NCBI GenBank assembly: GCA_019348395.1
Contig: JAHWJN010000047.1
Coordinates: 1-8,744, forward strand
Reading direction: 5' to 3'
Source of the DNA: Chloroflexota bacterium
Lineage (GTDB): Bacteria; Chloroflexota; Limnocylindria; QHBO01
DNA length: 8,744 nt
Position numbers and translations under genes: made by a program. The notes under the pieces were generated by a model. It saw nothing but the letters and a program-made list of their open reading frames with translations, did not search any database and was not told the DNA's origin. This document shows positions 1-8,744 of this stretch, piece after piece (the stretch's first letter is position 1; each line of letters begins with the position of its first letter).

Positions 1-1596
1 GTAGCCGCGGTTCACCGACTCCGCCAGGATCTCGTCCTTGCTGAAGAATCCGGCGAAGATCGGGATGCCGGCCAGCGCCAGCGAGCCGATGAGCATCGTG
101 ACGTGGGTCCACGGCATCTTCGCGCGCAGGTTGCCCATGAAGCGCATGTCCTGCTCGCCGCCCGCTCCGTGGATCACCGAGCCGGAACCCATGAACAGCA
201 GGCCCTTGAAGAAGCCGTGGCTGACGAGGTGGAAGATCGCGGCGGTCCACGCGCCGATGCCGAGCGCGAAGAACATGTACGCCAGCTGGCTCACCGTCGA
301 GTAGGCGAGCACCTTCTTGATGTCGTTCTGGGTCAGCGCGATGGCCGCGGCGAAGATGGCGGTGAAGACGCCGACACCGGCCACGACCCACATCGCCGCC
401 GACGACTCGGCGAAGATCGGGTTCGCCCGGGCGACCAGGTAGACCCCGGCGTTGACCATGGTCGCGGCGTGGATCAGGGCGCTGACGGGGGTGGGCCCCT
501 CCATCGCGTCGGGCAACCAGACGTGGAGCGGGAACTGGGCGCTCTTGCCCACCGCTCCGGCGAAGAGGAGAAGGGCGATGACGGTGATCGTGCCCTCGTC
601 CAGGGTGCCGATCCGGGCGAAGACCTCGCGGAACGACAGCGTCTCGAGGTTGACCCAGATCATCATGATGCCGAGGCCGAACCCGAAGTCGCCGACGCGG
701 TTGACGACGAATGCCTTCTTCGCGGCACCTGCCGCCGAGGGCTTCTTGTACCAGAAGCCGATGAGCGCGTAGCTGCACAGGCCCACCGCCTCCCAGCCCA
801 CGTACAGCATCAGGAAGTTGTCGCCCAGGATCAGCAGCAGCATGCTGAACATGAACAGGTTCAGGTAGGCGAAGAACCTCCAGAACCCGCGGTCGCCGTC
901 CATGTAGCCGATGGAGTAGACGTGGACGAGGAAGCCGACCGTGCTGACGACGAGCAGGAGCATGGCGGTCAGCTCGTCGACGAGGAAGCTGATGGTGATG
1001 GTGAAGTCGCCCGAGGCGATCCACTCGTAGACGGTGACCTCGAAGGTCTGCCCGCCGAAGATCACCTGCACGAAGGCCCACATGCTGATCAGCCACGCGA
1101 CGCCGACCAGCGCAGTCGGGACGATCCAGGACCGATAGCGCGGCCGCTCCGCGCCCGGCGCCACGTGGCCCGCCTGCCCGATGCCGTCGTTGTGGGCGGC
1201 GGGGATCACCCCGGCCGCGCCCTCCGCATTGGCGAGGTCGTCGGCGTGGCCGGCGTGCGGGCTCGTCGCCCGCTGCTCCTCCTCGGTCGGGATCGATCGG
1301 AAGCCGCGATCGTCGATCGGCGGGTGCGGGTCGTCGCTGTGATCCGCCTCCGCGACGCCATGCGCGTCGGCGTACTCCTCGCCCGCGTCGTGGGCATGGC
1401 GCTGGGCCGCGTCCTCGGCGTCCTTCGGCCTGTGCGCCGCCGCCTCGTCGCCGTGCGGCGCATCGTGGTCGCCCGGACCCTCGTGTCCGCCGTGGTGGCC
1501 GTGGCCCGGAACGTGGTCGAGGCGTGGCCCGACGAGCACGGCGAACAGGAAGCCGGCGAGCGGCAGCGCGGGGATGAGGGCGATCAGCAGCTCCAT
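1..1596 (-). CDS. nuoL: NADH-quinone oxidoreductase subunit L (NuoL), 3' end cut by window edge
   Basis: Antiporter-like, proton-translocating membrane subunit of complex I. 532 residues are visible and the C-terminal part, including later helices and the lateral helix, runs off the left edge. NuoL hallmarks are GWEAVGLCSYALIGFWY (residues 267-283, the conserved TM5 Glu is E269), GAVGKSAQFPLHVWLPDAM (348-366, TM7 Lys is K351), GPTPVSALIHAATM (367-380), DIKKVLAYSTVSQLAYM (425-441), FHLVSHGFFKGLLF (455-468, TM8 Lys is K464) and GFFSKDEIL (516-524). The ATG at 1594-1596 begins MELLIALIPALPLAGF, matching the usual NuoL first helix, 11 nt after the nuoK stop, with GGAG overlapping the last nuoK codons. 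Oddity: about 120 extra His- and acid-rich residues lie between helix 1 and helix 2 (separate entry). The protein would therefore be well over the usual 610-650 residues. Family assignment is certain. Confidence 0.96.
   Translation of the reverse strand, partial: MELLIALIPALPLAGFLFAVLVGPRLDHVPGHGHHGGHEGPGDHDAPHGDEAAAHRPKDAEDAAQRHAHDAGEEYADAHGVAEADHSDDPHPPIDDRGFRSIPTEEEQRATSPHAGHADDLANAEGAAGVIPAAHNDGIGQAGHVAPGAERPRYRSWIVPTALVGVAWLISMWAFVQVIFGGQTFEVTVYEWIASGDFTITISFLVDELTAMLLLVVSTVGFLVHVYSIGYMDGDRGFWRFFAYLNLFMFSMLLLILGDNFLMLYVGWEAVGLCSYALIGFWYKKPSAAGAAKKAFVVNRVGDFGFGLGIMMIWVNLETLSFREVFARIGTLDEGTITVIALLLFAGAVGKSAQFPLHVWLPDAMEGPTPVSALIHAATMVNAGVYLVARANPIFAESSAAMWVVAGVGVFTAIFAAAIALTQNDIKKVLAYSTVSQLAYMFFALGIGAWTAAIFHLVSHGFFKGLLFMGSGSVIHGAGGEQDMRFMGNLRAKMPWTHVTMLIGSLALAGIPIFAGFFSKDEILAESVNRGY
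1141..1524 (-). other. His/Asp/Glu-rich insertion within NuoL
   Basis: Residues about 25-152 of NuoL form a hydrophilic low-complexity stretch with 17 histidines between residues 28 and 144 (for example GHGHHGGH at 31-38), many Asp, Glu, Ala and Gly, and no cysteine. It separates helix 1 (about 3-23) from helix 2 (about 158-180). In E. coli NuoL these helices are joined by a loop of only a few residues. The reading frame is open throughout and resumes as normal NuoL, so this is an in-frame expansion, not a frameshift. By homology to complex I structures the loop should face the cytoplasm. Composition suggests a disordered, possibly metal-binding segment; this is inference. Confidence 0.85.
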
Positions 1597-1607
1597 CGGG
1601 CCCCCGT

Positions 1608-1913
1608 CTACTCCTTGAGGTCCGAGTACTGATCCACCTCGGCGGTCTGACGGGTGCGGATGATGGCGATGACCAGCGCCAGGCCGACCGTCACCTCGGC
1701 CGCGGCGACGGCCATGATCATCAGCGCGAATACCGCGCCACCACTCGATGGATCCGGCAGGAACGCGTTGAAGGCGACCAGGCTCAGGTTCACCGCGTTG
1801 AACATGAGCTCAATGCTGATGAGCATGAGGATCGCGTTGCGGCGTGCCATGAATCCGAAGGCACCGATGCCGAACAGCAGCGTCGAGACGAGCAGGTAGC
1901 CCTCGATGCCCAT
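1608..1913 (-). CDS. nuoK: NADH-quinone oxidoreductase subunit K (NuoK)
   Basis: Small membrane subunit of complex I, related to MrpC, contributing to the proton path between NuoJ and the antiporter-like subunits. The protein has 101 residues, the standard length, and three membrane helices. The two conserved membrane glutamates are visible: E35 in LISIELMFNAVNL (31-43) and E73 in MAVAAAEVTVGLAL (67-80). The ATG at 1911-1913 overlaps the nuoJ stop in a TGATG arrangement, implying translational coupling. The frame stays open upstream to 2102, but that extension would overlap nuoJ and has no NuoK homology, so I reject it. The charged tail (AEVDQYSDLKE) ends 11 nt before nuoL. Confidence 0.96.
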   Translation of the reverse strand: MGIEGYLLVSTLLFGIGAFGFMARRNAILMLISIELMFNAVNLSLVAFNAFLPDPSSGGAVFALMIMAVAAAEVTVGLALVIAIIRTRQTAEVDQYSDLKE

Positions 1914-2422
1914 CAGTTCGCTCGCTCGTCCTCTTCCGGCCGTCGCGCCAGGTAGATGGCGCCGATGATCGCGGCCAGGAGGAGCAGGCTGATGATCTCG
2001 AAGGGGAGCGCGAAATCGGTCAGGAGCGTCAGCGCAATGGTCTCGACCGCGGCGTACACGGCCTCGGCCGCCATCCCCCAGTCGGTTTGGACGACCGCCC
2101 ACCCAACGGTCCCCACGATTGCCAGGGCGACCACGATCGCGATCGGCAGCTGGCGGTGAAACGGCGCGAGCAGGTTCGCATCACCGGCCTGGGTCAGCAT
2201 GATCGCGAAGAGGATCAGGACGCTGATCGCGCCGAGGTAGATGAGCACCTGCGCGGCCGCCACGATCGGAGCGCCGAGCAGCGCGTACATGCCGGCGAGT
2301 GACCCGAAGCAGACCATCATCGCAACGGCGGAGTGGATGATGTTGCGCAGCGTGACGACGGCGATCCCGGCCCCCACCACGCCGACGGCGAGCAGGAAGA
2401 AGAGGACGCTGGAAATGTCCAG
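1913..2422 (-). CDS. nuoJ: NADH-quinone oxidoreductase subunit J (NuoJ), probable CTG start
   Basis: Membrane subunit of complex I with about five helices, packing against NuoA, NuoH and NuoK. The segment around AAAQVLIYLGAISVLILF is the typical NuoJ core helix (the family pattern is AAAQVIVYAGAIMVLFLF). The first standard start codon in frame is GTG at 2378-2380, but using it removes the front half of helix 1. Reading from CTG at 2420-2422 gives MDISSVLFFLLAVGVVGAG, which restores a full first helix, and a good Shine-Dalgarno (ACGGAG, 2432-2437) lies 9 nt upstream. An in-frame stop at 2453-2455 bounds any longer choice. With CTG the protein has 169 residues, normal for NuoJ. It is the first gene of the nuoJKL block and overlaps nuoK by one base. 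The family call is firm; the start is inferred. Confidence 0.9.
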   Translation of the reverse strand: MDISSVLFFLLAVGVVGAGIAVVTLRNIIHSAVAMMVCFGSLAGMYALLGAPIVAAAQVLIYLGAISVLILFAIMLTQAGDANLLAPFHRQLPIAIVVALAIVGTVGWAVVQTDWGMAAEAVYAAVETIALTLLTDFALPFEIISLLLLAAIIGAIYLARRPEEDERAN

Positions 2423-2431
2423 GGTCGTTGG

Positions 2432-2437
2432 CTCCGT
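2432..2437 (-). promoter_or_regulatory. Shine-Dalgarno that decides the nuoJ start
   Basis: On the minus strand this reads ACGGAG and ends 9 nt before the CTG codon at 2420-2422. It is 51 nt from the GTG at 2380, too far to serve that codon. This supports initiation at CTG. Confidence 0.55.
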
Positions 2438-2446
2438 TGGGTGTTC

Positions 2447-2478
2447 GAGCGCTCAACGGCCCCGTGCTCCGGGGCCGT
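2447..2478. repeat. Palindrome plus hairpin between nuoJ and the acetyltransferase gene
   Basis: Two adjacent symmetric elements lie here: an 8-nt palindrome GAGCGCTC (2447-2454) and a perfect inverted repeat with 8-bp arms, ACGGCCCC (2456-2463) and GGGGCCGT (2471-2478), around a 7-nt loop. They lie between the predicted nuoJ -10 box and its Shine-Dalgarno, so in a nuoJ transcript they would form a 5' leader hairpin; as DNA they could be an operator. No U-tract follows on either strand, so a terminator is unlikely. Confidence 0.4.
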
Positions 2479-2483
2479 GCCCG

Positions 2484-2489
2484 ATTCTA
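2484..2489 (-). promoter_or_regulatory. Possible -10 box for nuoJKL
   Basis: On the minus strand this reads TAGAAT, five of six matches to TATAAT. No good -35 hexamer stands 16-18 nt upstream. Transcription starting about 7 nt downstream would begin at the 8-bp hairpin and give a leader of roughly 55 nt. nuoJ needs some promoter of its own if the opposite-strand gene blocks readthrough, which raises the prior, but the match alone is weak. Confidence 0.3.
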
Positions 2490-2508
2490 GCGCAGCCACC
2501 CTCATCGG

Positions 2509-2535
2509 TTGCGCGGCCGCTGGCTTGAGTAGCAT
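2509..2535 (+). promoter_or_regulatory. Possible promoter of the acetyltransferase gene, perhaps leaderless
   Basis: TTGCGC (2509-2514) and TAGCAT (2530-2535) are separated by 15 nt, slightly short. TAGCAT fits the TANNNT pattern and ends 6 nt before the ATG, the geometry of leaderless promoters in some high-GC bacteria. There is no convincing Shine-Dalgarno before this gene, which agrees with leaderless initiation. Confidence 0.3.
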
Positions 2536-2541
2536 CGGTCC

Positions 2542-3045
2542 ATGGGGACCGAGATCCGCCGCATCCGTGCCGACGAGTGGCCGGAACTGCGTCGCCTACG
2601 GCTCGAGGCCCTGCATGATGCACCGCTCGCGTTCGGCTCCACGTACGAGCGTGACGCCGCCATGGCGGACGTCGACTGGCAGCGCTGGGCCGGTGAGGCT
2701 GCGGCGTGGCGAGACCAGGTTATCTTCATCGCCGCGACCGACGGCCGATGGGTGGCGATGGCGCGCGGGTCGGTGAGCCGCGACGAGTCAGGTGCGGCAT
2801 ACCCCACTGCCGTCTACGTGGATCCCGCCTTCCGTGGTCGCGGCCTCGGTCGTGCCGTCAGCGCGAGGGTCATCGCCTGGGCCCGCGAGCGAGGCGTGCG
2901 ACGATTGCTCCTCCACGTGGCCGACTGGGACGTCGCCGCTCGTCGAACCTATGAGTCGCTGGGCTTCGTGACGACCGGCGCCACCGAGCCGCTCCCGCAC
3001 GATCCTTCAATCACCGAGCACGCGATGGTCCTCGATCTGCGCTGA
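2542..3045 (+). CDS. GNAT-family N-acetyltransferase
   Basis: A 167-residue acetyl-CoA-dependent N-acetyltransferase, substrate unknown. The N-terminal half resembles the start of many GNATs (IRRIRADEWPELRRLRLEAL, 5-24). The acetyl-CoA pyrophosphate loop is clear: VYVDPAFRGRGLGRAV (91-106), containing the RGRGLG form of the Q/RxxGxG/A motif. It is followed by an amphipathic helix, a strand (RLLLHV, 121-126) and the C-terminal motif-B region AARRTYESLGF (132-142). RimI-like members have Asn where Asp130 stands here. Length is normal for a stand-alone GNAT. It is the only gene on the plus strand, sitting between the two blocks of the nuo locus and diverging from nuoJ. No membrane segment or signal peptide is visible. 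Nothing ties it to complex I except position; a role in modifying a small molecule, an antibiotic or a protein is equally possible. Confidence 0.9.
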   Translation: MGTEIRRIRADEWPELRRLRLEALHDAPLAFGSTYERDAAMADVDWQRWAGEAAAWRDQVIFIAATDGRWVAMARGSVSRDESGAAYPTAVYVDPAFRGRGLGRAVSARVIAWARERGVRRLLLHVADWDVAARRTYESLGFVTTGATEPLPHDPSITEHAMVLDLR

Positions 3046-3057
3046 CGTACGCGCTCA

Positions 3058-3105
3058 TGGCGGAACGCCACGTGACAGATTGCACCCGGCGGCGCTGCTG
3101 GGTGC
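3058..3105 (+). terminator. Weak hairpins after the acetyltransferase gene
   Basis: Two short stems lie 12-60 nt after the stop codon: TGGCG-GAA-CGCCA (3058-3070) and GCACCC (3082-3087) pairing with GGGTGC (3100-3105) around a 12-nt loop. The second is followed by gcttt, too few T residues for a convincing intrinsic terminator. They may slow polymerase between convergent genes. Confidence 0.25.
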
Positions 3106-3252
3106 GCTTTGGCAGCCTCAAGTTTCAGCGGGGAGCGTGAGGCGCGCACCGGCGTGCCGCTCGTGCGGACCGGTGACACCTCCAGCGCCGAAACGCAACC
3201 CGGCACGCGGCCCACGCGCGATTCGGCACCTGCAGCGACGCCACCCGTGGTC

Positions 3253-3270
3253 GGGAGCCCATCAGCTCCC
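3253..3270 (-). terminator. Weak hairpin after the GltD-fusion gene
   Basis: GGGAGC (3253-3258) and GCTCCC (3265-3270) form a 6-bp stem with a 6-nt loop, 13 nt past the stop codon of the gene that ends at 3284 on the minus strand. No U-tract follows in that direction. Position suits a terminator; composition does not prove it. The rest of the 238-bp gap (3046-3283) holds no supported gene, only another 6-bp inverted repeat, CACCGG (3147-3152) and CCGGTG (3170-3175). Confidence 0.25.
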
Positions 3271-3283
3271 CAGCCGCAGCGGT

Positions 3284-5680
3284 CTAGCGGGTGGGGCGCT
3301 CCCGGTCGGACATCTCGAGGATGTCGAGCATCGGCAGGTCGCGCTGGTACTCGCTGAACTCGAACTCGGGTCCGCAGCGCAGCGCGTCGTACGGGCAGGC
3401 GTCGGCGCAGATGCCGCAGAAGATGCAGCGGCTGATGTCGAGCTGGTACGTCTCGAGAATGCGTGGTCGCGGCATGAGCGCCCCGACCGGGCAGGTCTCG
3501 GCGCATCGTCCGCAGCTCACGCACGGCGTCTCGTTGAGCGAGACGTAGTCCGGCGTGGTGACCAGCGAGTCGAAGCCCTTGCCGATGAAGTCGTAGCAGC
3601 CGGCGCCGACGATCTCCTTGCAGACCTGGGCGCAGCGCCCGCAGTCGATGCAGCGGGAGTAGTCGCGCAGGATGAAGCTGTGCGTCTCGTCGCGGCCGTA
3701 GCCGTGGTTGACGCCGACGTACGGGTTGTCCTGGATCGAGCGCTCGTCGATCGCCATGTTGAGCGTCGTCTCGTACTCGATCGCCGCCTCGCGCAGGTCG
3801 CAGTGGCCGATCGCCTCGCAGGTGCACTGCAGGCAGCGTGACGCCTCGGCCATGGCCTGGTCGCCGGTGTAGCCAAACTCGTACTCGTTGAAGTTGTCGG
3901 ACCGATCCTCCGCCTCCAGCTTGCCCATCACCGCGCGCGGCTCCTTCACATCGTCGGTGAAGGGCACGATGGTAAGGAAGTTCGGCTGCGGCTCGGTGAC
4001 GACGCGGCGGATCTGCGGGTCGTCGAGGTCGTGGCCACGCAGCCAGTAGTCCATCGCGTACGAGGCCCGGCGGCCCTCGCCGATGGCCTCCACCACGGTG
4101 GCGGCGCCGGTCCGCACGTCGCCCGAGGCGAAGACCTTCGGGACGTCGGTGCGGAAGATGTGCTCCTCGGCGACGAGCGTGCCGCGCCGCGACACCTCGA
4201 GGTTCGAGCGGATCTCCTCCGGCTCGGAATCGATCCACGACAGGTCCGGTCCCTGGCCGATGGCGCCCAGTACCGTGTCGCACTCGATGATGAACTCGGT
4301 GCCGGGCATCGGCTCCGGGCGACGGCGGCCCTGGTCGTCGGGCTCGCCCAGCTTCATGCGCTGGAACTCGACGCCGGTGACCTTGTTGCGCTCGTCGGTG
4401 ACGATGCGGGTCGGCGAGGCCTGGAAGATGAGCCGCGCGCCCTCCTCGGTCGCCTCGTGGGCCTCGTCGGCGGCGGGCATGTCCTTGAGGTCGCGGCGGT
4501 ACACCAGCGTCACCTCGGCCGCGCCCTGCCGCACGCTGGTGCGGGTGCAGTCGATGGCGGTGAACCCGCCGCCGATCACGACCACGCGCGCTCCCTTCAG
4601 CCGCGGGATCGGGATGCCGCGGGTCGAGTTGTAGAGGTTCTCGAGCGCGTTGACCATGCCGTCGGCGTCCTCGCCCGGGATGCCGAGCTCGTTCGGCTTG
4701 TAGCAGCCGATGCCGACGTAGATGGCGTCGTACTCGTCGATGATGTCGGCGAGGTGGAAGTCGCGGCCGAGCCGCATGTTCGGCTTCAGCTGCGCGCCGA
4801 GCTCCCACACGTGATTGAGCTCACGGTCCATCCAGCCCTTGGGCAGCCGGTACTGCGGGATGCCGTACCGCAGCATGCCGCCCTGCTCCGGCTCGGCCTC
4901 GAAGACGTCGCACTGGTGTCCGCGCAGCTGCAGGTAGTAGGCGGCGCTCATGCCCGCGGGCCCCGCACCGATGACCGCCACGCGGCGCCCGGTCGGCGGA
5001 TCCTTCGGCCACGGAATGGGGGCCGGCGCGTCGACCTCGAGCACGCGATCGGCACAGTAGCGGTGCGAGTCGCGGATCGCGATCGCGGTGTCGACCTCTT
5101 CCCGCCGGCAGTGCGTCTCGCACGGGGCGGGGCAGACGCGCCCGAGGATCGCCGGGAACGGCAGCGAGCGCTTCAGGATGCGCGTCGCCTCCTCCCAGTT
5201 GCCGAGCGTGTTCTGCTTCAGGTAGCCGGGGATGTCGACGCGGGTCGGGCACTTGAACTGGCACGGCGGCAGGCAGTAGGCATCGTGGTCGCTGAAGATC
5301 AGCTCGAGGACCATGCGGCGGTTCTCGATGACCCGCTCGGAGTGGGTGGTGATGACCATCCCCTCCTCGATGGCGGTCCCGCACGAGATCGGCGTGTCGT
5401 CGCGCCCCTCGACCTCCACGGCGCAGATGCGGCAGGCGCCGTACGGTGCCAGCTTCGGCTCGTAGCACAGGGTCGGGACCTCGATGCCCAGGACGCGGCA
5501 GGCCTGGAGGATGGTCTGGCCCTCCTCGGCCTCCACCTGCTGCCCGTTGATCGTCACGCTGATCTTCCGCGTGCCGGGCACCATCGGCCACATGGGGGTG
5601 TAGTCGGTGGTCCGGCCGTCGCCGGGTCCCGTGCCGTTCCCGTTCCCCGCCGAGTGTCCGTTCGTGTTCGCGAAGCCCAT
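3284..5680 (-). CDS. NuoG-head / GltD FAD-NAD(P)H oxidoreductase / NuoG- and NuoI-type ferredoxin fusion
   Basis: A 798-residue flavo-iron-sulfur protein, probably the electron-input subunit of this complex I. Domains in order: Gly/Asn-rich tail (1-38); NuoG-type [2Fe-2S] domain with C72-x10-C83-x2-C86-x13-C100; GltD-type cysteine region (H132, C136, C140, C144, then GRVCPAPCETHC at 180-191); FAD fold VAVIGAGPAGMSAAYYL (234-250); NAD(P)H fold VVVIGGGFTAIDC (366-378) followed by VYRR (393-396), which in GltD relatives often goes with NADPH; closing FAD motif FASGDVRTGAATVVEAIGEG (517-536); C616/C619/C621/C627 site; two NuoG-like [4Fe-4S] motifs (C677-C687, C720-C730); a NuoI-like end (C752-C762). 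The NuoG molybdopterin domain is absent. The ATG at 5678-5680 follows nuoF by 20 nt with AGGA upstream; M30 is an alternative start. SfrB/NfnB-type proteins share the GltD core. Electron direction is inferred. Confidence 0.9.
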   Translation of the reverse strand: MGFANTNGHSAGNGNGTGPGDGRTTDYTPMWPMVPGTRKISVTINGQQVEAEEGQTILQACRVLGIEVPTLCYEPKLAPYGACRICAVEVEGRDDTPISCGTAIEEGMVITTHSERVIENRRMVLELIFSDHDAYCLPPCQFKCPTRVDIPGYLKQNTLGNWEEATRILKRSLPFPAILGRVCPAPCETHCRREEVDTAIAIRDSHRYCADRVLEVDAPAPIPWPKDPPTGRRVAVIGAGPAGMSAAYYLQLRGHQCDVFEAEPEQGGMLRYGIPQYRLPKGWMDRELNHVWELGAQLKPNMRLGRDFHLADIIDEYDAIYVGIGCYKPNELGIPGEDADGMVNALENLYNSTRGIPIPRLKGARVVVIGGGFTAIDCTRTSVRQGAAEVTLVYRRDLKDMPAADEAHEATEEGARLIFQASPTRIVTDERNKVTGVEFQRMKLGEPDDQGRRRPEPMPGTEFIIECDTVLGAIGQGPDLSWIDSEPEEIRSNLEVSRRGTLVAEEHIFRTDVPKVFASGDVRTGAATVVEAIGEGRRASYAMDYWLRGHDLDDPQIRRVVTEPQPNFLTIVPFTDDVKEPRAVMGKLEAEDRSDNFNEYEFGYTGDQAMAEASRCLQCTCEAIGHCDLREAAIEYETTLNMAIDERSIQDNPYVGVNHGYGRDETHSFILRDYSRCIDCGRCAQVCKEIVGAGCYDFIGKGFDSLVTTPDYVSLNETPCVSCGRCAETCPVGALMPRPRILETYQLDISRCIFCGICADACPYDALRCGPEFEFSEYQRDLPMLDILEMSDRERPTR
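3311..3460 (-). other. C-terminal half of NuoI, fused to the GltD protein
   Basis: Residues about 741-790 of the fusion protein match the second half of NuoI: a short strand before the motif (ETYQLDIS), C752-x2-C755-x2-C758-x3-C762-P, then PEFEFSEYQRDLPMLDILEM (771-790). The NuoI family pattern there is DFE-x2-EY-x-R-x-DL-x4-EDL. The part of NuoI that normally precedes it is found instead at the N-terminus of the NuoE fusion. Generic ferredoxin ends lack the FEFSEYQRDL block, which is why I prefer a NuoI origin. Confidence 0.75.
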
Positions 5681-5686
5681 CGGTTC
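5673..5686 (-). repeat. 14-nt direct repeat around a start codon, copy 1
   Basis: Minus-strand GAACCGATGGGCTT spans the start codon of the GltD-fusion gene and is identical to 7885-7898 at the start of the NuoI/NuoE fusion gene. Both proteins therefore begin MGF. The match ends abruptly on both sides. Confidence 0.7.
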
Positions 5687-5700
5687 CTACTGTAGCGGTG

Positions 5701-7065
5701 CTATGCGTCCGATGCCGGAGCCAGCCCATCGAGCGGCTCGAGCAGCGGGGGCAGATCGGTGCCGCGGCACGCCCCGGCCAGGCACTCGCCGCGCTCGGCG
5801 TGCGCCCGGTATTCCTCGGGGAAGCGGTCGAGCGTGGTGAGGATCGGCCCGGATGCGAGACGCTCCAGCTTGCAGAGGGCGGTGTCGCTGACCTTGCGAG
5901 ACAGCTCGCGCAGGAGGGCGATGTCGTTCGGCCGCGGCGTCGCCGCCAGGATGCGGTCGAGCGCCTCGCGCAGGCGGAGGGTGCCGATGCGGCACGGTAC
6001 GGCCTTGCCGCATGCCTCGCGCGCACTGAAGTCGACGAAGAAGCGGGCGGTGTCGACCATGCAGGTCGACGTGTCGGTGACGAGGACCGAGCCCGAGCCG
6101 ATGATCGCACCGGCACTCTCGAGCGACTCGTAGTCGTACGGCAGGTTCAGCGACCCCGCGTCGATGGCGCCGCCACCCGGCCCACCGACGAACAGGGCCT
6201 TGGTCGTGCCCGTCCCGCCGCCGGCCATGTCGAGCAGATCGAGCAACGACGTGCCGAGCGGCACCTCGATGAGGCCCGGCTGCGCGACCCGGCCCATGAG
6301 CGTGACGAGCTTCGTGCCGTGGCTTCCCTCGGTGCCGGTCGAGGCGAAGGCGTCGGCCGAGTGGGCGACGATCCACGCCACGTGGGCCAGGGTCTCCGCG
6401 TTCTGGACCACCGTCGGAACGTCATGGAGGCCGCGCGTGGAGGGAAACGGCGGACGGATGGCCGGCATGCCGCGATCGCCGGCCAGCGCGTTGATGAGCG
6501 CGGTCTCCTCGCCGGCGACGTACGCGCCCGAGCCCTCCCACACGCTGACCTGGACGGACGTGTCCGTGCCGAGCACGAGGTATCCGGCCAGGTGCGCGTC
6601 CGTCGCCTCTGCCGCGGCGCTCCGCAGTCGCTCGGCCGCCTCGGTCCAGTCGCGGCGGACGGCGACGATCGCCTCCGAGGCACCGACCGCGTAGGCCGTG
6701 ATGAGCAGGCCCTCGAGGACGAGGTGCGGGTGGCCCTCCGCCAGGGCGCGGTCTCCGAGCGCGCTCGGATCGGCTCCCATCAGGTTCGCCACCACGATCC
6801 TGCGCTCGGCCGGCTGCTCGCGCGCCGCGCGCCACTTCTCGCCGGTCGGGAAGCCGGAGCCGCCGCGGCCGCGCAGGCCGGCCGCCTCGATCTCACCGAT
6901 GACCTCCTCGGGGGCCAGCTTCGTGACGGCCCGTTCGAGCGCCGCGTACGAGCCGTGCTGACGAGCGCTGGACAGGCTGGTGGGATCCACGCGGCCGATG
7001 TCGGTGAGCAGCCGTCGCTCGCCGCCGGACAGGATCCGGATCTGTGGGGAAAGGCCGGCGGTCAT
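5701..7065 (-). CDS. nuoF: NADH-quinone oxidoreductase subunit F-like protein (NuoF) with altered cofactor sites
   Basis: NuoF normally binds FMN, NADH and the [4Fe-4S] cluster N3. The 454-residue length is normal. Kept: GLRGRGGSGFPTGEKW (63-78), GSGAYVAGEETALINALAG (178-196), RPPFPSTRGLHDVPTVVQNAETL (starting at 204), GAIIGSGSVLV (319-329) and Cys ligands C352, C358 and C398. Changed: the N3 motif reads CGKAVPC, so the second ligand is Ala355; and the FMN/NADH loop, usually NADExEPG, reads NLMGADPS (94-101). The ATG at 7063-7065 overlaps the preceding stop as TGATG. The frame is open up to 7731, but that extension overlaps the previous gene and lacks homology. The gene has no internal stop or frameshift, so it is maintained, possibly as a structural or altered redox subunit. 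Canonical NADH oxidation by this chain is doubtful. Confidence 0.9.
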   Translation of the reverse strand: MTAGLSPQIRILSGGERRLLTDIGRVDPTSLSSARQHGSYAALERAVTKLAPEEVIGEIEAAGLRGRGGSGFPTGEKWRAAREQPAERRIVVANLMGADPSALGDRALAEGHPHLVLEGLLITAYAVGASEAIVAVRRDWTEAAERLRSAAAEATDAHLAGYLVLGTDTSVQVSVWEGSGAYVAGEETALINALAGDRGMPAIRPPFPSTRGLHDVPTVVQNAETLAHVAWIVAHSADAFASTGTEGSHGTKLVTLMGRVAQPGLIEVPLGTSLLDLLDMAGGGTGTTKALFVGGPGGGAIDAGSLNLPYDYESLESAGAIIGSGSVLVTDTSTCMVDTARFFVDFSAREACGKAVPCRIGTLRLREALDRILAATPRPNDIALLRELSRKVSDTALCKLERLASGPILTTLDRFPEEYRAHAERGECLAGACRGTDLPPLLEPLDGLAPASDA

Positions 7066-7892
7066 CAGCTGGACGATCCGGCGCTGACGGCGTGGCGCTC
7101 GTGGAGCAGGTGACGGGCCTGGTCGGCATCCACCGGCCCGTAGACGAGCGTGTCGACCCGGAGGGCCGGGCTGATCGCGCCGGCGCCGATGTCGGTGCCC
7201 GTCTCGAGGGTGAACCGCCCGTCGGGGGTCGTCTCCCCGGCCCGCACGCCCAGCTCGTCCTCGAGCACGCGCAGGATGCGGTCGCCTCCCGCGAACCGGC
7301 ACGAGGCGCAGTCGCAGACGGTGACGAGGTGGCCCTCCGTCGGGAGGAGCCGGAAGCCGCCGAGGCTCGCCGCGCCGAAGACCTGTGCCCAGTGGATGGT
7401 GAGGCGGTCGCTGATGGCGCGAAGCGCCTGCTCCGGAAGGTAGCCGTAGCGATCCTGCACGGCGCTGAAGACGGCGACCAGCGCCTCCGGCCGGCCGCCG
7501 TAGGCATCGACCGTCTCGTTGACGAACGCGGTGTCGACCGCCTCGTCCCAGCGGGCCGGGTTCCGCATCGGCCGCGCCGGAAGGCCGGCCCGGCGGTAGG
7601 CGTTCGGATCCTTGCGCTCGTCGTAAATCTCCGGCATCCCGTACCGGATGCGGTTGCCCTGCGAGTCGAAGCCGCTCATATCGATCGCCTCGACGGGGCA
7701 GACCTGCGCGCACTGGAAGCAGACCTCGCACTTGTGCTCCCCGAAGGGGTCGTAGATCAGGTCGAGCCGGCCGCGCCAGCGGTCGGGGATCTCCGGGCGC
7801 TGCTCGGGGTACTGGCGCGTGACCTTCGGGCTGAAGAAATTCTTGAAGGTCGTCGCCATGCCCTTCGCGATGCCGCTGCCGGGAAAGCCCAT
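7065..7892 (-). CDS. nuoE: Fusion of N-terminal half of NuoI with NuoE (thioredoxin-fold ferredoxin)
   Basis: A 275-residue protein in the usual nuoI position, just after nuoH. Residues 1-94 match the first half of NuoI: a short amphipathic start (GIAKGMATTFKNFFSPKVT), QYPEQRPEIPDRWRGRL (27-43) and one [4Fe-4S] motif C55-x2-C58-x2-C61-x3-C65-P. The second NuoI motif is missing here and appears in the GltD fusion. Residues about 114-265 match NuoE: helical front (ALVAVFSAVQDRYGYLPEQA, 137-156), VFGAASLGGFRLLP (171-184), C193-x4-C198, then GETTPDGRFTLE (219-230). The second ligand pair, usually CxGxC, reads DIGAG (234-238), so two of four [2Fe-2S] cysteines are gone. A strong GGAGG stands 11 nt before the ATG; the stop overlaps the nuoF start. 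The split NuoI interpretation is inferred from order and motifs. Confidence 0.88.
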   Translation of the reverse strand: MGFPGSGIAKGMATTFKNFFSPKVTRQYPEQRPEIPDRWRGRLDLIYDPFGEHKCEVCFQCAQVCPVEAIDMSGFDSQGNRIRYGMPEIYDERKDPNAYRRAGLPARPMRNPARWDEAVDTAFVNETVDAYGGRPEALVAVFSAVQDRYGYLPEQALRAISDRLTIHWAQVFGAASLGGFRLLPTEGHLVTVCDCASCRFAGGDRILRVLEDELGVRAGETTPDGRFTLETGTDIGAGAISPALRVDTLVYGPVDADQARHLLHERHAVSAGSSS

Positions 7893-7898
7893 CGGTTC
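7885..7898 (-). repeat. 14-nt direct repeat around a start codon, copy 2
   Basis: Identical to 5673-5686 (minus-strand GAACCGATGGGCTT). It covers the ATG of the NuoI/NuoE fusion gene. See copy 1. Confidence 0.7.
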
Positions 7899-7903
7899 AA
7901 GCG

Positions 7904-7910
7904 CCTCCTA
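7904..7910 (-). promoter_or_regulatory. Strong Shine-Dalgarno overlapping the nuoH stop
   Basis: Minus-strand TAGGAGG contains the nuoH stop (TAG) and a near-perfect anti-16S match (GGAGG), 11 nt before the next ATG. This couples nuoH translation to the NuoI/NuoE fusion and fixes its start. Confidence 0.7.
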
Positions 7911-8744
7911 CAGGTCCAGCACCACCACGGCGATGGCCGTGATGAACAGGTTCACGAGGGCGAGCGGCAGGAGTACCTTCCAGGCCATGCCCATGAGCTG
8001 ATCCACGCGCACCCGCGGCAGCGTCGCGCGAAGCCACACCGCGACCCCCACGAAGATGTAGGTCTTCAGGAAGAACCAGAAGATCCCGTACAGCGTGCCT
8101 CCGAAGCCGTCGAGCTGCGCCGGGAAGGGCCAGGGGGCCAGCCATCCGCCGAAGAAGAGGCTGATGAGGATGCCGCTCATGATGAAGAGGGCCACGTACT
8201 CGGCGAAGAAGAAGAATCCGAACCGCATGCCGGAGTACTCGGTGAAGGGCCCGGCCACGAGCTCGGAGTCCGCCTCCACCATGTCGAACGGCGTGCGGTT
8301 GATCTCGGCCAGGCTGGCGATGTAGAAGATGCCGAGCCCGATGGGCTGCCAGATGAACAGCCAGCCGTTCGCGAGCTGCCAGCCGATGACCTCGCTGAAG
8401 CTCAGGGTCCCGGCCAGCACCACGGCGCCGACGATCGACAGGGTCAGCGGGATCTCGTAACTGACCATCTGGGCCGCGCTGCGCAGCCCGCCGAGCAGCG
8501 AGTACTTGTTGTAGCTCGCCCAGCCGGCGACGAGCAGGCCGACCACCGACAGGCCCAGGACGGCGAAGAAGTAGACGATGCCGATGTTGAAGTCCGCCGC
8601 GATGGCGCCGGGCGCGAACGGCATGACGAGCATGCTCATCGCCGCGGCCATGTACACCATCCACGGGGCGAGGGTGAAGGTCGCCCGATCGGCCTGGTCG
8701 GGGACGGTGTCCTCCTTGGCGAGGACCTTGAAGCCGTGGATCGT
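7908..8744 (-). CDS. nuoH: NADH-quinone oxidoreductase subunit H (NuoH), 5' end cut by window edge
   Basis: Membrane subunit at the junction of the peripheral and membrane arms, forming part of the quinone chamber. 278 residues are visible; the frame runs off the right edge with HGFKVLAKEDTVPDQADR, matching the NuoH early loop (family pattern DGIKLLTKED). The true start is therefore outside the window, and the internal ATG at 8658-8660 is not the start. Further hallmarks are KYSLLGGLRSAAQMVSYEIP and the NuoH signature EINRTPFDMVEADSELVAG, followed by FTEYSGMRFGFFFFAEY. About seven hydrophobic helices are visible, ending in VNLFITAIAVVVLDL. The stop lies 15 nt before the NuoI/NuoE fusion. The protein looks fully functional, in contrast to the altered NuoE and NuoF downstream. 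Confidence 0.97.
   Translation of the reverse strand, partial: TIHGFKVLAKEDTVPDQADRATFTLAPWMVYMAAAMSMLVMPFAPGAIAADFNIGIVYFFAVLGLSVVGLLVAGWASYNKYSLLGGLRSAAQMVSYEIPLTLSIVGAVVLAGTLSFSEVIGWQLANGWLFIWQPIGLGIFYIASLAEINRTPFDMVEADSELVAGPFTEYSGMRFGFFFFAEYVALFIMSGILISLFFGGWLAPWPFPAQLDGFGGTLYGIFWFFLKTYIFVGVAVWLRATLPRVRVDQLMGMAWKVLLPLALVNLFITAIAVVVLDL

Follow-up and report, generated by a model that had tools for sequence, protein, structure and literature searches.

Can the NuoI ferredoxin of respiratory complex I be made as two separate polypeptides and, if so, what feeds electrons into such an enzyme? Complex I is treated as an NADH (or ferredoxin, or F420H2) enzyme, and the ferredoxin that carries its clusters N6a and N6b as one chain. 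The question is raised by an 8,744-nucleotide stretch of DNA (hereafter the window, positions 1-8,744) from the Chloroflexota class Limnocylindria, which is known here from assembled genomes alone. The original prediction was that nuoI, in its usual place between nuoH and nuoJ, is split by an E-F-GltD cassette, and that both of its halves are fused in frame, one to NuoE and the other to the GltD protein. The reading frames and the matches to the NuoI profile TIGR01971 bear out this layout, and each fusion is a single open frame:

7908..8744, minus strand: nuoH, 5' end cut by the contig edge, directly upstream of fusion 1 (PF00146, E 1e-94)
7065-7892, minus strand: fusion 1, NuoI first half joined to NuoE, 275 aa, one open frame
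7638..7892, minus strand: NuoI first half, fusion 1 residues 1-85, with C55-C58-C61-C65 (TIGR01971 model 1-74)
7539..7637, minus strand: fusion 1 linker, with invariant Y90 and R93 (alignment A2, 35 rows)
7068..7538, minus strand: NuoE-like domain, fusion 1 residues 119-275, second N1a cysteine pair absent
5701..7065, minus strand: nuoF-like gene, 454 aa, HydB/StnB/NfnB-type core that has none of the extra Bfu clusters
3284..5680, minus strand: fusion 2, StnC/NfnA-type GltD-NuoG-like subunit plus NuoI second half, 798 aa, one open frame
5321..5569, minus strand: fusion 2 N-terminal [2Fe-2S] domain, invariant C72, C83, C86 and C100 (PF13510, E 1.1e-20)
4031..5320, minus strand: fusion 2 Fer4_20 plus GltD FAD and NAD(P)H Rossmann domains, with R278 for StnC R239 and H206 where StnC has K170
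3464..3685, minus strand: fusion 2 HydA/NuoG-type dicluster, motif A C677-C695 and motif B C720-C730, cysteines invariant in alignment A1
3287..3463, minus strand: NuoI second half, fusion 2 residues 740-798, with invariant C752-C755-C758-C762 (TIGR01971 model 71-112)
1913..2380, minus strand: nuoJ (PF00499, E 4e-33)
1608..1913, minus strand: nuoK, translation matching the ORF beside nuoJ in 18 class loci
1..1596, minus strand: nuoL, 3' end cut by the contig edge, translation matching ORFs of NuoL type in class loci and, weakly, those of NuoM/N type

The nuoF gene sits between the two fusions. It overlaps fusion 1 by one base (TGATG) and lies 20 bases from fusion 2, and nuoH and fusion 1 are 15 bases apart. 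The name nuoK is based on the position beside nuoJ and on a match with the canonical nuoK at locus L137.

The NuoI model (NCBIfam TIGR01971) has 121 positions and a cut-off of 113.05 bits. Residues 11-84 of fusion 1 match its positions 1-74 (E 6.5e-16) and residues 740-781 of fusion 2 match its positions 71-112 (E 1.6e-14). These complementary parts join between the two CxxCxxCxxxCP motifs, where the break had been placed. When the pieces are taken in isolation, NuoI is top-ranked for each among the NCBIfam models listed. Only the borders needed correction, the NuoI part of fusion 1 ending nearer residue 85 than the residue 94 first claimed; the second half begins near residue 740 of fusion 2. 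Joined, the halves reach 113.8 bits over model 1-112 of 121, i.e., above the cut-off. In the genome from which the window comes (59% complete), no single NuoI chain above 113.05 bits was found, and the halves score 59.5 and 47.5 bits.

Since this genome is so incomplete, it is the class as a whole that carries the absence of an intact NuoI. The search of relatives that had been proposed, for an intact nuoI and for the same gene order, speaks for the split: among the matches listed, NuoI exceeds the cut-off in 0 of the 61 genomes searched from the class, of which 30 have a completeness of 90% or more, and the layout is recurrent. Again among the matches listed, and by hand count, both halves are present in 46 of the 61 genomes, one in 11 and none in four. 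Outside Limnocylindria, 195 of 260 Chloroflexota genomes have an intact NuoI over the cut-off. The first motif is kept in 36/36 class loci and the second in all 29 whose sequence extends to the end of fusion 2, the seven others stopping short; this retention rules out chance, assembly error or a one-off event as the source of the split. Beyond the class, all ten loci examined carry the same fusion pair, and their genomes hold an intact nuoI in addition. The original prediction had taken an intact nuoI elsewhere in the genome as speaking against it. Outside the class this argument fails, because the intact gene there belongs to a second, canonical complex I beside the split layout. Moreover, named Dictyobacter species (Ktedonobacteria), which we take to be cultured, carry a related fusion 1, which opens the system to experiment. 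As far as genes and profiles can tell, it is confirmed that the NuoI of Limnocylindria is encoded as two complementary halves, each joined to an adjacent subunit, and this split is, on the genomes compared, a trait of the class.

Conservation was read from two hand-picked alignments of 35 rows each, A1 for fusion 2 and A2 for fusion 1. The eight NuoI cluster cysteines, spread over both halves, are all invariant in them, in agreement with the original prediction, as is every Fe-S motif cysteine of fusion 2. Among the 19 invariant columns of fusion 1, 16 fall in the 74-residue NuoI part, two in the linker and a single one in the 157-residue NuoE part. In dicluster ferredoxins, each cluster is held by three cysteines of one motif and one of the other, and by this chemistry the two chains would have to dock. 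We estimate at roughly two in three the probability that the two halves do dock, rebuilding N6a and N6b of a complex I likely fed by NADPH at the GltD flavin. Single-chain AlphaFold models are uninformative on docking, their confidence being low exactly at both halves (pLDDT is <50 almost throughout residues 22-114 in fusion 1 and 564-798 in fusion 2).

Another pairing would leave the chains with no cluster in common: motif B of fusion 2 and the motif of the NuoI second half (motif C) could form a full ferredoxin by themselves, the first half holding at most one cluster. Indeed, C730 and C752 are 22 residues apart and motifs B and C match dicluster models; Fer4_7 matches fusion 2 residues 720-766 and, in locus L124, the NuoI model aligns across both motifs (57 bits, model 41-111). 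We nevertheless hold this pairing to be very unlikely. In the alignment, HydA/StnC relatives that are devoid of motif C still carry motifs A and B, which presumably pair with each other there. The first half raises the NuoI score of the end piece by about 63 bits, while the rest of fusion 2 raises it by about 2, and no part of fusion 1 is more conserved than its NuoI first half. The whole 798-aa fusion 2 scores 53.5 bits and its 64-aa end piece alone 51.1, hence motif B hardly helps the NuoI score of the second half.

The two-chain N6a/N6b would be wired to the remainder of fusion 2, whose nearest solved chains are 9bov_A (5.3e-169), 8oh5_C, i.e., StnC (2.1e-152), and 9n5u_A (5e-143), with alignments spanning residues 38-762 to 9bov_A and 39-763 to 8oh5_C. 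Fusion 2 displays the arrangement of StnC and of the Nfn-Bfu A subunit, in which a GltD FAD/NADPH domain is flanked by NuoG-like Fe-S domains. In sequence, the GltD:NuoI chain most closely resembles StnC/NfnA, which in transhydrogenases is the subunit that oxidises NADPH. R278, to which StnC R239 maps, is invariant; the lysine of StnC position 170, beside cluster C7, is absent from fusion 2, and His206 stands there, invariant in the 35 rows. A preference of fusion 2 for NADPH is likely from homology and from its YRR motif, which we take as a mark of this preference. In none of 15 class genomes does NuoG (TIGR01973) exceed its cut-off, the best match giving 130.5 bits over model 1-201; the cut-off is a strict one, passed by no more than 4 of 14 control genomes. 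From these matches, the GltD:NuoI chain seems to replace NuoG.

What has become of the NADH module? Canonical NuoEFG is recognised by four N1a cysteines, four N3 cysteines and the N-x-D-E motif for FMN, and the window departs from it on all of these. Its NuoE has two of the four N1a cysteines, the other two ligands being lost, and the aspartate of the NuoF motif is replaced by Y, M or I in 47/47 sequences (M in the window). One N3 cysteine is missing in 25/45, including the window with three of four. On these residues, NuoE and NuoF are eroded relative to the canonical NADH module. The Bfu family is defined by a B subunit with extra clusters B2-B5 (PMC9304861), none of which is found in the window NuoF (454 aa; domains 51K, SLBB and NADH_4Fe-4S only). 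The view of the GltD cassette as an input module of complex I stands for its place in the nuoI slot; it does not stand for an ordinary NADH module, the cassette being StnC/NfnA-type with eroded NuoE and NuoF. This StnC/NfnA-type chain, the apparent replacement of NuoG and the erosion of NuoE and NuoF go beyond the original prediction.

Could NuoF nonetheless oxidise NADH through FMN and N3, giving a complex I with a rebuilt NuoI that accepts both NADH and NADPH? NuoF mostly retains its glycine-rich loop (L068 has none) and its GEET/GEES motif, Asp occupies the place of StnB D186 in 47/47, and all four N3 cysteines are kept in 20/45 (8/8 f2 loci, the f4 locus, 10/10 loci outside the class and one f3 locus). 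From these features, NADH may still enter in some members. However, the N-x-D-E aspartate lost throughout, the incomplete N1a ligands and the frequent three-cysteine N3 make this double use rather unlikely. The window itself holds no nuoD, and the evidence for a complex I rather than a [NiFe] hydrogenase is taken by eye from relatives: in the 18 split-type rows of a 22-row alignment, the HP-S/A-THG and DY/EY motifs, which we take to be quinone-site motifs, are kept and NiFe motifs are not seen.

The enzyme could also run backwards, quinol and proton-motive force driving NADP+ reduction for biosynthesis. Stn has been assayed in both directions (PMC10482914), and outside the class the module is accompanied by a canonical complex I, to which NADH oxidation could fall. 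However, one high-scoring NuoH is found in 16/16 class genomes; the split type is thus the sole complex I seen in the class, and no other would be left for NADH oxidation. PntB, present in 15/15 class genomes, could moreover already make NADPH from NADH, and we regard the reverse mode as quite improbable. For the NADPH-fed reading, PntB offers a way to turn NADH into the NADPH that complex I would use. Against this, PntB is also found in 23 of 88 other Chloroflexota and was not found in the window's own genome (59% complete); in this association, class membership counts as one event, not many.

For the NADPH-fed, two-chain complex I that we favor, we propose that a nuoE-nuoF-GltD cassette likely dropped in frame into nuoI, giving both fusions. 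NADPH would reduce the FAD of the GltD domain, as it does in StnC (PMC10482914). From there, electrons would pass by the [4Fe-4S] and [2Fe-2S] clusters of the GltD chain to dicluster A-B, then to N6a/N6b, N2 in NuoB and quinone, N6a and N6b each taking three cysteines from one chain and one from the other. Both NuoF and the NuoE-tailed first half of NuoI would mainly be a clamp tying the GltD module to the membrane-side module. With NuoI clusters built from two polypeptides, electron entry and wire could be assembled together only. The broader proposal, that the whole class respires via an NADPH-fed complex I in which an Stn-like GltD module displaced NuoG, with NuoE/NuoF as clamps and N6a/N6b shared by two chains, is put forward with moderate confidence. 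If true, it would show how input modules get exchanged in evolution, offer a natural test of NuoF dispensability and alter the redox balance predicted for a whole bacterial class.

Compared with canonical complex I (NDH-1, NuoA-N), the system shares NuoA, B, D, H, J, K, L, M and N-type subunits, the order nuoH-[nuoI slot]-nuoJ, the NuoD quinone-site residues and the NuoI cluster motifs. It differs in that NuoI is spread over two chains, no NuoG reaches its cut-off, NuoE lacks the full set of N1a ligands, the NuoF FMN motif is altered and NuoD is about 25 residues shorter. With the bifurcating transhydrogenases StnABC and Nfn-Bfu (NfnABC; 8oh5, 9bov, 9n5u), it has in common a GltD-NuoG-type subunit with an NAD(P)H-FAD site, a HydB-type B subunit and a NuoE-type C subunit, whereas here the B subunit has no extra clusters, a histidine stands for the C7 lysine, the NuoI half replaces the FdhF-like domain and the whole is joined to a membrane arm. 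Nuo-Bfu, a predicted 14-subunit complex I with BfuABC, for instance in Geobacter, has NADH plus ferredoxin as predicted input (PMC9304861), and the main text of that paper holds no mention of NuoI. It also has a Bfu-like input module in place of NuoEFG within complex I, whereas here the Bfu cluster set is absent and the A subunit is of the GltD type. Finally, in the insertional fission of mitochondrial cox2, a respiratory subunit gene is reported to have been split by insertion into complementary genes (PMC5374615). That case concerns an oxidase subunit of animals, whereas here each half has a fusion partner as well, and the two would hold Fe-S clusters in common.

Contig C153, 8744 bases long, makes up the entire window and comes from a genome of 1.38 Mb (59% complete, 211 contigs). 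Its genes, assigned for the two fusions by domain and profile matches, are laid out as follows.

Genes of the window, in order along the minus strand
Minus strand: nuoH
Minus strand: fusion 1, NuoI first half, then NuoE
Minus strand: nuoF
Minus strand: fusion 2, [2Fe-2S] domain, GltD, HydA/NuoG-type dicluster, NuoI second half
2542-3045, plus strand: GNAT acetyltransferase gene, between fusion 2 and nuoJ
Minus strand: nuoJ
Minus strand: nuoK
1-1596, minus strand: nuoL

The gap between fusion 2 and nuoJ is longer in some other loci of the same family (f1), reaching at most about 2.6 kb in locus L056. The NuoL of the window carries, within residues 29-160, an insertion of about 100 residues rich in His and Asp/Glu behind its first helix (16 His among those 132 residues); it is present in all three f1 relatives checked and absent from one canonical and one f2 NuoL.

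The original prediction was that nuoI is split by an E-F-GltD cassette, its halves being fused to NuoE and to the GltD protein, and the profile searches bear this out. When each half was searched as a separate piece, NuoI ranked first. Positions 1-74 of the NuoI model TIGR01971 match residues 11-84 of fusion 1, and positions 71-112 match residues 740-781 of fusion 2. Residues 1-85 of fusion 1 joined to residues 740-798 of fusion 2 give one single match, from position 1 to 112 of 121, at 113.8 bits for a cut-off of 113.05; in the same scan, two intact NuoI from other Chloroflexota reached 157.9 and 134.6 bits. The whole fusion 2 chain scores 53.5 bits versus 51.1 for its end piece. Hence, the rest of this chain, including motif B of its dicluster, contributes little to the second-half score, and the missing first half is that of fusion 1.

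We searched related genomes for an intact nuoI. By profile search, the NuoI cut-off was reached in none of 61 genomes (the window's own and its relatives, from genus to class level; 30 at least 90% complete, many fragmented). A hand count among the matches listed finds both halves in 46 of them, one in 11 and neither in 4. In a sample of 301 genomes of the phylum, 195 exceed the cut-off; the 41 Limnocylindria rows, told apart by hand, have best NuoI E-values never better than 2.3e-16, which places all 195 among the 260 genomes outside the class. The nearest named proteins include several labelled 'Candidatus Limnocylindria bacterium' and two labelled otherwise (Angelobacter, Binatia). The record of locus L047 (JAICUY010000042.1), titled Steroidobacteraceae, is likely mislabelled, given gene identities of 72-88% with the Chloroflexota locus of the window.

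The gene order also recurs in relatives. The adjacent nuo gene upstream of fusion 1 is nuoH in 28 of 36 class loci, the remaining 8 all belonging to family f2, where nuoB and nuoD lie ahead of fusion 1 (observed in L074 and L076) and nuoH sits on a separate contig (6/6 genomes searched, of 8 f2 loci). Past fusion 2, the next nuo gene is nuoJ in 19 of the 28 nuoH-linked loci; 8 others stop within or just beyond fusion 2, and L051 has no nuoJ in its 1.5 kb. Because of these neighbours, the nuoH-nuoI-nuoJ slot is likely the original site. Also observed were: fusion 2 in two overlapping frames (L070 7172-8941 and 8400-9716, genome G041; perhaps a sequencing error); its ferredoxin end joined to a NuoJ domain (PF00499) in proteins P0148, P0162 and P0219; and, in some f3 genomes, short ferredoxins that resemble NuoI/HycF and whose first motif is irregular (L024, L030, L036). 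In genome G023, a divergent NuoH-like gene shares a contig with such a short ferredoxin.

Fusion 2 was then searched in 101 genomes of the phylum (13 of the class, 88 others), counting as full-length a query match to residue 780 or beyond. Full-length relatives were found in 12/13 class genomes, the thirteenth having a contig end inside the gene, and in 12/88 others. We fetched loci from 10 of these 12 outside genomes: nuoB, fusion 1, nuoF and fusion 2 are consecutive in nine, and the tenth (L125) reads nuoA-nuoB-nuoD-nuoH-fusion 1-nuoF-fusion 2. In each of these 10 genomes, NuoI is also matched with an E-value no higher than 1.2e-38 (6 among the matches listed and over cut-off, the other 4 judged by E-value). 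Of the 12, 8 carry two NuoH copies that score high, along with another nuoD, and in 7 of these 8 the second nuoH adjoins a split-type nuoD; in the class, all 16 genomes searched have one high-scoring NuoH, with weaker, divergent extra copies in 2. Fusion 1 matches with species names include Dictyobacter alpinus and D. arantiisoli. Genome G076 carries fusion 2 in two tandem copies (L128 8419-10827 and 11062-13470). In a NuoD tree of 22 hand-picked sequences, a 100/98 branch separates the 18 split-type rows from the 4 canonical ones; relative to the latter, all 18 lack the same stretch of about 25 residues. Split-type NuoD forms two subtypes, f1/f3/f5 (including the window) and f2/f4/outside-class. 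The simplest reading of these sequences is that the split arose once.

The closest solved relatives of fusion 2 are A-type subunits of Nfn/Stn transhydrogenases (9bov_A, 8oh5_C, 9n5u_A). In StnC, a GltD-NuoG fusion, NADPH reduces FAD and electrons follow a cluster chain to StnB (PMC10482914). In a 35-row alignment of fusion 2, all cysteines of the [2Fe-2S], Fer4_20, C616-C627, A, B and NuoI-half motifs are invariant, as are R278, at the position of StnC R239, and H206 (window 5063-5065), at that of StnC K170. NuoG was over its cut-off in 0/15 class genomes by profile search, a strict threshold reached by only 4/14 controls; the best class match (130.5 bits, G023) spans model positions 1-201 only, and fusion 2 matches the first 95-134 positions plus pieces inside 97-224.

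The NADH side appears eroded. Fusion 1 of the window keeps two of the four N1a cysteines of NuoE; they are missing in 2/4 f3/f5 rows aligned, and in f2 and outside-class rows they are gone and the thioredoxin part is shortened. Fusion 1 has 19 invariant columns: the NuoI part accounts for 16 of them, NuoE for 1 and the linker for 2 (Y90, R93). Among 48 split-type NuoF rows (1 without the N-x-D-E/D186 columns, 3 without the N3 columns), the aspartate of N-x-D-E is replaced by Y, M or I in 47/47, the position of StnB D186 is D in 47/47, and the second N3 cysteine is missing in 25/45 and retained in 20/45.

We read the split-type enzyme as a putative NADPH-oxidising complex I. Electrons from NADPH would enter the FAD of the GltD domain and the clusters of its chain, then pass through dicluster A-B to the rebuilt N6a/N6b, N2 and quinone, while the NuoI-half/NuoE chain and NuoF would act as a clamp. 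In AlphaFold models, NuoE and GltD are well predicted, and nearly all NuoI-half residues have pLDDT < 50. PntB, found in 15/15 class genomes searched, could supply the NADPH. In a phylum sample it occurs in 12/13 class genomes (the missing one being the window's own, 59% complete) versus 23/88 others, and G127 alone is listed with it among the 12 outside genomes with full-length fusion 2; as the class counts as one lineage, this co-occurrence supports the idea weakly.

In line with the original prediction, a literature search, mostly at the level of titles and abstracts, found no GltD-type NADPH module combined with a two-chain NuoI. Nuo-Bfu, in which the input module of complex I is Bfu-like, has been predicted (PMC9304861). 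Non-bifurcating BfuB homologues are described there as lacking B2-B5 and passing electrons via B1. Compared with BfuB, NuoF here lacks the extra clusters B2-B5; we take its N3 to be B1, and in the subtype of the window this cluster, too, is damaged, judging by the alignment. StnC K170 is a ligand-like residue at cluster C7 (PMC10482914), and at the [4Fe-4S] cluster next to FAD, fusion 2 has His206 where StnC has this lysine and NfnB a glutamate. We call this putative GltD-fed enzyme with a two-chain NuoI a new variant of complex I.
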